Shown here one piece after another: positions 1 through 64,000 of a DNA stretch of 64,000 nt. Source of the stretch: Agrobacterium tumefaciens (lineage in GTDB: Bacteria > Pseudomonadota > Alphaproteobacteria > Rhizobiales > Rhizobiaceae). The first letter of the stretch is position 1. Each line of letters starts with the position of its first letter. The DNA is taken from the NCBI RefSeq assembly GCF_013318015.2, contig NZ_CP115842.1:1356001-1420000 (forward strand). The letters are read 5' to 3'. A model generated the notes under the pieces. It was not told the origin of the DNA and made no database searches. It saw only the letters and a list, made by a program, of their open reading frames with translations. Made by a program: the position numbers and the translations under genes.

Positions 1-578
1 CTGCGGGCGGCTATGGCGTCGGCAATATTCTGGTGTTCCTCGACAGAGCGGGCGTAGTCGCCAAGGATCGATACGAAAACCGTGTGGGTCTGGTCGAGAA
101 TGCGCCCATGCGTGCCGGAAATGACCGGAATGCGCGCGGCCGAAACAAGGGCCGTGTGGAAGCTGCGATCGTGAAACAGCGCTTTGGAGAGATCGTCCAG
201 CGTCGCGCTCTTGGCAAATTCGCGGTGTTTCGCAAGGCTTTCCAGAAGCTGCGCATGCAAGGCTTCGTCCAGCTGCCCGGCATCGAAGGCCACTTCCACA
301 GCGCCTTTTTCCAGCAGCATTCTGGCGGCGTAGAGTTCTTCCACATCCTCCACGGTAAAATCGCGTACTACCATGCCGCGCCTTGAGGAATTGACCACCA
401 GCCCGTCTGCCTCGAGTTTCAGGCATGCTTCCTTGACCGGCGTGGGGCTGATGCCGAGATCGGCGGCGAGTTCGTTGGGCAACAGCCGTTCGCCGCCGCG
501 CAATCTGCCGCTGACGATGCGCGCCCGCAGTTCCTGATGCGCTTGGTCGGCGAGCGTGACTTTGATCAGTGTGTTCAT
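1..578 (-). CDS. GntR family transcriptional regulator, FCD type (3' part cut by window edge)
   Basis: Reading leftward from an ATG at 578, a frame stays open to base 1, giving about 192 residues with no stop, so the gene continues outside the window. Residues about 10-70 form a GntR winged helix: the segment ERLLPNELAADLGISPTP is the typical recognition region, followed by VKEACLKLEADGLV and a RRGMVV wing. The rest is helical with the FCD pattern (VEELYAARMLLEKGAVE, then an FHDRSFHTAL segment with the metal-binding-type His). FCD regulators usually bind small carboxylic acids. The gene is divergent from the enolase-superfamily dehydratase at 862, its likely target. The start has only a weak ribosome site. 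The family call is secure; the ligand is unknown. Confidence 0.88.
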   Translation of the reverse strand, partial: MNTLIKVTLADQAHQELRARIVSGRLRGGERLLPNELAADLGISPTPVKEACLKLEADGLVVNSSRRGMVVRDFTVEDVEELYAARMLLEKGAVEVAFDAGQLDEALHAQLLESLAKHREFAKSATLDDLSKALFHDRSFHTALVSAARIPVISGTHGRILDQTHTVFVSILGDYARSVEEHQNIADAIAAR

Positions 579-626
579 GGCAACACCATCGCCTAACCGC
601 GAGTGACAGGCAATGACAGAATATAA

Positions 627-648
627 AAAATAAAAAATTTTTTATTTT
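627..648. promoter_or_regulatory. Perfect 22-bp A/T palindrome, possible operator
   Basis: An 11-bp arm (AAAATAAAAAA) is followed directly by its exact reverse complement in the spacer between the divergent GntR gene and the dehydratase gene. It lies in a strikingly A/T-rich patch (about 615-655) in GC-rich DNA. It could be an operator for the GntR regulator or an A/T-rich promoter element. No binding motif is known to me that matches it exactly. Confidence 0.45.
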
Positions 649-855
649 ACAATGGTCGATTTTGCTTTAGCTGTATCCGTCATCGGAAGCTGGCTGCTGG
701 AGGAGGGTGGCCGGGCAATCCCCTGAGGCTTCATCTCCTGCGGTCATTGATCGCGGGGCAGTGGCGACATTCCGCTGGTTGATCGGTGGAGCTTCGATCA
801 GAACGGAACTTCCGTTTATTCCTCCCCAAAGGCTGCTCAAGCGTCGAGGAATTGA

Positions 856-1980
<1,125 letters not shown>

Positions 1981-2064
1981 AACAGAGGCGTTCAGCCCGG
2001 ATTGCATCCGGCCACGGGGCGTCGGCGCCGTCAAAGGAATCGTGCGCTATCGAAGACTGGATCG

Positions 2065-2099
2065 CACCGTCACCCAGAATCTAATCCGGGGTGACGGTG
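2065..2099. repeat. Strong hairpin between convergent genes
   Basis: The arms CACCGTCACCC (2065-2075) and GGGTGACGGTG (2089-2099) pair perfectly over 11 bp with a 13-nt loop. The hairpin sits between the ends of the dehydratase and the convergent monooxygenase. No T-run follows on either strand, so it may be a transcription boundary or an interspersed palindromic repeat rather than a classic terminator. Confidence 0.45.
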
Positions 2100-2125
2100 T
2101 GGGCATGATGCAGGTTTTGCCAGAC

Positions 2126-3148
2126 TTAGCGCCAGCCGAGTGCAGGAGCCACCTGTTTGAGGATCGTCTCGATAACATGGGCGTTGTAGTCGACGCCCAG
2201 CTGGTTCGGCACGGTCAGCAACAGTGTGTCGGCCTCGGCGATGGCTTCGTCGGCTTTTAGCTGCTCGATCAATGCTTCCGGTCCGGCGGCGTAGCTGCGC
2301 CCGAAGATCGCGCGCGTCTTGTCGTCGATGTAACCGATCTTGTCGTCACCCTCGCTGCCGTAACCGAAATAGGATCGGTCGCGATCGCTGACGAGAGCGA
2401 AGATGCTGCGGCTGACCGACACGCGAGGCTCGCGGGCGTGTCCAGCCTCTTTCCATGCGGCGCGGTAAGCACGGATCTGTTCGGCCTGCTGCACATGGAA
2501 GGGTTCGCCGGTCTCATCCGTTTTCAGGGTGGAGCTTTGAAGGTTCATGCCAAGCTTTGCCGCCCAAACCGCCGTCGCATTGGAGCTGGAACCCCACCAG
2601 ATGCGCTCGCGCAACCCTTCGGAGTGCGGCTCCAGCCGCAGCAGGCCGGGCGGGTTGGGAAACATCGGCCGAGGGTTCGGCTCGGCGAAACCTTCGCCCT
2701 TCAGAAGCTCGAGGAAGACTTCGGTGTGCTGGCGCGCCATGTCCTCCTCGGTCTGGCCCTCGGCAGGGCGGTAGCCGAAATAGCGCCAGCCGTCGATCAC
2801 CTGTTCGGGAGAACCGCGACTGATGCCGAGTTGCAGGCGTCCGCCGGCGATGAGATCGGCTGAACTCGCATCCTCCACCATGTAAAAGGGGTTCTCATAA
2901 CGCATATCGATGACGCCGGTGCCGATCTCGATACTTTTCGTTCTTGCGCCAACGGCGGCAAGCAGCGGGAAAGGTGATCCCAACTGGCGGGCGAAGTGGT
3001 GGACACGGAAATAAGCGCCGTCGGCGCCGAGTTCTTCCGCAGCAACGGCCAGGTCTATCGATTGCAGCAGGGTGTCTGCAGCAGAGCGGGTCTGCGACTG
3101 GGGCGAGGGCGTCCAGTGTCCGAAGGATAGAAATCCGATCTTTTTCAT
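2126..3148 (-). CDS. LLM-class flavin-dependent oxidoreductase (luciferase-like monooxygenase)
   Basis: The 340-aa protein begins MKKIGFLSFGHW and has the luciferase-like TIM-barrel pattern: IDLAVAAEELGADGAYFRVHHF, then IEIGTGVIDMRYENPF, then GRLQLGISRGSPEQV. Such enzymes use FMNH2 and O2 to oxidise or cleave organic substrates; the substrate here is unknown. The frame could start 15 codons upstream, but the ATG at 3148 is preceded at good distance by GGAAGG and matches family N-termini. It lies downstream of and on the same strand as the LysR gene at 3283, 134 nt away, and may be co-transcribed. It is not an SsuD-type neighbour of the sulfonate transporter, which is 30 kb away. Confidence 0.85.
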   Translation of the reverse strand: MKKIGFLSFGHWTPSPQSQTRSAADTLLQSIDLAVAAEELGADGAYFRVHHFARQLGSPFPLLAAVGARTKSIEIGTGVIDMRYENPFYMVEDASSADLIAGGRLQLGISRGSPEQVIDGWRYFGYRPAEGQTEEDMARQHTEVFLELLKGEGFAEPNPRPMFPNPPGLLRLEPHSEGLRERIWWGSSSNATAVWAAKLGMNLQSSTLKTDETGEPFHVQQAEQIRAYRAAWKEAGHAREPRVSVSRSIFALVSDRDRSYFGYGSEGDDKIGYIDDKTRAIFGRSYAAGPEALIEQLKADEAIAEADTLLLTVPNQLGVDYNAHVIETILKQVAPALGWR

Positions 3149-3282
3149 GATGACCTTCCAAATGTTTAGGATGCAGCTGACTTGAGCCGGCATCGTTGTT
3201 GTCAGTCATATAGGCTGAAGTGCGGATTCTCCAATCCGCTGCGCGTAGACACGGTGTCGCCGAAATGTGAACGACGGTTGTT

Positions 3283-4212
3283 TCAGGCGATCGTCTTGCG
3301 GTCGAGGATGAAGAGATTTTGGTGGGCGCGCGCCGTCGTGAGAATGAAATCCATCAGCGAGCGCACGCGCGGCACATTGGCAAGGTCCTGATGGCTCGTC
3401 AGCCAGTAACCCCGCCGCAGTTCCACTTCACCTGCCAGCACCATCTGCAGGTCCGGAAAGCGTGCGGCGATGAAGTTGGGCAATATGCAAAGGCCACGTC
3501 CGCTCAGCGTTGCAGTCAACTGCGCAAAAATGCTTGATGACTGGAAGTTGGGTCGGAGGCCGGGCATCACGTCGCGCATGTAATCGAGGCCCGGCGAGAA
3601 GATCAGATCCTGCACGTAACCGATAAAGAAATGATCGGGCAAATCTTCGCGCCGGGTGATTTTCGGGTGGCTGGCAAGATAGGAACGCGATGCGTAGATA
3701 TGCAGCGTGTAATCGACGATCTGTTCGTTGATGTAGGGGCCTGCTTTCGGCGGATCGAGTGTGACCGCCACATCCGCTTCTTTCTTCGACAATGCCATGA
3801 TCTGCTGGATCGTAACCATCTCCACCATGATGTGCGGATGGGTGACGGCGAAGTCTTTCAGCCTTTCCACGAAGAAAAAGTTGGAAAAACCTTCAGGCGC
3901 ACTGAGCCTGACCACGCCGCGCAGCAGGCTGCCGCTTTCGGAAATATCCGATTGCAATCTTTCCGCTTCCGCCTCGATGCGCTCGACGGTATCGACCAGG
4001 CGCCGCCCGACCGTCGTCAGTTCGTAACCACGTGGATTTCGCTCGAACAGTTTGGTTTTAAGCGAGAATTCCAGCCGGTCGATGTGGCGGGAGACGGTGG
4101 CGTGGCTGGTGCGCAGACTACGCGCTGCCGATGAAAGTTGTCCGGTGCGGGCCACCGCCAGAAAATATTGCAGGTCGTCCCAGGTAAAAGGCGTGGCCAA
4201 TTCGGTCTCCAT
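3283..4212 (-). CDS. LysR family transcriptional regulator
   Basis: The 309-aa protein has an N-terminal LysR winged helix at about residues 10-70 (DDLQYFLAVARTGQLSSAARSL, then TSHATVSRHIDRLE, then LFERNPRGYELT). A periplasmic-binding-like effector domain follows, with the LSAPEGF and PHIMVEM patterns of the family. It is divergent from the ABC transporter operon starting at 4433, with a 220-bp spacer, so it probably controls that operon in response to the imported compound. A perfect inverted repeat lies 9-26 nt before its start codon (4221-4238), as expected for an autoregulatory LysR site. The co-directional monooxygenase downstream may belong to the same transcript. The effector is unknown. 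Confidence 0.9.
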   Translation of the reverse strand: METELATPFTWDDLQYFLAVARTGQLSSAARSLRTSHATVSRHIDRLEFSLKTKLFERNPRGYELTTVGRRLVDTVERIEAEAERLQSDISESGSLLRGVVRLSAPEGFSNFFFVERLKDFAVTHPHIMVEMVTIQQIMALSKKEADVAVTLDPPKAGPYINEQIVDYTLHIYASRSYLASHPKITRREDLPDHFFIGYVQDLIFSPGLDYMRDVMPGLRPNFQSSSIFAQLTATLSGRGLCILPNFIAARFPDLQMVLAGEVELRRGYWLTSHQDLANVPRVRSLMDFILTTARAHQNLFILDRKTIA

Positions 4213-4220
4213 TGCCAGGT

Positions 4221-4238
4221 CTGTTCAAAAATGAACAG
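4221..4238. promoter_or_regulatory. Inverted repeat CTGTTCA-AAAA-TGAACAG, candidate LysR operator
   Basis: The arms are 7 bp and perfect, with a 4-nt A spacer. It contains the T-N11-A geometry common to LysR sites and sits just upstream of the LysR start codon in the divergent spacer with the ABC operon. A further half-site-like TGTTC follows at 4243-4247. Binding is inferred. Confidence 0.5.
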
Positions 4239-4432
4239 TTCCTGTTCGCAATTTGATGATGCCCCGCTCTTGTGTCAACGGCCGAATTCGAGAAGTCTAC
4301 ATAGGGAGGCGCTGCTTTGAGGAGGGTGGCGCGACCGTTGTGATGCAACACCGTTGGACGATCGCCATGCGCCTTCGTTCACCGTTGCACAGACCTATCT
4401 GAGGCTCGCAATCATCTCTGGGAGGAGAAGTC

Positions 4433-5641
4433 ATGCGCAAGAGTATCGTTTTATCCACGGCCATGGCACTGGCGGCAGGCACCGCCGCTTACGCTGCCGA
4501 GATTTCGGACGGCAAGGTCAAGATCGGCATCTTGAACGACCAGTCGGGCGTCTACGCCAATTTCGGCGGCAAATACTCATATGAGGCCGCGAAGATGGCG
4601 GTCGAGGATTTTGGCGGCAAGGTGCTGGGCGCGCCGGTGGAAGTGGTAACGGCTGACCACCAGAACAAGGCGGATGTCGCTTCCAACATCGCCCGGCAGT
4701 GGTACGACACCGAACAGGTCGATTCGATCATGGAACTGACCTCGTCGTCGGTGGGCCTTGCCGTGCAGGCTCTCTCGAAGGACAAAAAGAAGATCACCAT
4801 CAACACGGGCGCTGCAACCACGGAACTGACGGGCAAGCAGTGCAGCCCCTATGGTTTCCACTGGGCCTACGACACCTATTCGCTGGCAGTCGGCACCGGC
4901 GGTGCGCTGGTGAAACAGGGTGGCGACAGCTGGTTCTTTCTGACTGCGGATTACGCCTTCGGTTATTCGCTGGAAGAAAACACGTCCAACTTCGTCAAGG
5001 CCAATGGCGGCAAGGTGCTGGGTTCCGTGCGCCATCCGTTGGCCTCTACGGATTATTCCTCCTTCCTGTTGCAGGCGCAGTCATCAGGCGCGAAGGTCAT
5101 CGGCCTTGCCAATGCCGGTCTCGACACCTCCAACGCCATCAAGCAGGCCGCTGAATTCGGTATCGTTGCGGGCGGGCAGCGGCTGGCGGCCCTTCTCTTT
5201 ACGCTTGCCGAAGTGCACGGCCTCGGTCTCGAAGCGGCTCAGGGCCTGACGCTGACGGAAGGGTTCTATTGGGACCGCGACGATGAATCGCGCAAATTCG
5301 GCGAACGGTTCAAGGAACGCACCGGCGCCATGCCGAACATGGTCCACGCTGGTACCTATTCCGCCGTGCTGCATTACCTGAAGGCCATCGATAAGGCCGG
5401 CACCGACGATGCTGACGCCGTGGCAAAGGCCATGAAGGAAATGCCTGTCAACGACGTCTTCTCGAAGGATGGCCATGTGGCCGCTAATGGCCGCATGATC
5501 CACGACATGTATCTGATGGAAGTAAAGAAGCCGGATGAGAGCAAGCAGCCGTGGGACTACTACAAGGTGCTTGCCACGATCCCCGGCAAGGAAGCCTTCA
5601 TGGACCCCGCAAAAAGCGGTTGCCCGCTGGTAACGCAGTAA
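4433..5641 (+). CDS. ABC transporter substrate-binding protein, branched-chain amino acid/amide (HAAT) family
   Basis: The 402-aa protein starts with a Sec signal peptide (basic MRKS, hydrophobic core, cleavage near AYA-AEIS). The mature part opens KVKIGILNDQSGVYANFGG, typical of LivJ/K-like type I binding proteins that deliver hydrophobic amino acids, amides or aromatic acids to LivHMGF permeases. GGAGGAG precedes the ATG at good spacing. It is the first gene of a tightly packed operon that carries all four other transporter subunits and four dehydrogenase/CoA-ligase genes. The ligand is therefore more likely an organic acid or hydroxy compound than an amino acid; that is inference from context. 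Confidence 0.9.
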   Translation: MRKSIVLSTAMALAAGTAAYAAEISDGKVKIGILNDQSGVYANFGGKYSYEAAKMAVEDFGGKVLGAPVEVVTADHQNKADVASNIARQWYDTEQVDSIMELTSSSVGLAVQALSKDKKKITINTGAATTELTGKQCSPYGFHWAYDTYSLAVGTGGALVKQGGDSWFFLTADYAFGYSLEENTSNFVKANGGKVLGSVRHPLASTDYSSFLLQAQSSGAKVIGLANAGLDTSNAIKQAAEFGIVAGGQRLAALLFTLAEVHGLGLEAAQGLTLTEGFYWDRDDESRKFGERFKERTGAMPNMVHAGTYSAVLHYLKAIDKAGTDDADAVAKAMKEMPVNDVFSKDGHVAANGRMIHDMYLMEVKKPDESKQPWDYYKVLATIPGKEAFMDPAKSGCPLVTQ

Positions 5642-5655
5642 AAAGGGGGAACTTC

Positions 5656-6441
5656 ATGATGATCGCTCCCGCCCCTGCCGGTCAGGCGGAACCCCGCGTC
5701 GTGCTTTCGGCGCGCGGTCTCTCCAAGACCTTCGGCGCATTCGCGGCCGTGAAAAACGTCGATCTCGACGTCCATCATGCCCGCGTGCATGCACTTATTG
5801 GTCCGAACGGCGCCGGCAAAACCACGGTCTTCAACCTGTTGACCAAGTTTCTCCAGCCGACAGGCGGGGCGATCACCTTCATGGGAACGGATATAACAAA
5901 GACGCCGCCGGACAAGGTGGCGCGGCTCGGTCTCGTCAGGTCTTTCCAGATATCGGCGGTGTTTCCGCATCTGACGGTTCTTGAGAACGTGCGGGTGGCG
6001 TTGCAGCGGCCGAATAACCTTTCAACGCAATTCTGGTTGCCGCTCTCGTCACTCGACAGGCTCAATGCACGTGCCGAGGAGTTGATCGCAACGGTTGGCC
6101 TGACACGGGAAAAAAATGCACTTGCGGCCGATCTTTCCTACGGTCGCAAGCGCGTTCTTGAAATCGCCACGACGCTTGCGCTCGACCCGAAGGTATTGCT
6201 TCTCGATGAGCCGATGGCGGGCATGGGGGGCGAGGATGTCGCGCATGTCGCCGATCTCATCCGCGAAGTGGCCAAAACGCGCGCGGTGCTGATGGTCGAA
6301 CACAATCTGAAGGTCGTGGCGGATATCTGCCATCAGGTAACGGTGCTGCAGCGGGGCGAAATTCTGGCGGAGGGCGATTATGCCACCGTCTCCGCCGATC
6401 CGCGCGTGCGTACGGCCTATATGGGCACGGAGGAGGCGTGA
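5656..6441 (+). CDS. ABC transporter ATP-binding protein, LivG type
   Basis: The 261-aa ATPase has Walker A GPNGAGKTT, a signature region LSYGRKRVLEIA (divergent from LSGGQ, as is common in LivG), Walker B VLLLDEPMAGM, and the switch His in MVEHNLKVV. The frame is open upstream, but the ATG at 5656 has an AAGGGGG ribosome site 14 nt after the binding-protein stop and removes an overlap. It is one of the two ATPases powering the LivHM-like permease. The next ATPase gene follows after one base. Confidence 0.92.
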   Translation: MMIAPAPAGQAEPRVVLSARGLSKTFGAFAAVKNVDLDVHHARVHALIGPNGAGKTTVFNLLTKFLQPTGGAITFMGTDITKTPPDKVARLGLVRSFQISAVFPHLTVLENVRVALQRPNNLSTQFWLPLSSLDRLNARAEELIATVGLTREKNALAADLSYGRKRVLEIATTLALDPKVLLLDEPMAGMGGEDVAHVADLIREVAKTRAVLMVEHNLKVVADICHQVTVLQRGEILAEGDYATVSADPRVRTAYMGTEEA

Positions 6442-6442
6442 T

Positions 6443-7144
6443 ATGGCGGCAATGCTCGAAGTCTCCAACCTGAAATCCTGGTACGGCGAAAGCCAGGCGC
6501 TGCACGGCGTCGATCTGACCGTCGGCGAAGGCGAAACCATCACCATTCTCGGGCGCAATGGGGTTGGCAAGACCACGACGCTGCGCACCATTATGGGCAT
6601 CATCCGCAACCGCAAGGGCGTGATCAAGCTCGGCGGCAAGGATCTGATGCCGGTGCCGTTGCATCGCACGGCGAAATACGGACTCGGTTTCGTGCCGGAA
6701 GAGCGCGGCATCTTCGCGACACTGAGCGTCGAGGAAAATCTGAAACTTCCGCCCGTCGTCGCATCCGGCGGCATGACGCTCGATGAAATCTACGAGCTGT
6801 TTCCCAATCTTTACGAACGCCGGGCGAGCCCCGGCACCAAGCTTTCCGGCGGCGAACAGCAGATGCTGGCCATGGCGCGCATCCTGCGCACAGGGGTCAA
6901 GGTTCTCCTGCTCGATGAGCCGACCGAAGGGCTTGCGCCTGTAATCGTGCAGCGCATCGGCGAGGTGCTGAAGACCTTGAAAAGTCGTGGCATGACAGTG
7001 GTTCTGGTCGAGCAGAATTTCCGCTTCGCCAGCCGCATCGCGGATCGTTTCTACCTGATGGATCATGGCCAGATGGTCAGCAATTTTCCGGTGGGCGAGC
7101 TTTCCGGCCGCATGGGCGAACTCAATAAAGTGCTGGGGGTTTAA
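6443..7144 (+). CDS. ABC transporter ATP-binding protein, LivF type
   Basis: The 233-aa protein has Walker A GRNGVGKTT, signature LSGGEQQML, Walker B VLLLDEPTEGLAP and switch LVEQNF. LivF proteins pair with LivG as a heterodimer. The chosen ATG at 6443 lies one base after the LivG stop, with GGAGGAGG inside the end of the LivG gene as the ribosome site. The longer upstream frame would overlap LivG and is not supported by family length. Confidence 0.92.
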   Translation: MAAMLEVSNLKSWYGESQALHGVDLTVGEGETITILGRNGVGKTTTLRTIMGIIRNRKGVIKLGGKDLMPVPLHRTAKYGLGFVPEERGIFATLSVEENLKLPPVVASGGMTLDEIYELFPNLYERRASPGTKLSGGEQQMLAMARILRTGVKVLLLDEPTEGLAPVIVQRIGEVLKTLKSRGMTVVLVEQNFRFASRIADRFYLMDHGQMVSNFPVGELSGRMGELNKVLGV

Positions 7145-7146
7145 CG

Positions 7147-8034
7147 ATGACGATGCTCTTCGGCGTTCCGCTTCAGGCCCTGCTCGGGCAATTGCTGATC
7201 GGCCTCATCAACGGGTCGTTTTATGCGCTCCTGTCGCTCGGCCTTGCCGTCATTTTCGGCCTGCTGCGCGTCATCAATTTCGCCCATGGTGCCCAATATA
7301 TGCTTGGCGCTTTCGTCGCCTTTCTCGGCCTGCAATATTTCGGCATCAGCTTCTGGTGGGCACTGTTGGTGACGCCGCTTGTCGTTGCACTTTTCGGCGC
7401 GATCATCGAGCGCCTGCTACTGTCGCGGCTTTACGATCTCGATCCGCTGTATGGGCTGCTCTTCACCTTCGGCCTGGCGCTGGTGGTGGAAGGCACGTTC
7501 CGCTGGCTGTACGGTGCGGCGGGTCAACCCTATTCGGTTCCGCGCGAGCTTGCAGGCGGCACCAATCTCGGTTTCATGTTTCTGCCGAACTACCGCGCTT
7601 TCGTCGTCGTCATCTCGCTTGTCGCCTGCATCGCCACCTGGGCGTTGATCGAAAAGACGAGGCTCGGCTCCTATCTGCGGGCTGCGACGGAAAATCCGAC
7701 ACTGGTGCAGGCCTTCGGTATCAACGTGCCTGTGCTCCTGACGCTGACCTACGCGCTGGGCGCGGGCCTTGCCGGTTTCACCGGCGTGCTGGCCGCGCCG
7801 ATCTATCAGGTCTCACCGCTGATGGGCACCAACCTCATCATCGTCGTCTTCGCCGTCGTCGTGGTCGGCGGCATGGGGTCGATCATGGGCGCCATCGTCA
7901 CCGGCTACATGCTGGGTATCGCTGAAGGCCTGACCAAGGTGTTCTACCCGGAAGCGTCCAACATTGTCATCTTCGTCATCATGGCCTTTGTGCTGCTCAT
8001 CCGCCCCGCCGGACTTTTCGGAAAGGACGCCTGA
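7147..8034 (+). CDS. Branched-chain amino acid-type ABC permease, LivH type
   Basis: The 295-aa inner-membrane protein has about eight hydrophobic segments and the LivH hallmark LINGSFYALLSLGLAVIFGL near the N-terminus, followed by INFAHGAQYMLGAF. The loop with EKTRLGSYLRAATENP is the typical EAA-like ATPase-coupling loop. It starts two bases after the livF stop, so translation is probably coupled. It forms the transmembrane channel with the LivM-type protein encoded next. Confidence 0.93.
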   Translation: MTMLFGVPLQALLGQLLIGLINGSFYALLSLGLAVIFGLLRVINFAHGAQYMLGAFVAFLGLQYFGISFWWALLVTPLVVALFGAIIERLLLSRLYDLDPLYGLLFTFGLALVVEGTFRWLYGAAGQPYSVPRELAGGTNLGFMFLPNYRAFVVVISLVACIATWALIEKTRLGSYLRAATENPTLVQAFGINVPVLLTLTYALGAGLAGFTGVLAAPIYQVSPLMGTNLIIVVFAVVVVGGMGSIMGAIVTGYMLGIAEGLTKVFYPEASNIVIFVIMAFVLLIRPAGLFGKDA

Positions 8035-8035
8035 T

Positions 8036-9043
8036 ATGTCCAAAGCCACTCACAACCCGACAGCCGGCGCGATGCCGCAGGCCGAGGTTTCCGCAACCGC
8101 TGGAACCATCAAGACCGTGCTGATACTGGCAGGACTGGCCGTGCTGATCGCTGCACCGATGTTCGTTTATCCGATCTTTCTGATGAAGCTGCTTTGCTTC
8201 GCGCTGTTTGCCTGCGCCTTCAATCTGCTGATCGGTTACACCGGGCTGCTTTCCTTCGGCCATGCGGCATTTTTCGGCGGCGCTGCCTATTTCACCGCCT
8301 ATTCGGTGAAGGAATGGGGCGTCACGCCCGAGATCGGCCTCCTCATCGGCATGGCGGGTGCCGCCCTTCTTGGCCTCGTCATCGGCTTTTTCGCCATTCG
8401 CCGGCAGGGCATCTATTTCGCCATGATCACGCTTGCCTTGTCGCAGATGTTTTATTTTTTCTGCCTTCAAGCACCCTTCACCCATGGTGAGGACGGATTG
8501 CAGGGCGTGCCGCGTGGACACCTCTTCGGCCTTCTCGATCTCAACGCGCCGCTGAACATTTACTACACGGTGCTTGCCGCCTTCGTGCTGGCACTTCTCG
8601 TCATCTGGCGTTTCGTCAACTCGCCGTTCGGCATGATCCTGAAATCCATCCGCGAAAACGAGCAGCGCGCCATTTCTCTTGGATACAGCGTGCAGCGTTA
8701 CAAGCTTGGTGCTTTCGTCATGTCGGCGGCGCTTGCCGGTCTTGCGGGCGGCCTGAAGGCGCTGGTGTTCCAGTTCGCAACATTGACCGATGTGGCCTGG
8801 CAGATGTCGGGCGAGGTTATCCTGATGACCCTGCTCGGCGGCATTGGCACCATGATCGGCCCGATCTTCGGTGCGGGGCTTGTCGTCGCACTGCAGAACT
8901 ATCTCGCGACATCCGATTTCCCGGTCACCATCATCACCGGCCTCGTTTTCATGGCTTGCGTTCTGGTGTTCCGGCGCGGTCTGATCGGTGAATTTTACGC
9001 TTCGCGGCTCGGGCGAAAACTGGGTTTTCAGCACCGGGGATAA
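8036..9043 (+). CDS. Branched-chain amino acid-type ABC permease, LivM type
   Basis: The 335-aa membrane protein begins with a hydrophilic stretch of about 30 residues and then multiple membrane segments. The family signatures NLLIGYTGLLSFGHAAFFGG and the coupling loop SPFGMILKSIRENEQRA are present. The ATG at 8036 lies one base after the LivH stop; the upstream in-frame extension is a shadow of livH. It completes the five-component importer. The next gene, a GMC oxidoreductase, starts 73 nt later. Confidence 0.92.
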   Translation: MSKATHNPTAGAMPQAEVSATAGTIKTVLILAGLAVLIAAPMFVYPIFLMKLLCFALFACAFNLLIGYTGLLSFGHAAFFGGAAYFTAYSVKEWGVTPEIGLLIGMAGAALLGLVIGFFAIRRQGIYFAMITLALSQMFYFFCLQAPFTHGEDGLQGVPRGHLFGLLDLNAPLNIYYTVLAAFVLALLVIWRFVNSPFGMILKSIRENEQRAISLGYSVQRYKLGAFVMSAALAGLAGGLKALVFQFATLTDVAWQMSGEVILMTLLGGIGTMIGPIFGAGLVVALQNYLATSDFPVTIITGLVFMACVLVFRRGLIGEFYASRLGRKLGFQHRG

Positions 9044-9116
9044 GAATTTTTTGAAACAGGGGGAAGGCTCCTCCGCGTCCGGGGCGACGCGGCAAGGGCG
9101 CCCCATGGAGAATAGC

Positions 9117-10712
9117 ATGGCGGAATTTGACTATATCGTCATCGGAGCGGGAAGTGCGGGATGCGTTCTCGCCAACCGCCTCTCGAAAGACCCGAACAAT
9201 CGCGTCCTGCTGCTGGAAGCGGGCGGCAACGATAATTATCACTGGATCCATATTCCGGTCGGTTATCTCTATTGCATCAACAATCCGCGCACCGACTGGT
9301 GTTTCAAGACGGCGGAAGAACCTGGGCTTAACGGAAGGTCGTTGATCTATCCTCGCGGCAAGGTTCTCGGCGGCTGCTCCTCCATCAACGGCATGATCTA
9401 TATGCGCGGTCAGGCCCGAGACTACGATGTCTGGCGTCAACTTGGCTGCGAGGGTTGGGGATGGGATGATATCCTGCCCTATTTCCTGAAGTCGGAGGAT
9501 TTTTATCGCGGCAAGGGCGACATGCATTCCACCGGCGGCGAATGGCGGGTGGAGAAGGCGCGCGTGCGCTGGGATGTGCTTGATGCCTTTCAGCAGGCGG
9601 CAGGTGAGGCCGGCATTCGTGCGACCGAAGATTTCAACCGGGGCGACAATGAAGGGGCCGGTTATTTCGATGTGAACCAGCGGTCGGGCTGGCGCTGGAA
9701 CACGGCCAAGGCTTTTCTGAAACCGGCGCTTGGCCGCCGGAATTTGACAGTCATGACCAAGGCCCATGTCAAGCGTCTCATTGTCGAAGAGGGCCTGGTC
9801 ACAGGCGTCGAGTTTCACCACGACGGCGTCTTGAAAAAGATGCGTGCACGGCGCGAAACGGTGCTTTCGGCAGGTGCAGTCGGTTCACCACACATTCTGG
9901 AGCTTTCCGGCGTTGGCCGCGGCGACGTGTTGCAGGCCGCCGGTATCGACACAGTGACGGAAGTTCAAGGTGTGGGCGAGAACCTGCAGGATCATCTGCA
10001 ATTGCGCATGGTCTATAAGGTTTCAGGCGTCCTGACGCTGAATGAGAGGGCCTCCACGCTGTTCGGAAAGGCAAGGATCGGCCTCGAATATGCTTTGACC
10101 CGCTCCGGGCCGATGTCGATGGCGCCGAGCCAGCTTGGTGTCTTCACCCGTTCCTCTCCGGAAAAGGAGACGGCGGATCTGGAATATCATGTCCAGCCGG
10201 TGTCACTCGACAAGTTTGGTGATCCGGTTCACACTTTTCCGGCCATTACGGCAAGTGTCTGCAATCTGCGGCCCGAAAGCCGAGGCTCAGTGCATGTGAA
10301 AGGACCGGATTTCGCCATGCAGCCGGAAATCCGACCGAATTATCTGTCGACGGAAGGCGACCGCCGGGTAGCCATCGATTCCATGCGGCTGACGCGCCGC
10401 ATCGTCAACCAGCCCGCCTTTTCGCGGTTCAAACCGCAGGAATACCGGCCCGGCCCCACTTTTGAGAATGACGACGATCTGGCCCGCGCTGCGGGCGATA
10501 TCGGCACGACCATATTCCACCCCGTCGGCACCCTGCGCATGGGCTCCGATGCCGAAAGCGTTGTCGATACGCGGCTGAAATTCCGCAAGCTTGCTGGGCT
10601 GCGTGTGGCGGACGCCTCCATCATGCCGAGGATCACGTCCGGAAATACCAATTCGCCAACGATCATGATTGCCGAAAAGGCTGCCGACATGATCCTTGCG
10701 GATAATCGCTAA
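9117..10712 (+). CDS. GMC family FAD-dependent alcohol dehydrogenase (choline-dehydrogenase-like)
   Basis: The 531-aa protein starts MAEFDYIVIGAGSAGCVL, the FAD-binding Rossmann motif. GMC signature 1 (KVLGGCSSINGMIYMRG) and the second signature region (GAVGSPHILELSGVG) are present. Near the C-terminus lie the catalytic His region FHPVGTLRMG and the closing NTNSPTIMIAEKAADMI. GMC enzymes of this type oxidise primary or secondary alcohols to aldehydes or ketones, usually passing electrons to the respiratory chain. A GGAG at 9107-9110 supports the start at 9117; an in-frame ATG at 9105 is possible. It lies inside the transporter operon and is probably the first oxidation step of the imported compound. 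Confidence 0.88.
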   Translation: MAEFDYIVIGAGSAGCVLANRLSKDPNNRVLLLEAGGNDNYHWIHIPVGYLYCINNPRTDWCFKTAEEPGLNGRSLIYPRGKVLGGCSSINGMIYMRGQARDYDVWRQLGCEGWGWDDILPYFLKSEDFYRGKGDMHSTGGEWRVEKARVRWDVLDAFQQAAGEAGIRATEDFNRGDNEGAGYFDVNQRSGWRWNTAKAFLKPALGRRNLTVMTKAHVKRLIVEEGLVTGVEFHHDGVLKKMRARRETVLSAGAVGSPHILELSGVGRGDVLQAAGIDTVTEVQGVGENLQDHLQLRMVYKVSGVLTLNERASTLFGKARIGLEYALTRSGPMSMAPSQLGVFTRSSPEKETADLEYHVQPVSLDKFGDPVHTFPAITASVCNLRPESRGSVHVKGPDFAMQPEIRPNYLSTEGDRRVAIDSMRLTRRIVNQPAFSRFKPQEYRPGPTFENDDDLARAAGDIGTTIFHPVGTLRMGSDAESVVDTRLKFRKLAGLRVADASIMPRITSGNTNSPTIMIAEKAADMILADNR

Positions 10713-10725
10713 GAGGAGCGTTCCC

Positions 10726-11606
10726 ATGAAGACCGTCGCTTTTATCGGACTTGGCCATATGGGCCTGCCGATGGCCGCCAATCTCGTCAAGGCCGGTTAT
10801 GCCGTCAGGGGTTTCGACCTTTCCGAGGCATGCCGCGCGGCGGCGAGGGAGGCCGGGATTCCCGTCGCTTTGGATTCTGCCGAAGCCATTGATGCGGCGG
10901 AAGTGATCGTAACCATGCTGCCGAAGGGGGAACATGTTGTTTCGGTATATGGTGATCTGGTGCAGAAAATAGCTGCCGGAACGCTTCTCATCGATTGCTC
11001 GACGGTGGATATGGACAGCGCCCTGAAGGCACATGAGCTTGCCGCTTCCGCCGGTTGCCCCTCCGTCGACGCGCCTGTATCTGGCGGTACGGGCGGTGCC
11101 AGTGCCGGCACCTTGACCTTCATGTGTGGCGGAGAGGCCGAGGCTTTCTCGGCGGCCAAGCCGGTGCTGGAAGCCATGGGCAAGAAGATCGTCCATTGCG
11201 GCAAGGGCGGCAACGGCCAGGCAGCCAAGATCTGTAACAACATGATCCTCGGCATTTCCATGATTGCGGTTTCCGAGGCCTTCGTGCTGGGCGAAAAACT
11301 CGGCCTTTCGCATCAGGCGCTGTTCGATGTCGCCTCCACCTCATCGGGTCAATGCTGGTCGCTCACCACCTATTGCCCGGTGCCGGGACCAGTGCCGACA
11401 TCACCGGCGAACAATGATTATCAACCGGGTTTCGCTGCGGCGCTGATGCTGAAGGATTTGCTACTCTCGCAGGCGGCCGCGAATGGAGCCGGCGTTGCCA
11501 CTCCACTCGGCGCCGCAGCATCGACGCTTTATGAGAACTTCGTGGGTGAGGGCGGTGGCGCGCGTGATTTCTCCGCAATCGTCGAAATGCTACGCGGAGG
11601 CGAGGC

Positions 11607-11610
<4 letters not shown>
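10726..11610 (+). CDS. 3-hydroxyisobutyrate dehydrogenase-like NAD(P)-dependent oxidoreductase
   Basis: The 294-aa beta-hydroxyacid dehydrogenase begins KTVAFIGLGHMGLPMAANL, the nucleotide-binding motif and family signature. It has the substrate-binding DAPVSGGTGGASAGTL and the catalytic Lys region GNGQAAKICNNM. The family oxidises 3-hydroxy acids to semialdehydes or keto acids. The start at 10726 has GAGGAG upstream. The stop overlaps the start of the next gene by four bases (ATGA), so the two are translationally coupled. Whether valine-derived 3-hydroxyisobutyrate is the true substrate is uncertain; the operon context allows another 3-hydroxy acid. Confidence 0.88.
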
Positions 11611-13562
<1,952 letters not shown>

Positions 13563-13563
13563 G

Positions 13564-14352
13564 ATGATGGAGGATCAACCGAAAACCGTTCTGGTCACCG
13601 GCTCCACCAGCGGCATTGGCCTTGCCATCGCCAAACGTTTTGCCGAAGCGGGATTTCTCGTCGCCGTTCACGGCATAGAAACCGTGGAGGCGGCGACGCA
13701 GGCACTGGAGGCGGTTGCGAAGGTGGCGCGGCACCGGCCGGTCTATTTTTCTGCCAACCTCGCCAATTATGACGAGAGTGCACATCTGCCGGAAACCGTC
13801 ATCGCCGAATTCGGTCACATCGACGTGCTCGTCAACAATGCCGGTATCCAGAAGGTCGCGCCGATCGACGAATTCGATTTCGCCGATTTCTCCCATATTG
13901 TCGCGATCTCCCTCGACAGCGCTTTTCATACGATCCGTGCAGCCCTGCCGGGCATGAAGGAAAGGGGTTGGGGGCGCATCGTCAATATTGCTTCCGCGCA
14001 CGGGTTGCGCGCCTCACCCTTCAAGGGTCCCTATGTGGCGACGAAACATGCCGTGGTGGGCCTGACGAAAAGCGTGGCGCTGGAAGTGGCCGAACTTGGC
14101 ATTACCTGCAACGCCATCTGCCCCGGTTACGTCTGGACGCCGCTCGTCGCGGCGCAGGTTGCCGATCAGGCGCGCCTGCACGGCATGGGCGAGGATGAGG
14201 TGGTGAAGAAGGTGATGCTTGCGCCGCAGCCGACGCGACGTTTCGTGCAGCCGGAGGAAGTGGCGGAGATGGCGCTTTACCTCACCGGCGATATGGCGCG
14301 CTCCATCACCGGCACCACCATTTCCATCGATGGCGGCTGGACCGCTAAATAA
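13564..14352 (+). CDS. 3-hydroxybutyrate dehydrogenase-like short-chain dehydrogenase
   Basis: The 262-aa SDR has the cofactor motif VTGSTSGIGLAIA, NNAGIQ, a catalytic Ser in NIASAHGL and the YxxxK motif in GPYVATKHAVVGLTK. The QPTRRFVQPEEVAEMALYL and TTISIDGGWTAK ending match D-3-hydroxybutyrate dehydrogenases (about 260 aa). The family reaction is 3-hydroxybutyrate to acetoacetate with NAD. With the upstream acetoacetyl-CoA synthetase this would feed acetoacetyl-CoA into central metabolism. It is the last gene of the nine-gene run. Confidence 0.85.
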   Translation: MMEDQPKTVLVTGSTSGIGLAIAKRFAEAGFLVAVHGIETVEAATQALEAVAKVARHRPVYFSANLANYDESAHLPETVIAEFGHIDVLVNNAGIQKVAPIDEFDFADFSHIVAISLDSAFHTIRAALPGMKERGWGRIVNIASAHGLRASPFKGPYVATKHAVVGLTKSVALEVAELGITCNAICPGYVWTPLVAAQVADQARLHGMGEDEVVKKVMLAPQPTRRFVQPEEVAEMALYLTGDMARSITGTTISIDGGWTAK

Positions 14353-14472
14353 TTTTCGCGCATCCGGCTCAAGCGAACGATCTGCCATCCTTCCGGTATT
14401 GTGAGGCGATTTCAATACTGTATAGTTTTGCGTGCGGCGGGGTCAGCGCCGTGTTCACGGAACAGCGGTATT

Positions 14473-15513
14473 ATGAACACAGGGTTTTCGGAAGCTCCGT
14501 TAGCGCGCTCGCGTTTCGATACACGCCATGTGCCGAAGCGCGACGCCATGGCGCTGTGGCGCGATTCGATCAACGTGCTTTTTGATGCCCGCCTGCGCAG
14601 ATCGCAGGATGACGGTTTTTTTGCCAGTGTCGATGCCGCCTTCATCGGCAATGTCGCGCTTGGCCGCACCCAGTCCTCGGCGCAGGATTTCGACCGCTCG
14701 CGCCACAAGATTGCCCGGGACGGGATGGACGGCTTTCTCCTGCAATTTTACGCCAGCGGCCAAAGCATGTCGCGGCGCGGAGCGGGCGAGACTGCCGGCC
14801 CGGGCGATCTCCACATCATTGACATGGCGCAGCCGCTGGCCACAGCCACAACCGATCACGATCATCTGAGCCTTGTCGTGCCGCGCCGGCTGCTGGAAGG
14901 CAGGCTCATCGGTTCCGGCAATAATCACGAGCGCGTGCTGCCGGCCGGTTTGCCCCTGGTATCTCTGCTGCGGGAAACGATGACCAGCGTTTACCGCCAC
15001 TTTGACGTCATGAACGCCAATGATGGCGCGGCCGCGGTCTCGCCATTGCTGGAGCTTGCCGCGGCTGCCATCAATAATCATGTCCGGGAAGACAATGCGC
15101 AGGGTGTTCAGCGGGCGCTGCGAGCATCCATCAGGCGCTATATCGACAATCACCTGCTCGATCCGGCCTTGTCGGTGGAAAAGGTCATGGGCGAGTTCGG
15201 CGTATCGCGACGCACCGTCTACCGGCTTTTCGAACCGCTGGGCGGGTTTTCGGCCTGCATCACCCATAGGCGCCTCGAACGGGCAATGGATTTCCTGCGG
15301 GCGCCGCAGTCGGCCCATATGACGATAGCTGAGGTGGCGGCGTCCTATGGCTTCACCAACCCGGAAAATTTCAGCCGCGTTTTCAAGAAGACCTTCGGCC
15401 TGTCGCCGCGTCAGATGCGGCATTTCGCATCCGAAAACCGCGATACCATACCGGATATTATCAAACCGGATAGCGCAGAGTGGACACGCTGGATCGTGCA
15501 GCTCGGTCGCTGA
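14473..15513 (+). CDS. AraC family transcriptional regulator
   Basis: The 346-aa protein has an N-terminal sensor region resembling the AraC_binding_2 type (QDFDRSRHKIARDGMDGFLLQFY) and a C-terminal double helix-turn-helix at about residues 230-335 (IDNHLLDPALSVEKVMGEFGVSRRTVYRLF as first helices; IAEVAASYGFTNPENFSRVFKKTFG as second). The ATG at 14473 has GGAA about 10 nt upstream; a longer frame opens at 14401. It lies 120 nt after the transporter/dehydrogenase operon in the same direction, so it may regulate that operon along with the LysR gene. The effector is unknown. Confidence 0.88.
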   Translation: MNTGFSEAPLARSRFDTRHVPKRDAMALWRDSINVLFDARLRRSQDDGFFASVDAAFIGNVALGRTQSSAQDFDRSRHKIARDGMDGFLLQFYASGQSMSRRGAGETAGPGDLHIIDMAQPLATATTDHDHLSLVVPRRLLEGRLIGSGNNHERVLPAGLPLVSLLRETMTSVYRHFDVMNANDGAAAVSPLLELAAAAINNHVREDNAQGVQRALRASIRRYIDNHLLDPALSVEKVMGEFGVSRRTVYRLFEPLGGFSACITHRRLERAMDFLRAPQSAHMTIAEVAASYGFTNPENFSRVFKKTFGLSPRQMRHFASENRDTIPDIIKPDSAEWTRWIVQLGR

Positions 15514-16024
15514 CGCGATTGTTTCGAAGCCGATCTGACACTGTATGACGGAATGTTGGCACAATCCGACCATTCGTTCCGCTTGGACCTTCGCAGGGAT
15601 GCGCTTGCGCGGCGGGCGTGCCACAGTGCGGACGTTGTTTTTAATAGATATTTCGCCTGACAATCATGATGATACGAATTCTCAATTTTCTGGAGATGCT
15701 GCCCGTATGGCGGGTGCGTCGCCGCGACACGACGAGATACCTCGAAGCCGCCGGCGACCAATGCGACTTTGAAACGGCGGGACCACCACTGTGGCTGTCG
15801 ATTTCTGAAAACCCGCCGGACATCCAGTGTGAAACGGAAGACGTCAATCGCCGGCCACCATTCTCGTGGCTGGGGATTGGGCAAAGTTTCAGCGCGGTCG
15901 ATGAGTTCGACGGTGCCGGTTGCGATAGACTTGCGGTCGCAGAGTACGGCTAAGCTGATTTTGCTGTCTGGAACAAACTGTGTCCCTGTGAATTAAATCA
16001 ACAGGATTATAGGGAGTGAGAGAC
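15514..16024. other. 511-nt spacer with no gene I can support firmly
   Basis: The stretch lies between the AraC gene and a small membrane protein. A 95-codon frame at 15666-15953 (+) starts MMIRILNFLEMLPVWRVRRRD but has no clear ribosome site and resembles no family I recognise. Overlapping frames occur on both strands. An exact GGAAC occurs at 15970-15974, but without the partner CGTT at the right distance, so I do not call a stress promoter. Confidence 0.3.
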
Positions 16025-16255
16025 ATGGCCAGAGAAAATACCAGCTATCTTGGCGGTCGGCATGATCCGAAAAATGAAACGGCAACGCGGGCGCGGCAAG
16101 GGGTAAAAGGACGTCCAGTTCTTGTCATTCTGGTTGTCAGTCTGCTCCTCGCGCTGGTGGTCTGGACGGTCGTCGAATATGCGGTTTTCGAACCCGACGA
16201 GAACCGGCCGCAAAACGCTCAGACGGAGACTGCGCCGGCGCCACAAAACCCATAA
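16025..16255 (+). CDS. Small single-pass membrane protein, hypothetical
   Basis: The 76-aa protein has a charged, glycine-containing N-terminus (ARENTSYLGGRHDPKNE), one strong membrane segment at about residues 32-52 (VLVILVVSLLLALVVWTVVEY) and an acidic/proline-rich tail ending APAPQNP. AGGGAG sits eight bases before the ATG at 16025, which supports this start over the GTG at 16016 within the ribosome site. I do not recognise the family. It precedes the gcd gene by 104 nt in the same direction; a short inverted repeat lies between them. Confidence 0.65.
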   Translation: MARENTSYLGGRHDPKNETATRARQGVKGRPVLVILVVSLLLALVVWTVVEYAVFEPDENRPQNAQTETAPAPQNP

Positions 16256-16263
16256 CCATCATG

Positions 16264-16281
16264 CCGTGAAATTTTTCACGG
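16264..16281. promoter_or_regulatory. Inverted repeat CCGTGAAA-TT-TTTCACGG between small membrane gene and gcd
   Basis: Eight-base perfect arms with a two-base centre lie 9 nt after the stop of the small gene and 79 nt before the gcd start. It could be a short terminator stem or, given its dyad operator shape, a regulator site for gcd. There is no T-run after it. Confidence 0.4.
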
Positions 16282-16359
16282 TGAATGTTGAGTTTGTATG
16301 GAACCAGATTGCCCCCAATTCCATTTCACGCAAAGTGACAGGAATCGGGGGTTTCATTC

Positions 16360-18696
16360 ATGGCAGTCACCGTTACTGCGGTTATTCTATCGCTGATCGG
16401 CCTTGCGCTGTTCGGTTTCGGCTCTCAGCTCGTCATGTTGGGCGGGAGCTTCTATTACGTCCTTTCCGGTATGGCCTTCCTGTTGACAGCCATTCTGCTG
16501 TTCAAGCGTAACCGGGCAGCTCTCCACGTCTATGCCGTCTTCATTGTCGCGACACTCGCCTGGGCCCTCTGGGAAGTGGGTTTCGACTGGTGGCAGCTTG
16601 GGCCGCGGGGTGGCATAGTCATTCTTATCGGCTTGTGGTTGCTGGTGCCCTGGGTCAGGAAGCCTCTCGGTTTTTCAAGCCCGACAGGGCTGAATTACGG
16701 CCCGAATGCCTGGCCACTCGCGCTATCGGTTCTCGCCTCCATTGTGGTGGCGGGATATTCGATGGCGCAGGATCCGCATGACCAGGCAGGGTCCTTGTCT
16801 GAGGAGAAGGTGGCGTCCGCTCCGATCTATGGCGGCGACGTACCGGATGGCGATTGGCATCAATACGGCCGCACGCCTTATGGCCAGCGCTATTCGCCGC
16901 TGACGCAGGTCAATGTCGATAATGTTTCGCAGCTGAAGGAAGCGTGGCGGTACCAGACAGGCGACGTGAAGCTACCGGATGATGTGGGTGAAACCACCTA
17001 TCAGGTAACGCCGCTCAAGATCGGCAATACGCTTTATATCTGCACGCCGCACAATTGGGCGATCGCCATCGATGCCGCCACCGGCAAGGAAAAGTGGAAA
17101 TACGACCCCAATGTCGGTCTTAACCCGGACCGCCAGCACCAGACGTGCCGCGGTGTTTCCTATTATGCCGAACCCAATGCCGCACAGGGCACCGCCTGCG
17201 CCCAGCGCGTTTACCTGCCGACCTCGGATGCGCGGCTGATTGCGCTTGATGCAGCGACCGGTCAGATCTGCACATCCTTTGCGGATCAGGGCGTGCTGCA
17301 TCTGGAACAGGGCATGAAATACAATCCTGCCGGTTATTATTATTCGACCTCGCCGCCCGTGATCGCGGCGGGCAAGATCATCATCGGCGGTGCGGTGAAC
17401 GATAACTACTCCACGCAGGAACAGTCCGGCGTCATCCGTGCGTTCGATGTGAACAGCGGCGCACTCATCTGGAACTGGGATTCCGGCAATCCGGAAAAGA
17501 CCGAGCCGATTGCCGCAGGCGAAACCTACACTACCAACTCGCCGAACAGCTGGTCCGTGTTGAGCTACGACGAGGGGCTTGGCCTCGTTTACGTACCCCT
17601 CGGCAATCAGGTGCCGGACCAGCTCGGTATGGGTCGCAGCGAGAATGTGGAGAAATATTCCTCCTCCATCGTGGCGCTCGATATCAATACCGGCAAGGAT
17701 CGCTGGGTGCGCCAGACGGTTCATCACGACCTCTGGGATATGGATGTGCCGGCCCAGCCGGTGCTGCTCGACATCACCAAGAACGGTCAAAGCGTTCCCG
17801 CACTCGTGGGCCCTACAAAGCAGGGCGATATCTACGTTCTGGACCGGCGCACGGGTGAGCCGCTTCTGCCGATTACGGAAGAACCGGCACCGGGCGGTAC
17901 AATCCCTGAGGACTTCAGCTCCCCGACTCAGCCAACGACGGCGCTGTCGTTCAAGCCGGAGCCGCTGAAGGAAAAGGACATGTGGGGCGTCTCCATGTTC
18001 GATCAGCTCGCCTGCCGCATCCGCTTCCATCAGCTGAACTATCAGGGCCGCTATACGCCGCCCTCGCTGAACGGCTCCATCATCTATCCCGGCAATTTTG
18101 GCACGTTCAACTGGGGCAGCGTCGCGGTCGATCCCGAACGTCAGGTCATGTTCGGCATGCCGACATACCTTGCCTTTACCTCGCAGCTCGTGCCGCGCGC
18201 CGACATCCCGCCGAAGGGCCAGGACGAGAAGGGCAGTGAGCAGGGGCTGAACCGCAATGACGGTGCGCCCTATGGCGTCTTCATGGGACCGTTCCTCGGT
18301 CCGCTGAAAATCCCCTGCCAGGCACCTCCGTGGGGTTATGTCGCTGGTGCCGACCTGCGCACCGGCGATATCGCATACAAGCACAAGAACGGCACGGTCC
18401 ATGACATGACGCCGCTGCCGTTGCCCTTCAAGGTGGGCGTACCGGGCATTGGCGGGCCGATGATTACCAAGGGTGGCGTGGCCTTCCTCGGTGCTGCCGT
18501 CGACAACTATCTGCGCGCCTACAACCTCACCACCGGCAAACAGCTCTGGGAAGCACGTCTGCCGGCTGGCGGGCAGGCAACGCCCATGACCTATGCGCTG
18601 GATGGCGGCAAGCAATATGTTGTGATGGTTGCGGGTGGTCACGGCTCGGTTGGAACCAAGCCGGGCGACTATGTGATCGCCTATACCCTGCCGTAA
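16360..18696 (+). CDS. gcd: Membrane-bound PQQ-dependent glucose dehydrogenase (glucose/quinate/shikimate family)
   Basis: The 778-aa protein has about five N-terminal membrane segments in the first 140 residues and then a periplasmic PQQ beta-propeller domain beginning DGDWHQYGRTPYGQRYSPLTQVN. Typical propeller signatures follow (PLKIGNTLYICTPHNWAIAIDAATGKEKWKYD and the C-terminal GGKQYVVMVAGGHG). Length matches the Gcd family of about 780-800 aa. It oxidises aldoses such as glucose to the lactone in the periplasm and donates electrons to ubiquinone. Quinate/shikimate dehydrogenases share the architecture, so the exact substrate is inferred. It needs PQQ; no pqq genes are in this window. It is followed by a bidirectional terminator. 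Confidence 0.92.
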   Translation: MAVTVTAVILSLIGLALFGFGSQLVMLGGSFYYVLSGMAFLLTAILLFKRNRAALHVYAVFIVATLAWALWEVGFDWWQLGPRGGIVILIGLWLLVPWVRKPLGFSSPTGLNYGPNAWPLALSVLASIVVAGYSMAQDPHDQAGSLSEEKVASAPIYGGDVPDGDWHQYGRTPYGQRYSPLTQVNVDNVSQLKEAWRYQTGDVKLPDDVGETTYQVTPLKIGNTLYICTPHNWAIAIDAATGKEKWKYDPNVGLNPDRQHQTCRGVSYYAEPNAAQGTACAQRVYLPTSDARLIALDAATGQICTSFADQGVLHLEQGMKYNPAGYYYSTSPPVIAAGKIIIGGAVNDNYSTQEQSGVIRAFDVNSGALIWNWDSGNPEKTEPIAAGETYTTNSPNSWSVLSYDEGLGLVYVPLGNQVPDQLGMGRSENVEKYSSSIVALDINTGKDRWVRQTVHHDLWDMDVPAQPVLLDITKNGQSVPALVGPTKQGDIYVLDRRTGEPLLPITEEPAPGGTIPEDFSSPTQPTTALSFKPEPLKEKDMWGVSMFDQLACRIRFHQLNYQGRYTPPSLNGSIIYPGNFGTFNWGSVAVDPERQVMFGMPTYLAFTSQLVPRADIPPKGQDEKGSEQGLNRNDGAPYGVFMGPFLGPLKIPCQAPPWGYVAGADLRTGDIAYKHKNGTVHDMTPLPLPFKVGVPGIGGPMITKGGVAFLGAAVDNYLRAYNLTTGKQLWEARLPAGGQATPMTYALDGGKQYVVMVAGGHGSVGTKPGDYVIAYTLP

Positions 18697-18721
18697 AACG
18701 AGGCGGATTCAATCAAACAAA

Positions 18722-18753
18722 AAAAACCGGAATGGATGACCATTCCGGTTTTT
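18722..18753. terminator. Bidirectional rho-independent terminator between gcd and DUF892 gene
   Basis: The arms AAAAACCGGAATGG and CCATTCCGGTTTTT pair perfectly around ATGA, with A-run and T-run flanks that serve both strands. It lies 26 nt after gcd and 24 nt before the end of the convergent gene. Confidence 0.85.
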
Positions 18754-18776
18754 GCTTGTGCAGTTGGAAAAGGCGA

Positions 18777-19277
18777 TCAGGCCGCCTTTTTCTGTGCTGC
18801 GGCATTGATCGATGTCTTGGCAAGCGCGCTCAGCGCATCGTCTGTCTTGGACTCTTCCTTCAGCGTCGCATCCAGCAGGGTAACGGCATTGGCATGACCA
18901 AGCTTTTCGGCCCATGCCTTCAGGGTGCCATAACGGGCGATTTCGTAATGTTCGACCGCCTGAGCCGAGGAAATGAGACCGGCATCGAGAGCTGCGGTGC
19001 CCTTGAAATCGTCCATAATCTCTTCGCCCTCGGCAATGATGCCCTGGATAGCTTCGCAGGTCTTACCCTGCGCCCGCTTGCCGATGATCTCGAACACTTC
19101 CTGCAGGCGTTCGATCTGGCCCTGCGTTTCTTCCTTGTGCTTTTCGAAGGCCTGTTTCAGCTTCGGGTCTGTCGCTGCCCGCGCCATTTTCGGCAGAGCT
19201 TTAAGGATCTGCCTTTCGGCGTAATAGATATCCTTCAGCGTATCGTAAAACAGGTCGTCGAGTTTTTTCTCGGCCAT
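18777..19277 (-). CDS. Ferritin-like domain protein, DUF892 (YciE/YciF family)
   Basis: The 166-aa all-helical protein begins KLDDLFYDTLKDIYYAERQI, the DUF892 signature, with further helices containing EKHKEETQGQIERL and AVEHYEIARYGTLKAWAE that carry the Glu/His residues expected for a di-metal four-helix bundle. The family is induced by stress in many bacteria; its reaction is not established. The start at 19277 has GGGAGAAG upstream; a 14-residue longer frame is less likely. A near-match to the EcfG promoter lies upstream at 19335-19359, which fits a stress role. Confidence 0.88.
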   Translation of the reverse strand: MAEKKLDDLFYDTLKDIYYAERQILKALPKMARAATDPKLKQAFEKHKEETQGQIERLQEVFEIIGKRAQGKTCEAIQGIIAEGEEIMDDFKGTAALDAGLISSAQAVEHYEIARYGTLKAWAEKLGHANAVTLLDATLKEESKTDDALSALAKTSINAAAQKKAA

Positions 19278-19334
19278 TGGTTCTTCTCCCATGGTGTGAA
19301 AGTGCGTGATGTACGCCATTGCGCACGGGAGACA

Positions 19335-19359
19335 AACCTTTCGAAGCCCCTATGGTTCC
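19335..19359 (-). promoter_or_regulatory. Possible EcfG promoter (one mismatch) for the DUF892 gene
   Basis: On the minus strand GGAAC (19359-19355) is followed after 16 nt by GGTT (19338-19335), one base from the CGTT consensus. It is about 60 nt before the start codon. Confidence 0.4.
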
Positions 19360-19426
19360 GGCTCTGTTGCGCGCAACGTTTTATATTCCAGCAGAAGCTC
19401 CGCCGCGTATAGGATGACGAGCGGCA

Positions 19427-20653
19427 TCAGTCGAAACGGAAGAGATCGGCGTCGGGGTCCTTGCCACCATTAACGGCGGCGGCGACTATCTCGGCGGCGA
19501 TCTGGCTGAAGGTGATGCCGTTGCCGCCAAAGCCCATGACGGCATAAACGTTCTTCATGCCGGGAACCGCGCCGATCAGCGGCAGGCCCGTGGTGGTCGT
19601 GCCGAAGCCGGCCGCCCAGCGATATTCGGGTTCGCCGATGTCGACGCCAAGAAGCTTTTCGATCTTGCGTTTGATTGCATCCGCCTTGGAGGCAAGCTTG
19701 CTCTCAGACAGGTAGGATGTGGAGTTCTCTTCATCCTCACCACCGGCAATAAGGCGCTCATCCCGGTCGGTGCGCAGGTAGAGATAGGGATCTGAAGCCT
19801 CCCAGAGGATGTGGCTATTCAGCCAGTCCGGCAGATCGATACCCTTCGCACTCGCCAGCGCCCAGGTGGAGATGATCTGGTGTTTCGGGCTTTCGAGCGA
19901 TTTCAGGAACTCGTATCCGGTGCAGAAAACGATATTGCGCGCGGAAATGATTTTGCCGTGTGCTGTGGCGACGACCACCTCGTCACCGAGATTTCGAAGA
20001 TCGGTGATTTCAAGTTGTGAAACGATCTCCGCGCCGGCGCCTGCTGTGTGGCGCAACAGGCCCGCCGTCAGCTGCGCCGGATTGGCGGAAGCGGAGATAT
20101 CGCTGAGGATCGCCCCTGTCCGCTCAATCGCATAGTCGTTTTTAAGTTTTGCGGTGTCGAGAAAGCGGGCTTCGATCCCGGCCTCTTCGCGCGCTGCCGC
20201 TTCGGCCTTCAATGCACGCAAACCCATCTCGTCTCCGGCAAGATAAAGCGCCTGTTTGCGCGCCATGCTGCAGGAAATGCCAAGCGAAGAAACGATTTCC
20301 TCCAGCCGCAACACGGCGCGCGCGGAGCGCTGCCACGCCCGATCAGCAGCATCCTTGCCGATCATCTTTCTGAGCTCGATAAGGGGTGTGTCGATCTCGT
20401 GCTGTATCATCGCAGTGCTGGCGACACTGCTGCCCATCACCGGATCACGCCGGTCGACGATCAGCATGGATTGCCCCGGTCTCTGCAACGCATGGGCGGC
20501 AAGCGCGCCGCTGATGCCGGCGCCGACGACGATCGTATCGTAATGGTCGGAACTCGGGGTGTTCCTGGTGCGGAGGCCTATGCGTGGCGTGTCGGCCCAA
20601 AGGGGTTTCGATTCCCTGAGGTCGCGTTCCTTCGTCAGTTCCGATGTGGGCAT
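19427..20653 (-). CDS. FAD-dependent oxidoreductase, DAO family
   Basis: The 408-aa protein has an N-terminal dinucleotide-binding motif YDTIVVGAGISGALAAHAL at about residues 38-56, then IVDRRDPVMGSSVASTAMI where the Ser/Thr-rich stretch follows the FAD ribose site. The C-terminal GFGGNGITFSQIAAEIVAAA closes the FAD domain. The family oxidises secondary amines or amino acids (glycine, sarcosine and relatives); the substrate is unknown. The start at 20653 is preceded by AGGA. It is a separate unit from the DJ-1 gene upstream, with a hairpin in the gap (20739-20774). Confidence 0.85.
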   Translation of the reverse strand: MPTSELTKERDLRESKPLWADTPRIGLRTRNTPSSDHYDTIVVGAGISGALAAHALQRPGQSMLIVDRRDPVMGSSVASTAMIQHEIDTPLIELRKMIGKDAADRAWQRSARAVLRLEEIVSSLGISCSMARKQALYLAGDEMGLRALKAEAAAREEAGIEARFLDTAKLKNDYAIERTGAILSDISASANPAQLTAGLLRHTAGAGAEIVSQLEITDLRNLGDEVVVATAHGKIISARNIVFCTGYEFLKSLESPKHQIISTWALASAKGIDLPDWLNSHILWEASDPYLYLRTDRDERLIAGGEDEENSTSYLSESKLASKADAIKRKIEKLLGVDIGEPEYRWAAGFGTTTTGLPLIGAVPGMKNVYAVMGFGGNGITFSQIAAEIVAAAVNGGKDPDADLFRFD

Positions 20654-20738
20654 GGAGTTTTCCTGAAAGGTGCAGGGCATTTACGGTGGAAATGCCTGGC
20701 GGGTTACGTCTGGAAAATGCGAACAAACAAAGACAGAG

Positions 20739-20774
20739 AGCGCATCCGGCCATTTTGGATAGGCCGGATGCGCT
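20739..20774. terminator. Hairpin terminator candidate after the DJ-1 gene
   Basis: Thirteen-base perfect arms AGCGCATCCGGCC / GGCCGGATGCGCT surround a 10-nt loop. A seven-T run follows on the plus strand (about 20779-20785) and a T-rich stretch follows on the minus strand. It is placed to stop transcription leaving the DJ-1 gene. Confidence 0.6.
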
Positions 20775-20799
20775 CTGGTTTTTTTCCGCTTTACTGCCC

Positions 20800-21360
20800 T
20801 TAGGCAGCGCGGCGCTCGTGGTTGCCTTCTTCGACCTCCTCGATGATTTTGGCGACGAAGGCGTCCAGATCATCGGGGCTGCGAGACGTGATGATGCCCT
20901 TATCGGTCACAACCTTTTCGTCCTTCCAGTTGGCGCCGGCATTTTTCAGGTCGGTTTTGATCGACCAATATGAGGTCGCGTCGCGACCGCGCAGGGCATC
21001 AGCTTCAACCAGAAGCCAAGGGGCATGGCAGATGGCAGCCACGACCTTGCCGGATTTGACGAAATCGCGCACCACGCGCATTGCATCCTCGTCGTGACGC
21101 AATACGTCGGGATTGATCTGGCCGCCGGGCATGACGAGTGCATCGAAATCATTGGCGCTTACGTTCTTCGCGGAAATATCGACGGCGATGCTGTCACCCC
21201 AGTTCTTTTCGTCCCAGCTCTTGATCTCACCATCCTTGATCGAGGCGATCTTGACGTCCGCGCCCTTGGCCTTCAGCTGATCATAGGGCACGCGCAGTTC
21301 CGAACGCTCATAGCCGTCCGTTGCGAGAATGACGATTTTTGCAGTGTTGATGGCAGTCAT
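20800..21360 (-). CDS. DJ-1/PfpI family protein (type 1 glutamine amidotransferase-like; protease I/glyoxalase III-like)
   Basis: The 186-aa protein has the PfpI fold markers: KIVILATDGYERSEL near the N-terminus with conserved E18, MPGGQINPD and the nucleophile elbow AAICHAPW with C111-H112. The family includes the YhbO/PfpI general stress proteins and glyoxalase-type enzymes that act on damaged or glycated molecules. It lies 17 nt downstream of a 75-aa gene on the same strand and is probably co-transcribed from the EcfG-type promoter at 21762-21786. The assignment is firm; the biochemical activity is not. Confidence 0.9.
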   Translation of the reverse strand: MTAINTAKIVILATDGYERSELRVPYDQLKAKGADVKIASIKDGEIKSWDEKNWGDSIAVDISAKNVSANDFDALVMPGGQINPDVLRHDEDAMRVVRDFVKSGKVVAAICHAPWLLVEADALRGRDATSYWSIKTDLKNAGANWKDEKVVTDKGIITSRSPDDLDAFVAKIIEEVEEGNHERRAA

Positions 21361-21377
21361 GTCTGTTTCCTTCCTGT

Positions 21378-21605
21378 TTATCTGTTTTCGTCTTTGTCCG
21401 AATTCACGGAGGGCAGAAAAAACTCCACATCCTCACGGCGCTCCGGATCGAGCTTTTCGATATTCGTTTGCCAGAAGGTCTCGGCTTCTGCCGGTTCGTC
21501 TTCCCATTGGCGCACGAAGGTCTTGTTGTCGTCGATCATGACCTGACGGGTGCCGCCGAGCCGCAGATATTCTTCTGCAAGTTTACGCGTTTCGGTCTTT
21601 TCCAT
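21378..21605 (-). CDS. Small conserved-looking acidic protein, hypothetical
   Basis: The 75-aa product is highly charged, with MEKTETRKLAEEYLRLGG at the start, an ETFWQTNIEKL segment and an acidic tail. It has no signal peptide or membrane segment. AAGGAA precedes the ATG at 21605 at good spacing; a longer in-frame start at 21725 would add a low-quality arginine/proline stretch and is unlikely. It precedes the DJ-1 gene by 17 nt, so the two probably form a stress-induced operon. I recognise no functional family. Confidence 0.7.
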   Translation of the reverse strand: MEKTETRKLAEEYLRLGGTRQVMIDDNKTFVRQWEDEPAEAETFWQTNIEKLDPERREDVEFFLPSVNSDKDENR

Positions 21606-21761
21606 GTCGCGGTTCCTTGTGCGTGGAAAGCGGGGACGGAGGGCGCCGGATGGGTAAGAAGCTCGGCTGCCATTTCGTTGGCCACCGGGAGAAAACGGAA
21701 AAATCCCGATGTTCTTCAGCGCCATCGTGTCCGTTTGACACGGCGGCTCTCCTGCCAGAAC

Positions 21762-21786
21762 AACGTGAGCTTTCCGGTATGGTTCC
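21762..21786 (-). promoter_or_regulatory. EcfG-type stress promoter for the 75-aa/DJ-1 operon
   Basis: On the minus strand GGAAC (21786-21782) is followed after exactly 16 nt by CGTT (21765-21762), a full match to the alphaproteobacterial EcfG consensus. Transcription would start near 21755, leaving a leader of about 150 nt before the start at 21605. Confidence 0.7.
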
Positions 21787-21842
21787 GCATTTTTTCAGGC
21801 GGATTCTTGCCGAGGACAAATGTATCGCGCGCAATTTTTATC

Positions 21843-21868
21843 GGAACAAACCGGCAAGTCGTGCTGTT
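21843..21868 (+). promoter_or_regulatory. Possible EcfG promoter (one mismatch) for the QEGLA cassette
   Basis: GGAAC (21843-21847), 17 nt, then TGTT (21865-21868), one base off CGTT. It lies 25 nt before the first gene of the three-gene cassette, back to back with the perfect site on the other strand. Confidence 0.45.
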
Positions 21869-21893
21869 TTACCCCAGATGCAGGGGAGGCAGC

Positions 21894-22724
21894 ATGACAG
21901 CCAGACACAGTGACGGCGAGTATCGCGGCAACGACGAAAACAAGGGTTTCTGGTCGATCGACTTCGGCAATTCACCGATCATCGGCACGGCCATTCATGA
22001 TGGTCATCTCATTCGTCCGGACATAGCCTCGCTGATGGCTCTTTCCGCCGACCAGCGGCTGAGAGAGGAAGACCCTTTTACCGGCGAGATGATCGCGGGG
22101 ATGACAAACCGCATTGTCGTTCACCATTCGCGTTTCGAAATCGATCTCAACCGGTCCGCCGATCAGGCAGTTTATCTGAAGCCGGAACAATCCTGGGGGC
22201 TGGAGGTCTGGAAACAGGAGCCGCCGGAAGAGGCCACCCGGCAATCGCTCGATTTTCATGCCGACTATTACGCAATGCTCGAAGCAGTTGTTTCAACCGT
22301 CGAGCGGCGGCATGGTGCTTTTGTCGTGCTGGACATACACAGCTACAATCATCGCCGGCAGGGCGCTACAGCGCCGCCAACGCCACAGGCGGAAGCGCCT
22401 GATATCAATATCGGCACATTTTCCATGGATCGCAGCCGCTGGAGTGACGTCGTCAGTGCGGTGGGCCATCATTTCGCGACAGCCACCATCGGCGGACGCC
22501 GCCTTGATGTACGCGAGAACGTCGCCTTTCAGGGCAAGGGTGAGCAGACCCGGTTTATTCACGAGCGTTTTGCGCAGAACGGCTGCGCCATCGCAGTGGA
22601 GTTCAAGAAATTCTTCATGGACGAGTGGACCGGTAAGCCGGATAAGCGCGTTGTTTCCGATATTGGCGACGCTATCACCGCACTTCAGCCGGTACTCGAA
22701 GAGTGCCTGAGGGCGCGGCGATGA
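21894..22724 (+). CDS. N-formylglutamate amidohydrolase-like protein (FGase family)
   Basis: The 276-aa protein shows the FGase pattern: SRFEIDLNR at residues 79-87, DFHADYYAML at about 120-129 and VVLDIHSYNHRR at about 145-155 with D147 and H149, residues of the kind that bind zinc in this amidohydrolase clan. Classic members deformylate N-formylglutamate in histidine breakdown, but no hut genes are nearby. GGGGAGG precedes the ATG at 21894. The stop overlaps the next start (ATGA). It is the first gene of the cassette with a QEGLA/DUF1704 metallopeptidase-like protein and an ATP-grasp ligase, so its substrate is probably a small acylated or peptide-like glutamate compound. That is inference. 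Confidence 0.8.
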   Translation: MTARHSDGEYRGNDENKGFWSIDFGNSPIIGTAIHDGHLIRPDIASLMALSADQRLREEDPFTGEMIAGMTNRIVVHHSRFEIDLNRSADQAVYLKPEQSWGLEVWKQEPPEEATRQSLDFHADYYAMLEAVVSTVERRHGAFVVLDIHSYNHRRQGATAPPTPQAEAPDINIGTFSMDRSRWSDVVSAVGHHFATATIGGRRLDVRENVAFQGKGEQTRFIHERFAQNGCAIAVEFKKFFMDEWTGKPDKRVVSDIGDAITALQPVLEECLRARR

Positions 22725-24598
22725 ACGTCTCCTCGGCGCGTAGTGAACCGTTACCGGTTATCGAGCTGGTAGACGATGTCGTCGCCTGCCTTGAGGCCGG
22801 CAAAGCCGTCCGTCGTGATGTCGGAAAGAACGGCCGGCTGCATATCGACCGGCCGCTGCCGTTTCTTTGCCTGCATCTGACCGGTGGCTCGAAGGACCTT
22901 GCGGCCCGCGATATCGCCTCTGCGCATGCATCTTATCTGATCGCATCGAGCATTCAGGAGGCTGCACCCCTGATTGCAGCCGTCGGCATGGCCATGCGCG
23001 AACGTTTCGGCGCCTTCATGGTTCTCGATATCGGCGAACTGGAACACGACATTCTGCTCGCTGACGATTCACCTTTCCTGCCGCATTATGAGGTTTCCGT
23101 CTCTGCAACATCTGAGCCGGAAACGCAAAGTGCCCGCCGTGTTTTCATCAAGGCGGTTTGTGATGCCGAAGTGCGTTTCCGCACGCCCCGCATAACCCGG
23201 CCCGAACCGGATGCCGATCCGATCCTCAGATTTCAAAATGCCGGGCTTGATTTTCCCTGCATCAGCGTGCGTTTCGCGCCGATCTACCGACAGCCTGAAT
23301 CCGGCGCCGATTATCCCGGCCTGCGCGAGACGATGATTGCGGATATTTTCGATGCCGGCCTTCAGGCCTTCTCGTCATTCGCTGCCGGTAAAGACGCACT
23401 CAAGGTTACCAGCCATCGCGCGCTCGGCCGCAAGGCCTTCGTTGATGCCGTCAGACGCGCCGATCGCTCAATAGACGACATCGTCTCGTCCTTTGATTTT
23501 CTTCTGTCCGTGACGCCGATCAATGCCCGCCGGGCCTTCGAGGAATTTCGCGATGGCAGCTTCCAATATGCGCCGCGCCTGCTTTACCGGCCGCTCGGCG
23601 TTGACGTCGAGGAGCAGAAACGCAAGCTCTATTCCGTCGTTTTCGATCATCTGGAAGACCCGGTGCTCTATCATCTCTACCGGGAGAAACAGCAGGAGAT
23701 CGATCTGCAACTGACCATGCTCGCCAATCTGCATCGCCGTACTTTCACCGATTTCTCCCGCGCCCTTTACGGTGCCGTCGAACCCACGCTTCTGACGCTG
23801 GCGCTCAAGGTGCTTGCCGATTGCCCACGCAAGGATGAGAGCGGCGAAATCGCCATGGTCGATTGTTATGCGGTCGCCAAAAAATCGCGCGAGATGATCG
23901 AGACCTATCTGGCGGAGGAGCCGGAATTCAAGGCGCGTGTCGAGATCAGGGATGACCTGCCGCCTGGCCTGATGGTGACGGGCGAGAAGCTCCTGATTTC
24001 TCGCCACACCGTCATGGAACAGCGCCGGGTCGAAGCGCTGCTGTCGCATGAGATCGGCGTGCATCTCCTCACTTATTTCAATGGGTCGTTTCAGGGCCTC
24101 CGGCTCTTCCGCACCGGCCTTTCCGGTTACGAAGGCGTGCAGGAAGGGCTGGCAGTGCTGGCAGAACATCTGGCCGGCGGCATGACGCGCGAGCGCCTGC
24201 GGCTGATCGCCGGCCGTGTCGTCGGCTGCGCCGCCATGCTGGACGGCGCGACTTTTGTTGAGACGTTCCGGACTATGACCCGCGATCATGGTTTCGACGA
24301 GGCTGGCGCCTTCAACATGGTTTTGCGCATCTATCGTGGCGGCGGTCTTTCCAAGGACGCGATCTATCTGCGTGGGCTTGCGGAGGTGCTGGAGCATCTG
24401 CGCAAGGGTGGCGCGCTCGATCCGTTCTGGATGGGCAAGATCGCCGCTGCCCATTTCCCGGTGATGCAGGAGCTTGCCTTGCGCGGCCTCTTGCGTCCGC
24501 CGGGCGTACGTCCCGCTTTTCTGCTGCCGGCCAAGGCCAATGAGCGGCTGGAAAAGATACGGGCCGGATTATCCATCGCCGAACTGGCGACATTGTAA
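22721..24598 (+). CDS. QEGLA-motif protein (DUF1704, MATCAP-like HExxxH metallocarboxypeptidase homologue)
   Basis: The 625-aa protein contains SHEIGVHLLTYFNG, an HExxxH motif with H443, E444 and H448, and the family-naming QEGLA at 474-478. E475 is placed to be the third zinc ligand. Bacterial members are annotated as flavohemoglobin expression-modulating QEGLA proteins. The domain (DUF1704) is shared with the eukaryotic tubulin tyrosine carboxypeptidase MATCAP. A zinc-dependent C-terminal peptidase activity is therefore a reasonable expectation, with an unknown substrate. The N-terminal 250 residues look like a separate domain. The ATG at 22721 overlaps the stop of the FGase-like gene by four bases; the ATP-grasp gene starts 17 nt after its end. 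Confidence 0.85.
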   Translation: MNVSSARSEPLPVIELVDDVVACLEAGKAVRRDVGKNGRLHIDRPLPFLCLHLTGGSKDLAARDIASAHASYLIASSIQEAAPLIAAVGMAMRERFGAFMVLDIGELEHDILLADDSPFLPHYEVSVSATSEPETQSARRVFIKAVCDAEVRFRTPRITRPEPDADPILRFQNAGLDFPCISVRFAPIYRQPESGADYPGLRETMIADIFDAGLQAFSSFAAGKDALKVTSHRALGRKAFVDAVRRADRSIDDIVSSFDFLLSVTPINARRAFEEFRDGSFQYAPRLLYRPLGVDVEEQKRKLYSVVFDHLEDPVLYHLYREKQQEIDLQLTMLANLHRRTFTDFSRALYGAVEPTLLTLALKVLADCPRKDESGEIAMVDCYAVAKKSREMIETYLAEEPEFKARVEIRDDLPPGLMVTGEKLLISRHTVMEQRRVEALLSHEIGVHLLTYFNGSFQGLRLFRTGLSGYEGVQEGLAVLAEHLAGGMTRERLRLIAGRVVGCAAMLDGATFVETFRTMTRDHGFDEAGAFNMVLRIYRGGGLSKDAIYLRGLAEVLEHLRKGGALDPFWMGKIAAAHFPVMQELALRGLLRPPGVRPAFLLPAKANERLEKIRAGLSIAELATL

Positions 24599-24615
24599 TA
24601 TTACAGGAGGGGCTT

Positions 24616-25662
24616 ATGCGTATCGCATTTTTCGTCAATTCCATCGAAACCGAGGGGCCTACTTTCGCAACCGGCCTGCTGGCCATGGCGGCGCTCAATC
24701 GCGGTCACGAGGTGGTGTATCTGACGCCTGGCGATTTTACCTTGCGCTCGGATGATAGCCTGACCGTACACGCCACCGTTCTACCGAAGGCCAAATACAA
24801 GAAAGCCGATGCTTTTCACGCGGCACTTCAGGACAAAGCACTGGAACGGCGTACCATGGATGTAGAGGAAATCGACGCGCTGATGCTGCGCAACGATCCC
24901 TCGCTGGATCAGACGACGCGGCCATGGGCGGTGCATGCCGGCATTCTGTTCGGGCGGCTGGCAGAACAGCGCGGCGTTGTGGTTCTGAACGACCCGGAAG
25001 GATTGGCGCTGGCGCAGAACAAGCTCTATTTCCAGAGCTTTCCGGAAATCGTACGCCCGACCACGATCATCTCGCGCAATGTCGATGAAATACGCGCATT
25101 TGCGGATACCCACCCTAAGGGTGTCATCGTCAAGCCGCTGCAGGGTTCAGGCGGCAAGAACGTCTTCAAGATCGGCTCCAGCAAGGAGGCCAATCTCAAC
25201 CAGATTTTCGAGGCGGTCAGTCTCGAAGGTTACTTGATTGCACAGGCCTATCTGCCGGCCGCCAAGGATGGCGATATTCGGTTCTTCATGATGAATGGCA
25301 AGCCTCTGATGCGCGACGGACAATATGCGGCTTTGCGCCGCGTTCCGGCAAAAGGCGATCTGCGCTCCAACATTCACGCCAAGGGCACTGCCGAGGCCGT
25401 GAAGGTGACGGATGAGATCGTGGCGCTTGCCGAAATGATGCGGCCCAAGCTGGTGGAAGACGGTATGTTCCTGGTCGGGCTTGATATTGTCGGCGACAAG
25501 ATACTGGAAGTGAACGTGTTTTCGCCCGGCGGTCTCTCCAACATTCGCGACCTCACCGATGTCGATTTCAGCGATACGATCATCGAAGCCGTGGAAACCA
25601 AGATCGCCATGCAGAGCGCTTCCGGCGGCATGCTTTCCAATCGTCTGCTGGCGACGCTTTGA
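24616..25662 (+). CDS. ATP-grasp ligase, glutathione synthetase-like
   Basis: The 348-aa protein opens MRIAFFVNSIETEGPTFAT, as in prokaryotic glutathione synthetases. It has the ATP-grasp loop VKPLQGSGGKNVF (173-184), the strand GDIRFFMMNGKPL (219-231) and the metal-binding end LEVNVFSPGG with E298 and N300. The family joins an amino group to an acyl-phosphate made with ATP. It is probably a paralogue acting on another substrate rather than the housekeeping GshB, since it sits in a cassette with two metallohydrolase-like proteins and has no gshA nearby. AGGAGG precedes the ATG. It ends one base before the convergent epimerase gene. Confidence 0.85.
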   Translation: MRIAFFVNSIETEGPTFATGLLAMAALNRGHEVVYLTPGDFTLRSDDSLTVHATVLPKAKYKKADAFHAALQDKALERRTMDVEEIDALMLRNDPSLDQTTRPWAVHAGILFGRLAEQRGVVVLNDPEGLALAQNKLYFQSFPEIVRPTTIISRNVDEIRAFADTHPKGVIVKPLQGSGGKNVFKIGSSKEANLNQIFEAVSLEGYLIAQAYLPAAKDGDIRFFMMNGKPLMRDGQYAALRRVPAKGDLRSNIHAKGTAEAVKVTDEIVALAEMMRPKLVEDGMFLVGLDIVGDKILEVNVFSPGGLSNIRDLTDVDFSDTIIEAVETKIAMQSASGGMLSNRLLATL

Positions 25663-25663
25663 T

Positions 25664-26686
25664 TTATTCGCGCAGCTCTGTCGACTGCATGTCACGATAC
25701 CAGGCGACGAGGGCCTTGATGCCCTCCTCGACCGGGGTTTGCGGCACATAGCCCGTCAAGGCCCTCAGAAGATCGGGTGAAGCGAAGGTGCGGGGGACGT
25801 CTCCCTGCTGCATCGGCAACATGTTGCGGATTGCCGGCCTGCCGACCGCCTTTTCGACCGTTTCGACAAAGTGCATCAGCTCTACCGGCTGGCCGCCGCC
25901 AATATTGACGATGCGGAAGGGTGCGTGGTGCGACAGCGTGTCGGTGACGCCTTCCTCAGTGACCCGGTTTTCCTCGGACGGAATGACCTGGCTCAGCCGG
26001 ACGATACCTTCAACGAGGTCATCGATATAGGTGAAGTCGCGGCTCATATTGCCTTGGCCGTAAATATCGATCGGCTCGCCGTTCGAGATGGCGTCGACGA
26101 ATTTGATTGGCGCCATGTCCGGCCGTCCCCACGGCCCGTAAACCGTGAAGAAACGGAAGGCTGTGGTGGGCAATTTGTGGAGATGGGCGTAGCTGTGCGC
26201 CATCAATTCCATCGATTTTTTGGTGGCCGCATAAAGCGTCATCGGCTCGTCGGCCTTGTCGCTTTCCGCAAAGGGTATTTTTTCGTTGGCGCCGTAGATG
26301 GAGGAAGTCGAAGCCAGCATCAGGTGTTTGACACGCAGGTTCTTGGCAAGCTCCAGCATGTTCCACGATCCAATGAGATTGGAATCGATATAGGCGCGTG
26401 GATTTTCGAGGCTGTAGCGAACACCTGCCTGAGCGGCGAGGTGAATTATGATTTCCGGTTCGGCAGCCTCTGCCGCGCGCTTCAGCGCATCCGTGTCTTC
26501 CAGCATGCCGATTTCGGCCCTGAAACCGTTGGAGCGGGAAAGGATCGCATGGCGTTTTTCTTTCAGGCTAACATCGTAATATTTCGTCATGCCGTCGAAA
26601 CCGGTTACGAAATGGCCGGCATCGAGCAGCCGTTTGGCAACGTAAAAACCGATGAAGCCCGCGGTGCCGGTAACCAGATAACGCAT
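25664..26686 (-). CDS. lspL: NAD-dependent sugar epimerase, UDP-glucuronate 4-epimerase type
   Basis: The 340-aa extended SDR starts [21 protein letters not shown] (TGxxGxxG). It has [15 protein letters not shown], the catalytic region [12 protein letters not shown] and [17 protein letters not shown] with YxxxK, and the late [16 protein letters not shown] typical of UDP-glucuronate epimerases. It would turn UDP-glucuronate into UDP-galacturonate for lipopolysaccharide or exopolysaccharide. The upstream UDP-glucose dehydrogenase gene supplies the substrate and is 86 nt away on the same strand. I chose the ATG at 26686, which begins the Rossmann strand directly; an ATG at 26704 is also possible. 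Confidence 0.85.
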
Positions 26687-26772
26687 GATGACTATATCCC
26701 ACATCCGTTGGTGCGTTTGCGGCCGAACCGAAGCGCAAAAACCGTTTTAATGAAACTTCGAAGGCGAAACCG

Positions 26773-28104
26773 CTATTGGCCCTTGTCGGAACTGCTGTCG
26801 TGCGGGCGGCCAATGCCAGCATAAACGAAGCCGTGCCCGGTGACCTCGTCCGTGCGGTAGATATTGCGCAGATCCACCAGAACGGGGTTTTTCATGATGG
26901 CCTTCAGGCGCGGCAGATCGAGTGCGCGGAACTGGTTCCATTCCGTCACGATCACGAGGGCATCGGCGCCTTCGGCAGCCTCGTAGGGACCGCTGGCATA
27001 GTCGATACCCTCGATCACATGGCGGGCATTCACCATTCCCTCCGGATCGTAGCCGACCACCTTGGCGCCGCCGTCCTGGAGGGTCTGGATGATGGCAATC
27101 GCCGGGCTGTCGCGCATATCGTCGGTATTGGGCTTGAAGGTCAGGCCAAGGACCGCGATCTTCTTGCCGCGCACGTCGCCGCCCACCGCGTTGATGACCT
27201 TGCGGCCCATGGCGCGCTTGCGGTTGTCGTTGATGGCGATGGTGGTCTCGATCAGCCGCACAGGGGCGTCATAGTCCTGCGCGGTCTTGGCAAGCGCCAG
27301 CGTATCCTTGGGGAAACAGGAGCCGCCATAACCGGGGCCGGCATGCAGGAACTTCGCGCCGATGCGGCCATCGAGGCCGATGCCGCGCGAAATATCCTGA
27401 ACATTGGCGCCGACCTTTTCGCATAGATCCGCCATTTCGTTGATAAAGGTGATCTTCATCGCCAGAAAGGCGTTGGCGGCATATTTGATCAGTTCCGAAG
27501 TGCGCCTGGTGGTGAAGAGCAAAGGCGACTGGTTGAGATAAAGCGGACGGTAAACCTCCGTCATCACCGGGCGGGCGCGCTCGTCGGAAAGACCGACGAC
27601 GATGCGGTCCGGTCGCTTGAAATCCTCGATGGCCGCGCCTTCCCGCAGAAATTCCGGGTTGGAAACCACGGCAAAATCGGCCGAAGGGTTTTCTTCGCGG
27701 ATGATGCGTTCCACCTCGTCCCCCGTGCCGACGGGAACGGTAGACTTGGTGACGATGACGGTGAAGCCTTCAAGCGAATGGGCGATTTCTTTCGCCGCCG
27801 CATAGACATAACCGAGATCGGCGTGGCCGTCGCCGCGCCGCGAGGGCGTGCCGACCGCGATGAACACGACATCGGCATTGGCAACCGCGGAGGAGAGATC
27901 GGTGGTGAAGCTCAATCGGCCCGCCTTGGCGTTGTTGGCAACGATGACCTCCAGACCCGGTTCGAAGATCGGGATATGGCCGCTTTTCAGCGCTTCGATC
28001 TTCTCCGGCATCTTGTCCACGCAGATCACGTCATGGCCGAAATCGGCAAAACACGCACCGGAAACAAGGCCGACATAACCGGCACCGATCATCACTATCC
28101 GCAT
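26773..28104 (-). CDS. UDP-glucose 6-dehydrogenase
   Basis: The 443-aa protein starts MRIVMIGAGYVGLVSGACFA, the NAD-binding motif of the family. It has VGTPSRRGDGHADL, VTKSTVPVGTG and the catalytic cysteine in GPGYGGSCFPKDT, followed by the second Rossmann domain (GKKIAVLGLTFKPNTDDMRDS). It oxidises UDP-glucose to UDP-glucuronate in two NAD-dependent steps. It precedes the UDP-glucuronate 4-epimerase gene on the same strand, which makes a short UDP-uronate pathway for surface polysaccharides. Length is standard. Confidence 0.94.
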   Translation of the reverse strand: MRIVMIGAGYVGLVSGACFADFGHDVICVDKMPEKIEALKSGHIPIFEPGLEVIVANNAKAGRLSFTTDLSSAVANADVVFIAVGTPSRRGDGHADLGYVYAAAKEIAHSLEGFTVIVTKSTVPVGTGDEVERIIREENPSADFAVVSNPEFLREGAAIEDFKRPDRIVVGLSDERARPVMTEVYRPLYLNQSPLLFTTRRTSELIKYAANAFLAMKITFINEMADLCEKVGANVQDISRGIGLDGRIGAKFLHAGPGYGGSCFPKDTLALAKTAQDYDAPVRLIETTIAINDNRKRAMGRKVINAVGGDVRGKKIAVLGLTFKPNTDDMRDSPAIAIIQTLQDGGAKVVGYDPEGMVNARHVIEGIDYASGPYEAAEGADALVIVTEWNQFRALDLPRLKAIMKNPVLVDLRNIYRTDEVTGHGFVYAGIGRPHDSSSDKGQ

Positions 28105-28480
28105 TCTTCTTCCTTTCAGTTCGTGAGGCGATGTTCGCGCAGCAAGCTTCAGGCGAAATCAGCGGGTGCAATCACACCACATTGTTTAGCCGCCTTCACG
28201 CTTGCCGCCAAGCGCCACGATCAACACGGGCTAACCTCTTTCCGTGACGGTGATATGATGGCGTCGGCGGGACAAATTTGCCGCACCTTGCGGCCATCTG
28301 CATCGATGCGGCCGGATCGGGTGTTTTTGCGGCTTTTGCGGCTTGCACTCATAGGTAGCCGGGTCTAGCCATAAGGTGAGGATCAAATCTGCCAGACTGT
28401 CTGTCCCTTAAGGGGCGTCCGGGTTGCTTTAAGCGGCCGGGGTGCGCTTTGCGTTGCGGTCGCTGTTCGGGGAAGTTCAA
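28105..28480. other. 376-nt divergent spacer upstream of ugd and the DMT transporter
   Basis: It holds no supportable gene. A direct repeat of TTTGCGGCTT-like sequence occurs near 28323-28345 and a ten-base palindrome CCCTTAAGGG near 28407-28416. Promoters for both divergent genes must lie here, but I cannot place them with confidence. Confidence 0.35.
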
Positions 28481-29368
28481 ATGCAAAAGGGTTTTCTGCT
28501 CGGTCTGTTCGCTTATGCGACCTTTTCCCTGGGCGATGCCACGATCAAGTCGCTTGGATCACAGATCAGCGTTTTCGAGATCGGCTTTTTCAGCATCCTG
28601 TTTTCCGGCATTTTCATCTTCTTCAGCAAGCCGCGTGAGGAAAGGTGGCGTGAATTCTGGCGCATGAGCCGTCCGTTTGCGGTGCACGGGCGGGCGATTT
28701 CCGGCCTGTTCGCCGGTATTCTCGGTATCTATGCCTTCACCACCATTCCGCTGGCCGAAGCTTATGCGCTGATCTTTCTTTCACCGCTGTTCGTGACAGT
28801 GCTGTCGGCTGTCGTATTGAAGGAAGATATAGGGCCATGGCGCTGGGCGGCCGTTCTGGCCGGCATCGTCGGTGTTCTGCTCGTCGTGCGGCCCGGCTTC
28901 AAGGCGCTGGAACTCGGGCACGTCGCAGCCATCGGTGTCGCATTCCTGGCGGCGATGACCATCGTGCTGCTCCGCTCGCTTGCGGGCAAGGAGAAGCGCA
29001 CCTCGATAATGGGCGTGCTTTTGGTCTACGGCCTCACCTTCAACGGCATTGCCTCGATTCCCGAGTTCGTCATGCCCAATCTGCACCAGTTCGCCGCCTT
29101 TGCCTTCATCGGCCTCTGCACGGCGACGGGACAGATAACGCTGCTCGTCGCAACACGTATCGCGCCGGCCAGCCAGATTGCACCCTCGCATTATTCTCAG
29201 ATCCTCTGGGCCGTGGCGATCGGCATGACTTTCTTCCACGAATATCCGGATGCGATCGCGGTGCTTGGGCTGGGTGTCATCGCCGCATCGGGACTTCTGA
29301 CGATGATCCGCGAAAGGGTCAGGCTCGGCACAGTTCGCTGGAATCCGTTTTTCCGCAATCGGCTTTGA
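28481..29368 (+). CDS. DMT superfamily transporter (EamA domain)
   Basis: The 295-aa protein has about ten hydrophobic segments arranged as two EamA repeats (the first starting GLFAYATFSLGDATIKSL, the second after about residue 150). The segment TTIPLAEAYALIFLSPLFVTVLSA is typical. These inner-membrane proteins export metabolites or drugs; the substrate is unknown. GGGGAAG precedes the ATG at 28481; the upstream in-frame extension (MRFALRSLF) is less likely. It lies 105 nt before a GST gene in the same direction. Confidence 0.85.
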   Translation: MQKGFLLGLFAYATFSLGDATIKSLGSQISVFEIGFFSILFSGIFIFFSKPREERWREFWRMSRPFAVHGRAISGLFAGILGIYAFTTIPLAEAYALIFLSPLFVTVLSAVVLKEDIGPWRWAAVLAGIVGVLLVVRPGFKALELGHVAAIGVAFLAAMTIVLLRSLAGKEKRTSIMGVLLVYGLTFNGIASIPEFVMPNLHQFAAFAFIGLCTATGQITLLVATRIAPASQIAPSHYSQILWAVAIGMTFFHEYPDAIAVLGLGVIAASGLLTMIRERVRLGTVRWNPFFRNRL

Positions 29369-29473
29369 AGTCATCCATCGATCGGAAACAGTGCGTCAAC
29401 CGAAGCGCGGCTTGCGGGGTGAGTGCAGACGGCCCCATAAGCTTTTCATCGATAGATGAATGGAGAGCCCAAA

Positions 29474-30454
29474 ATGCTCGTGGATGGAAAGTGGACCGCC
29501 GAATGGCACCCGGTGCAGGCGACCGACAAGAAGGGTGGTTTCGTTCGCCAGACATCCGGCTTCCGCAACTGGGTAACGCCTGATGGTTCAGCAGGCCCGA
29601 CGGGAGAAGGCGGCTTCAAGGCCGAGACCGGCCGTTATCACCTCTACGTCGCGCTGATTTGTCCATGGGCCTCACGCACGCTAATCGGCCGCAAGCTCAA
29701 GAAGCTCGAGGATGTCATTTCGGTCTCAATTGTGGAGCCGGCGCTCTCCGACGAGGGTTGGAAATTCGGCGATTATCCAGGTTCGGATCGCGACGGGCTG
29801 AGAGGCTTCGCTTATATGCACGAAGCCTATACCAGCGCCGATCCGCATTATACCGGCCGTGCCACCGTTCCGGTTCTTTGGGACAAGAAGACGAAAACCA
29901 TCGTCAACAACGAATCCGCCGACATTCTCCGCATGCTGAATTCCGGTTTCGGCGATCTGGCCGATAACGGCATCGATCTTTATCCGGAAGATCTGCGGGA
30001 CGCGATTGATGCGCTCAACGACCATATCTATCCCCGCCTCAACAACGGTGTCTACAGAACCGGTTTTGCCACCACCCAGCTTGCCTATGAGGAAGCCTTT
30101 GCCGACGTCTTCGCGACACTTCAGGAACTTGAAACTCGCCTGGCATCAGGCGGTCCCTTCCTCTTCGGCGATCGCCTGACGGATACGGATATCAGGCTTT
30201 TCGTGACGCTGGTGCGTTTCGATGCCGCCTATTACGGCCTCTTCAAGTGCAACCTTCGCCGCATTGCCGACTATCGGGCCCTGCAGGCCTATATGATGCG
30301 GGTGCTGAACATTCCGGGCGTGCGTGACACGGTCAATATCGACCACATCAAGCGCGGTTATTATTCGATCAAGGCGCTCAATCCGACCCGGATCGTGCCG
30401 GTCGGCCCCGATCTGCCGGGGCTTGACGAGGTTTCCATCGGCGGCACTGTGTGA
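29474..30454 (+). CDS. Glutathione S-transferase, glutathionyl-hydroquinone reductase type (YqjG/ECM4 family)
   Basis: The 326-aa protein is longer than ordinary GSTs (about 200 aa) and has the catalytic ICPWASRT motif with C63, DYPGSDRDGLRGFAYMHEAY, the VPVLWDKKTKTIVNNESADI glutathione-binding region and a C-terminal helical domain with DIRLFVTLVRFD. These features mark the Xi-class reductases that remove glutathione from glutathionyl-hydroquinones. GGAGAG lies eight bases before the ATG at 29474. It ends four bases before a convergent LysR gene. The physiological quinone is unknown. Confidence 0.9.
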   Translation: MLVDGKWTAEWHPVQATDKKGGFVRQTSGFRNWVTPDGSAGPTGEGGFKAETGRYHLYVALICPWASRTLIGRKLKKLEDVISVSIVEPALSDEGWKFGDYPGSDRDGLRGFAYMHEAYTSADPHYTGRATVPVLWDKKTKTIVNNESADILRMLNSGFGDLADNGIDLYPEDLRDAIDALNDHIYPRLNNGVYRTGFATTQLAYEEAFADVFATLQELETRLASGGPFLFGDRLTDTDIRLFVTLVRFDAAYYGLFKCNLRRIADYRALQAYMMRVLNIPGVRDTVNIDHIKRGYYSIKALNPTRIVPVGPDLPGLDEVSIGGTV

Positions 30455-30458
30455 ATAT

Positions 30459-31361
30459 CTAGGCCGGCTTGCCGACCTGATCGAGAAGCCATGCCTGGAA
30501 GGCGCGGGCAAGGACGTTGTCCTGCCGCCCTTCCGGCAGGGCGACGTAATAGCTCTTGTCGGTTTGCAGTGGAATGTCGAAGACGATTTCGAGACGGCCG
30601 GAGACGAGTTCCGCCTCGATCAGATATTTCGGCAGAAGGGCAAAGCCGATGCCGCTTATGGCTGCTTCAATGATCATAGAAAACTGGTCGAAACGGCTGC
30701 CTCTATAGGCATTCTCCGCCGTTACCCCATTCATCTCCAGCCACTCAGTCCATAGTTTCGGCCGTGTGGTCACGTGCAGCAACGGTTGGCGGTTAAAATC
30801 CTCCGGCTCTCTCATTCCCGCGCGCTGAAGCAGAGCGGGGCTGGCGACCGGCACGATCACTTCGTTGCATAAAAAGGTGCAGGTGCCGTGCGCCCAGACC
30901 GGCTGGCCGTAATGGATGGCGAGGTCGAAACCTTCCTCATCGAAATCGAAGGGGTGCGAGCGCGAGCCGATGGTGATGGTCATTTCCGGGTTGGCGTCGA
31001 TGAAGCGGTGCAGACGCGGCATCAGCCAGCGGCTGCCGAAGGTTGGCAGGGTGGCGACGGAAAGTGATGCATGAGATGTTCCGGCCGAGACCGCGCGCAC
31101 CATCAGCTGTTCGGATTGCTGCAACAGGCGCCGCACGTCTGGCAGGAATTTGCGACCCGCTTCCGACAGGACGACGCGCCGGCGGATGCGTTCGAAAAGC
31201 TGCATTCCGGTCTGCGCCTCGAGTTCGCCGATCTGCCGGCTGACCGCACTTTGCGTGAGGTTGAGTTCTTCCGCCGCACGGGTAAAATTCCCATGCCTTG
31301 CGGCACACTCGAATGCTTGCAGGGTTACGATATCAGGGACCAGTCTTCTGCGCGGATCCAT
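30459..31361 (-). CDS. LysR family transcriptional regulator, GcvA-like
   Basis: The 300-aa protein has the LysR helix-turn-helix at about residues 10-65 (LQAFECAARHGNFTRAAEEL, TQSAVSRQIGELEAQTG, LFERIRRRVVLSEAG) and an effector domain with SVATLPTFGSRWLMPRL, typical of the GcvA/AmpR subgroup. It is divergent from the aldehyde dehydrogenase at 31577 with a 215-bp spacer, so that gene is its likely target. A TATGGCCATA palindrome lies in the spacer at 31410-31419. The effector is unknown. Confidence 0.9.
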   Translation of the reverse strand: MDPRRRLVPDIVTLQAFECAARHGNFTRAAEELNLTQSAVSRQIGELEAQTGMQLFERIRRRVVLSEAGRKFLPDVRRLLQQSEQLMVRAVSAGTSHASLSVATLPTFGSRWLMPRLHRFIDANPEMTITIGSRSHPFDFDEEGFDLAIHYGQPVWAHGTCTFLCNEVIVPVASPALLQRAGMREPEDFNRQPLLHVTTRPKLWTEWLEMNGVTAENAYRGSRFDQFSMIIEAAISGIGFALLPKYLIEAELVSGRLEIVFDIPLQTDKSYYVALPEGRQDNVLARAFQAWLLDQVGKPA

Positions 31362-31576
31362 ACCATTCTCGCATCAACTTACCCGCTTTCCTCATTGGAA
31401 AAGGGTCATTATGGCCATATATGATTACGGGAAAGAATGGAATGGTGTTTTGCCGGCTTCGACGGAGGCCCCGTTTCACAAAATGATAAATTCGGGGAAA
31501 GAACAGCGACGGGAGTTGAAAGCGCCGTATCAAAAACGGCCTTTCCTCCCCTTTGAGCCAAAAAGGATAATTTGAC

Positions 31577-33106
<1,530 letters not shown>

Positions 33107-33150
33107 ATCGCTTCGCAAGTTTGCGCGTTCGATAGCGATATTGATCCATC

Positions 33151-33179
33151 ATGCCGGTGCGGCCAGTCCGCACCGGCAT
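33151..33179 (+). terminator. Hairpin after the aldehyde dehydrogenase gene
   Basis: Twelve-base perfect arms ATGCCGGTGCGG / CCGCACCGGCAT surround CCAGT, 45 nt after the stop. Only a short T-rich tail follows, so termination efficiency is unclear. Confidence 0.6.
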
Positions 33180-33219
33180 TCGTCTGTTAAGCAGGCTTGG
33201 TAATGCCTCCTGCGATGAT

Positions 33220-33260
33220 TTGCGGGAAAGAGGCGTCTCTGCGGAATTTTATTCCCGCAA
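33220..33260 (+). promoter_or_regulatory. Inverted repeat TTGCGGGAA-N23-TTCCCGCAA upstream of ssuA
   Basis: Nine-base perfect arms at 33220-33228 and 33252-33260 flank a 23-nt middle in the 258-nt spacer before the sulfonate transporter. It could be a two-half-site operator or a leader hairpin; sulfonate operons are usually controlled by LysR-type Cbl/CysB-like proteins in other bacteria. Confidence 0.45.
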
Positions 33261-33364
33261 TATCGCTCATATTGAATTATCCTCTCTCTATCGTTTTCAT
33301 CGAAAACCCTAGCATTGCTCCATATCGCAAACCGGCCCCAGGGGGTCGGCGACAAGGAGCTAAA

Positions 33365-34318
33365 ATGCCAGCCATTACCCGTCGTGCCCTCTCCGCCAGT
33401 TTTCTTGTTGCCGCTGCATTGTCCGTTCTGCCCTTGCAGGCGCAGGCGGCGGAAGAGCTGAAGATCGGTTATCAGAAAACCGGCCTGCCGGTGATCGCGA
33501 GGCAACAGGGCGTCATCGAAAAGGCGCTTGAGGCCAAGGGCGTCAAGGTTTCGTGGGTCGAATTCACCGCAGGCCCGCCGCTGGTGGAGGCCTTGAATGT
33601 TGGCTCCATCAATGTCGGCTGGACGGGCGATGCGCCGCCAATCTTCGGTCAGGCGGCCGGTTCGGCCATCGTTTACGTTGCGGCTCTTCCCTCAAACGGT
33701 AAGGGTGAGGCGATCTTCACCAAGCCCGAGAGCGGTATAAAGTCGGTTGCCGATCTGAAGGGCAAGAAGGTCGGCGTCGGCAAGGGCACAAGCGCCCACA
33801 ATCTGCTGGTGGCGGCAATTGAGAAGAACGGCCTGAAATTTAGCGATATCGACGTGGTCTATCTCAGCCCTGCTGACGCGGCGGCGGCCTTTGCCAGCGA
33901 CAAGATCGACGCCTGGGCCGTCTGGGATCCGTTCTATGCAATTGCCGAGACCCGCTATAAGCCAGTCACTCTGGCCCGCACCAGCGAGGTTCTCAACGTG
34001 AGCACCTATTTCCTCGCCAACCGCGACTATGCCAAATCCCATGCCGACACCATCAATATCACGCTTGATGCCCTGGGCGAGGCGGCCAAATGGTCCGCCG
34101 CCAACCGCGACAAGGTTGCGGCAGCCCTGCATGAGGTGACAGGTGTACCGCTGGAAGCGCAGACGCTGGCTGCGAACCGTTCAGAATTCGGTATTTCGAA
34201 AATCGATGACAAGATCATTGCCAGCCAGCAGGAAACTGCCGACCGCTTTTATCGCCTGGGCCTGATCCCTAAGCAGATCAGCATCAAGGATGCCGTCTGG
34301 TCAGGCGCCACCAACTGA
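33365..34318 (+). CDS. ssuA: Aliphatic sulfonate ABC transporter substrate-binding protein, SsuA-like
   Basis: The 317-aa protein has a signal peptide (MPAITRRALSASFLVAAALS, cleavage after AQA) and a mature part beginning EELKIGYQKTGLPVIARQQG. The SsuA/NitT-type features EFTAGPPLVEALNVGSINVGWTGDAPPIFGQ and KKVGVGKGTSAHNLL follow. It binds alkanesulfonates or taurine-like compounds in the periplasm. An AAGGAG site supports the ATG at 33365. The permease and ATPase genes follow in the same direction. No ssuD monooxygenase is adjacent, so the sulfonate must be opened by an enzyme encoded elsewhere. Confidence 0.88.
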   Translation: MPAITRRALSASFLVAAALSVLPLQAQAAEELKIGYQKTGLPVIARQQGVIEKALEAKGVKVSWVEFTAGPPLVEALNVGSINVGWTGDAPPIFGQAAGSAIVYVAALPSNGKGEAIFTKPESGIKSVADLKGKKVGVGKGTSAHNLLVAAIEKNGLKFSDIDVVYLSPADAAAAFASDKIDAWAVWDPFYAIAETRYKPVTLARTSEVLNVSTYFLANRDYAKSHADTINITLDALGEAAKWSAANRDKVAAALHEVTGVPLEAQTLAANRSEFGISKIDDKIIASQQETADRFYRLGLIPKQISIKDAVWSGATN

Positions 34319-34341
34319 TCCCGGATACGGAGGGTTTCGCG

Positions 34342-35121
34342 ATGAGCATCAGAAGGCGTATCGAGGCTGGAAGCATCACGGGCTGGTTGCTTCCTGCCAT
34401 CATTCTTGCCGGCTGGGAGCTTGCTGCCCGCGTCGGTCTCATTTCGGCAAACGTCCTGCCGGCTCCCTCTGCCGTCGCGGAAGCCTTCTGGCGGCTTTTG
34501 CTTTCAGGGGAACTCATCGCCAATATCGGTGTCAGCTCCGCTCGCGCTCTGGCCGGTTTCGCCGTTGGCGGCGCGATTGGTTTCATCTTCGGGCTGGCCA
34601 ACGGACTGTCGCGGTTTTCCCGCAGCTTTACCGACACGACGCTGCAGATGATCCGCAACATCCCTCATCTGGCGCTCATTCCGCTCGTCATCCTCTGGTT
34701 CGGCATCGACGAGGAGGCAAAGCTTTTCCTCGTGGCACTCGGAGTGTTTTTCCCCATCTACATCAACACGCTGCTCGGCATTCAGGGGGTCGATCCGCAA
34801 CTGGTGGAGATGGGGCGTACCTATGGCATGTCGTCCTTCACCCTGTTCCGGCGGGTGATCCTGCCCGGCGCGCTGCCGTCCATTTTCACCGGCCTGCGTT
34901 ATGCGCTCGGCATCATGTGGCTGACGCTTATCGTGGCGGAAACGATTTCCTCCTCTTCCGGCCTCGGCTACATGGCCATGCAGGCGCGCGAGTTCCTGCT
35001 GATCGATGTCGTCGTGCTGTCGATCCTTATTTACGCGCTTCTTGGCAAGCTGGCGGACAGTTTCGCCCGCTTCCTCGAAAGCATCTTCCTGCAGTGGCAT
35101 CCAGCCTTCAAGAAAGTCTGA
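34342..35121 (+). CDS. ssuC: Sulfonate ABC transporter permease, SsuC-like
   Basis: The 259-aa membrane protein has about six membrane segments and the BPD_transp_1 coupling loop (EMGRTYGMSSFTLFRRVILPGALPSIFTGLRYALG). ISSSSGLGYMAMQAREFLLID is typical of SsuC/TauC permeases. CGGAGGG precedes the ATG. It begins 23 nt after ssuA and is followed eight bases later by the ATPase gene. Confidence 0.9.
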   Translation: MSIRRRIEAGSITGWLLPAIILAGWELAARVGLISANVLPAPSAVAEAFWRLLLSGELIANIGVSSARALAGFAVGGAIGFIFGLANGLSRFSRSFTDTTLQMIRNIPHLALIPLVILWFGIDEEAKLFLVALGVFFPIYINTLLGIQGVDPQLVEMGRTYGMSSFTLFRRVILPGALPSIFTGLRYALGIMWLTLIVAETISSSSGLGYMAMQAREFLLIDVVVLSILIYALLGKLADSFARFLESIFLQWHPAFKKV

Positions 35122-35129
35122 GGTAACCC

Positions 35130-35957
35130 ATGTCGACCAGCAATGTTACGACGTTGAGACGCCCCGATGCCCCATCATCCTCCCCTTCCGGGGCAGAGAC
35201 CAAGGTCGAACAGCGCGGCAAGCAGAACGACAGCAAGGTCGCTTTCAGCTTCCGCAATGTGACCAAGGCCTTTGGCGATAAACCGGTTCTGCGCGGCATC
35301 GATCTCGATGTGCGGGAAGGCGAGTTTCTGGCTATTATCGGCAAGAGTGGATGCGGCAAGAGCACGCTTCTGCGTATCTTGGCCGGTCTTGATGCGCCCA
35401 CAAGCGGCACCGTTTCGAAAGACGCATCGAGCCGCACTCGCATGATGTTTCAGGAGCCGCGCCTTCTGCCATGGGAGCGGATCGCAAACAATGTATCCGT
35501 GGGACTGACCGGCATCGCCAAAGGTGAGGCGGCCAACGAGCAGGCGCTTGCCATTCTCGAAGAGGTTGGGCTAAAGGACCGGGCGGGCGAGTGGCCCTAT
35601 GTCCTGTCTGGAGGCCAGAAGCAGCGCGTGGCGCTGGCACGCGCGCTGGTGGCGCATCCGCAAATTCTGGCGCTGGATGAACCCCTCGGGGCGCTCGATG
35701 CGCTCACCCGCATCGAAATGCAGCTTCTGCTGGAGCGCATCTGGCGCAAGCAGAAATTCACCGCCGTTCTCGTTACGCACGATGTTTCGGAAGCCGTCGC
35801 ACTTGCAGACCGCATCGTCGTGATTGATGAGGGGCGCATCGCCCTTGATCTCGATGTGAAACTGCCGCGTCCGCGCCGACACGGCACCCCGGAATTCGCG
35901 CGGCTTGAAGAGCAGGTTCTGAACCAGCTTTTCGGTCGTGGTGAAATCGGTGGGTGA
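35130..35957 (+). CDS. ssuB: Sulfonate ABC transporter ATP-binding protein, SsuB-like
   Basis: The 275-aa ATPase has Walker [12 protein letters not shown], the Q-loop [14 protein letters not shown], signature [15 protein letters not shown], Walker [15 protein letters not shown] and switch VTHDVSEAV. It carries an N-terminal extension of about 40 residues before the nucleotide-binding domain. It powers the SsuC permease. It ends 43 nt before the end of the convergent putA gene, with a strong hairpin (35967-35990) between. Confidence 0.9.
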
Positions 35958-35966
35958 TGTGATGGA

Positions 35967-35990
35967 CCGGCAGGGTCGAGACCCTGCCGG
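35967..35990. terminator. Hairpin between convergent ssuB and putA
   Basis: Eleven-base perfect arms CCGGCAGGGTC / GACCCTGCCGG around GA. There is no T-run on either side, so it is a probable but non-canonical transcription boundary. Confidence 0.5.
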
Positions 35991-36000
35991 AACCAGATAA

Positions 36001-39000
36001 TCAGCCGATGCTCATCAGGCTGGCATTGCCGCCGGCAGCCGTTGTGTTGACGCTGACGGAGACTTCTTCCACCAGCCAGTCGAGATTGTAGGGCTGGGTT
36101 TCACGGTCAAGCGCTTCCGTCGTGGCGGCCTGAACCAGAACCAGAGGACCGGGCAGGGCGGCGATTTTCTTGTTGATCGCAACGACACGTTCCGCATCGC
36201 CCTCGATCAGCGCGCCGGCGAAGGGGGCGGATTTTTCCCAGCTGTCAGCCCAGGTGATACGCGAGGTGACGGTTGCCGGCAATCCGTAGATCGACTTTTC
36301 CAGCCCCGACGCATTATCGATAACGACCGAGTTGCCGGTGGCAAGCGCTGCCGCAAGTTGGCGATAGAGCCCTTGCTCGGTGGCCGGAATAAGCAGCACC
36401 TTGCCGCGCGGATGCAGCGCATAGACGTTGCGTTCGCCGACTGGGCCTGCCAGTTCGGTTTCGAAACCGAGGCCGGAGAGGGCTGCGGCCTGTCTTGCGG
36501 CTTCGGCTGCAACGCTCTGGCCGTTTTCATCCAGCCAGCGGGCGAGATCGACAGCCGCCTGGTCCTGCTGGCTGGCAACGCGGTCGATCTTCGGCGCGGT
36601 TTGTGTGACGCGGCCGAGATAGAGCGGGCCGCCCGCCTTGGGGCCGGTGCCGGAGAGGCCTCGCCCGCCAAAGGGCTGGACGCCGACCACGGCGCCGATG
36701 ATGTTGCGGTTCACATAGAGATTACCGGCCGCGACGCGCGACAGGACATGCTGGATGGTATCGTCAAGACGCGTATGCAGGCCGAAGGTCAGGCCATAGC
36801 CGGTGGCGTTGATCTCGTCGATCAGCCGGTCGAGATTGTCGCGCTTGAACCGGATGACGTGCAGCACCGGCCCGAAGACCTCCTTCTTCAGATCGGCGAG
36901 CGATTTCATCTCGATGATTGTCGGTGGCACGAAGGTGCCCTTGCCGGTTTCGCCGGCAAGCGAAATCTGCTCGATCCGGTGGCCGAGTGCGCGCATGCTG
37001 TCAACGTGTTTTTCGATAATGCCTTTAGCTTCAGCGGTGATCACGGGGCCGACATCGACGGAAAGGCTATCGGTGCGCCCGATGCGCAATTCGTGCAGCG
37101 CGCCTTTCAGCATCGTCAGGGTGCGGTCGGCCACATCTTCCTGCAGGCAGAGAATGCGAAGCGCCGAGCAACGCTGGCCGGCACTGTCGAAGGCAGAGGC
37201 GATGACGTCGGCGACGACCTGCTCGGCAAGCGCTGAGGAATCGACGATCATGGCGTTCTGGCCGCCGGTCTCGGCAATCAGGGGAACGGGCTGGCCGTTT
37301 GCGAGAACCCGGCCTGCGAGTTGACCCTGGATGAGGCGCGCCACTTCCGTGGATCCGGTGAACATCACACCCGCCGTGAGCGCTGAGCCGACAAGTGCCG
37401 CACCGGTCTTGCCGTCACCTGGCAGAAGTTGCACGGCGTCCTGCGGAACGCCTGCCTCATGCAGCAGGCGCACACCCTGCGCGGCGATCAACGGGGTTTC
37501 TTCGGCGGGCTTTGCCAGTACCGGATTACCGGCAACCAGTGCTGCCGTTACCTGACCGATGAAGATGGCAAGCGGGAAGTTCCACGGGCTGATGCAGACG
37601 ACCGGGCCGAGCGGTGTCTCGTTGGCCTTGAAGGTCTTCCGGGCTTCCGCTGCGTAATAACGCAGGAAGTCAATCGCCTCGCGCACCTCGGCAATGGCGT
37701 TTGGCATGGATTTTCCGGCCTCGCGCATGATGAGGCCAAGCAGGGCCGGCATCTCGGCCTGCATCCGGTCGGCAGCGCGCTCCAGGCAGGCGGCGCGCTC
37801 CTCGACCGGCGTGGAAGACCAGTTGGAGGCTGCGGCCCTTTGCATTGCCGCCTCGACATCGGCCTCTGTCGGTTCGGTTACATAACCGACGACATCATTG
37901 TGGTCGCCGGGATTGAGGACCGGGCGTGTCTTTCCGCCTGCATGCGGTGCTGCGGCTTTCCATTCCGTCGTCGCACCTGCCTTAAGGACGTTGTCCAGCG
38001 CGGCAAGTGCCGTTTCATTCGAAAGATCGAGGCCGGCGGAATTTGCCCGTTCGGGGCCGAAGAGACCAGCGGGTGCAGCAATGCGGTCGTGCCGTGCGCC
38101 GGGAACGGGGTAAGCCTTGACCACGGTGACCGGATCTTCCAGCAGGGAAGCCACCGGCACGGCGGGATCCGCTATGCGGTTGACGAAGGAGGAGTTCGCG
38201 CCGTTTTCCAGCAGACGGCGGACAAGATATGCAAGCAGCGTCTCGTGGGTGCCAACAGGCGCATAAAAGCGGCAGGGACGATCGAGCTTCTTCTTGCCGA
38301 CGACTTCGCTGTAAAGCGGTTCGCCCATGCCGTGCAGGCACTGGAACTCATAATCACCGAGTTTGAAGTCCGGACCGGCGAGATGGTAGATGGTCGCCAT
38401 GGACTGGGCGTTGTGGGTCGCAAATTGCGGGAACACGACGTCACGCGCGGCAAGCAGCTTGCGGGCGCAGGCGATATAGGAGACATCCGTGTGCACTTTG
38501 CGGGTGAAGACCGGGAAGTCTTCCAGCCCGTCCACCTGTGCGCGCTTGATCTCCGCATCCCAATAGGCGCCCTTGACAAGACGCACCATGATGCGGCGAC
38601 CGGCACGTCGGGCGAGATCGATGATGTAGTCGAGAACAAAGGGGCAGCGGCGGCCATAGGCCTGCACAACGAAGCCTAGGCCGTTCCAACCGGCAAGATC
38701 CTTGTCGAGCGCCAGTTCCTCCAGAAGATCGAGCGACAGTTCCAGCCGGTCAGCTTCCTCGGCGTCAATGTTGAGGCCGATATCGTATTTCTTGCTGAGC
38801 AGCATCAGGGATTTCACACGCGGCAGAAGCTCCGCTATTACCCGCTCTGCCTGCGCACGGGCATAACGCGGATGCAGGGCCGAAAGCTTGATGGAAATTC
38901 CGGGGCCACCATAGATGCCACGCCCGGCGGAGGCCTTACCGATGGCGTGAATGGCGTTTTCGTAGTCCTTGTAATAACGCTCCGCATCCTTGGCGGTGGT

Positions 39001-39687
39001 CGCCGCTTCGCCGAGCATGTCGTAGGAATATTGGAAACCCTGTTCCTCCAGCGGTTTCGAGCGCTTGATCGCTTCCCCAATCGTTTCGCCGGTCACGAAT
39101 TGCTCGCCCATCATGCGCATCGCCATATCGACGCCGCGGCGAATGACGGGTTCGCCAGCCCGGGCGATCAGCTTGGTCAGAGCCGCCGAAAGGCCGCTGT
39201 CATTGACCGTCGAGGTCAGCTTGCCGGTGATGACGAGACCCCAGGTTGCGGCGTTGACGAACAGCGAGCGCCCGCCGCCGATGTGGGACTTCCAGTCGCC
39301 GCGGGCGATCTTGTCGCGGATCAGCGCGTCGCGGGTGGCGGTGTCGGGAATGCGCAGCAGCGCTTCGGCAAGGCACATCAGGGCCACGCCCTCATGGCTG
39401 GAGAGCGAATATTCCTGCACCAGCCCCTCGACGCCGGTGCCTTTCGTCTTGGCGCGCAACGCCTCGATCAGCTTGGTTGCCGTGGTGCGAATGGCTGCGG
39501 CCTGCTCGGGCGTGACGGTCGCAGCATCGATCAGAGGCGCCAGGCACTCTTCCTCTGGGCGGCGGTAAGCGGCGGTAATTGCTTTGCGCAACGGGCTCTG
39601 CTCGCGCACGGGCGGTGCAAAATTCTGGAAAATACCGTTCACCGTCTGCTGCGGGTTTACATCGGCTTTGCTTGCACCATCGGCCAT
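36001..39687 (-). CDS. putA: Bifunctional proline dehydrogenase/L-glutamate gamma-semialdehyde dehydrogenase
   Basis: The 1228-aa protein has an N-terminal helical region, then the FAD-binding proline dehydrogenase barrel (SIKLSALHPRYARAQAERV; MVRLVKGAYWDAEIKRAQ; FATHNAQSMATI; LHGMGEPLY), then an aldehyde dehydrogenase domain with ISPWNFPLAIFIGQVTAALVAGNPVLAKPAEETP and the nucleophile in SAGQRCSALRI. A C-terminal extension of roughly 170 residues follows. It converts proline to glutamate through pyrroline-5-carboxylate. No ribbon-helix-helix DNA-binding domain is present, unlike E. coli PutA (about 1320 aa), so regulation must come from another protein, here the divergent Lrp-type gene. AGGA precedes the ATG. 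Confidence 0.95.
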   Translation of the reverse strand: MADGASKADVNPQQTVNGIFQNFAPPVREQSPLRKAITAAYRRPEEECLAPLIDAATVTPEQAAAIRTTATKLIEALRAKTKGTGVEGLVQEYSLSSHEGVALMCLAEALLRIPDTATRDALIRDKIARGDWKSHIGGGRSLFVNAATWGLVITGKLTSTVNDSGLSAALTKLIARAGEPVIRRGVDMAMRMMGEQFVTGETIGEAIKRSKPLEEQGFQYSYDMLGEAATTAKDAERYYKDYENAIHAIGKASAGRGIYGGPGISIKLSALHPRYARAQAERVIAELLPRVKSLMLLSKKYDIGLNIDAEEADRLELSLDLLEELALDKDLAGWNGLGFVVQAYGRRCPFVLDYIIDLARRAGRRIMVRLVKGAYWDAEIKRAQVDGLEDFPVFTRKVHTDVSYIACARKLLAARDVVFPQFATHNAQSMATIYHLAGPDFKLGDYEFQCLHGMGEPLYSEVVGKKKLDRPCRFYAPVGTHETLLAYLVRRLLENGANSSFVNRIADPAVPVASLLEDPVTVVKAYPVPGARHDRIAAPAGLFGPERANSAGLDLSNETALAALDNVLKAGATTEWKAAAPHAGGKTRPVLNPGDHNDVVGYVTEPTEADVEAAMQRAAASNWSSTPVEERAACLERAADRMQAEMPALLGLIMREAGKSMPNAIAEVREAIDFLRYYAAEARKTFKANETPLGPVVCISPWNFPLAIFIGQVTAALVAGNPVLAKPAEETPLIAAQGVRLLHEAGVPQDAVQLLPGDGKTGAALVGSALTAGVMFTGSTEVARLIQGQLAGRVLANGQPVPLIAETGGQNAMIVDSSALAEQVVADVIASAFDSAGQRCSALRILCLQEDVADRTLTMLKGALHELRIGRTDSLSVDVGPVITAEAKGIIEKHVDSMRALGHRIEQISLAGETGKGTFVPPTIIEMKSLADLKKEVFGPVLHVIRFKRDNLDRLIDEINATGYGLTFGLHTRLDDTIQHVLSRVAAGNLYVNRNIIGAVVGVQPFGGRGLSGTGPKAGGPLYLGRVTQTAPKIDRVASQQDQAAVDLARWLDENGQSVAAEAARQAAALSGLGFETELAGPVGERNVYALHPRGKVLLIPATEQGLYRQLAAALATGNSVVIDNASGLEKSIYGLPATVTSRITWADSWEKSAPFAGALIEGDAERVVAINKKIAALPGPLVLVQAATTEALDRETQPYNLDWLVEEVSVSVNTTAAGGNASLMSIG

Positions 39688-39862
39688 TCTGAAAATCCTG
39701 AAAAAGCTGTTGAAGACAGACTGTCAGCGGCAGCGTGTCCTCCGCTCGCCGCTTGTCATTCTGTTGCGTACAATATCATTGCTGTAAAAATTGCTATGGT
39801 CCTATTTCGAGGATAGAACAGGCCATATGAACTTTTATTATTCAAAATTGGCGTTAAATCAC

Positions 39863-40333
39863 ATGGCAAATAGTCATAAAATAGACGATCTGGACCACTT
39901 CGATCTCAAGATTCTCGAGGCCCTCAGCGAAGACGGGCGCATGTCGGTGCTGCAACTGTCGAAAAGGGTCGGCCTCTCCAAGACGCCGTGCCAGACGCGG
40001 CTCAAGCGGTTGGTGGATGAAGGTTATATTCTGGGCTTCCGTGCGGTGCTCAATCCGCAGAAACTGGGCGTCGACCATATCGCCTTCGCCGAGGTCAAGC
40101 TTTCCGACACACGCGAAAAGGCACTTGAGGAATTCAACACGGCGGTGCGCAAGATCAAGGAGGTGGAGGAATGCCACATGATCGCCGGCGCCTTCGATTA
40201 TCTACTGAAGGTGCGCACCAGCGATATCCGCAAATACCGAAGGGTGCTCGGCGAAAAAATCTCCAGCCTTCCATCGGTTTCCAACACTTCGACATTCGTC
40301 GTGATGCAGTCGGTCAAGGAGACCGGTATCTGA
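39863..40333 (+). CDS. putR: Lrp/AsnC family regulator, probable activator of putA
   Basis: The 156-aa protein has an N-terminal helix-turn-helix (DHFDLKILEALSEDGRMSVLQLSKRVGLSKTPCQTRLKRL) and a C-terminal RAM effector domain. It is divergent from putA, the arrangement of the known rhizobial/Agrobacterium PutR-putA pair in which PutR activates putA in response to proline. The start is uncertain: the ATG at 39863 gives the standard Lrp length but lacks a clear ribosome site; an in-frame ATG at 39827 adds 12 residues and has an AGG just upstream. The A/T-rich spacer of about 175 nt probably holds both promoters. Confidence 0.88.
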   Translation: MANSHKIDDLDHFDLKILEALSEDGRMSVLQLSKRVGLSKTPCQTRLKRLVDEGYILGFRAVLNPQKLGVDHIAFAEVKLSDTREKALEEFNTAVRKIKEVEECHMIAGAFDYLLKVRTSDIRKYRRVLGEKISSLPSVSNTSTFVVMQSVKETGI

Positions 40334-40399
40334 CGACGCGGCGAAGAAAAACGGGCAGGCACGAGCCTACCCGTCTAATGCTTTGCGAATTCTGCCAGC

Positions 40400-40969
40400 T
40401 CAGCGCGCGGTGGCTGCGGCGGTAACGGCGCTCATCTGCGCGTCAGGACCGAACTCGTTTTCGTTTTCGATGCCGAGAAGTTCCTGCAGGCGCAATCGCG
40501 CGCGGCTGACACGGCTCTTGATCGTGCCAACCGGGCAACCGCAAATCTCGGCTGCTTCTTCGTAAGCAAAGCCGGAGGCGCCAATCAGCAATATCGCTTC
40601 GCGCTGATCGTCGGGCAATTTTGCAAGTGCCGTACGAAAATCCTGAAGATCGACCGAACCATGCTGCTCTGGCGGCACAGACAGGCGCGAGGTATAAACC
40701 CCGTCGGTATCCTGTACTTCGCGGCCGGACTTGCGAATCTGGCTGTAGAATTCGTTACGCAGGATCGTCACCAGCCATGCGCGCATGTTGGTGCCAGGCT
40801 GGAAACTCTCCTGTTTCGCCCAGGCCTTCATGATCGTATCCTGCACGAGGTCGTCAGCGCGATCCCTCGAACGGATGAGTGAGATCGCGAATGCGCGCAG
40901 GTTTGGCAGTGCCGCCAGCATTTCCCGTTTGAAATTGTATTCTGTCTGCTCCGGCTCTTTCGCCATCAT
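40400..40969 (-). CDS. ecfG: ECF sigma factor of the general stress response, EcfG
   Basis: The 189-aa sigma factor has region 2 (NLRAFAISLIRSRDRADDLVQDTIMKAWAKQESF and MRAWLVTILRNEFYSQIRK) and region 4 (LAKLPDDQREAILLIGASGFAYEEAAEICGCPVGTIKSRVSRARLRL), plus a short C-terminal tail. Sequence and context with nepR and phyR identify it as EcfG, which directs RNA polymerase to GGAAC-N16/17-CGTT promoters. Its start overlaps the nepR stop (ATGA), so the sigma and its anti-sigma are translationally coupled. A second ATG directly follows the first. Confidence 0.95.
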   Translation of the reverse strand: MMAKEPEQTEYNFKREMLAALPNLRAFAISLIRSRDRADDLVQDTIMKAWAKQESFQPGTNMRAWLVTILRNEFYSQIRKSGREVQDTDGVYTSRLSVPPEQHGSVDLQDFRTALAKLPDDQREAILLIGASGFAYEEAAEICGCPVGTIKSRVSRARLRLQELLGIENENEFGPDAQMSAVTAAATAR

Positions 40970-41172
40970 TCCCCCGAAGCCTTGTCTTTGGCTCTGTTTT
41001 CGGCTTCATCGAGTTTCTCGAGAAGATCGAGGAATTTGTCAGGGATGCCTTCTTCCTGAACAGCATCGTAGAGTTCCCTGAGCTTGCGGGAAATCACCGC
41101 ACGTCCAGAGTGCGGGACCTGAGGGTTGGCCGGATTGTCCGGAGAATCTTGGTCCGATTGAAATATGTTCAT
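40966..41172 (-). CDS. nepR: Anti-sigma factor NepR
   Basis: The 68-aa protein has the NepR core ISRKLRELYDAVQEEGIPDKFLDLLEKLDEAE, two amphipathic helices that clamp EcfG, with a disordered N-terminus. It lies between phyR and ecfG in the standard alphaproteobacterial order. When PhyR is phosphorylated its sigma-like domain binds NepR and frees EcfG. The stop overlaps the ecfG start by four bases. A near-consensus EcfG promoter precedes it, which implies positive feedback. Confidence 0.93.
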   Translation of the reverse strand: MNIFQSDQDSPDNPANPQVPHSGRAVISRKLRELYDAVQEEGIPDKFLDLLEKLDEAENRAKDKASGE

Positions 41173-41224
41173 AACGTCCGGTATTCCTTTTGTGTCGTGG
41201 CAAGAATGCGCGATGAAAAAAATA

Positions 41225-41263
41225 GTTCCGGCGATCCGGAACTTTTTTTATGATGCGCACGTT
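41225..41263. promoter_or_regulatory. Back-to-back EcfG promoters between nepR and phyR
   Basis: For phyR, GGAAC (41238-41242) is followed after 17 nt by CGTT (41260-41263), a perfect match. For nepR on the minus strand, GGAAC (41229-41225) is followed after 16 nt by CATT (about 41208-41205), one mismatch. The two -35 elements form a perfect palindrome GTTCCGG-CGAT-CCGGAAC at 41225-41242. The start codons lie 47 nt downstream for phyR and about 33 nt downstream for nepR. Confidence 0.75.
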
Positions 41264-41309
41264 GCTATCGTGGGTTTGCGTTGCAGACCGCATGAAAGGG
41301 GAGAATTCC

Positions 41310-42104
41310 ATGTCAGTTTCTACACGCATCGCACCGCACCTGCCATATCTGCGCAGGTTCGCGCGTGCCGTTTGCGGCTCTCAATCCACTGGCGATGCCT
41401 ATGTTGCAGCAACACTTGAAGCTCTGATCGCCGATATCAGCATCTTCCCGCCGACAAGCAACGATCGGGTTTCGCTTTATCAATTGTTCGTATCGATTTT
41501 TAGTTCCGTCACGATCAATATAAAGGCCGATGAAAACCTGTCAGGTTGGGAAAAGCGCGCTTCCGCCAACCTCTCTGCGGTACCAGCGCTCGCCCGCCAG
41601 GCTTTCCTTCTGACCACGGTCGAAGAGTTCACAGCGTCGGAAGCAGCAGAGGTTCTGAGGGTAACTGAAGCCCAGATCGGCCAGCTGATCGATGAGGCGG
41701 CCTCTGAAATCGCCCGCCAGGTTGCCACCGATATCATGATTATTGAGGACGAACCTCTGATCGCCATGGATATCGAGCAGATGGTCACCGATCTCGGCCA
41801 TCGCGTTACGGGTATTGCCCGCACGCATGCGGAGGCGATCGATCTCTTCAACCGCACGCAGCCGAAGATGATCCTTGCCGACATCCAGCTTGCAGACGGC
41901 AGCTCCGGGCTCGATGCCATGAAGGAGATCCTTCAGATGACGTCTCTGCCGGTGATCTTCATTACAGCCTTCCCTGAGCGTCTTTTGACGGGTGAGCGGC
42001 CCGAGCCGACATTCCTCGTTACGAAGCCGTTCAACCCGGACATGGTGAAAGCGCTTATCAGCCAGGCGCTGTTTTTCAACGAAAGCTCTCGCGTCGCGGC
42101 GTGA
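41310..42104 (+). CDS. phyR: Response regulator PhyR (sigma-mimic general stress anti-anti-sigma factor)
   Basis: The 264-aa protein has an N-terminal domain resembling an ECF sigma factor (PHLPYLRRFARAVCGSQSTGDAYVAATLEAL; a degenerate sigma4 with ASEAAEVLRVTEAQIGQLI) and a C-terminal receiver starting TDIMIIEDEPLIAMDIEQM with the phospho-acceptor D191 in MILADIQLADG and the late KPF. Phosphorylated PhyR sequesters NepR. GGGGAG precedes the ATG at 41310. It is divergent from nepR-ecfG and followed by a cytoplasmic HWE kinase, its likely phosphodonor or modulator. Confidence 0.95.
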   Translation: MSVSTRIAPHLPYLRRFARAVCGSQSTGDAYVAATLEALIADISIFPPTSNDRVSLYQLFVSIFSSVTINIKADENLSGWEKRASANLSAVPALARQAFLLTTVEEFTASEAAEVLRVTEAQIGQLIDEAASEIARQVATDIMIIEDEPLIAMDIEQMVTDLGHRVTGIARTHAEAIDLFNRTQPKMILADIQLADGSSGLDAMKEILQMTSLPVIFITAFPERLLTGERPEPTFLVTKPFNPDMVKALISQALFFNESSRVAA

Positions 42105-42130
42105 AATTTGCCGAAACCGTAGACTGTCCG

Positions 42131-42155
42131 GGAACAACTACGGTACCCGGACGTT
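42131..42155 (+). promoter_or_regulatory. EcfG-type promoter for the cytoplasmic HWE kinase gene
   Basis: GGAAC (42131-42135), 16 nt, then CGTT (42152-42155), a full consensus match. It is 45 nt before the kinase start, so the kinase gene is probably autoinduced with the general stress response. Confidence 0.72.
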
Positions 42156-42199
42156 CGCGGTTACGGTCGTGAGGTGATCTCACGGCTTTTTGCAGGGAG

Positions 42200-43189
42200 A
42201 TGAATTTGCATCGGCTGGCATGGCATAACGCGGAGAGGAACGAGAGCGAGCTACACGATTCGCTCGTCCTCGCTTTGCTCGATTCGGGCGAGACAGTCAT
42301 GTTACAAGACTGGAACCGCGAGTATATATTCGTGGCCAATCTGCCGGATGTGTGGCGTCTGCCGACCGATAGCCATCCTACGGATGAAAATGTGTTTGGC
42401 ACCGATCTTTCAGAGCGGCTTGCCGAACTCAAAAAAGATATGAATGTGGTGGGCAGTCGGGGCATGCTGGAAGTTAATGCCGGCAATGACCGGGTTTTCC
42501 AGTTCCAGATCCATTCCACCTTCAACCAGGCGAAGCAGGCGGTGATGAAAACCACCATTCGCGAGGTGACGGCGGAACGGCGGCGCGAGCAGCTTTTGCG
42601 CTCGCTGCTGCGCGAGGTCAGCCACCGTTCCAAGAACCTCCTGGCGATCATCCAGAGCCTTGCGGGCCAGACGGCCCGTTTCAGCCTCACCAAGGATGAT
42701 TTTCTGCGCAAGTTTCGGGGGCGGTTACACGCTCTTGCCCAAAGTCAGGATCTCATCACGGATTCCGACTGGAGAGGTGCTCGCATATTCGAGCTTCTTC
42801 GCCAGCAATTCGATCTTTATGTGCCGGAATATCCTAATCTCATCCACATGGAAGGTGAAAACCTGCTGCTCAATCCGAATGGGGCGCTTTATATCGGTCT
42901 GGCTTTCCATGAGCTGGTCGTCAATACGGTCAGCCATAGCGGCAATCTCGCCTATCATCCGCCAATCTCGCTGCAATGCCGACAGGAAGGCGATTTTTGT
43001 ATCGTTGAGTGGATAGAGCCGATCATGCCATCGAAAGAGCCGGCGCAGGCGAGGCGCGGCAGTTTCGGCAGCGTCGTGCTGGAAAAGGTCGTTCCATCCG
43101 CATTGGGCGGGAGTGCCGAATATCACCTCACGCCGGAGCGGATCGTCTACCGGCTTAAATTTCCTTCCGGGGACGTCACCGACATTTGA
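42200..43189 (+). CDS. Cytoplasmic sensor histidine kinase, HWE/HisKA_2 family
   Basis: The 329-aa protein has no membrane segment. Residues about 20-125 look like a PAS-type sensor (ETVMLQDWNREYIFVANLP). The dimerisation/phosphorylation helix LLREVSHRSKNLLAIIQSLAGQ carries H142, and the N box is AFHELVVNTVSHSG. The late GSVVLEKVVPSALGG is the ATP-lid region. It sits directly after phyR with a perfect EcfG promoter, so it probably feeds the PhyR pathway. The ATG touches its GGGAG ribosome site, which is unusually close; a TTG two codons later (42206) would have ideal spacing and may be the true start. Confidence 0.88.
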   Translation: MNLHRLAWHNAERNESELHDSLVLALLDSGETVMLQDWNREYIFVANLPDVWRLPTDSHPTDENVFGTDLSERLAELKKDMNVVGSRGMLEVNAGNDRVFQFQIHSTFNQAKQAVMKTTIREVTAERRREQLLRSLLREVSHRSKNLLAIIQSLAGQTARFSLTKDDFLRKFRGRLHALAQSQDLITDSDWRGARIFELLRQQFDLYVPEYPNLIHMEGENLLLNPNGALYIGLAFHELVVNTVSHSGNLAYHPPISLQCRQEGDFCIVEWIEPIMPSKEPAQARRGSFGSVVLEKVVPSALGGSAEYHLTPERIVYRLKFPSGDVTDI

Positions 43190-43262
43190 AATTTCGAAAT
43201 AATGGCCCTCGGTTGGAGACCTGCCTCATAGGCAGCACTTCGGCCGTTTTTGCGAGAACGCA

Positions 43263-43299
43263 AAAAAAAGCACGGCCCATGAAAGAGCCGTGCTTTTTT
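43263..43299. terminator. Rho-independent terminator after the HWE kinase gene
   Basis: GCACGGC and GCCGTGC arms extend into an A-run on one side and a T-run on the other, so it can act on both strands between the two convergent kinase genes. Confidence 0.75.
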
Positions 43300-43487
43300 A
43301 TTATGACAGGTTTTCAGGGGTGAAACCTGTTTATTGTCAGCCAAGCTTCAGGCGGGGACGGGGGAATTGCTTGGCCTGCATTAAAAATGCATCCGACCTA
43401 ATTCGGTTCCACTAAAACGTATTTTTTTTGCGGAGGGCGAAATTAGCTGCTTTTTGTCTGCAGGTACGGGATCCAGCACGCCATTTT

Positions 43488-45212
43488 TCAAAGCGGGCCG
43501 GCCTGATCGGGTCGCTTGGGTATAAAATAACGCATCGGCGCTTCAAGCGACCATTCGAACCCGGTTTCGCGATACTCCGTCACCACCTGTCCGCCGAATG
43601 CGCCTTCCGCATGCCTTTTGATGACCGTGGTACCAAAGCCCTTGCGGCTTGGTTCCTTCGCCGGCGGCCCGCCCGTTTCGGTCCAGACGATATAAATCAT
43701 CTGACGTCCATCTTTTTCGAGCGGCTTCCAGCTCACCGTGATTTTTCCGAGCGCAACCGACAGGGCGCCATATTTGATGGAGTTCGTCGTCAGCTCATGC
43801 ACCACGAGCCCGAAATTTTGCGCCGCTTCCGGAGAAAGCATGAAATCGTCCCCAGACAGCTCGAAGCGTTCCGAAACGGTGCCGAAAACGTCGAGGTGGG
43901 TCTCGATCAGCTTACGGATCGGCAAGCCCTGCCATTGAACCTCCGCCAATGCCCGGATCGACATTCCGAGACCGCGCAGGCGGTGGTCCACCTCTTTCTG
44001 GAATTCCGGGATGCTTTTGTTTTCCCGCCCCAATTGCCGGATCATCGCCTGAACCAGCGTCAAAATATTCTTGGAGCGGTGAACCAGTTCGTGCAGCAGA
44101 AGTTGCAGCCGTTCTTCCGACTGGCTTCTGTCGAAGGAAGCATTGGAGAGCGCGACGGCAACCTGGTTGGCCTCCTTGATCTTGGTATCGACGGGCGCCA
44201 CGATCTCGCCTTCACCGATGCGTTCAGCCATGAGCGTGAGATCGCGAATGGAACTGCGCAACTGCCGGCCGACCAGATAGGCGCCGCCGATGGCGATGAG
44301 CACCAGCATCGTGCTGCCGATCATCATTTGCCGCCACGTGTCGACCAATGCTGCCTGACTTGCGGCAAGTGGCCCCCACATCACAGTTCGCCATTGCCAG
44401 CCCGGCAATTGGGCATAGGCATAGAGGTTACCCTTGTCGTCGAAGAAATTGCCGCTGAAGGCCCGCATTTCTGAAAGAATGGCGGGGCTGGCAAATGGCT
44501 TGCCCACTTCCACCCCATTCTGAGCACTGGAAACGACAACACGATTGTTACCGTCGATAATGGCGACCGCCCAGTTGCGCGGCAGGTTTTCCGTGGGAAT
44601 GAGCCGGCTCAGGTCACTTGTATTCTGCGTCAGGATCAGGGCATCTCCGGCGGACCCCAGATTGGGGTCGAGCGGCAAGGTAACGTTGAACACCCATTCC
44701 TTGCTCGTCGCGCCGAAAAACATGTCTGAAACGGTGATCCGACGGGATTCGATTGCCTTGGCCAGATTGGCCTCGGCCGGCACCTTGCTGAGAGGCTGGC
44801 CAAATGACACCCGGGTATTGAGATACTGTTCGCCTTCCTTGGTAGCCAGAATGGCGTACAGGCCCTCCCGTTTCAGGCTTTCGGCAACACGTCCCTGAAA
44901 AGCGGCAAGATTGCCATTCTCGAGTTCCGGGAATTGCGACAGCAGATTGAGGGAGGTGGCGATTTCCTGCAGGCGCCTATCGATGTTGCGGCTGACGACC
45001 CTGACATCCTCGATCGTCTCCCGTTGCAGGTCGTCGCGCTTTTCGCTTTCAAGGCGCAGCATCAAGTAGCCGCCGAAAAGGATAAGCGGCAGGGTGATGA
45101 CGGTTGCCATCACCACCAGATAGGTGCCGATGGAGGCCGTTGGAAAAAAATTCGCACTGCGTCGACGTAAAGCAGAGAACGTGTTTTTCAGTTTTTTGCC
45201 GGGTTGAGGCAT
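43488..45212 (-). CDS. Membrane sensor histidine kinase, HWE/HisKA_2 family with periplasmic sensor
   Basis: The 574-aa protein has a membrane segment at about 28-52 (GTYLVVMATVITLPLILFGG), a periplasmic domain of about 240 residues resembling dCache/CHASE sensors, a second membrane segment at about 297-316 (MIGSTMLVLIAIGGAYLVG), a HAMP-like linker and the kinase core LLLHELVHRSKNILTLVQAM with H378. The N box VVHELTTNSIKYGAL and GFGTTVIKRHAEGAFGG complete the core. It is encoded next to the PhyR locus, convergent with the cytoplasmic kinase, and is a candidate stress sensor for PhyR. I find no EcfG promoter for it. Confidence 0.9.
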   Translation of the reverse strand: MPQPGKKLKNTFSALRRRSANFFPTASIGTYLVVMATVITLPLILFGGYLMLRLESEKRDDLQRETIEDVRVVSRNIDRRLQEIATSLNLLSQFPELENGNLAAFQGRVAESLKREGLYAILATKEGEQYLNTRVSFGQPLSKVPAEANLAKAIESRRITVSDMFFGATSKEWVFNVTLPLDPNLGSAGDALILTQNTSDLSRLIPTENLPRNWAVAIIDGNNRVVVSSAQNGVEVGKPFASPAILSEMRAFSGNFFDDKGNLYAYAQLPGWQWRTVMWGPLAASQAALVDTWRQMMIGSTMLVLIAIGGAYLVGRQLRSSIRDLTLMAERIGEGEIVAPVDTKIKEANQVAVALSNASFDRSQSEERLQLLLHELVHRSKNILTLVQAMIRQLGRENKSIPEFQKEVDHRLRGLGMSIRALAEVQWQGLPIRKLIETHLDVFGTVSERFELSGDDFMLSPEAAQNFGLVVHELTTNSIKYGALSVALGKITVSWKPLEKDGRQMIYIVWTETGGPPAKEPSRKGFGTTVIKRHAEGAFGGQVVTEYRETGFEWSLEAPMRYFIPKRPDQAGPL

Positions 45213-45342
45213 GCAAAAACTCCGGCAGTTACGGCATTGTTACGTCACGGATAATACCGCGCCATCCTCCTTTAGCAATGCCTGATTTTTTCGTTCCGGA
45301 GCCGCAAAATGTCGCAATCGCGTCTATGCGACTGAAAAAATC

Positions 45343-45368
45343 GGAACCATTTCAATGGTCAGCCCGTT
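45343..45368 (+). promoter_or_regulatory. EcfG-type promoter for the PRC-barrel gene
   Basis: GGAAC (45343-45347), 17 nt, then CGTT (45365-45368), a full match, 83 nt before the start codon at 45451. Confidence 0.7.
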
Positions 45369-45450
45369 TGCAAAGCGAACCGGTCATGGAGTGGAAAGCG
45401 AAATTCGTCACCGCCCGGCCAGTCAAAAACGATGAAAGGAAGGTACGAAA

Positions 45451-46026
45451 ATGGCAAAGAAACTTACGATACTCGTCACCGCCGCCCTGATGGGCACGAC
45501 GGCTTTCGCGCCGCTTGCCATCGCCCAGGGTACAACCCAGCCAGCACCGGCAAATCCGAGTGCTCAGACCGAACCAGCAACGCCTCCCGCCACCCCGATG
45601 GCGCCGGCGGCTCCTCTGGCCAATGACAGCGCGGCCGCGACGACAGGCGGTGCTTACATCACCCAGCAGGGCGAAACGCAGATCAGCGCCAATGATTACA
45701 TCGGCAAGTCGGTTTATACCGCAGCCGACGAGAGCATCGGTAACGTCACCAACCTCATCATGGAAAAAGACGGTGGTCTCGTCGCAGCCGTGATTGGTGT
45801 CGGCGGTTTCCTCGGTATCGGTGCCAAGGATGTCGCGGTGCCTATGGACAAGGTAACGATGACCCGCAACACGCAGGACGGCACTATTCGCCTGACGACG
45901 ACCGAAACGGCGGAAACGCTGAAGGCTGCTCCGGAATTCAAGACGCTGGAACAGCAGGCCAGCGAAAAGAGCGCGGCAACGCCGGCAGCTCCGGACAGCA
46001 CCACCACGTCCGCCACCAAGCCCTGA
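45451..46026 (+). CDS. Secreted PRC-barrel domain protein
   Basis: The 191-aa protein has a signal peptide (MAKKLTILVTAALMGTTAFA, cleavage near AIAQG), a Pro/Ala/Thr-rich linker (about 30-65) and a PRC-barrel at about 70-150 (ISANDYIGKSVYTAADESIGNVTNLIMEKDGGLVAAVIGVGGFLG; KDVAVPMDKVTM). A low-complexity tail ends TTTSATKP. PRC-barrel proteins of this type are envelope-associated and often stress-induced; no enzymatic role is known. A perfect EcfG promoter upstream supports membership of the general stress regulon. Confidence 0.87.
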   Translation: MAKKLTILVTAALMGTTAFAPLAIAQGTTQPAPANPSAQTEPATPPATPMAPAAPLANDSAAATTGGAYITQQGETQISANDYIGKSVYTAADESIGNVTNLIMEKDGGLVAAVIGVGGFLGIGAKDVAVPMDKVTMTRNTQDGTIRLTTTETAETLKAAPEFKTLEQQASEKSAATPAAPDSTTTSATKP

Positions 46027-46080
46027 TCCCCTTACCTGGGAGGCAGGAGCGGGATCGACCCCAACAGGCGTCCCGCGAGA

Positions 46081-46108
46081 GACACCGGCCATTGGCCGGT
46101 GTCTTTTT
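46081..46108. terminator. Terminator between PRC-barrel gene and galE
   Basis: GACACCGGCC-ATT-GGCCGGTGTC is a perfect 10-bp stem followed by five T residues on the plus strand. It lies 55 nt after the PRC-barrel stop and 19 nt from the end of convergent galE. Confidence 0.82.
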
Positions 46109-46126
46109 GTTTTAAATTGCGTTCGC

Positions 46127-47110
46127 TCAGTCCCCGGCGTTGCGCGAGGAATGCCAGGCCCAGGCGGATTTGATGATATCAGACAGGGAATAACGCGGCT
46201 CCCAGCCCAACACCGCCTTTGCCTTGTCGTTATTGGCGACAAGGGTGGTGGAATCGCCATCGCGGCGGTCGGTATATTCTACCGGGAAGGGGCGGCCGGA
46301 TACGTCCGAAATCGCCGTCAGCAACTCCTTCACAGTCGTGCCGGTGCCGGTGCCAAGGTTGAGTTCAACCGTTTCACCGCCCGCCAGCAGATAGTCCACT
46401 GCCCGCACATGGGCGTCGGCAAGATCGAGAATATGGATGTAGTCACGCACGCAGGTGCCGTCGCGGGTGTCATAATCCGTGCCGAACACCTTGAAGCCTT
46501 GACGCCGACCGAGTGCCGCCTCGATGGCGAGCGGGATTGCGTGGGTTTCCGGCTTGTGCCATTCGCCGATGCGGCCTTCGAAATCTGCACCTGCGGCGTT
46601 GAAATAGCGCAGCATCACCGAGCGCAGCCCTTTATAGGTGCTGTAATCCTTCAGTGCCTGCTCGACTACCCATTTGGTGCGGCCGTAAGGGTTGATCGGC
46701 GCCTGACGGTGCGTCTCGTCAATCGGCACCTGTTCCGGCAAACCGTAGGTGGCGCAGGTGGAGGAGAAGACAAATGCCGTGACCCCGGCATCGATGGCGG
46801 CAGACAGCAGGTTGAGCGAACCGATGACGTTGTTGTCGTAGAAGGCCACGGGTTGCTTTACCGATTCGCCGACTTCAATCAGCGCCGCAAAGTGGAGTAC
46901 GGCCTCCGGCTGGTGCTTGGCGAAAACCTCGTCCAGACGCGCGCGGTCGCGAATGTCGCCCTGCTCGAAGGGTCCCCAGCGGACGAATTCCTCATGTCCA
47001 TTGGACAGATTGTCGAAAACGACCGGTTCATATCCCCGCTCCGACAGGAGAAGGCAGGTATGCGAACCGATATAGCCGGCACCGCCGACGACAAGGACTT
47101 TCTTCTTCAT
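46127..47110 (-). CDS. galE: UDP-glucose 4-epimerase
   Basis: The 327-aa extended SDR starts MKKKVLVVGGAGYIGSHTCLLL and has FSSTCATYGLPEQVPIDE, the catalytic YGRTKWVVEQ (YxxxK) and the GalE-specific CVRDYIHILDLADAH. It interconverts UDP-glucose and UDP-galactose, supplying galactose for exopolysaccharide and LPS; in rhizobia the orthologue is also called exoB. AAAGGCG precedes the ATG at 47110; the upstream in-frame extension is unlikely. It convergently faces the PRC-barrel gene over a shared terminator. Confidence 0.93.
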   Translation of the reverse strand: MKKKVLVVGGAGYIGSHTCLLLSERGYEPVVFDNLSNGHEEFVRWGPFEQGDIRDRARLDEVFAKHQPEAVLHFAALIEVGESVKQPVAFYDNNVIGSLNLLSAAIDAGVTAFVFSSTCATYGLPEQVPIDETHRQAPINPYGRTKWVVEQALKDYSTYKGLRSVMLRYFNAAGADFEGRIGEWHKPETHAIPLAIEAALGRRQGFKVFGTDYDTRDGTCVRDYIHILDLADAHVRAVDYLLAGGETVELNLGTGTGTTVKELLTAISDVSGRPFPVEYTDRRDGDSTTLVANNDKAKAVLGWEPRYSLSDIIKSAWAWHSSRNAGD

Positions 47111-47223
47111 CAATCGCCTTTCAGAAAAAAACGGGACGTGCGGGAGACTGTATTTCACTTTGTTCAAATAAGGGCGGCGTGGCACTGAGCACCATCAACC
47201 AGTCTATCCATCGCGGGTAACAT

Positions 47224-47258
47224 AAAAAAAACTGCGCATCCATGGTCTGGATGCGCAG
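47224..47258 (-). terminator. Terminator of the DUF883/holin-like gene pair
   Basis: CTGCGCATCCA / TGGATGCGCAG is an 11-bp perfect stem with a five-base loop. On the minus strand it is followed by an eight-T run, a canonical terminator 50 nt after the holin-like gene. Confidence 0.85.
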
Positions 47259-47307
47259 CAGCAAATGAGAGTTTGACGAAGAGCCTTAAACGCGCCCGAA
47301 GGCGTGC

Positions 47308-47745
47308 CTATTTCTTTTTTCTGGTGTTGGCTCTGGTTGCCAGAAAGCCGGCAGCCATGGCAACGGCGAGCGTCGCGTAGGGGCGCGCCTGGATCGCCAG
47401 CGTCAGCAGCGATTGCAGCGCCAGAGGTGCTGCGGTCAAGGGAGCCGCCGTCAAGGATGCGACGGGTCGTCTTGCGGCATAGGCTCTCGGACGTTTGACG
47501 ATCGCAAGCGCCACCAGCATGATGACACCAAGCAGAAACGCCGTACCGGCTACGACAAGCGCGGCCGGCCCCGCGCCGACATGCCTGGCCAGATAGATGG
47601 ACCCCGCCACGACAGCCGCTACGAAGGCGATCAGGAAGAATATCCCGGTCAGCACCCAAAGGATTATCGTGGCGCGCAGGCGCCGCGTCACGACGCGTCC
47701 CTCACGCTGGGTGTCTCCCAAATAGACCAGCAATGCCTCAAGCAT
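47308..47745 (-). CDS. Phage-holin-like (Actinobacteriophage holin/DUF1469-type) membrane protein
   Basis: The 145-aa protein has two strong membrane segments at about 28-50 (ILWVLTGIFFLIAFVAAVVAG) and 60-83 (ALVVAGTAFLLGVIMLVALAIV) and a weaker one near the C-terminus before a basic KKK end. This topology matches holin-like proteins that follow DUF883 genes in many proteobacteria; nothing indicates a phage origin here. It lies nine bases downstream of the DUF883 gene in the same operon, under an EcfG-type promoter. A role at the membrane during stress is inferred. Confidence 0.7.
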   Translation of the reverse strand: MLEALLVYLGDTQREGRVVTRRLRATIILWVLTGIFFLIAFVAAVVAGSIYLARHVGAGPAALVVAGTAFLLGVIMLVALAIVKRPRAYAARRPVASLTAAPLTAAPLALQSLLTLAIQARPYATLAVAMAAGFLATRANTRKKK

Positions 47746-47754
47746 GATGCGGCC

Positions 47755-48099
47755 TTATCGACGTGTGAGGAGAGCGAGCACGAAACCGACACCAACGGCG
47801 ATGCCGAGGGACTGCAGCGGGTTCTTCTGGACCTGATCCGTCAGATTGTCGTTCAGCGAGGAAATTTCGTTGCGAACGCTGTCGGCCATCTCGCCGGAAG
47901 CGGTCAGCGCGTCGTCGGCCACGCGGGCGGCCTGCGCCTTCAATTCATGCGAGGCTCCAACGCCCAGCGCCTTAACGCTCTTGGCAAGATTTGCCAGATC
48001 TTCGCGAAGTTGGGCAAGCTGTGCTGCCACATCGGCTGCATCGCCGTTTTCGAGGGATTGCTGGATCTTGTCGTTGACGCTGCTACGCACGCTTGCCAT
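47755..48099 (-). CDS. DUF883 (ElaB/YqjD-like) membrane-anchored protein
   Basis: The 114-aa protein is helical and charged (QLAQLREDLANLAKSVKAL; long amphipathic stretch to about residue 85) and ends with the characteristic NPLQSLGIAVGVGFVLALLTRR membrane anchor with terminal Arg pair. E. coli relatives ElaB/YqjD are stationary-phase membrane proteins that associate with ribosomes. The perfect EcfG-type promoter at 48228-48252 fits a stationary/stress role. The holin-like gene follows immediately. Confidence 0.87.
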   Translation of the reverse strand: MASVRSSVNDKIQQSLENGDAADVAAQLAQLREDLANLAKSVKALGVGASHELKAQAARVADDALTASGEMADSVRNEISSLNDNLTDQVQKNPLQSLGIAVGVGFVLALLTRR

Positions 48100-48227
48100 G
48101 GGTGAAGTCCTTCCTGGAACATCGTTGATGGAAATGGCGTCAGGTCAAAAAGACTGCCGCCGCGGATCAATGCCGACGCTTACGAACTTTCGTTGCGGCA
48201 GCCGTAAACCCGATTGTCCGCCATTCA

Positions 48228-48252
48228 AACGCGCCGATGCCCGCTTGGTTCC
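48228..48252 (-). promoter_or_regulatory. EcfG-type promoter for the DUF883/holin-like operon
   Basis: On the minus strand GGAAC (48252-48248), 16 nt, then CGTT (48231-48228), a full match about 130 nt before the DUF883 start. It sits in the 299-nt divergent spacer shared with nspC. Confidence 0.7.
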
Positions 48253-48398
48253 GCGGCTTGGCGAGTTTTCTCCCGCGGATTTTGCGGCGGGGGCAATTTT
48301 CCGGGAATTCGGTGCCGGACATTTGTTTTCCTGTAACAAGCATCATATAAGGCCCATCATCCAGACGGACCTTGACTTCAATCAATATGTGAAACGCC

Positions 48399-49496
48399 AT
48401 GCTTCAGACGCCCTATTACCTCATCGACAAGACAAAACTTCTTCGCAACATGGAGAAGATTGCCTATGTGCGGGAAAAATCCGGCGCCAAGGCGCTTCTG
48501 GCGCTGAAGTGCTTTGCAACATGGTCCGTTTTCGATTTCATGTCGCAATATATGGACGGCACCACCTCGTCGTCGCTTTATGAAGTGCGTCTGGGCCGCG
48601 AGAAATTCAGTGGCGAAACCCACGCCTATTCCGTCGCTTATGCCGACTACGAAATCGACGAGGTGATTTCGAACGCGGACAAGATCATCTTCAATTCCAT
48701 CAGCCAGCTTGAGCGCTTTGCAGAAAAGGCATCCGGTATCACCCGGGGTCTGCGCCTCAATCCGCAGGTCAGCTCTTCGAGCTTCGATCTTGCCGATCCC
48801 GCACGTCCCTTCAGCCGTCTCGGCGAATGGGATGTCGCCAAGGTCGACAAGGTCATGGACCGGATTTCTGGATTCATGATCCACAACAATTGCGAAAACG
48901 GCGATTTTTCGTTGTTCGACCGCATGTTGACGCAGATCGAAGAGAAATTCGGATCGCTCCTGTCGCGTGCGGAATGGGTCAGCCTCGGCGGCGGCATCCA
49001 TTTTACCGGCGACAACTATCCGCTCGACCAGTTCTGCGATCGCCTGGCGGCCTTTTCGGAAAAATACGGCGTTCAGGTCTATCTTGAGCCCGGCGAAGCG
49101 TCGATCACCAAGAGCACGACGCTTGAAGTGACGGTTCTCGACACGCTGTTCAATGGCAAGAACCTCGCTATCGTCGACAGCTCCATCGAAGCGCATATGC
49201 TCGACCTCCTGATCTATCGCGAAACCGCCAAGGTTTTGCCGAACGAGGGCGAACATCCCTACATGGTCTGCGGCAAATCCTGCCTTGCGGGCGATATTTT
49301 CGGCGACTTCCGGTTCGACAAGGAGTTGAAGGTCGGTGATCGTATCTCCTTTGAGGATGCGGCCGGCTACACCATGGTCAAGAAGAACTGGTTCAATGGC
49401 GTGAAGATGCCGGCGATTGCCATCAAGGAACTCGACGGCAGCGTGCGTGCCGTTCGCGAATTCGACTTTGCCGATTTCGAGCAAAGCCTGTCTTAA
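48399..49496 (+). CDS. nspC: Carboxynorspermidine/carboxyspermidine decarboxylase
   Basis: The 365-aa PLP-dependent, alanine-racemase-fold decarboxylase has the lysine-bearing KALLALKCFATWSVF near residue 35-45, SLYEVRLGREKF, the glycine-rich WVSLGGGIHFTG and YLEPGEAS. It decarboxylates carboxyspermidine (or carboxynorspermidine) to the polyamine. Together with the synthase gene 59 nt downstream it forms the alternative spermidine pathway, reported in Agrobacterium tumefaciens in place of the S-adenosylmethionine route. The start has no strong ribosome site. Confidence 0.92.
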   Translation: MLQTPYYLIDKTKLLRNMEKIAYVREKSGAKALLALKCFATWSVFDFMSQYMDGTTSSSLYEVRLGREKFSGETHAYSVAYADYEIDEVISNADKIIFNSISQLERFAEKASGITRGLRLNPQVSSSSFDLADPARPFSRLGEWDVAKVDKVMDRISGFMIHNNCENGDFSLFDRMLTQIEEKFGSLLSRAEWVSLGGGIHFTGDNYPLDQFCDRLAAFSEKYGVQVYLEPGEASITKSTTLEVTVLDTLFNGKNLAIVDSSIEAHMLDLLIYRETAKVLPNEGEHPYMVCGKSCLAGDIFGDFRFDKELKVGDRISFEDAAGYTMVKKNWFNGVKMPAIAIKELDGSVRAVREFDFADFEQSLS

Positions 49497-49555
49497 ACCC
49501 TGTTTTAACATGAAACGAAGCTGATCCCTGCGGGGAAAAGGAGGCATCACCTGAA

Positions 49556-50794
49556 ATGAAGAAGAACGTTCTGATCATCGGCGCCGGTGGCGTAGCACAG
49601 GTCGTGGCGCATAAATGCGCCCAGAACAGCGATGTATTGGGAGACATTCATATTGCGTCACGGACTTTGGAAAAGTGCCGCAAGATTGTCGAGTCCGTAC
49701 GCGAAAAGAAGAGCCTCAAGACAGATGTGAAACTTGAGGCCCATGCGCTTGACGCGATGGATATCGAGGCGACGAAAGCCTTGATTACGAAAACCGGCGT
49801 AGAGATCGTCATCAACGTCGGTTCGGCTTTCGTCAACATGTCCGTTCTTCGTGCCTGCATGGACACGGGTGTTGCTTATATGGATACGGCGATCCACGAG
49901 GATCCCACCAAGATTTGCGAGGCGCCGCCGTGGTACGGAAACTACGAGTGGAAGCGCGCTGCCGAATGCAAGGAAAAGGGCGTAACGGCACTGCTCGGCG
50001 TCGGTTTCGATCCCGGCGTGGTCAATGCCTATGCCCGCCTTGCCAAGGATGAATATTTCGACAAGGTCAGCTCGGTCGATATCGTCGATATCAATGCCGG
50101 CAGCCATGGCCGCTGGTTCTCCACCAACTTCGATCCGGAAATCAACTTCCGCGAATTCACCGGTGTCGTCTATTCCTGGCAGAATGGCCAGTGGCAGACG
50201 AACCAGATGTTCGAGGTCGGCCAGGAATTCGATCTGCCGGTTGTCGGCAAGCAGAAGGCCTATATGACCGGCCATGACGAAGTGCATTCGCTATCCAAAA
50301 ACATGGATGGCGCCGATGTGCGCTTCTGGATGGGCTTCGGCGATCACTACATCAACGTCTTTACCGTGCTGAAGAACCTCGGTCTTCTCTCCGAAAAGCC
50401 GGTCAAGACTGCCGAAGGTCTGGAAGTCGTGCCGTTGAAGGTGGTCAAGGCCGTATTGCCGGATCCGTCTTCGCTTGCACCCGATTATGTCGGCAAGACC
50501 TGCATCGGCGATGTCGTCAAGGGCATCAAGGATGGCAAGGAACGCGAAGTCTTCATCTACAACGTGGCCGACCACAAGGAAGCCTACGAAGAAGTTGGAT
50601 CTCAGGGCATTTCCTACACCGCCGGCGTTCCTCCGGTCGCTGCCGCCATGCTGATTGCCACCGGCGAGTGGGATTTGAAGCAGATGGCCAATGTGGAAGA
50701 ACTGCCACCGCAGCCTTTCCTGAACCTTCTGAACAAGATCGGTCTTCCAAGCCGTATCAAGGACGAAAACGGCGACCGCGCCCTGACGTTCTGA
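49556..50794 (+). CDS. Carboxynorspermidine/carboxyspermidine synthase (saccharopine dehydrogenase family)
   Basis: The 412-aa protein starts KKNVLIIGAGGVAQVVAHKCA, the NADPH-binding motif of the saccharopine dehydrogenase family. VINVGSAFVNMSVLRACMDTGVAYMDTA and LLGVGFDPGVVNAYARLA follow, as in CASDH/LYS1-like proteins. It condenses putrescine (or diaminopropane) with aspartate semialdehyde and reduces the product; NspC then decarboxylates it. Aspartate semialdehyde connects it to the lysC-dependent pathway encoded 2.4 kb away, which may be coincidental. It is followed by a strong terminator. Confidence 0.92.
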   Translation: MKKNVLIIGAGGVAQVVAHKCAQNSDVLGDIHIASRTLEKCRKIVESVREKKSLKTDVKLEAHALDAMDIEATKALITKTGVEIVINVGSAFVNMSVLRACMDTGVAYMDTAIHEDPTKICEAPPWYGNYEWKRAAECKEKGVTALLGVGFDPGVVNAYARLAKDEYFDKVSSVDIVDINAGSHGRWFSTNFDPEINFREFTGVVYSWQNGQWQTNQMFEVGQEFDLPVVGKQKAYMTGHDEVHSLSKNMDGADVRFWMGFGDHYINVFTVLKNLGLLSEKPVKTAEGLEVVPLKVVKAVLPDPSSLAPDYVGKTCIGDVVKGIKDGKEREVFIYNVADHKEAYEEVGSQGISYTAGVPPVAAAMLIATGEWDLKQMANVEELPPQPFLNLLNKIGLPSRIKDENGDRALTF

Positions 50795-50808
50795 TCCATC
50801 AAGACAAT

Positions 50809-50835
50809 AAAAAGCCCCGCAAAAGCGGGGCTTTT
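50809..50835. terminator. Terminator after carboxynorspermidine synthase
   Basis: AAAAGCCCCGC-AAAA-GCGGGGCTTTTTTT is a canonical GC stem with T-run on the plus strand and A-run on the other side, so it can work in both directions. Confidence 0.88.
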
Positions 50836-50866
50836 TTTGTGATGAAGTTTGCCGGTTACTTGGCAT

Positions 50867-50890
50867 CATCCTCGGCCTTAAGCCGAGGAT
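50867..50890. repeat. Palindrome ATCCTCGGC-...-GCCGAGGAT, probable interspersed repeat
   Basis: The palindrome sits between the terminator and the end of the helicase gene. Similar CCTCGG...CCGAGG dyads recur in rhizobial intergenic regions, so this may be a copy of a dispersed palindromic element. I see no second clear copy in this window. Confidence 0.4.
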
Positions 50891-50915
50891 TTACCGCACG
50901 GTAATGACCCGCGCC

Positions 50916-52763
50916 TCAGCCCTTTGCCGGCTTCGGTCCGCGCTTTTCGAAAGGCCGGTCCTTCTTGCCTTCGAATTTGGGCTTGTCGCCGAAGGTCTTT
51001 TTCTTTTTCCAGGGCTTGTCGTCGCCCTTGCGGTCGTCGGCTGCGCCCCCAGCATTATTGGGTTTGTTGAACTTCCGCTGAGCCGTGGCCGGGCGGGTGT
51101 CCTCACGAACACTGCCAGTCATTTCCGGCTTGCCTTCCAGCGCCTTCAGACGAATGCCCTTTTCAAGCATCATGTCCTTGCCGATGGCGGAGGTGAAACG
51201 ATCGACGGCATCGGCCGCCAGTTCCACGAAGGTCTCCGTCTGCTGCATGCGGATGGCGCCGATATCCTGACGGGTGATCTTGCCGAAGCGGCAGAGCATG
51301 GGGATGAGCCAGCGGGGTTCGGCGCTCTGCTTGCGGCCCACCGAAAGCGAAAACCAAGCGCTGTCGGAAAAGTCGGAACGTTCGCGGCGCGGCGCGTCGT
51401 TTTCAGGGGTTTCGAAGCTGTCGCGGCGCGGTTTGCGGGTATTGTCCAGCGCGACTTCGGTGATGTCTTCCGGGGCGGAACGTCCGGCGTGGTAAAGGCG
51501 CACGAAGGCGGCTGCTACTTTTTCCGCGCCATGCTGCTCGAGCAGCTGCTTGACGAAATCACGCTCGTCATCGGCCACGGCCTCGGTGAGAGCCGGGTCG
51601 GCCAGGAGACGGGCGCCGTCGCGTTCAACGATCTCTTCGACCGAAGGCGGGCGAACCCATGCTGCGCTGACCTTGGCACCTTCCAGAAGGCGTTCGGCCT
51701 TGCGGCGCTGGTTGACAGGCACCACGATGGCGCTGACGCCCTTCTGCCCGGCGCGGCCGGTACGGCCGGAACGGTGGAGAAGCGTTTCCGAATTGGTCGG
51801 CAGGTCGGCATGGATAACCAGTTCGAGACCAGGCAGGTCGATGCCGCGTGCAGCAACGTCAGTCGCCACGCAAACCCGGGCGCGACCGTCACGCATTGCC
51901 TGAAGCGCATGCGTGCGTTCGTTCTGGGTCAGTTCGCCTGACAGAGCCACGACGGAAAAGCCGCGATTGTTCAGACGGGCCGTCAGATGGTTCACGGCCG
52001 CACGGGTGGAGCAGAAAACGATGGCGTTGCGGGCTTCGTAAAAGCGCAGCGCATTGATGATGGCGTTTTCGCGGTCGGAGCCGGTCACCAGCAAGGCGCG
52101 GTATTCGATGTCCACATGCTGCTTCTGTTCTGAGGCGGTGGCGATGCGAACGGCGTTCTTCTGGTAGCTTTCGGCAAGCTTGGCGATGCTGCGCGGAACG
52201 GTGGCCGAGAACATCAGCGTGCGGCGGTTATCCGGCGATTCTTCCAGAATGAATTCCAGATCTTCGCGGAAGCCGAGATCGAGCATCTCGTCGGCCTCGT
52301 CCAGTACCACGGCGCGTAGCGACGACAGATCGAGCGCGCCGCGCTTGATGTGGTCGCAGAGGCGGCCGGGGGTGCCGACGATAATATGCGCGCCGCGCTC
52401 CAGTGCGCGTCGTTCGCTGCGGATATCCATGCCGCCAACACAGGATGCGATCGATACGCCGGCGAATTCATAAAGCCATTCCAGCTCGCGCTTGACCTGC
52501 ATGGCCAGTTCGCGGGTTGGTGCAATGGCGAGTGCCAGCGGCGCGGAAGCCTGGCCGAAACGGGTGTTTTCCGACAGTAGCGTGGTCGCGAGCGCAATGC
52601 CGAAGGCAACTGTCTTGCCGGAGCCGGTCTGCGCGGAAACCAGCGCGTCCTTGTCGGCGAGTTCCGGCGAAAGCATGGCCTTCTGCACGGGGGTCAAATC
52701 TTTGTAGCCGCGTTTTTCCAACGCCTGCGCGATCGCCGGGGCGATACCCTGGGTGTCTGTCAT
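50916..52763 (-). CDS. DEAD-box ATP-dependent RNA helicase
   Basis: The 615-aa protein has helicase motifs in order: the Q-motif region (GYKDLTPVQKAML), I (AQTGSGKTVAFG), Ia (PTRELAMQ), Ib (TPGRL), II (VLDEADEMLDLGF), III (SAT), and the second domain with RGIDLPG and HRSGRTGRAG (VI). Residues about 470-545 form a DbpA-like RNA-binding domain (RFGKITRQDIGAIRMQQTETFVEL). A Lys/Pro/Asn-rich basic tail of about 60 residues ends KKRGPKPAKG-like. It remodels RNA, probably in ribosome assembly or cold adaptation (DeaD/DbpA-type). A 391-nt upstream gap may hold a long leader. Confidence 0.92.
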   Translation of the reverse strand: MTDTQGIAPAIAQALEKRGYKDLTPVQKAMLSPELADKDALVSAQTGSGKTVAFGIALATTLLSENTRFGQASAPLALAIAPTRELAMQVKRELEWLYEFAGVSIASCVGGMDIRSERRALERGAHIIVGTPGRLCDHIKRGALDLSSLRAVVLDEADEMLDLGFREDLEFILEESPDNRRTLMFSATVPRSIAKLAESYQKNAVRIATASEQKQHVDIEYRALLVTGSDRENAIINALRFYEARNAIVFCSTRAAVNHLTARLNNRGFSVVALSGELTQNERTHALQAMRDGRARVCVATDVAARGIDLPGLELVIHADLPTNSETLLHRSGRTGRAGQKGVSAIVVPVNQRRKAERLLEGAKVSAAWVRPPSVEEIVERDGARLLADPALTEAVADDERDFVKQLLEQHGAEKVAAAFVRLYHAGRSAPEDITEVALDNTRKPRRDSFETPENDAPRRERSDFSDSAWFSLSVGRKQSAEPRWLIPMLCRFGKITRQDIGAIRMQQTETFVELAADAVDRFTSAIGKDMMLEKGIRLKALEGKPEMTGSVREDTRPATAQRKFNKPNNAGGAADDRKGDDKPWKKKKTFGDKPKFEGKKDRPFEKRGPKPAKG

Positions 52764-53154
52764 CTACCGTCTTTCGGATATGAAGCTGCCTGCATCCGCC
52801 CGAAACCAATAGGTCCTAAAGTCTCCGGGGCAGCCGATGCAGGCCATTACGGCCATTTGGCCGGTTGCATTGCCGCGCTCCATACTGCGAATAGGCCCGT
52901 TTGTACAGTGCACTGCGGTACGCTCTTTCACAGCGCCGCATGCGGTCGCCCATTCCATCCCGACATCTTCTTTCGCCGGGGCTATAAAAAAAGGCGTACC
53001 GCATGGTTCATAAACGGCATTGCGTGCCCCCCGCCTTTTCGCTAAGAGACCCGCAACTTGAGGCTCTTTATCAAAAAAAGAGCCGACTGGGTTTGTTCTT
53101 GTCCGCACCTGAAAAAACGGCTGGCGGAAAAAAGGGATGGTACTGGTCAAGGCT
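52764..53154. other. 391-nt divergent spacer between helicase and lysC
   Basis: There is no supportable gene. A GGCC-rich dyad lies near 52845-52870. A hairpin GGCTCTTT-ATCAAAA-AAAGAGCC (53062-53084) lies about 70 nt before lysC. No lysine riboswitch pattern is recognised. Confidence 0.4.
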
Positions 53155-54432
53155 ATGGCTCGCATTGTCATGAAATTCGGCGGCACGTCCGTCGCGAACC
53201 TCGAACGCATTCACAATGTCGCACGGCATGTGAAACGCGAAGTGGATGCCGGCCATGAAGTGGCCGTGGTCGTTTCCGCCATGTCCGGTAAAACCAACGA
53301 GTTGGTGGACTGGGTGCAGAATGCTGCGAAGGTGGCCGGCGCCAACGCCGCCTCCTTTTACGATGCACGCGAATATGACGCGGTCGTTGCATCCGGCGAG
53401 CAGGTGACATCGGGTCTTCTGGCGATCACGCTGCAATCCATGGGCATCAATGCGCGCTCATGGCAGGGCTGGCAGATTCCGATCCGCACAGACAACGCAC
53501 ATGGTGCCGCCCGCATTCTCGAGATTGACGGTTCGGATATCGTTCACCGCATGGGCGAGGGCCAGGTTGCCGTTGTTGCCGGTTTCCAGGGCATCGGCCC
53601 GGATAACCGCATTGCGACGCTCGGTCGCGGCGGTTCGGACACATCAGCCGTTGCCATCGCCGCCGCCGTCAAGGCGGACCGTTGCGATATCTATACCGAT
53701 GTCGATGGCGTCTATACCACCGATCCGCGCATCGAGCCCAAGGCTCGCCGCATGAAGAAGATCGCTTTCGAGGAAATGCTCGAAATGGCGTCTCTCGGTG
53801 CGAAGGTTCTGCAGGTTCGCTCCGTCGAGCTTGCCATGGTACACAAGGTGCGCACCTTCGTTCGCTCCAGTTTCGAGGATCCCGATGCGCCGGGCATGGG
53901 CGACCTCATCAACCCGCCCGGTACTTTGATTTGTGACGAGGAAGAAATCGTGGAACAGGAAGTCGTAACCGGCATCGCCTATGCCAAGGATGAAGCACAG
54001 ATCTCGCTGCGCCGCGTGGCCGACCGTCCGGGCGTCTCTGCCGCGATCTTCGGGCCACTGGCCGAAGCGCATATCAATGTCGACATGATCGTGCAGAACA
54101 TCTCCGAAGATGGGTCGCGTACCGACATGACCTTCACCGTTCCTTATGGCGACGTTGCCAAGGCTCTGCGCGTTCTGGACGAGAACAAGGCCCAGATCGG
54201 CTTCGACGTTGCGCAGAACGAGACCGGCCTTGCCAAGGTTTCGGTCATCGGTATCGGCATGCGTAGCCATGCCGGCGTTGCTGCCAGCGCCTTCAAGGCG
54301 CTTGCCGAGAAGAACATCAACATCAAGGCCATCACCACCTCCGAGATCAAGATTTCGATCCTGATCGACGGTGCCTATGCCGAACTGGCCGTTCGCACTT
54401 TGCATTCTGCTTACGGTCTCGATAAGAACTAA
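53155..54432 (+). CDS. lysC: Aspartate kinase
   Basis: The 425-aa protein starts MARIVMKFGGTSVANLERI, with the KFGGTSVA kinase signature. It has VTSGLLAITLQSMG, RGGSDTSAVAIAAAVKADRCDIYTDVDGVYTTDPR and two C-terminal ACT domains for feedback control (VSAAIFGPLAEAHINVDMIVQN; SVIGIGMRSHAGVAASAFKAL). It phosphorylates aspartate, the first step to lysine, threonine, methionine and aspartate semialdehyde. The ATG at 53155 begins at the conserved core; an ATG six codons upstream (53137) follows an AAGGG stretch and cannot be excluded. Confidence 0.95.
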   Translation: MARIVMKFGGTSVANLERIHNVARHVKREVDAGHEVAVVVSAMSGKTNELVDWVQNAAKVAGANAASFYDAREYDAVVASGEQVTSGLLAITLQSMGINARSWQGWQIPIRTDNAHGAARILEIDGSDIVHRMGEGQVAVVAGFQGIGPDNRIATLGRGGSDTSAVAIAAAVKADRCDIYTDVDGVYTTDPRIEPKARRMKKIAFEEMLEMASLGAKVLQVRSVELAMVHKVRTFVRSSFEDPDAPGMGDLINPPGTLICDEEEIVEQEVVTGIAYAKDEAQISLRRVADRPGVSAAIFGPLAEAHINVDMIVQNISEDGSRTDMTFTVPYGDVAKALRVLDENKAQIGFDVAQNETGLAKVSVIGIGMRSHAGVAASAFKALAEKNINIKAITTSEIKISILIDGAYAELAVRTLHSAYGLDKN

Positions 54433-54501
54433 GTTCGAGACATCGGTTCCCGATGCTCCGATTCTTCGGGGTTGCGTTCTTCCGATGTGGCGTTTCATGA
54501 A

Positions 54502-54525
54502 AGCGTGTCCCTTGCGGGACGCGCT
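54502..54525 (+). terminator. Hairpin after lysC
   Basis: AGCGTGTCCC-TTGC-GGGACGCGCT pairs with one G-T wobble, 70 nt after the stop. Only a weak T-rich stretch follows further on, so it may act as an attenuator rather than a full terminator. Confidence 0.5.
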
Positions 54526-54608
54526 TCTCGCGCTATAAATTTTTTAAATGACGTTTTGATTCTCGAATATTATGACATTCGGATCGGAAGCGTCGGGGAG
54601 CAAACGCG

Positions 54609-56876
54609 ATGAGAGACCTTTCTGCAGGTCCGCGCGTCCTGCTAAAGCGGCTGCGCGAAATGATGGCGGAGCACCTTGAGCCGCAGGACCGTCTGGACCA
54701 GATCGTCCGTCAGATAGCCAGCAACATGGTGGCGGAGGTTTGCTCGGTCTACGTGCTGCGTTCCGACAGCGTGCTGGAGCTTTACGCTACCGAAGGTCTC
54801 AACAAGGATGCCGTGCATCTTGCCCAGCTGAAAATGGGGCAGGGTCTTGTCGGTACCATTGCCGCTTCCGCCCAACCTCTCAATCTTTCCGATGCGCAGG
54901 CGCATCCGGCTTTCCGCTATCTTCCTGAAACGGGTGAGGAAATTTATCATTCCTTCCTCGGCGTGCCGATTTTGCGCTCCGGTCGCACTCTTGGCGTTCT
55001 TGTGGTCCAGAACAAGGTCAGCCGAACATACCGGGAGGATGAAGTTGAAGCGCTCGAGACAACCGCGATGCTCATCGCTGAAATAGTGGCGAGCGGTGAA
55101 TTGAAAAAAATCACCCGCCCCGGTGTGGAGCTGGACCTGACGCGTGCCGTTTCCATTGATGGCGATGCTTATGGCGAAGGCATCGGTCTAGGTCATGTCG
55201 TGCTGCACGACCCCCGAATCGTTGTCACCAATCTGCTGAATGAGGATGCCGATACCGAAATCCTGCGTCTTGCCGACGCCATCGGTTCGCTGCGCCTGTC
55301 GATCGACGATATGTTGCAGCGCCGCGACGTCCCGACAGAAGGCGAGCATCGCGAGGTTCTTGAGACCTACCGCATGTTCGCCCACGATCAGGGCTGGGTG
55401 CGGCGTATGGAAGAAGCTATCCGCAACGGCCTAACGGCGGAAGCTGCGGTCGAGAAAGTGCAGAGCGACACAAAGGCGCGCATGATGCGCCTGACCGATC
55501 CCTATCTTCGCGAGCGCATGCATGATTTCGACGATCTCGCCAACCGGCTGCTGCGCCAGCTGATCGGTTTCGGCGGTCGAAGCCCCGAGCATGATTTTCC
55601 ACTGGACGCCATCGTTCTGGCGCGCGCCATGGGTGCCGCCGAATTGCTGGATTACCCGCGTGAGAAATTGCGCGGCCTGGTGCTCGAAGACGGTGCGGTG
55701 ACGAGCCACGTCGTCATCGTGGCGCGCGCCATGGGCATTCCGATCATCGGGCAGGCGACGGGCATCGTCGCCCTCGCTGAAAATAACGATCCCATCATCA
55801 TCGACGGCGATGACGGCCAGGTGCATTTGCGCCCGATGTCGGATTTGCAGCGCGCCTATGAGGAAAAGGTGCGCCTGCGTGCCAAGCGCCAGGAGCAGTT
55901 CCGCGCGCTTCGCAATGTCGAGCCGATCACCAAGGATGGCCAGAAGGTCAACCTCAAGATGAATGCGGGTCTTCTCGTAGACCTGCCGCAGCTCGAGGAA
56001 TCCGGCGCGGATGGCATCGGCCTGTTCCGCACCGAGCTGCAGTTCATGATCGCCTCCAACATGCCCAAGGGCGAGGAGCAGGAAGCGTTCTATAGGTCCG
56101 TCTTGCGGCAGGCCAAGGGCAAGAGCGTTACCTTCCGCACGCTGGATATTGGCGGCGACAAGGTCGTTTCCTATATGCGCGGCCAGGAAGAGGAAAACCC
56201 GGCGCTCGGCTGGCGGGCGATCCGCCTGTCGCTCGACCGCCCAGGTCTGATGCGCACGCAGATGCGCGCGCTTCTGCGTGCTGCCTCAGGTGCTGAACTA
56301 CGCATGATGTTGCCGATGGTGACGGAGGTTTCCGAAATCCGCGCCGCGCGCGATCTGCTTCAGAAGGAAGTGCAGCATCTTTCGAAATTCAGCCATGCGC
56401 TTCCGAAAAAGCTGCAATTTGGTGCGATGCTGGAAGTGCCTTCGCTGATGTGGCAGCTCGATGAGCTGATGCAGGAAGTGGATTTCGTCTCCGTCGGTTC
56501 GAACGACCTGTTCCAGTTTTCGATGGCGGTCGATCGCGGCAATGCAAGGGTTTCGGATCGTTTCGACAATCTTGGCAAGCCGTTCCTGCGCATTCTGCGT
56601 GATATCGTGCGCGCTGGCGAAAAGCACCACACCTCGGTCACGCTTTGCGGCGAAATGGCAAGCAAGCCACTTTCGGCCATGGCTTTGATCGGCCTTGGTT
56701 TCCGTTCGGTTTCCATGTCGCCGACGGCGATTGGTCCCGTCAAGGCCATGCTTCTCGGGCTTGATGCCGCGAGCCTTGCCGATGAGCTGAACGCTGCGCT
56801 CGACGATCATAATTCGCTGGAAAGCGCGCGCGAGGTGTTGTTACGCTTTGCTGCGACGCATTCCATTCCCATTTAA
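54609..56876 (+). CDS. ptsP: Phosphoenolpyruvate-protein phosphotransferase, nitrogen PTS enzyme I
   Basis: The 755-aa protein has an N-terminal GAF domain (about 20-160: RLDQIVRQIASNMVAEVCSVYVLR), then the HPr-binding/N-terminal EI domain, the phospho-histidine domain with GAVTSHVVIVARAMGIPIIG (H367), and the PEP-binding barrel (ADGIGLFRTELQFM; TFRTLDIGGDK; FVSVGSNDLFQFSMAVDR; LCGEMA). It moves phosphate from PEP to NPr as part of a regulatory PTS rather than for sugar uptake; the GAF domain senses nitrogen metabolites. In rhizobia it lies between lysC and prfA as here. Confidence 0.95.
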   Translation: MRDLSAGPRVLLKRLREMMAEHLEPQDRLDQIVRQIASNMVAEVCSVYVLRSDSVLELYATEGLNKDAVHLAQLKMGQGLVGTIAASAQPLNLSDAQAHPAFRYLPETGEEIYHSFLGVPILRSGRTLGVLVVQNKVSRTYREDEVEALETTAMLIAEIVASGELKKITRPGVELDLTRAVSIDGDAYGEGIGLGHVVLHDPRIVVTNLLNEDADTEILRLADAIGSLRLSIDDMLQRRDVPTEGEHREVLETYRMFAHDQGWVRRMEEAIRNGLTAEAAVEKVQSDTKARMMRLTDPYLRERMHDFDDLANRLLRQLIGFGGRSPEHDFPLDAIVLARAMGAAELLDYPREKLRGLVLEDGAVTSHVVIVARAMGIPIIGQATGIVALAENNDPIIIDGDDGQVHLRPMSDLQRAYEEKVRLRAKRQEQFRALRNVEPITKDGQKVNLKMNAGLLVDLPQLEESGADGIGLFRTELQFMIASNMPKGEEQEAFYRSVLRQAKGKSVTFRTLDIGGDKVVSYMRGQEEENPALGWRAIRLSLDRPGLMRTQMRALLRAASGAELRMMLPMVTEVSEIRAARDLLQKEVQHLSKFSHALPKKLQFGAMLEVPSLMWQLDELMQEVDFVSVGSNDLFQFSMAVDRGNARVSDRFDNLGKPFLRILRDIVRAGEKHHTSVTLCGEMASKPLSAMALIGLGFRSVSMSPTAIGPVKAMLLGLDAASLADELNAALDDHNSLESAREVLLRFAATHSIPI

Positions 56877-56904
56877 AAGACCTGTTTCATAATCGGAGTG
56901 ACTG

Positions 56905-57987
56905 GTGGCGAAGCTTCCCGTCGAAAAAATGCGCGAGTTGGAAAGGCGTTTCGGAGAGATCGAAGCGCGGATGTCGGCTGGTCCGGCAGCGGATGTCTAT
57001 GTGAAGCTGGCTTCGGAATATTCCGAACTTGAGCCGGTGGTGAAAAAAGTCCGCGAATACGAAAAGGCGGTCTCCGAGGCCGCCGATCTGCAGGCGCTGC
57101 TTGCCGACAAGACGACCGACAAGGACATGCGCGATCTGGCGGAAATGGAGCTGCCGGAGGTCGAGGCCCGAATTGGCGAGCTTGAGAAGGAAATGCAGGT
57201 CCTGCTGCTTCCCAAGGATGCGGCGGACGAAAAAAGCGCCATCCTCGAAATCCGCGCCGGCACGGGCGGATCCGAAGCGGCACTTTTCGCCGGCGATCTG
57301 TTTCGCATGTATGAGCGCTTCGCTTCAGCCAAGGGCTGGAAAGTTGAAGTTCTTTCCGCAAGCGAAGGCGAGGCGGGCGGTTACAAGGAAATCATCGCCA
57401 CGATCAGCGGGCGAGGGGTGTTTTCCAAGCTGAAATTCGAATCCGGCGTGCACCGGGTGCAGCGCGTGCCGGAAACAGAAGCGAGCGGCCGCATCCACAC
57501 CTCGGCAGCCACTGTTGCCGTGCTGCCGGAGGCGGAGGATATCGATGTCGAAATTCGCCCGGAAGACATTCGTATCGACACGATGCGCGCTTCGGGCGCA
57601 GGCGGGCAGCACGTCAATACCACTGACTCCGCCGTTCGCATCACCCATCTTCCGACGGGTTTGATCGTTACCAGTTCTGAAAAGTCGCAGCACCAGAACC
57701 GCGCCAAGGCTATGCAGGTTCTGCGTTCGCGTCTTTACGACATCGAGCGCCAGAAGGTCGAAAGCGAGCGTTCAGCCGACCGCAAGAGCCAGGTCGGTTC
57801 TGGCGACCGTTCCGAGCGCATCCGCACGTACAATTTTCCGCAGGGGCGGGTCACTGATCACCGCATCAACCTGACCCTCTACAAGCTCGACCGGATGATC
57901 GAAGGCGAGATCGACGAGCTTGTCGACGCGCTGATTGCTGATTATCAGGCCGGTCAGCTTGCCCAGCTTGGCGAACAACAGCTTTGA
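56905..57987 (+). CDS. prfA: Peptide chain release factor 1
   Basis: The 360-aa protein has the N-terminal helical domain, then [22 protein letters not shown], the RHTSAATV-like strand ([15 protein letters not shown]) and the catalytic GGQ in [21 protein letters not shown]. It ends peptide synthesis at UAA/UAG. The start is GTG with GGAG six bases upstream. The GGQ glutamine is the target of PrmC, which is encoded immediately downstream with overlapping stop and start. Confidence 0.97.
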
Positions 57988-58853
57988 GTGGCGGCGCTGA
58001 CGGGACCGTTTCGACCGAGCTTGCCGCAGCCCGCAAACGGCTGCAGGCGGCGGGCATCGCCGATCCGCTGCTTGATGCGCGCCTGCTGGTTGCCGACGTT
58101 ACCGGTTTTTCACTGACCGATTTCGTGATGAAACCGGACCATCCCGTCACTGGGGAAGAAAGCGCCCGCATTGCCGCCATGGTCGAAAGGCGCGCAGGCG
58201 GAGAGCCAGTCCATCGTATTCTCGGCCACCGCGAATTTCACGGGCTCGATCTTCTTTTATCGACGGAGACGCTCGAACCCCGCCCGGATACGGAAGTTCT
58301 CGTCGATACGCTGTTGCCTGCGTTGAAAAAAATTGTTGCCGACAAGGGCAGTGCGCGCATTCTGGATCTGGGTACGGGCACGGGTGCGATCTGTCTGGCG
58401 CTTCTCAAGGAATGTCCGGAAGCAACTGGCGTCGGCAGCGATATCTCCGCCGATGCGCTGGAAACCGCAGCGAAAAACGCTGCCCGAAATGGTCTCGCCT
58501 CGCGTTTTGAAACCATGCGTAGCGACTGGTTCAAAAAAATCTCTGGCAGGTTTGACATAATTGTGTCGAATCCGCCTTATATAAGAAGTGACATCGTCAC
58601 AACGCTAGACCGAGAGGTTCGTCATCACGATCCGATGGCGGCGCTGGACGGAGGTCAGGACGGCCTTGCACCGTACCGCCTCATCGCTGCCGACGCAGGC
58701 CGCTTTCTTGTGGAAAACGGGATTGTCGGTGTGGAGATCGGTTTCGATCAAAGGCTTGATGTTTCCGCTATATTTGCTTCCCACGGCTTCTCTCTTCTCG
58801 ACGCCGTGAAGGATTATGGCGGCAACGACAGAGTTTTGACCTTCCGGAGATAG
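57984..58853 (+). CDS. prmC: Release factor glutamine N5-methyltransferase
   Basis: The 289-aa protein has an N-terminal RF-recognition domain and a class I methyltransferase domain with [27 protein letters not shown] (SAM motif I) and the catalytic [12 protein letters not shown] (NPPY). It methylates the GGQ glutamine of release factors. The best start is a TTG at 57984 that overlaps the prfA stop (TTGA), an arrangement that couples its translation to prfA. No in-frame ATG lies close. Length is standard for the family. Confidence 0.92.
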
Positions 58854-58947
58854 TTGTTCGCGATACGTCTGCGGATTATTTGCAAGGATATTTTGCACAG
58901 CAAAAGAAAAGGCTTGGATTTCCGCATGAAGCGGGATAGTTTGCCGC

Positions 58948-59051
58948 CACATGCCGGGTGGCTGAGGACGAATTTAGATTCGTCAGGGTATGGGTCAGTC
59001 CCGAAGCGGGTTCTTTTGAGAACCCTGAAGGCTGGGCGTTTCCGGCATGTG
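58948..59051 (+). ncRNA. Structured RNA candidate in the prmC-DUF4167 gap
   Basis: In a 395-nt gap without a credible gene, a perfect 10-bp outer stem CACATGCCGG (58948-58957)/CCGGCATGTG (59042-59051) encloses two perfect 7-bp hairpins with tetraloops: GACGAAT-TTAG-ATTCGTC (58967-58984) and GGGTTCT-TTTG-AGAACCC (59008-59025). A weak third GGG/CCC stem (58992-59002) may lie between them. This is a junction-type fold. No T-run follows, so it could be a cis-acting leader of the DUF4167 gene or a processed sRNA. The strand is inferred from the flanking genes; the fold is possible on either strand. I cannot match it to a known RNA class by eye. Confidence 0.5.
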
Positions 59052-59248
59052 AATCAGTAAACTTTGTTCGCAGGTGGCTCGTTGCAGCATTTTGCGCGAC
59101 CGGTCGTCATACGCGGGGTCTTGTCTGGGGTTATCTCCAGCAGGGCGCGTAATGGAGCAATTTCAGGAAAAGTTTCCAGCGGTTTTCCGCCCGGAATTGC
59201 ATGAAAATAACCAGATTGTCAGCAAAACAGAATTCAGGTGAGCAATTG

Positions 59249-60055
59249 ATGAGGCCAGGACAGCAAAACAAGCGCGGCCGGGGGCGTGGAAGCAACAACA
59301 ACAATAACAATGGTGGCGGTAACAACAACAACTTCAACCGCAAGGGCGGTAACCCGCTTACCAGGACTTATGACAGCTCCGGTCCCGATGTTAAAATTCG
59401 TGGCACAGCCCAGCACATAGCGGAAAAATACGCCACCCTTGCGCGGGACGCGCAGAGTGCTGGCGACCGCGTGATCGCTGAAAACTATCTGCAGCACGCT
59501 GAACACTACAATCGTATCATCGCCACCGCTCAGGCCCAGATGCAGGAGCGTTTCCAGCGCGACGACCGTGGCGAATACAATGCTTCGGATGCCGACGATA
59601 TGGATATGAACGACGGTGACGATGGTGCACCGCAGCAGCAGTTCGAACAGCCGGAACGGGTTCAGCAGCCGGAGCGCCAGGAACGGCAGGAGCGCACCGA
59701 GCGTTCCGAGCCGCGTCAGGAACGCCGTGAGCGCCCGGACCGCCGTGAACGGCAGGAGCGCCAGCCGCGCCAGCCGCAGGCTTCGGACGAACGGCAGCAG
59801 CCGGTATACGACGCCAGCCAGGCGCCTCAGCCCGTCATCGAAGGCACGCCTATGGAAGTGGCCGTCGAGGAACAGCAGCAGCAGACGGAAGCACCAGCGG
59901 CTGAACGCGCACCAAAGGCCCGCCGCGCCACCGGCCCACGCCCGCGTCGCCCGCGCCGCGCCGCAACCGCGGAAGGTGCTGAGGGTGCTGAAGGCGAAGA
60001 TACGCCAGCCGGTGATGAGGCAACACCTGCCACGCTCGAAAACGCTGCTGAATAA
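59249..60055 (+). CDS. DUF4167 domain protein with long disordered tail
   Basis: The 268-aa protein starts MRPGQQNKRGRGRG, then Asn/Gly runs (about residues 15-35). The short folded DUF4167 core follows (about 45-115: VKIRGTAQHIAEKYATLARDAQSAGDRVIAENYLQHAEHYNRII). The rest is disordered: Gln/Glu/Arg repeats built on E-R-Q units (about 140-195), then an acidic Ala/Glu end after a basic RRATGPRPRRPRRAA patch. The RG-rich start and basic patch suggest RNA binding; the function is unknown. GGTGAG precedes the ATG at 59249. It is widespread in Rhizobiales next to clpB and prfA-prmC. Confidence 0.85.
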   Translation: MRPGQQNKRGRGRGSNNNNNNGGGNNNNFNRKGGNPLTRTYDSSGPDVKIRGTAQHIAEKYATLARDAQSAGDRVIAENYLQHAEHYNRIIATAQAQMQERFQRDDRGEYNASDADDMDMNDGDDGAPQQQFEQPERVQQPERQERQERTERSEPRQERRERPDRRERQERQPRQPQASDERQQPVYDASQAPQPVIEGTPMEVAVEEQQQQTEAPAAERAPKARRATGPRPRRPRRAATAEGAEGAEGEDTPAGDEATPATLENAAE

Positions 60056-60083
60056 GCAGGGTTTTCAAAATACCACGCGATTG

Positions 60084-60111
60084 AAAAAACTCCGGCTTGC
60101 CGGAGTTTTTT
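60084..60111 (+). terminator. Terminator of the DUF4167 gene
   Basis: AAAAAACTCCGGC-TT-GCCGGAGTTTTTTT: a perfect stem with T-run, 28 nt after the stop. Confidence 0.9.
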
Positions 60112-60225
60112 TGTTTTTGGGGTCGGGTGTAAAAGCTTGGGCGCTTTTCGAAGGGGCAATCGCGGCAAACAGTCGTGACGCTTATCAAGTCCGGCTAAAA
60201 TTTCCCCGGCAGTCGTTTTCCTCCC

Positions 60226-60255
60226 CTTTAAACCGATGAAAATGCCTCCCATATT
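60226..60255 (+). promoter_or_regulatory. Possible heat-shock (RpoH) promoter of clpB
   Basis: CTTTAAA (60226-60232) resembles the -35 CTTGAAA with one mismatch, and TCCCATAT (60247-60254) matches the -10 CCCATNT pattern; the spacer is 14 nt. It lies in the 370-nt gap between the DUF4167 terminator and clpB, which would give a leader of about 165 nt. I see nothing else clear in that gap. Confidence 0.45.
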
Positions 60256-60425
60256 CGTGCAGTAAGGACGGATGCCGCATGCAGCGGTAACCGTCCATCA
60301 AGAGGCGGCAATCGTGAAATCTGTAAAACGCGACTGCCGTAGCGGGGCTTGCCTTTGAGGGAGCCTCAACCCAAACACCCGGATCCGTGCCGAAAGCGGG
60401 CGGGCCGGTATATGGAGGTTCGACT

Positions 60426-63050
60426 ATGAATATTGAAAAATACTCCGAGCGCGTTCGCGGTTTTCTGCAATCGGCGCAGACGTTTGCGCTTGCGGAAAAT
60501 CACCAGCAGTTTTCTGCCGAACATGTGCTGAAAGTTCTGCTTGATGACGAGCAGGGCATGGCAGCATCGCTGATCGAGCGGGCTGGCGGCGACGCCAAGG
60601 AAGTGCGCTTGGCCAACGATGCGGCACTGGCGAAATTGCCCAAGGTTTCCGGCGGCAATGGCGGCCTTTCCCTTACGGCTCCACTTGCGAAAGTGTTCTC
60701 GACTGCGGAAGAACTCGCGAAGAAGGCTGGTGACAGTTTCGTCACCGTCGAGCGTCTTTTGCAGGCGCTGGCGATCGAAAACTCTGCTTCCACCTCGGCG
60801 TCCCTGAAAAAGGGCGGCGTGACGGCGCAGGCGCTCAATCAGGTCATCAATGAAATCCGCAAGGGCCGCACGGCTGACAGCGCCAATGCCGAACAGGGCT
60901 TCGACGCGCTGAAGAAGTTCGCGCGCGACCTGACGGAGGAAGCCCGCGAAGGCAGGCTCGACCCGGTGATTGGCCGTGACGACGAAATCCGCCGGACCAT
61001 TCAGGTGCTTTCACGCCGCACCAAGAACAATCCCGTGCTGATCGGTGAACCCGGCGTCGGTAAAACGGCGATTGCCGAAGGTCTTGCGCTGCGCATCGTC
61101 AATGGCGATGTGCCCGAAAGCCTCAAAGACAAGAAGCTTATGGCGCTGGATATGGGTGCGCTGATCGCTGGCGCGAAGTATCGCGGCGAGTTCGAGGAGC
61201 GCCTGAAGGCGGTCCTGAACGAAGTGCAGGCGGAAAATGGCGGCATTATTCTGTTCATCGACGAGATGCACACGCTGGTCGGTGCCGGCAAGGCCGATGG
61301 CGCCATGGATGCCTCCAATCTGCTGAAGCCCGCCCTTGCCCGAGGTGAACTGCACTGCGTTGGCGCCACCACGCTGGATGAATATCGCAAGCACGTGGAA
61401 AAGGATCCGGCCCTTGCCCGTCGTTTCCAGCCGGTGCTCGTAGATGAGCCGACCGTTGAGGACACGATCTCGATCCTGCGCGGCCTGAAGGAAAAATACG
61501 AACAGCACCACAAGGTCCGTATTTCGGATTCGGCCCTAGTTGCAGCTGCAACGCTTTCCAACCGCTACATTACCGACCGGTTCCTGCCCGACAAGGCAAT
61601 CGACCTGATGGACGAAGCCGCTTCGCGCCTTCGCATGCAGGTGGATTCCAAGCCGGAAGAACTGGACGAACTGGATCGCCGGATCATTCAGCTCAAGATC
61701 GAACGCGAAGCCTTGAAGCAGGAGACGGATCAGTCATCCGTCGACCGCCTGAAGAAGCTCGAGGACGAACTGGCCGATACCGAAGAAAAGGCCGATGCGC
61801 TGACGGCCCGCTGGCAGGCGGAAAAGCAGAAGCTGGGCCATGCCGCAGACCTCAAGAAGCGGCTGGACGATGCCCGCAACGAACTGGCGAGTGCCCAGCG
61901 TAACGGCCAGTTCCAGCGCGCCGGTGAATTAACCTATGGCATCATTCCGGGCCTCGAAAAGGAACTGGCTGCAGCGGAAGCGCGTGATAGCAGCGGTGCT
62001 GGCTCGATGGTTCAGGAAGTGGTGACGGCGGACAATATCGCCCACATCGTTTCCCGCTGGACCGGCATTCCTGTCGACAAGATGCTGGAAGGCCAGCGCG
62101 AGAAGCTGCTGCGCATGGAAGACGATCTTGCCAAGTCCGTGGTCGGGCAGGGCGAGGCCGTGCAGGCCGTTTCCAAGGCGGTTCGCCGTTCGCGCGCCGG
62201 TCTTCAGGATCCGAACCGGCCGATCGGCTCGTTCATTTTCCTCGGCCCGACGGGCGTGGGCAAGACCGAGCTGACCAAGTCGCTCGCCCGGTTCCTGTTC
62301 GACGACGAGACCGCGATGGTTCGCCTCGACATGTCGGAATTCATGGAGAAACACTCCGTTGCCCGGCTTATCGGTGCGCCTCCCGGCTATGTCGGTTACG
62401 AAGAGGGCGGTGCGTTGACGGAAGCGGTTCGCCGTCGGCCCTATCAGGTCGTGCTGTTTGACGAGATCGAGAAAGCGCATCCGGACGTGTTCAACGTCCT
62501 GTTGCAGGTGCTGGACGATGGCCGTCTGACCGATGGCCAGGGCCGCACCGTCGATTTCAAGAACACCATCATCATCATGACTTCGAACCTCGGTTCGGAA
62601 TTCATGACGCAGATGGGCGACAATGACGATGTGGATTCGGTTCGCGACCTGGTGATGGAACGGGTCCGGTCGCATTTCCGGCCGGAATTCCTCAACCGTA
62701 TCGACGATATCATCCTCTTCCATCGCCTGCGGCGCGACGAGATGGGTGCGATCGTGGAGATCCAGCTCAAGCGCCTCGTCTCGCTTCTGGGTGATCGCAA
62801 GATCACGCTCGAACTGGATGAGGATGCCCGCAACTGGCTTGCCAATAAGGGTTACGATCCGGCCTATGGCGCACGTCCGCTGAAGCGTGTGATCCAGAAG
62901 ACCGTTCAGGACAGGCTCGCCGAAATGATTCTCGGCGGCGAGATCCCGGACGGATCGCGGGTCAAGGTGACCTCTGGCACCGACCGGCTGCTTTTCAAGG
63001 TCAAGCCCCCAAAGGGTGAGGCCGAGACTGAAACCGCCGATGCGGCATAA
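60426..63050 (+). CDS. clpB: ATP-dependent disaggregase chaperone ClpB
   Basis: The 874-aa protein has an N-terminal Clp domain ([20 protein letters not shown]), a first AAA+ domain with [13 protein letters not shown] and [14 protein letters not shown], a coiled-coil middle domain (about 410-525, with [24 protein letters not shown]) that distinguishes ClpB from ClpA/C, and a second AAA+ domain with [13 protein letters not shown] and [15 protein letters not shown]. It dissolves protein aggregates with DnaK after heat stress. GGAGG lies upstream of the ATG at 60426. A candidate RpoH promoter is 165 nt further upstream. Confidence 0.97.
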
Positions 63051-63054
63051 AACG

Positions 63055-63082
63055 AAAGGGCTCCGGTAACGGAGCCCTTTTT
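63055..63082. terminator. Bidirectional terminator between clpB and the M23 peptidase gene
   Basis: AAAGGGCTCCG-GTAA-CGGAGCCCTTT is a perfect 11-bp stem with T-run, five bases after clpB and 28 nt from the end of the convergent gene. Confidence 0.88.
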
Positions 63083-63109
63083 CGTATAGCGGTCCCTATG
63101 CCCTGCGGG

Positions 63110-64000
63110 CTAGCGGCTCGCGACCTGATTGGGTTTTTCTTCGATGTTGAGTAGATTGTCGATCCGCTTTCTCTCGTCGGAGAACCGCGCGAGCGCGACG
63201 CCGGAAAGCGATTTGCCGCCCGGCAGACGCACTTTCATCGCGTCCACTTTCGTGCCGTTAACGATCAGCTCGTAATGCAGATGCGCGCCGGTCGAAAGGC
63301 CGGTCGAACCGACATAACCGATTACCTGGCCCTGCCGGACCTTTGAACCCTCGGTGACACCCTTGGCGATGGCGCTCTGGTGGTTATAGGAGGAGACGTA
63401 GCCATTGGCGTGGCGGATCAGGGTCTGGTTGCCGTAACCGGAGGCCCAGCCGGCCTTTTCGACAGTGCCGTTGCCTGTCGCGATGATCGGCGTGCCGCGG
63501 GCTGCCGCCCAGTCGGTGCCGGTATGCATGCGGCTGAATTTCAAAACCGGGTGGCGGCGCATGCCGAAACCTGATGTCATACGGCCGTTCGGAACCGGAT
63601 TGCGCAACAGGAACTGCCGGATGCTCTTACCGTTCTCGTCGAAATAGTCGATGCTGTTATCGTCCGGGTTCTGGAACCGGTAAAACCGCGTCTCGTTATC
63701 GCCGAACTTGGCGTTGACGTAGAGCAGTTCGGACTTGTCCGTCGCCTTGCCATCCGCATCTTCCACGGAGAAGAAGGCCTCCAGCGTATCTGCCGGTTTC
63801 AACTGCGCCTGAAAATCGACGCTGCTGGCCAAAAGCTTGATGAGCTGGGAGACCATGCCCTGATTCATGCCATAGGCCAGAGCCGCCCGGTAAACGCCAT
63901 CGTAGACGCTGGGCAGATCGCGGCCGGCGGCCGGTGCCGGGGTGCTGTCAAAGGCCGTCGCCACCGCGTCGAGCTTCGGCGGTTCGCTGGCCTTGATGAA
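63110..64000 (-). CDS. M23 family metallopeptidase (5' part cut by window edge)
   Basis: The frame stays open through base 64000, giving the C-terminal 296 residues; the GTG at 63964 is internal. The M23 (LytM) domain shows the zinc ligand pattern FSRMHTGTDWAAARGTPI (H, then D eight residues later region) and the HLHYELIVNG motif, with GNGTVEKAGWASGYGNQTLI between. All zinc ligands seem present, so it may be an active peptidoglycan endopeptidase; the N-terminal export signal lies outside the window. An upstream region (LLASSVDFQAQLKPADTLEAFF) resembles the OapA/peptidase-associated domain of envelope M23 proteins. Confidence 0.9.
   Translation of the reverse strand, partial: FIKASEPPKLDAVATAFDSTPAPAAGRDLPSVYDGVYRAALAYGMNQGMVSQLIKLLASSVDFQAQLKPADTLEAFFSVEDADGKATDKSELLYVNAKFGDNETRFYRFQNPDDNSIDYFDENGKSIRQFLLRNPVPNGRMTSGFGMRRHPVLKFSRMHTGTDWAAARGTPIIATGNGTVEKAGWASGYGNQTLIRHANGYVSSYNHQSAIAKGVTEGSKVRQGQVIGYVGSTGLSTGAHLHYELIVNGTKVDAMKVRLPGGKSLSGVALARFSDERKRIDNLLNIEEKPNQVASR

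Follow-up and report, generated by a model that had tools for sequence, protein, structure and literature searches.

Gene clusters in which an ATP-grasp ligase is encoded next to a hydrolase are exemplified by the RimK glutamylation clusters, composed of RimK, a PF05618 protein and an AstE-type protein. Gene neighbourhoods that bring amidoligases together with peptidases were reportedly put forward by Iyer et al. in 2009 as predicted peptide-modification pathways. At the level of single proteins, the closest described relatives of the locus considered here are the N-formylglutamate amidohydrolases (FGases; PF05013, structure 2q7s), human MATCAP/TMCP1 (KIAA0895L), a tubulin carboxypeptidase, and GshB of E. 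coli (1gsa). The human relatives of MATCAP take C-terminal residues, glutamate included, off tubulin (PMC10499314). No publication describing an FGase/MATCAP/ligase trio was found in the available portions of the literature searched, which included MATCAP, DUF1704 and RpoE2 contexts.

The locus lies in a 64,000-nt window, meaning the whole stretch of DNA that was analysed, from Agrobacterium tumefaciens (Rhizobiaceae; GCF_013318015.2, NZ_CP115842.1, 1,356,001–1,420,000, forward strand). All three genes are on the plus strand. The first, FG (21894..22724), encodes an FGase-like amidohydrolase of 276 aa with an M14-like fold and conserved H35, H149 and E236. The second (22721..24598) encodes a MATCAP/QEGLA protein of 625 aa, which combines a degenerate FGase domain (residues ~35–224) with a MATCAP metallocarboxypeptidase domain (residues ~261–622); its residues are numbered from the ATG lying across the stop codon of FG. 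The third (24616..25662) encodes a GshB-like ATP-grasp ligase of 348 aa that belongs to the PRK12458/NF009110 subfamily. FG and the MATCAP gene overlap by 4 nt (ATGA, 22721–22724) and a 17-nt gap (24599–24615) precedes the ligase gene, with all coordinates as given in the preliminary description.

That description treated the three genes as one unit and set their co-occurrence in other genomes as a test in advance. Both expectations were borne out. Among 297 sampled Rhizobiaceae genomes, 32 carry a MATCAP gene (the window itself, 30 complete loci and L045, a contig fragment) and every one of them has the order FGase-MATCAP-ligase; the gene overlap is retained in 31/31 Rhizobiaceae loci. In other lineages, the FGase and MATCAP are fused in one protein. 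The ligase gene is directly upstream in 82 of 89 such loci. The contig scan, in which 74/80 have the ligase, retained the best 80 out of 575 confirmed stretches, so that its loci are the nearest relatives of the query and an uneven sample. Two pairs among the 89 fused proteins are identical (L069 and L207, L239 and L258). Many of the scanned contigs are draft or metagenome assemblies whose taxon labels may be wrong, and in the two midpoint-rooted trees (89 thinned rows and 92 rows) long branches make some placements unsure. The FGase/MATCAP/ligase cassette is real and conserved.

Other origins and components of the cassette were considered and rejected. PADLOC assigned none of the three proteins to an anti-phage defence family, and a comparison against 50,697 phage records gave one match (25% identity over 57% of the query). 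When open reading frames of 20–150 aa adjoining the unit were clustered in search of a small-peptide substrate gene, the only cluster spanning more than four loci (18 loci) was on the minus strand and was read as antisense to FG.

By profile and fold, FG is a member of the FGase superfamily (PF05013, 97.9 bits against a cut-off of 28.9). The HutG histidine route was rejected since FG is far under the cut-off of the HutG equivalog TIGR02017 (28.6 against 278.75). Four other FGase-family genes are present elsewhere in the genome.

The middle protein had been assigned to the DUF1704/MATCAP type from its HExxxH and QEGLA motifs, and this assignment holds. It exceeds the cut-offs of PF08014 (322.5 bits against 27) and TIGR02421 (451.9 against 338.65), and H443, E444, H448 and E475 of the metal site (HEIGVH...QE, codons 443–475, 24047..24145, plus strand) are invariant in a 41-row alignment. 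The HEIGVH/QEGLA motifs align with HEIGTH/EEGLA of 7z5g, and the modelled domain matches the human MATCAP fold. This agrees, indirectly, with the second test set in advance, by which E475 and the two histidines should lie close together in a predicted structure. The degenerate FGase domain of the same protein (22823..23392, plus strand) is a new observation. It is the second domain of this type in the cassette; among split-type proteins, neither of the two histidines is retained in this domain (0/47), and a glutamate aligns at E236 in 8/47, in a part of the alignment that is unsure.

The last protein was correctly described as an ATP-grasp ligase, as it passes the cut-offs of GSH-S_ATP (186.6 bits against 23) and NF009110/PRK12458 (490.4 against 408). 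Among proteins of solved structure, E. coli GshB comes closest to it in sequence (E 9.7e-40), and with GshB it shares the Pfam domains GSH-S_N and GSH-S_ATP and can be aligned along most of its length. Arginines aligned to GshB positions 210, 225 and 233, which we take to be catalytic, are retained, and N-terminal positions conserved across 10 GshB sequences differ. The ligase scores under the glutathione synthase equivalogs TIGR01380 (200.6 against 299.05) and PRK05246 (220.5 against 272), and under the RimK-family alpha-L-glutamate ligases of TIGR00768 (79.2 against 143.4). A second GshB-family gene elsewhere in the genome has a higher domain score (247.8 bits against 188.6) and is 28.8% identical to the cassette ligase; on this basis, housekeeping glutathione synthesis was rejected as its role. 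As judged by sequence, the cassette ligase is distinct from the housekeeping GshB, which is encoded elsewhere.

A co-loss, also new here, indicates how the three proteins relate to one another. Among the 89 fused proteins, an uneven sample of near relatives of the query, the FGase site is mutated in 7/7 that lack the ligase, as compared to 1/82 with the ligase. Of the seven ligase-less genomes, one has its completeness on record, and draft or metagenome assemblies are among them. The sole exception, L065, has the ligase and a mutated FGase site. When repeats are removed, the site is intact in 79/80 proteins with the ligase and in 0/7 without. All 89 fused proteins of the same set (89/89) have kept an intact metal motif in MATCAP. 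Therefore, the ligase and FGase form a pair while MATCAP can act alone, and the sequences indicate that it is the FGase, and not the carboxypeptidase, with which evolution links the ligase. The earlier suggestion that the ligase and the hydrolases act as a system is supported.

A link to stress had been suggested from promoter matches, and it too gained support. An EcfG/RpoE2-type promoter-like site, GGAAC-N19-TT (i.e. GGAAC-N17-TGTT), is present at 21843..21868 on the plus strand. The GGAAC-N18/19-TT pattern is a form of the RpoE2 consensus. This pattern, which was settled on once the alignments had been inspected, precedes the cassette in 31/31 Rhizobiaceae loci with upstream DNA, as compared to 258/7200 random stretches and 5/36 antisense controls; all 1024 pentamers were also run. 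It was absent from 4/4 split loci tested outside the Rhizobiaceae. The window site departs from the strict R. etli consensus GGAAC-N16-CGTT (PMC3892343) by one base at -10 (TGTT for CGTT) and by an N17 spacer. Strict GGAAC-N15-18-CGTT matches are scattered upstream of FG in few Rhizobiaceae loci, and across the window as a whole the loose form shows only mild enrichment (23 observed, 13.7 expected). The general-stress regulator locus ecfG-nepR-phyR is found at 40400–43189 of the same window. Transcription of the Rhizobiaceae operon is probably under the control of EcfG, the sigma factor for general stress. In a published Photobacterium RNA-seq study, a matching gene pair was up 38- and 28-fold at low salt and was read as glutathione synthase. 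Low salt in Photobacterium need not equal the EcfG stimulus.

From the linkage, predicted folds, metal-site residues, co-loss and conserved promoter-like site, the cassette is more probably than otherwise a conserved stress-linked module in which the ligase joins, the FGase works on the same molecule and MATCAP trims the C-terminal side. The GshB-like ligase would activate a carboxylate and couple it to an amino acid. The FGase-type amidohydrolase, a protein of its own here and fused to MATCAP elsewhere, would have the same molecule as its substrate, in the simplest case cutting the amide made by the ligase; the two would therefore jointly set the amount of conjugate. The MATCAP domain would serve as a metallocarboxypeptidase trimming the C-terminal side, a role of its own that may persist after loss of the ligase and FGase. 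We infer the catalytic activity of the predicted enzymes, the shared substrate and the order of steps. A glutamyl amide is the best guess for the substrate, and the ligase is guessed to transfer glutamate or a different acidic amino acid.

More specific readings are each less probable than this general module. In one, which takes the idea of the preliminary description in its strong form, the ligase would add an amino acid to the C-terminus of a bacterial protein, and MATCAP and the FGase would remove it. Its furthest-reaching version, of similar probability, is a widespread, stress-switched cycle of conjugation and deconjugation in which a dedicated ligase would load a protein or peptide tail with an amino acid, perhaps glutamate, and a bifunctional FGase-MATCAP would unload it, as the bacterial counterpart and possibly the ancestral setting of the animal tubulin tail cycle. 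The stripping of tubulin tails by human MATCAP relatives (PMC10499314) is in keeping with a protein-tail cycle, as are the weak RimK-family similarity of the ligase and locus L236, where a RimK gene is upstream of the fused protein in place of the missing usual ligase. That gene scores 478.7 against a cut-off of 331 with the S6--L-glutamate ligase model and neighbours PF05618 and AstE/AspA-type genes. However, L236 is a single locus, the RimK-family score of the cassette ligase is under the cut-off, and no conserved target gene or further conserved pathway gene was seen beside the cassette in the neighbourhoods of the loci; this reading is accordingly doubtful. Such a cycle may be likened to tubulin tyrosination and detyrosination or to RimK glutamylation of ribosomal protein S6.

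Somewhat less likely still is a sequential salvage, in which glutamate or a glutamyl peptide loses an N-acyl group to the FGase, after which the amine or acid set free is used by the ligase. The FGase family and fold suit this reading, and the co-loss fits an FGase that prepares the ligase substrate equally as well as an antagonist pair, but FG is far from HutG by score and the lack of pathway genes just noted applies here as well. Comparably unlikely is an auxiliary glutathione synthetase role for the ligase, with the hydrolases recycling glutathione or its conjugates under stress: the similarity to GshB and the retained arginines speak for it, against which stand the missed equivalog cut-offs, the higher-scoring GshB-family gene and the altered N-terminal positions. 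As for three unrelated housekeeping genes clustered by chance, for which no support was found, this is refuted by the conservation counts, since order, overlap, fusion, co-loss and the shared upstream site are all conserved, and may be regarded as highly improbable.

With the proposed module in mind, bacterial relatives of the recently discovered tubulin carboxypeptidase gain a concrete gene context and an enzyme pairing, and the ‘flavohemoglobin expression-modulating protein’ becomes an enzyme module that can be tested in Sinorhizobium meliloti and other model rhizobia. The FGase/MATCAP/ligase system also takes in a class of genes that carry the name ‘glutathione synthase’, very probably including the gene read as GshB in the Photobacterium transcriptome.

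Compared to the systems described at the outset, the cassette shares parts with each and differs from each. The bacterial protein has the matching fold and aligned metal motifs of human MATCAP/TMCP1, to which it adds a domain of the FGase type and the linkage to genes for a ligase and an FGase. FG has the family and fold of the N-formylglutamate amidohydrolases; however, by curated cut-off it is not HutG, and it is linked or fused to MATCAP. The ligase, while related to E. coli GshB, falls in the separate subfamily PRK12458 and coexists with another GshB-family gene in the genome. Like the amidoligase-peptidase systems mentioned above, the cassette unites a ligase with a predicted peptidase, and like the RimK glutamylation clusters, one of which is upstream of the L236 fused protein, it has an ATP-grasp ligase next to a hydrolase, but its ligase and hydrolase come from different families.

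The cassette is a genuine enzyme system that is widespread and has so far been poorly named. Its component families are already known; literature searches found no description of the system itself, of a hidden degenerate FGase domain within the window's MATCAP protein (residues about 35–224), or of the joint loss of the ligase and the FGase. As located in the preliminary description, the forward strand of the window encodes an FGase-like amidohydrolase, FG (21894–22724; PF05013, 97.9 bits), a MATCAP/QEGLA protein (22721–24598; PF08014, 322.5 bits; TIGR02421, 451.9 bits) with an ATG start and a 4-nt overlap with FG, and, 17 nt 3' of it, an ATP-grasp ligase (24616–25662; GSH-S_ATP, 186.6 bits). 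The ligase belongs to the NF009110/PRK12458 "glutathione synthetase" subfamily (490.4 bits versus a cut-off of 408) and scores below the glutathione synthase equivalog cut-offs. A PADLOC analysis of the cassette proteins returned no matches.

A MATCAP match was present in 32 of the 297 Rhizobiaceae genomes sampled, and the proposed check for co-occurrence of the three genes had a positive outcome: all 32 have them in the order FG, MATCAP, ligase (the window, 30 full loci and a contig fragment, L045). The FG stop and MATCAP start overlap as NTGA in 31/31 family loci versus 0/4 of the other split loci counted, where FG is likewise a separate gene. Beyond the trio, no ORF family (at least 90 aa, within 6 kb) was common to more than 10 of 38 loci with this long MATCAP; thus, the cassette occupies many different neighborhoods. 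One of these is S. meliloti pSymB, and 79 of 127 matching plasmid records are from Sinorhizobium.

The motif GGAAC-N18/19-TT is found 5' of FG in all 31 family loci with upstream DNA (21843–21868 in the window). In controls, it occurred in 258 of 7200 random and 5 of 36 antisense stretches. When all 1024 pentamers were considered in the same frame, GGAAC ranked first (31 loci) and the next non-overlapping pentamer reached 6. The motif was absent from all four non-family split loci examined. Over the window, strict EcfG-type sites number 12 versus 2.1 expected, with a weaker enrichment of the loose form (23 versus 13.7). The window also contains a general-stress regulator locus (40400–43189) composed of ecfG (40400–40969, minus strand), nepR (40966–41172, minus strand), phyR (about 41313–42104, plus strand) and an HWE histidine kinase gene (42200–43189, plus strand). 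The nepR–phyR intergenic region holds GGAAC-type sites. Near the cassette, a PQQ-type dehydrogenase gene (16360–18696, plus strand) has a GGAAC-type site just upstream (16300–16325). Minus-strand neighbors in the region 16360–21360 encode a DUF892 protein, with a similar site just upstream (19334–19359), an FAD-dependent oxidoreductase (DAO) and a DJ-1/PfpI protein. A 76-aa protein with no Pfam match (21378–21608, minus strand) is preceded by a strict EcfG-type site (21762–21786, minus strand); small ORFs resembling it lie 5' of FG in L083, L084 and L099.

Among 398 genomes of the phylum, MATCAP was found in 47 and NF009110 exceeded its cut-off in 14, with 16 copies in total. Fifteen of these, the window's included, are next to a MATCAP of the long or the fused type; the sixteenth starts at base 48 of its contig. 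In a set of 50 split-type loci (profile score >400, loci of a class-level search included), the ligase is directly 3' in 49 and the full order is kept within 500 nt in 43, with FG 1.4–2.0 kb upstream in two more. FG is absent from the stretch examined in L077, L078, L263 and L273, of which the last three are cut off by the end of their contigs; L072 lacks both FG and ligase. Tandem ligase genes adjoin the MATCAP gene in L260 and L273. A third MATCAP group, mostly 390–480 residues, has no FG nearby in 28/28 loci and no ligase of the cassette kind, although L112 carries a weak ligase-like gene at a distance of about 5 kb. Among 50,697 phage records, the sole MATCAP-like stretch was in Pseudomonas phage Y1 (OQ572403.1:63530–64708, 25% identity).

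A second architecture joins FGase and MATCAP in one protein of about 660 residues. The 89 fused loci comprise a set of 6, 80 named loci (the best 80 of 575 confirmed stretches) and 3 more. Of 7996 proteins scored in the protein database, 1006 were relatives at E <= 1e-20, and each of the 120 matches listed carried both Pfam domains. Record labels among the best 80 loci include Vibrio, Shewanella, Photobacterium, Colwellia, Pseudoalteromonas, Bacteroidales, Flavobacteriales, Nitrospirota, Desulfofustis and others. With these 80 included, the ligase lies directly 5' of the fused gene in 82/89 loci, in most overlapping it by about 10–25 nt as measured from the earliest possible start codon. Within the best 80 of 575 (L173–L252), two gene families recur just 5' of the ligase gene or, in loci that lack it, of the fused gene: a small one (DUF413, MaoP, in the three members scanned) in 40 loci and a LysR-type regulator family in 45.

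Two FGase residues, H149 and E236 in the numbering of the window's FG, are putatively catalytic from their conservation and the fold, and their fate follows that of the ligase. In the fused loci, again including the best 80 of 575, both are kept in 81/82 with an adjacent ligase (the exception is L065) and in 0/7 without one: L175 and L202 (Vibrio), L179 and L201 (Shewanella), L236 (Thiomicrorhabdus), L242 (Desulfofustis) and L259. With two repeated proteins removed, 79/80 with a ligase keep the residues. The Fisher p of 1.2e-9 is descriptive only, as the rows are related. No over-cut-off ligase was detected in any of the seven ligase-less genomes (completeness known for one), and one was present in 2/2 control genomes. 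L062, L066 and L067 are 393-residue MATCAPs that lack the FGase domain, placed by the tree inside the fused clade, and their genomes contain no over-cut-off ligase. Mapped on the tree of 92 rows, the ligase-less label, carried by 10 rows, requires six changes; well-supported branches force five of these. All 89 fused proteins (80 being the best 80 of 575) keep an intact MATCAP motif. The plain reading is that the FGase would be useful only alongside the ligase and that MATCAP would have a use of its own. Co-loss is compatible with an antagonist pair and equally with two steps of one pathway.

The closest solved relative of the ligase by sequence is E. coli GshB. A second GshB-family gene on another contig of the 6.0-Mb host genome has a higher domain score (247.8 versus 188.6 bits) and shares 90 of 312 aligned residues with the cassette ligase (28.8%). 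The 44 cassette ligases also depart at several N-terminal positions that are conserved across 10 GshB sequences. The cassette ligase is therefore a paralogue, and its role is probably a separate one. A Photobacterium damselae RM-71 transcriptome reports A0J47_RS17020 ("glutathione synthase GshB") and the next tag, A0J47_RS17025 (QEGLA protein), as up 38.42-fold and 27.51-fold, respectively, at 1% versus 3% NaCl (PMC10308900). Since P. damselae ATCC 33539 has a ligase-fused pair (L228) and a separate second gene that scores like true GshB, gene order makes it very probable that what was induced, and read as housekeeping GshB in that study, is the cassette ligase. V. vulnificus VV2_1203 and VV2_1204 appear as consecutive COG3930 and "glutathione synthetase" entries in another paper (PMC3091676).

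The Thiomicrorhabdus locus L236, where the fused protein lacks the usual ligase and has lost E236, provides a comparison with a known system. A cluster 5' of the fused gene (L236:2197–4617) encodes PF05618, RimK and an AstE/AspA-type hydrolase, with RimK scoring 478.7 bits against the S6--L-glutamate ligase model (cut-off 331). Like the cassette, the RimK cluster of this one locus places an ATP-grasp ligase beside an amidohydrolase.
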